This document shows, piece by piece, positions 1 to 10,349 of a DNA stretch of 10,349 bases; within the stretch, counting starts at the first letter, position 1; every line of letters starts with the position of its first letter. Made by a program: the position numbers and the translations under genes. The notes under the pieces are model-generated. The model was not told the DNA's origin. It searched no databases and worked only from the letters and a program-made list of their open reading frames with translations. Origin of the DNA: Elusimicrobiota bacterium (GTDB taxonomy: Bacteria > Elusimicrobiota > Elusimicrobia > 2-02-FULL-39-32); contig JACPSV010000085.1 in the NCBI GenBank assembly GCA_016193115.1, positions 1,401-11,749 of the forward strand. The letters run 5' to 3'.

Positions 1-578
1 ATTCAGTGGGGACAAAATCCCTGCCCGATCCTATGTTTGGGGTCAAGGCGGTGAACCCTCATTTGGTGCATGAAGTGGTGAGAGCTTATCTGGCCAACCA
101 GAGAAAGGGGACCCATTCTTCTTTGACGCGCAGCGAGGTGACGGGCGGCGGCCGCAAACCCTGGAAACAGAAACATACGGGCCGCGCGCGGTCGGGATCG
201 ACCCGGTCGCCGTTATGGAGAAAAGGCGGAATCATATTTGGGCCTAAACCACGGGACTATTCTATAAATCTCCCGCACGCCAAGGTAAAAAGCGCTCTGC
301 GCCAGGTTTTAAGCGCGAAGGCCGCCAACGGCGAGATCGTGATTGCCGAAAAACCTGTTTTGGAAAAGTGCAAAACCAAAGAGATTGCGCAGTGGATAAA
401 AAAGTTGAATCTGCCGGAAACCTCGCTTTTAGTGGTGGACAAAAGAGACGAGAAAATATCTCAGGCCTCCAAAAATTTGAAAAATTTTAGTTGGATCGAA
501 TGGAACCACTTGCATCCTTACCACTTGCTTCAGGCCAAAAAGATTTTGATCTGTCCGGAGGTGCTGCAATCTCTGTAA
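1..578 (+). CDS. rplD: 50S ribosomal protein L4 (5' partial)
   Basis: L4 binds 23S rRNA early in large-subunit assembly, and its extended loop lines the exit tunnel. The visible reading frame covers most of the protein. It has the family block LPDPMFGVK near the start, then the basic loop with GGGRKPWKQK and TGRAR, followed by FGPKPRDY. The frame is open to the left edge and matches L4 from about its 12th-15th residue, so the first codons lie outside the window. The GTG at position 6 is therefore an internal valine and not the start. The stop TAA is at 576-578. The C-terminal Rossmann-like half is complete and ends in a short hydrophobic tail. It overlaps the probable start of rplW by 10 nt. 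Upstream rpsJ and rplC are expected but not visible. Confidence 0.95.
   Translation, partial: SVGTKSLPDPMFGVKAVNPHLVHEVVRAYLANQRKGTHSSLTRSEVTGGGRKPWKQKHTGRARSGSTRSPLWRKGGIIFGPKPRDYSINLPHAKVKSALRQVLSAKAANGEIVIAEKPVLEKCKTKEIAQWIKKLNLPETSLLVVDKRDEKISQASKNLKNFSWIEWNHLHPYHLLQAKKILICPEVLQSL
557..561 (+). promoter_or_regulatory. Shine-Dalgarno site of rplW inside rplD
   Basis: The sequence GGAGG lies in the last codons of rplD. It sits 7 nt before an in-frame ATC codon at 569-571, which is ideal spacing for initiation. It lies 28 nt before the first in-frame canonical candidate (GTG at 590), which is too far. The site is the main argument for starting rplW at 569. Confidence 0.5.
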
Positions 579-871
579 ACGAGTGGTCGGTGATAAAGTC
601 TCCTTTACTAACGGAACGATCCACGAAGTTGAAAGAAAAATTCAATCAGGTGGTTTTTCGGGTAGACCCGCGCGCGAACAAAGGGGATATCCGACGCGCG
701 GTGGAAATGATATTTAAGGTGGACGTGGAAAAAGTGCGCACGGCTATTTTTAGGGGAAAGTTTCGACGCCTTTCCGCGGGCAAACCTCAAGGCAAACGAC
801 CCGACTGGAAAAAAGCCATTGTAACTATCAAGAAGGGTCAGGACATTAAAATGGAACAGGAGATGAGTTAA
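569..871 (+). CDS. rplW: 50S ribosomal protein L23
   Basis: L23 sits at the tunnel exit of the large subunit and is the docking point for trigger factor and SRP. The frame shows the family signature [12 protein letters not shown] at the N-terminus, [10 protein letters not shown] around the middle, and a Lys/Arg-rich segment before the final [10 protein letters not shown] strand. From 569 it would be 100 residues, normal for the family (about 95-100). The start is uncertain. ATC at 569 has a perfectly placed GGAGG and gives the usual seven or so residues before the conserved VIK. GTG at 590 is canonical but has no good ribosome site and leaves almost no N-terminus. TTG at 491 would overlap rplD by 88 nt and adds unconserved residues. 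The stop TAA at 869-871 lies 5 nt before rplB. Confidence 0.9.
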
Positions 872-876
872 TTCCC

Positions 877-1728
877 ATGCCCGTTAAAACATTTAATCCT
901 TATACGCCGTCCCGCCGTTTCATTACGGTGGAAGATTTTTCCGATCTCACGAAGAAAACCGCGGAAAAGTCTCTTCTGGTCCCTCTTCCTAAAAAAGGAG
1001 GACGCAACAATACCGGACAGGTGATGGTGCGTCATCAGGGCGGGGGTCATAAGCGCCAATATAGGACCATCGATTTTAAGAGGGACAAAGACGGAGTTCC
1101 CGGCCGGGTGTTGGCCATTGAATACGATCCTAACCGCAGCGCTCGAATTGCTTTGGTGCAGTACGCGGACGGGGAAAAGAGATATATTGTGCAGCCGGAC
1201 GGTTTGAAGGTAGGAGAAACCATTCTTTCCGGCCCGCAAGCGGAAATCAAAACTGGGAACGCGTTACCCATTTCGGATATCCCGGTGGGAACCATGCTGC
1301 ATAACCTGGAAATGGTTCCCGGACGCGGCGGGGAGTTGGTTCGGTCCGCGGGAGCTGCGGCTCAGCTGATGGCTAAAGAGGGAAAGTACGCGACTTTGAA
1401 AATGCCTTCCGGCGAGGTGCGTCTCATTTCCATGCTTTGTAAGGCGACCATCGGGCGTGTGGGAAACGCGGAACATGAGAATGTCACTCTCGGGAATGCC
1501 GGCCGGTCGCGTCATATGGGAATACGACCGACCGTTCGCGGCACTGCCATGAATTCCGTGGATCATCCGCACGGCGGCGGGCGAGGCAAATCGAAGGGAG
1601 GCAATCACCCGTCCTCTCCGTGGGGTCAACCCGCCAAAGGATACAGGACGCGCAAACGGAAAGTGTGGGATTGGCTCATTGTGACCCGCAGACAGAGATC
1701 CGGTTCCGAATCAGAGGTGCTTGTATAA
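877..1728 (+). CDS. rplB: 50S ribosomal protein L2
   Basis: L2 is a core 23S rRNA binder close to the peptidyl-transferase centre and inter-subunit bridges. The 283-residue product is of normal length (family about 275). It has the N-terminal [14 protein letters not shown] start, the OB-like middle with [13 protein letters not shown], and the signature [21 protein letters not shown] near residues 225-250, including the conserved HPHGGG loop. The C-terminus is less typical: after the usual KGYRTRKRK it continues with [12 protein letters not shown] and a short Ser/Glu-rich tail. The ATG is preceded by a GGAGA stretch in the end of rplW. The stop TAA shares its last A with the ATG of rpsS, so translational coupling is likely. 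Confidence 0.97.
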
Positions 1729-2015
1729 TGTCAAGATCCACAAAGAAAGGCCCTTACATTGACGATCGGCTTTTACAGAAAGTTCTTAAGATGAACCAAT
1801 CTCTGGAAAAAAAAGTGATTAAGACCTGGGCTCGGGACAGCGCCATCAGTCCCGATTTTGTCGGACACACGTTCGCGGTGCATAACGGAAGAAAGTTTAC
1901 GCCGGTCTATGTGACGGAACAGATGGTCGGACACCATTTAGGCGAGTTTGCGCCTACGCGATTTTTCAAAGGACACGGGGAAGCCCATACGAAGGAAGCC
2001 GCCTCCCTCACATAA
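1728..2015 (+). CDS. rpsS: 30S ribosomal protein S19
   Basis: S19 binds the 3' major domain of 16S rRNA in the 30S head. At 95 residues it has the standard length. The N-terminus [16 protein letters not shown] is diagnostic, as are [21 protein letters not shown] and [22 protein letters not shown]. The ATG at 1728 is chosen because it overlaps the rplB stop by one base (TAATG). An AGAGGTG ribosome site lies about 10 nt upstream, and the family normally begins exactly here. The frame is open further upstream, but that part has no S19 similarity. The gene ends 3 nt before rplV. Confidence 0.97.
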
Positions 2016-2018
2016 TTT

Positions 2019-2369
2019 ATGGAATCCATCGCTCATTCTAACTACGTTCGTTATGCGCCCCGTAAAGTGAACCAGGTTCTGACTCTGGTTCGCCGCAAGA
2101 AAGTTTCGGAAGCGCTCAAGATCTTAAGGTTTTTGCCTAAGAAAGCATCCTTGCTTGTGGCCAAAACCATTAAAAGCGCCGCATCCAACGCCGGGGACAG
2201 GGAACTCAAAAACCCTAATCTGCAAGTGCAGGAAGCATGGGTGGGACAGGGTCCGGTTTTGAAACGCATGAGAGCCTATGCCATGGGTCGCGGTTCCACT
2301 TACAAGCGGAAGACGTGCCATTTGACGGTGGTCGTCTCCGATAACGGAAACGGAAAAGAGAGGAAATAA
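2019..2369 (+). CDS. rplV: 50S ribosomal protein L22
   Basis: L22 binds 23S rRNA and sends a beta-hairpin into the exit tunnel, the region where macrolide-resistance changes occur in other bacteria. The 116-residue product shows the RYAPRKVNQVLTLVRRKKV helix, KKASLLVAKTIKSAASNA in the core, and the C-terminal hairpin region KRMRAYAMGRGSTYKRKTCHLTVVV. The family consensus in the hairpin is nearer PRAMGRA with TSH, so this tip is somewhat divergent (AYAMGRG, TCH) but recognisable. No clear Shine-Dalgarno sequence precedes the ATG. With only 3 nt after the rpsS stop, initiation is probably coupled. Confidence 0.95.
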   Translation: MESIAHSNYVRYAPRKVNQVLTLVRRKKVSEALKILRFLPKKASLLVAKTIKSAASNAGDRELKNPNLQVQEAWVGQGPVLKRMRAYAMGRGSTYKRKTCHLTVVVSDNGNGKERK

Positions 2370-2373
2370 GAAC

Positions 2374-3177
2374 GTGGGTCAGAAAGTTCATCCGAAGGGA
2401 ATACGTCTGGGCTATACCGCCGATTGGGATTCGAAATGGTTTTCCAAGCGGGACGTGCCGGCTTTAATCGAGGAAGACCAGACAATCCGGAAATATCTGA
2501 GGGAAAAACTGCGTTTGGCCGCCGTGTCCCGCGTTCTGATTGAACGGGCGGGCAAATACCTAAAGGTGAACATCTATTCGGCCCGGCCGGGGATTGTGAT
2601 CGGCAAAAAAGGTCAGGACATTGAAAACATCATCCGCGACATTGAACAAATTACGGGTCTGAAAGGCGCTGTCAACGTGAGCGTTCTGGAGATCCAGCGT
2701 CCGGAATTGGACGCGCGGTTAGTGGCGGAAGGAATTGCTTTCCAGTTGGAGAAAAATACAAGTTTCCGGCGCGCTCTCAAAAGAGCGATGGAAAGAACCA
2801 TGCAGGGCGGCGCGCAAGGAATCAAAGTGATGGTGGGCGGAAGATTGGGCGGGGCGGAGATCGCCCGCAGGGAATGGATGCGGGAAGGCCGCGTGCCTTT
2901 GCAAACGTTTCGCGCGGAGATTGATTACGGATTTACGGAAGCCCACACCAAGATGGGACGGATCGGGGTAAAAGTGTGGATTTTTAAGAAGGAACATTTT
3001 AAGAAGACGGAACGGGAAATCATGCACGAGGCCGCAAAATTGGTGGAAAAAGAGCGCGTCGATGAGTTGGCGAAGGTTGTGGAAAAGTCGAAGCCCGTGG
3101 ACGTTGAGCCGCTTTTGCCGATCGAGGATGAAGTACCTGTGATTCCGGTTCCGATTCCCGGGGAAATCGAGGAGTAG
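2374..3177 (+). CDS. rpsC: 30S ribosomal protein S3, with long acidic C-terminal tail
   Basis: S3 lies at the mRNA entry channel of the 30S subunit and contributes to ribosomal helicase activity. The frame begins with GTG ([14 protein letters not shown], the invariant N-terminus) behind a GAGGAAA-like site in the rplV end. A type II KH domain follows, with its GXXG loop at residues 77-80 (GKKG) in the context [14 protein letters not shown]. The C-terminal S3 domain contains [23 protein letters not shown] and the closing [11 protein letters not shown] near residue 205. The conserved fold ends there. About 60 further residues form a charged helix and then an acidic, Pro/Val-rich tail ending in GEIEE. 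At 267 residues it is longer than the 210-235 usual for the family. The stop is 4 nt before rplP. Confidence 0.96.
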
Positions 3178-3181
3178 CGTT

Positions 3182-3595
3182 GTGCTAATGCCCAAACGAG
3201 TCAAATATAGAAAATCGCAGAGAGGACGGCTCAAAGGATTTTCCAAAGGCGGCAACGAGATTGCTTTTGGAGAGTACGGTTTGAAAGCCTTAGAGTCTCA
3301 CTGGATCACGGCGCGCCAGATAGAAGCCGGGCGCGTAGCGCTCACCCGCTTCATTAAAAAAGGCGGGAAGTTGTGGGTGCGCATGTTTCCGGACAAACCT
3401 ATCTCCAAGAAGCCTGCGGAAACGCGCATGGGAAAAGGTAAAGGCGCTCCGGAATTTTGGGTTGCCGTGGTGAAACCGGGAAGGATACTGTTTGAGTTGG
3501 AAGGAGTTCCTGTGGACGTGGCCAAAGAGGCGATGACCCTAGCCTCGCACAAGCTGCCAATTTTTACAAAGTTCGTTCAGAGAGAGGCTTATTAG
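3182..3595 (+). CDS. rplP: 50S ribosomal protein L16
   Basis: L16 organises the A-site region and the 5S rRNA/23S rRNA contact of the large subunit. The GTG at 3182 is chosen over the ATG at 3188 because L16 proteins typically begin with Met-Leu-x-Pro-Lys-Arg, matching [11 protein letters not shown] here. A GAGGAG ribosome site at the end of rpsC also fits. The 137-residue product is family-standard. It carries [17 protein letters not shown], then [28 protein letters not shown], the arginine-containing loop near the peptidyl-transferase centre. It ends with tandem stops TAG-TGA at 3593-3598. It is followed by the longest gap of the ribosomal block. Confidence 0.97.
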
Positions 3596-3650
3596 TGACT
3601 GAGCATCAGCGAAGAAATGGTTTTACCTTAGATGTTGTAGGAAAGAAACC
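3596..3650 (+). other. rplP-rpmC intergenic spacer
   Basis: At 55 bp this is the longest non-coding stretch in the window. It contains the second stop of rplP and two tiny start-stop pairs (ATG at 3617 with TAG at 3629-3631, and ATG at 3632 with TAG at 3638-3640). An AGGAAAG ribosome site for rpmC follows. I see no convincing -35/-10 promoter, stem-loop or terminator. In most genomes rplP and rpmC are almost contiguous, so the gap is slightly unusual but has no assignable function. Confidence 0.4.
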
Positions 3651-3890
3651 ATGAAACGGGAAGAACGGAATCAGGTTAGCCAACTGCCGGTCTCGGAACT
3701 CAAAGTGCGGTTGAGAGACTGTGAGGAAAAGATGTTCCGGCTGCAATTTAAGCATAAGGTGTCTCCACTAAAGAATGGGTTGGAGATTCAGTCGTTGCGG
3801 CGCCATCGGGCGCAGATATTAACCTGGATTCGGCAATCGGAGATACGAGAAACGGCGGTGTCCAAAGGGAAGGATGGTGCGGGGAATTGA
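3651..3890 (+). CDS. rpmC: 50S ribosomal protein L29
   Basis: L29 is a small two-helix protein near the tunnel exit next to L23. The 79-residue product has the family pattern VSELKVRLRDCEEKMFRLQFKHK in helix one. The usual Pro-Leu-x-Asn-x-Leu turn follows, then SLRRHRAQILTWIRQSE in helix two. It is longer than the usual 60-70 residues because of a charged C-terminal extension after the second helix. The ATG is preceded by an AGGAAAG site. Its TGA stop overlaps the TTG start of rpsQ (TTGA at 3887-3890). Confidence 0.93.
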   Translation: MKREERNQVSQLPVSELKVRLRDCEEKMFRLQFKHKVSPLKNGLEIQSLRRHRAQILTWIRQSEIRETAVSKGKDGAGN

Positions 3891-4129
3891 TTACTAAAGA
3901 ACGGGTTGGGGTAGTACTTTCAGACAAAATGAACAAAACGCGGGTCGTGCAGGTAGAGCGCAGGGTGCGTCATCCGTTTTACGGCAAGACTTTGCGCGTT
4001 CGGAAAAAATTTTATGCGCATGACGAAAAAAATGAATCTAAAGCGGGCGCTCAGGTGCGTATCCGGGAAACCCGGCCGCTTTCCCGTTTGAAACGCTGGG
4101 AAATCGTGGAAATCTTGCAAAAACCATGA
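3887..4129 (+). CDS. rpsQ: 30S ribosomal protein S17
   Basis: S17 is an OB-fold primary binder of 16S rRNA and helps nucleate 30S assembly. The 80-residue product has the signature [41 protein letters not shown] across its first half. The C-terminal [18 protein letters not shown] block is also typical. The start is taken as TTG at 3887, which overlaps the rpmC stop and gives a conventional N-terminus ([10 protein letters not shown]). The preceding GGGG is only a modest ribosome site, so coupling to rpmC is likely. The stop TGA overlaps the rplN ATG. Confidence 0.95.
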
Positions 4130-4494
4130 TACAGGAACGGTGTATTTTGAAGGTGGCGGACAATTCTGGAGCGCGCACGGTGCGTTGTTTTCGCGTTGTG
4201 GGCGGAACCCGTCGCCGTTACGCTTGGTTAGGAGACTTAATTGTGGCTTCCGTTCAGGACGCTTTGCCTACCGCTGCCATTAAAAAGGGAGACGTGGTTA
4301 AAGCCGTGGTTGTGCGCACGCGAAAAGAGTTTCGGCGCGAGGATGGGTCCTATGTGCGGTTTGACGACAACGCCGCCTGCATTGTGGACGACAAAGGAGA
4401 ACCGCGCGGGACCCGTATTTTTGGTCCTGTGGCGCGCGAGCTGAGAGAAAGAAACTTTTTGAAAATCATCTCCTTGGCTCCGGAAGTGGTGTAA
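4126..4494 (+). CDS. rplN: 50S ribosomal protein L14
   Basis: L14 is a beta-barrel 23S rRNA binder that forms bridges to 16S rRNA and the docking surface of silencing factor RsfS. The 122-residue product is exactly family length. It shows [17 protein letters not shown] at the start, the signature [26 protein letters not shown], and [28 protein letters not shown] at the end. The ATG sits in an ATGA overlap with rpsQ (4126-4129). It is intact with no odd residues. Confidence 0.98.
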
Positions 4495-4498
4495 TATT

Positions 4499-4807
4499 AT
4501 GTGGTTGAAAAAGAAAGATAAAGTTATTGTTTTAAGCGGGAAGGATAAAGGCAAGAGAGGGGAAGTGCTGAAATCGTCCGGCGAAGGGCTTTTTATTGTA
4601 TCCAAGATCAACGTGGCCAAACGGCATCAGAGAGCGCGATCCGCGGAGAAAGTCGGCGGCATTATAGAAAAAGAGATGCCTTTACACCAGTCTAAATTGA
4701 TGCTGATCTGTCCCCAGTGCGACGCGCCCACGCGGTCAAAAAAAGAAGTGTTAGGTTCCGGCGACAAGGTTCGGATCTGCAAAAACTGTTCGGAAAGGAT
4801 TGAATAG
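4499..4807 (+). CDS. rplX: 50S ribosomal protein L24, four-cysteine form
   Basis: L24 starts 50S assembly and sits at the tunnel exit. The 102-residue product has an N-terminal KOW motif (KVIVLSGKDKGKRGEVL, residues 8-24) and the conserved INVAKRHQ block. It then has two CxxC pairs at C71/C74 and C94/C97 that could form a zinc ribbon. This C-terminal cysteine layout is known in many bacterial L24 proteins. The start ATG is 4 nt after the rplN stop, with only a weak purine-rich site. The stop TAG falls 10 nt before the chosen rplE start. Confidence 0.96.
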   Translation: MWLKKKDKVIVLSGKDKGKRGEVLKSSGEGLFIVSKINVAKRHQRARSAEKVGGIIEKEMPLHQSKLMLICPQCDAPTRSKKEVLGSGDKVRICKNCSERIE

Positions 4808-4817
4808 GAAAAAAAAT

Positions 4818-5381
4818 ATGGTTCCGCGGCTTAAGAGTTTTTACCGGGAGAAGGTTGTTCCTCAGTTGATGAGCCAGTTCGGCTACAAGAACGGTCTGGC
4901 TGTTCCCAGACTGGACAAAATTGTGGTGAACGTCGGCGTTTCCGACGCGCGCGAAGATATCAAAGCGGTGGACGCGGCTCTGGAAGAGATCTCGGCGATT
5001 ACAGGACAAAAGCCCAGAGTCGCGAGGGCCAAGAAATCCATCTCCAACTTTAAGTTGAGACAAGGCATGCCGATCGGAGTGCAGGTGACGATGCGCAAGC
5101 AGAGGATGTATGAGTTCTTTGACCGTCTGGTTTCCATTGCCGTGCCCAGAATCAGGGATTTTCGAGGGTTTGAGCCCAATTCTTTTGACGGGCATGGCAA
5201 CTACAATTTAGGACTGAAAGAGCAGCACATATTTATGGAAATTGATCTGGAGAAATCCACAAAGATACGCGGCATGAATATTACAGTTGGCACGACGGCT
5301 AAGTCTGACGAGGAAGCGCGGGCTCTTTTAAGTCATTTGGGACTGCCGTTTCGCAAACATCAGAAAAAGGAGACGATTTAA
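4818..5381 (+). CDS. rplE: 50S ribosomal protein L5
   Basis: L5 binds 5S rRNA in the central protuberance and contacts P-site tRNA and S13. From the ATG at 4818 the product is 187 residues (family about 180). It begins [18 protein letters not shown], close to the usual L5 start. A TAGGAAAA ribosome site lies 7-14 nt upstream. A TTG at 4800 is in frame but would overlap the end of rplX and adds unconserved residues. Conserved blocks are [54 protein letters not shown] and the C-terminal [20 protein letters not shown]. The usual Pro in the EQ-hydrophobic-FPEI stretch is Met here (IFMEI), a mild substitution. Confidence 0.96.
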
Positions 5382-5382
5382 G

Positions 5383-5568
5383 ATGGCTACGATTGCCTGG
5401 ATGGCAAAGATGCGCAAGCATCTCAAGTACGCAACCCGCTACAGGAACCGCTGCTCTCAGTGCGGACGCGCCCGAGGGTTTTACCGCGACTTTGGCCTTT
5501 GCCGAATTTGTTTTAGAAATCTTGCCTTAAAGGGAGAAATCCCGGGCGTACGCAAATCGAGTTGGTGA
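5383..5568 (+). CDS. rpsN: 30S ribosomal protein S14, zinc-binding type
   Basis: S14 is needed for assembly of the 30S head. At 61 residues this is the short zinc-ribbon (type Z) form. Cys pairs at C24/C27 and C40/C43 are set in [25 protein letters not shown], followed by the invariant [11 protein letters not shown] terminus. Longer (about 100-residue) zinc-free S14 proteins lack these cysteines. The ATG at 5383 has an AAGGAGA site 9 nt upstream and lies one base after the rplE stop. No zinc-independent paralogue is visible in the window. Confidence 0.96.
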
Positions 5569-5575
5569 AAATATT

Positions 5576-5965
5576 ATGGATACCCTAGCAGACTTTTTAA
5601 CTTCTATTCGCAATGCCAGCCGGAAAGGGCTGGAAAAAGCGGACGTCCCGTTTTCCAAGATTAAGAACGGGTTGGCCCGCATTTTGAAGGAGGAGGGCTA
5701 CATCCAGAACTTTAGAGTTCTGGAAGAAAACCAGAAACAGTTGTTGAGGATTCAATTAAAATATTCCGATGACCGAAAGCCCGTGATCCAGGGGATTCAA
5801 AGAATTTCCCGGCCCGGTTTGAGAGTGTATGAAAGTTGGAGAGAGTTTAAGAAAGTGGGCGGAGGGATGGGGATTTCCATTCTTTCCACATCCAAAGGGT
5901 TGATGACTCACCGCAAGGCGCGGGGAGAGAAAGTGGGCGGAGAAGTGCTCTGCAACGTTTGGTAA
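5576..5965 (+). CDS. rpsH: 30S ribosomal protein S8
   Basis: S8 is a primary binder of 16S rRNA helix 21. In E. coli it is also the translational repressor of the spc operon, but the sequence here gives no proof of such control. The 129-residue product shows LADFLTSIRNASRKG at the N-terminus, ILKEEGYIQNF in the first domain, and GLRVYESW. The diagnostic C-terminal ISILSTSKGLMTHRKARGEKVGGEVLCNVW matches the RNA-binding domain. The start ATG is 7 nt after the rpsN stop with only a weak GGTGA site. It is intact. Confidence 0.97.
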   Translation: MDTLADFLTSIRNASRKGLEKADVPFSKIKNGLARILKEEGYIQNFRVLEENQKQLLRIQLKYSDDRKPVIQGIQRISRPGLRVYESWREFKKVGGGMGISILSTSKGLMTHRKARGEKVGGEVLCNVW

Positions 5966-5971
5966 ACTAAA

Positions 5972-6556
5972 ATGAGTCGCATAGGATTAAAACCGATTGC
6001 CGTTCCGGAAAAAGTCGCCGTCCAAGTGCGGGACGCCTCGATTGAGGTAAAAGGTCCGGGCGGAACTCTCTCCCGCAAAGTGCCCCAAGGGATAGGGATT
6101 TCCGTGGATCAGGGGCAGATCAAGGTGGCTGTCCAGGATCCTGCCGTGGAAGGGGTTTCTGCCTTGCATGGACTGACTCGAAATTTAGTCGCGCAGATGG
6201 TTCAGGGAGTGGTCCAGCCCTGGAAAAAAGATTTGGAAATTCAGGGTGTGGGATATCGCGCGTCCAAAAACGGACAGATCTTGAATCTGCAGCTTGGATT
6301 CTCTCATCCCATTGATTTTAAGGTGCCGGAGAAAGTGCAATTTTCCGTAGACGCTAAACAAACGTTTGTCAGCTTGCAGTCGCCGGACAAAGAGCTTTTG
6401 GGAATCGTGGCCGCTCAGATCCGTTCCCTGCGCCCGCCGGAACCCTACAAAGGAAAAGGAATACGTTACCATGGAGAACATATCTTGAGAAAAGCGGGTA
6501 AAGCCGCAGGTGCTGTCGGCGCCGGTGGTAGCGCCGGAGGAGGAGCTAAGAAGTGA
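5972..6556 (+). CDS. rplF: 50S ribosomal protein L6, with Ala/Gly-rich tail
   Basis: L6 binds 23S rRNA near the sarcin-ricin loop and factor-binding site. It has the tandem L6 repeats. The start is [15 protein letters not shown], followed by [16 protein letters not shown], the QGVGYRAS block, [13 protein letters not shown] and the RNA-contacting C-terminal [24 protein letters not shown] (GKG at residues 161-163). The conserved protein ends near residue 176. An additional low-complexity Ala/Gly/Ser segment ending in Lys-Lys takes it to 194 residues (family about 178). The DNA of this tail contains the ribosome site for rplR. The stop overlaps the GTG of rplR. Confidence 0.96.
6536..6545 (+). 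promoter_or_regulatory. Shine-Dalgarno site of rplR inside rplF
   Basis: GGAGGAGGAG, encoding the last Gly residues of L6, ends 7 nt before the GTG at 6553. It is one of the strongest ribosome sites in the window and supports that GTG as the L18 start. Confidence 0.65.
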
Positions 6557-6960
6557 CAATCTCCGATTTAGAAAGGTACCATTTTAGAAAGGATCGGGTG
6601 CGCCGCAAAATTGAGGGCACTTCCCTGCGTCCGCGCCTTTCCGTGTATCGCAGTTTGAAACATATCTATGCTCAGGTCATTGACGACGCCCAATCCAAGA
6701 CGATCGTTTCCGCTTCTTCTCAGGACGACCAGGTGCAGAAGGCAGTCAAGTCTACAGGCAACGCGGAGGCCGCTCGACTGGTGGGAAAATTGGTGGCCGA
6801 GAGAGCTTTGAGCGCCGGCGTCAAACAAGTCGTGTTTGATCGTGGCGGTATCTGGTTGTGGTTGGGGACGGAGCCAAACACGTGGGCGTTTCTCTGGGCA
6901 AGGCGCGGGAAGTTCAGGCGGCCATCGCGAAGGCCTCTGCGCGCGCGCGAAAAGATTTAA
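6553..6960 (+). CDS. rplR: 50S ribosomal protein L18, C-terminus replaced by out-of-frame tail
   Basis: L18 binds 5S rRNA and anchors it to the large subunit. Residues 1-99 are ordinary L18: [33 protein letters not shown], then the core with [17 protein letters not shown], and [10 protein letters not shown] at residues 90-99. In intact L18 the last motif is followed by a Tyr-x-Tyr-His-Gly-Arg-Val stretch and about 15 more residues. Here the frame instead runs 36 codons through DNA that encodes S5 in another frame, giving an unrelated Trp/Arg-rich tail. The protein as written is therefore broken after residue 99. The start GTG overlaps the rplF stop (GTGA) and has a strong ribosome site. The defect arises from the same event that beheads rpsE, either a sequence-assembly collapse or a true deletion. 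Confidence 0.88.
6840..6858 (+). other. rplR/rpsE deletion junction
   Basis: Homology to L18 (frame of 6553) stops at the Gly-Gly codons 6844-6849. Homology to S5 (frame of 6858) begins at the Leu codon 6852-6854 of LVVVGDG. In the S5 frame a TGA at 6837-6839 closes the frame just before, so no S5 N-terminus can be encoded upstream. Comparison with ordinary L18 and S5 implies that roughly 180-200 bp are missing: about 21 L18 codons, its stop, a short spacer and about 35 S5 codons. The breakpoint lies within about 6844-6852 and could involve a short GC-rich microhomology (GGCGGT). Confidence 0.75.
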
Positions 6961-7241
6961 TTGAGGTGCCATTAGTCGGTACGACGATTCCGCATGAGAT
7001 CATTGGCGAGTTTGGAGCGGGAAGAATTTTTATGAAACCGGCGGCTCCCGGAACCGGAGTTGTGGCAGGGGGCGCCGTGCGCGCCGTGTTGGAAGCGGTA
7101 GGCGTGAAAGACATTTTAACGAAGTCTCTGGGCTCTTCCAACGCGTTCAATCTGGTCTATGCGACGATGCAGGCCCTGGGCAGCCTACGCTCTAAAGAGA
7201 GCGTCGCTAAACTAAGAAACAAAGAGTTGGCGGAGGTCTGA
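6858..7241 (+). CDS. rpsE: 30S ribosomal protein S5, N-terminally truncated
   Basis: S5 sits at the mRNA entrance of the 30S subunit and affects decoding accuracy. The frame starts inside the first domain at [19 protein letters not shown]. It continues with [22 protein letters not shown], the [26 protein letters not shown] signature and a normal C-terminus. Missing are about 35 N-terminal residues of the double-stranded-RNA-binding-like domain. These include the LxERVxxVNRVxKVxKGGRR-type segment, where spectinomycin-resistance changes map in other bacteria. The GTG at 6858 is only the first possible start: it has no ribosome site and is an internal Val in the family. The visible 127 residues compare with about 165 normally. 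The TGA stop is 3 nt before rplO. rpmD (L30), often found next, is absent. Confidence 0.88.
7232..7237 (+). promoter_or_regulatory. Shine-Dalgarno site of rplO
   Basis: GGAGGT in the last codons of rpsE lies 7 nt before the ATG at 7245. It is a near-perfect ribosome site that fixes the rplO start and shows there is no room for rpmD between rpsE and rplO. Confidence 0.65.
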
Positions 7242-7244
7242 CCC

Positions 7245-7712
7245 ATGTCTCTTGCGTTGGATTTGTCTCATTTGTCCCCTGCTCCCGGATCTCATCACCG
7301 CAGAAAAGTTGTCGGGCGCGGGGTCGGTTCCGGGCATGGACGCCATGCAACCCGCGGGATGAAAGGTCAGCGTTCCCGCCGGGGAGACAGCAAGATGATC
7401 GGGTTTGAAGGAGGGCAGATGCCTCTTCTACGCCGCATCCCGAAAAGGGGCTTTTCCGTTCCTTTTCCAAAATATTTTTCGGTGGTCAATCTGGATCTGT
7501 TGGACCAGAGTTTTCAGCCCAAATCTGAGGTCACACCCCAAATCCTAATTGAGAAAGGGATTCTTAAACGGAGTCTCCCTCTTAAAATTTTAGGGAAAGG
7601 AAAATTGGAGAAACCTCTCCAAGTTTCTGCCCAGGTTTTTTCGCAATCTGCTAGAGAAAAGATCGTTGCAGCCGGAGGAACTGTCACAGTCCTTTCAGGC
7701 AGTGAACGTTAA
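7245..7712 (+). CDS. rplO: 50S ribosomal protein L15
   Basis: L15 is a late-assembly 23S rRNA binder with a long glycine/arginine-rich extension reaching into the subunit core. The 155-residue product (family about 145-150) begins with [20 protein letters not shown]. The Gly-rich [22 protein letters not shown] and [17 protein letters not shown], both diagnostic, come next. The globular part follows, ending with [15 protein letters not shown]. Its last 11 nt overlap the chosen start of psd. In most bacteria the next gene is secY, which is not present here. Confidence 0.96.
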
Positions 7713-8358
7713 TCCTAAGACTTTACCTCTCTCCCGGGAAGGACTCCCCTTCGTAGTTGGTTTTTTTCTCAGCGGGTCCATTCTTCTCTTCATTCCTTAT
7801 TCTCTAGCGCGTTTTCTAGGCGCGCTTTTCCTGATTTTAGGTTTTTTTTGCGTTTTTTTCTTCCGTGATCCGGAGAGAGAAATTTCTTCCGATCCATCGG
7901 TGGTTCTGTCTCCAGGAGACGGAAAAATTTTGGAGGTGACGGAAGAACCTTCGCCCTACTGGAACGGATCCGCAAAAGTCGTCAAGATTTTTCTCTCCAT
8001 ATTCGACGTCCATGTCCAACGTTCACCCCTGGCAGGCGACGTGCTTGCGATTGACTACCACAAAGGAAAATTTCTGGACGCGCGCCATCCCAAGGCCTCT
8101 TCGGAGAATGAGAGTAACAGCGTTCTGATCCAAAACGGGAATCTCCAGATCGCCGTGAAACAGATCGCGGGTCTGATAGCCCGGCGGATCGTCTGTTGGG
8201 TTCGAAAAGGAGAGAGCGTGACGGCCGGCCAAAGGATCGGTCTCATACGGTTCGGTTCCCAAGTGGATTTATTTCTGCCAAAAAATGTAGAATTGTGTGT
8301 ATCCCCGGGCGAAAAAGTCGTGGGAGGAGTGAGCGTCGTAGCCATTCTGAAACCATGA
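7702..8358 (+). CDS. psd: Phosphatidylserine decarboxylase, short (archaetidylserine-like) type
   Basis: The enzyme decarboxylates phosphatidylserine to phosphatidylethanolamine using a pyruvoyl group made by self-cleavage. The 218-residue product has two adjacent hydrophobic segments (about residues 15-50) anchoring it to the membrane, then FFRDPERE. Next comes [10 protein letters not shown] with the probable catalytic Asp73, then [11 protein letters not shown] with His104. The cleavage site is in [12 protein letters not shown], where Ser186 would become the pyruvoyl group. That gives a beta chain of 185 residues and an alpha chain of about 33. The start is not certain. GTG at 7702 overlaps rplO by 11 nt and gives a normal length. 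TTG at 7666 would overlap rplO by 47 nt, and the GGAGGA at 7674-7679 is poorly placed for either. No methionine codon exists in the N-terminus. pssA follows in an ATGA overlap. Confidence 0.92.
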
Positions 8359-9182
8359 AAAGCGGTGTCTATTTGATTCCCAGTACCCTGACGGCCATCA
8401 ACATGGCGTTGGGTTTTTATTCGATCGTCGCTTCCATCCGCGAACAGTGGAACGTGGCTGCATGGGCGATTTTAGCCGCTATTTTGATGGACGTTTTTGA
8501 CGGGCGCGTGGCGCGTTGGACTAAAAGCACCTCTAAGTTTGGCATCGAGTTTGATTCTCTGTCCGATTGGATATCTTTTGGCATTGCGCCTGCCATTCTC
8601 ATGTACATGCTGGTTTTGCGGGACCGGGGCCGCATTGGTTTTGCGATCGCTCTGCTTTACATTATCTGCGGGGCGTTGAGGTTAGCGCGGTTCAACCTAA
8701 AGTCCTTGTTTGAAAAAGACCAGGCTCCCTACTTTGTTGGGTTGCCGATTCCGGCTGCGGGAGGGATTCTGGCCTCTTTTGTAGTCCTCTATGACATTTG
8801 GGCGGAAGGAAAAAAGGCGCGGACAATTCAACTGGTCATGCGGCAGGTGCCCGCGTTTTATCATCTTCTTCCCGGCATCTTATTTGTCCTGAGCATCCTG
8901 ATGGTTTCGGAAGTGCGCTACAGTTCTTTTAAGAAAGGGAGCTTAATTAAGCCGCGCTCTTTGAGGACGTTTCTCACTTCGGTTCTTGTGTGTCTCATGA
9001 TCTATGTCTATCCCCAGAACACGATCTTTATTCTCTTTTGCGCTTACATCTGTTCCGGAATTTTAGAGACTTTTTGGCGCGCGACCCGGTACCATCCCAA
9101 AGAAAAAGAAAAAGAAAAAGATTTGTCCATAGAAACGCCCAGCGGGAACTCCTGGGAAATAAAGAGAAAAGCAAACCAATGA
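8355..9182 (+). CDS. pssA: CDP-diacylglycerol-serine O-phosphatidyltransferase
   Basis: The enzyme makes phosphatidylserine from CDP-diacylglycerol and L-serine, the substrate of the adjacent psd. The 275-residue polytopic membrane protein starts at the ATG overlapping the psd stop (8355-8358) with [20 protein letters not shown]. The CDP-alcohol phosphotransferase motif D-G-x2-A-R-x8-G-x3-D-x3-D is perfect at D49, G50, A53, R54, G63, D67 and D71. A further Asp46 lies just before it. Several hydrophobic helices follow. The conserved [11 protein letters not shown] and [13 protein letters not shown] blocks are typical of serine rather than glycerophosphate transferases. The C-terminus is a soluble Lys/Glu tail with a short repeat. 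The frame is open to 8196, but that part overlaps psd and has no family similarity. leuA begins in the stop codon. Confidence 0.94.
9099..9120 (+). repeat. Short GAAAAA tandem repeat in pssA
   Basis: An AAAG/GAAAAA hexanucleotide unit is repeated three times, encoding Lys-Glu repeats in the cytosolic C-terminal tail of PssA. The purine run is a potential slippage tract, but loss or gain of whole units keeps the frame. Confidence 0.6.
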
Positions 9183-10349
9183 GAGATAAAGTCACCATTT
9201 TTGATACGACGTTGCGGGACGGGGAACAGTCCCCGGGTTGCAGCATGGACGCCAAAGAAAAGTTGGAAGTCGCCCACCAACTGGCGCGCTTGAAAGTGGA
9301 CGTTCTGGAAGCTGGTTTCCCGATCTCTTCTCCGGGCGATTTTAAGGCGGTCCAAACGATTGCGGAGACTGTGGGTCGCGGCAAGAAGAGCGATCATGTA
9401 CCCCAGATTTGCGGTCTGGCCCGCGCCATTCCCGCCGACATTGATGCCTGCTGGAACGCCGTCAAAGAGGCGAAGTTTCCGCGCATCCACACGTTTCTCG
9501 CCACGTCCGACGTGCACATGAAATTCAAGCTCAAAATGACCCGTGGTCAGGTTCTGGAAAGAGCCGTGGAGATGGTTAAGCACGCTCGCAAATATACGGA
9601 AAACGTGGAGTTTTCACCGGAAGACGCGGTGCGGTCCGACTTCAATTTTCTGGTGCAGGTGGTTACCGCCGTGATTGACGCGGGCGCCTCGACCGTGAAT
9701 GTTCCCGACACGGTGGGATACTCCGCTCCCGTAGAGTTTGGTTTATTGATCAAGAACCTATTTGAAAAAGTTCCCAACATTCGTAAAACCGTTCTTTCCG
9801 TCCATTGTCACAACGATTTGGGGTTGGCCGTGTCCAACTCGTTGGCGGCTGTCTTAAACGGCGCACGGCAAGTCGAGTGTACGATCAACGGGCTGGGAGA
9901 ACGCGCCGGCAACGCCTCTTTGGAAGAGATTGTCATGATCTTAAAAACCAGACCTGACCTGTTTCATGTGGAAACCGGCGTGGAGACAAAGGAAATCTAT
10001 CGTTCCAGTCGTCTGGTCAGTCAGATTACGGGCGTGACGGTTCAGCCGAACAAAGCGATTGTGGGGACGAACGCATTTTCCCATTCTTCCGGAATCCATC
10101 AGGACGGGATGCTTAAACATAGGATGACTTACGAGATCATGGACCCTAAAGACGTGGGCATTGAAGAAAGCGTGCTTCTTCTCACGGCGCGTTCCGGACG
10201 GAACGGGTTGAACAACCGTCTCAAACATCTGGGATTTGATCTCACTGCCAAAGATTTAGATCTCTTGTTTGAGAAGTTTAAAATTTTGGCGGATAAGAAG
10301 AAATATGTCTTTGACGACGATTTGGCGGCTCTACTTTCCGAAGGGCAGA
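9179..10349 (+). CDS. leuA: 2-isopropylmalate synthase (3' partial)
   Basis: LeuA condenses acetyl-CoA with 2-ketoisovalerate to 2-isopropylmalate, the committed and usually leucine-inhibited step of leucine synthesis. The 390 visible residues begin at an ATG overlapping the pssA stop (ATGA), with [21 protein letters not shown]13 and D14 form the start of the active site. [12 protein letters not shown] follows, then [14 protein letters not shown] with metal ligands His209 and His211. [15 protein letters not shown] carries the third ligand, Asn245. The linker region [21 protein letters not shown], typical of LeuA rather than homocitrate synthase, precedes the start of the subdomain leading to the regulatory part. 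The frame is open at the right edge, so the remaining 110-130 residues, including the leucine-binding domain, lie outside. Citramalate synthase is the main alternative but fits less well. Confidence 0.95.

Follow-up and report, generated by a model that had tools for sequence, protein, structure and literature searches.

A probable local assembly error at the rplR-rpsE junction in the draft metagenomic genome of an uncultured Elusimicrobia bacterium

The join found between the ribosomal protein genes rplR (L18) and rpsE (S5) in a draft bin of an uncultured Elusimicrobia bacterium, at 6850|6851 of the stretch of DNA analysed (10,349 nucleotides, hereafter the window), is very probably a local assembly error, as judged from sequence comparison. 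This reading was preferred because intact forms of both proteins exist in the same species, the loss is not shared by relatives, the lost segments can be aligned with ribosomal protein chains of known structure, and further losses affect unrelated conserved genes of the bin. From these data we infer that the fault arose during assembly and was not present in the DNA sampled. The organism itself would most likely possess ordinary rplR and rpsE genes that, as elsewhere in its family, abut or share a single base; two parts of the operon would have been joined by the assembler, by a scaffold-join step or through a chimeric read.

The window corresponds to bases 1401-11749 of the bin contig C213 (11,749 bp). 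The bin is a draft metagenome genome of 1,495,510 bases in 321 contigs, with a completeness of 80.25% and a contamination of 1.61%. The closest named proteins and contigs belong to Elusimicrobia MAGs. The operon present in the window extends from ribosomal protein L4 to L15, and the 16 other ribosomal genes showed near-full-length matches to the family models; that these genes look complete counts against full certainty in an assembly error. With respect to the bacterial order L6-L18-S5-L15, that of the spc operon, the order and strand of L18-S5-L15 are the same as in the family contig MGUS01000107.1, but the window differs in the absence of 165/166 bp across the L18-S5 boundary, a stretch that all 7 family genomes bearing the locus retain. 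Coordinates of the features are shown in Table 1.

Table 1. Features of the rplR-rpsE-rplO region, in window coordinates.
Feature	Position	Strand	Basis
rplR (L18), genuine part: codons 1-99 and one base compatible with codon 100	6553..6850	+	PF00861 9-96 of 116; residues 2-99 identical to P0001
Join, with 165 or 166 bp absent by comparison with same-family genomes	6850..6851		Distance from DRGG to S5 residue 35; codon analysis without overlap
Spurious L18 tail: S5 coding DNA in the wrong frame, ended by a chance stop	6851..6960	+	Same DNA encodes S5 from residue 35 onward
rpsE (S5), reduced to residues 35-163; opens with CTG, nearest usual start codon downstream GTG at 6858	6852..7241	+	Identical to P0121 35-163; PF00333 from 25 of 65; PF03719 complete
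rplO (L15), intact	7245..7712	+	P0241, 155 aa, 100% identity, on a 2604-bp contig

The L18 frame (6553-6960, start codon GTG) encodes 135 amino acids. In profile searches it was matched up to position 96 of 116 by PF00861 and up to 94 of 114 by TIGR00060, with scores over the curated cut-offs (110.6 versus 27.8 bits and 99.4 versus 87.85 bits, respectively). It is not a full-length L18, as the segment C-terminal to the DRGG motif (residues 96-99) is absent. Past this motif the frame continues for 36 residues through DNA that encodes S5 in another frame, in agreement with the initial annotation, which had described an L18 normal up to DRGG and then an unrelated tail. Residues 2-99 are identical to those of the intact L18 protein P0001, whose final 21 residues are absent in the window.

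The S5 frame opens at 6852 with residue 35, encoded by CTG, and the retained part corresponds to residues 35-163 of the intact protein P0121, the N-terminal 34 residues being absent. The C-terminal domain (PF03719) is complete, and the N-terminal domain (PF00333) is incomplete, with a match from position 25 of 65, or from 19 in the six-frame search. The score against TIGR01021 was 162.2 bits, under the cut-off of 164.05, compared with 206.2 bits for intact P0121. The beginning of S5 at an internal position had been recognised correctly; about 21 L18 and 35 S5 residues had been estimated as lost, and 21 and 34 were measured against P0001 and P0121. Both absent segments, the end of L18 and the start of S5, align with chains of solved ribosomal proteins.

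For comparison, 59 other genomes were used as relatives, the window's own genome being excluded from the counts and being the only one of its genus. L18 was matched in 56 of the 59, always reaching PF00861 position 115 or 116 (56/56), and the S5 N-terminal model PF00333 was likewise matched in 56 of the 59, in every case from position 4 or before (56/56). Neither an L18 nor an S5 N-terminal match was obtained in G001, G018 and G032. Among relatives with a completeness of 90% or more and a contamination of 5% or less, both were matched in 43 of 43. When the junction was compared, neither the 7 family genomes that have the locus nor the 56 relatives with a match showed the deletion.

A fixed, tolerated deletion of 165 or 166 bp is extremely improbable. 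The organism would then produce an L18 without its last 21 residues and with the 36-residue out-of-frame tail, and an S5 without its first 34, translated from CTG at 6852 or from GTG at 6858 inside the L18 frame. While the S5 frame is open and its C-terminal domain complete, its score falls below the TIGR01021 cut-off, the L18 match stops 20 positions short of the TIGR00060 end, the segments concerned are those that align with solved ribosomal proteins, the deletion is common to none of the 56 matched relatives, and intact forms exist in the same species. In a Thermus Tn-seq study, insertions are ranked 'Intermediate' for L18 and 'Less permissive' for S5 (PMC13140390), a ranking by which the lethality of a partial L18 loss would not be absolute; on the other side, L18 is reported to be vital for the viability of E. 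coli (PMC9538462). A real deletion would, if true, mean a striking tolerance of the ribosome to the loss of conserved segments, and the evidence points away from it.

The distance from DRGG to S5 residue 35 was 2 nt in the window, against 167 or 168 nt in seven of the eight remaining family genomes, the eighth (G001) giving no match; chance is therefore excluded. In those seven genomes rplR and rpsE overlap by one base (5/7) or touch (2/7), with no spacer. Provided that the species is arranged like its family, the loss amounts to 165 or 166 bp. The 180-200 bp proposed initially was too large, since the family genomes have no spacer between L18 and S5. In a first measurement of this distance over 123 loci, the value 2 appeared only in the bin's own copies (L001, L032 and L042); many rows of that measurement had no distance or a nonsensically negative one, the motif differing or lying elsewhere, and the seven family rows were redone with another motif.

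The join was also examined at codon level, using the part of intact L18 beyond DRGG and the part of intact S5 ahead of residue 35. Whichever codons are chosen, L18 accounts for no base beyond 6850 and S5 for none before 6851. As far as protein sequences tell, the two parts would thus be joined without shared and without inserted bases. The collapse at a microhomology suggested at first was not supported, as zero bases are common to both sides under any codon choice; by reasoning rather than computation, an overlap of 3-4 bases would require one more base to have been lost or changed. A simple de Bruijn collapse requires a shared word. As there are no shared bases, an error of assembly would need another source, such as a read that is itself chimeric, the joining of scaffolds or a step of local assembly, and 165 or 166 bp would have been dropped there. 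Assemblers make simpler errors than a join of this kind, which also counts against full certainty.

Protein searches were carried out against about 5.8 billion clustered proteins, with about 8000 candidates scored per search and the best 120 listed. P0001 is a 120-aa L18 that ends in the usual way, the same as the window over the 99 retained residues except for the start codon. It is encoded on 2 contigs, the longest of 7752 bp, with sources ncbi, lgn and nr, and its NCBI name is 'MAG: 50S ribosomal protein L18 [Elusimicrobia bacterium]'. Among the matches listed (best 120 of about 8000), the next L18 was 66% identical, and the whole foreign L18 tail was carried by no match, coverage being at most 79% of the 135-residue query. 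P0121 is an S5 of 163 aa with an ordinary start, on 2 contigs, the longest of 2604 bp, with lgn as its sole source. Among the best 120 of about 8000 listed for S5, it was followed by the window's own P0122 and then by a match of 88% identity. The source lgn is taken by us to be Logan, that is, assemblies of public reads. P0121 is without an NCBI source while P0001 has one, so that the 7752-bp contig probably stops short of the S5 terminus.

The L15 of the window is encoded identically by P0241, on a contig of the same length as the longest one of P0121; judging by this equal length, it is very likely the contig that bears the intact S5. This L15 is also recorded in a shorter version, P0242 (151 aa), on 3 contigs. 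P0122, the truncated S5 of the window (129 aa, on an 11749-bp contig), was already present in the protein collection searched, with a length that would make the CTG at 6852 its first codon.

Assemblies of the same species without the anomaly therefore exist at the protein level and for each gene separately, P0001 and P0121 being intact and identical over the retained parts; the intact L18 and the intact S5 were each seen as a protein on separate records, not together on one contig. P0121 was also compared with contigs of named relatives. Identity was at most 85% among the best 80 of 266 loci encoding a relative, so that none of these 80 is of the window's species, in a scan that may omit records of the window's own genome or of very near ones.

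A second L18 or S5 was searched for in the bin with family profiles, with both intact proteins and with DNA, and only the locus of the window and weak matches were obtained. An L18 match on C92 (E 0.05) and an S5 match on C236 (E 0.49) were set aside as weak. The duplicated intact copy that had been offered as one possible cause was thus not found in this bin, which is about 80% complete; around 20% of the genome may lie outside it, leaving room for a second copy.

A real deletion carried by part of the population (by cells that are dead or dying, by a minor strain, or by a cell with an intact copy besides) and chosen by the assembler over the intact form is unlikely. A metagenome bin is a population consensus, and the join without microhomology is as compatible with a molecule that was truly joined, or chimeric, as with an error of the assembler; even so, the intact proteins lie on other contigs of the species, the bin yielded no second copy, and one minor variant at rplR-rpsE would leave unexplained the breaks in secY and ilvC described below. 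Regarding the cause, then, assembly error was the best supported of the explanations put forward initially, by the intact same-species L18 and S5 and by the other losses in the bin, while neither microhomology nor a second copy in the bin was upheld.

The only secY match of the bin is on contig C92 (L136:3242-4442, minus strand) and covers profile positions 43-306 of 306. Positions 1-306 were covered in 7 of the 8 other genomes, and G006 gave no match. The gene is split inside the contig, one frame corresponding to SecY positions 1-55 and an overlapping frame to 99-413 of 414, with about 43 codons absent (net about 128 nt in comparison with the G007 protein) and a change of frame. The adjoining ilvC (C92, L136:4453-5284, minus strand) is split as well, into 36-136 and 179-331 of 337, with about 37-42 codons absent, net about 107 nt in comparison with the G007 protein, and a change of frame. 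Of three other proteins scanned on C92, namely adenylate kinase and the two acetolactate synthase subunits (small and large), all have their full or almost full length. The first 25-35 residues of ilvC were also unmatched, and 16 bases separate the ilvH stop from the first matched base of ilvC; given only these 16 bases, a further loss at the start of ilvC is possible.

Frame-breaking events were counted by homology in 41 stretches totalling 276,123 bases of the bin, with a sample of G007 and G002 proteins as the reference to which genes were matched. Four events (128, 107, 53 and 16 nt) were found in 99 matched genes, the remaining 95 being free of them. With the same procedure, the controls gave 0 events in 71 genes for G007 versus G002 and 0 in 65 for the reverse, both being one genome pair in two directions and the numbers small. 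Two same-frame gaps of 246 and 303 nt appeared in the controls and were not counted as frame-breaking. Contigs C213 and C92 were sampled on purpose, and the secY and ilvC breaks of the latter, the two largest events, were known beforehand; without both contigs, 2 events remained in 64 matched genes (39 stretches, 247,668 bases), and that these are only two and small counts against full certainty. On C213 there were 0 events in 17 matched genes, and the L18-S5 join is outside the four because the procedure looks within single genes.

The two small putative events, at L217:3462-4581 and L220:293-1443, are changes of frame relative to the G007 homologues in which about 53 and 16 nt net would have been lost. 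When the proteins of G002 together with the bin's own ORFs were compared with G007, 4 frame-breaking rows were obtained in 120 matched genes, each of net 20 nt or less and two from one query; all four queries were the bin's own ORFs, which makes this no clean control, the cause lying possibly on either side. A coding-frame screen for frame switches was unreliable, as it missed the join at 6850 and that of secY and gave 1 match in the bin's own set versus 7 for the control contigs, and it was replaced by the homology comparison.

Several frame-breaking losses in a single bin would also be expected of a lineage in genome decay, with secY, ilvC, rplR and rpsE all pseudogenes. This is very improbable, given that secY, rplR and rpsE are core genes for which no second copy was found in the bin, that L18 and S5 of the same species are intact elsewhere, and that 95 of the 99 matched genes bear no event.

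On present evidence there is no biological novelty at rplR-rpsE, and the main value of the result is a warning that two ribosomal proteins are wrong in this record. Ribosomal proteins such as L18 and S5 serve as phylogenetic markers. Similar losses in secY and ilvC mean that claims of gene absence or of pseudogenes drawn from this bin need checking. Local assembly errors are listed among the defects of MAGs in a published account, in which omitted curation is said to propagate incorrect protein-coding sequences in public databases (PMC7111523, Genome Res. 2020). The putative error of the window would be of the same kind, as it lies inside a contig, disrupts conserved genes and has given rise to an incorrect protein entry, P0122.

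After L15, the window (7245-10348) contains genes for phosphatidylserine decarboxylase and CDP-alcohol phosphatidyltransferase and a leuA-like gene, secY not being next. The same gene order after L15 is present in the family contig MGUS01000107.1 (L044), and it is thus not peculiar to this bin.
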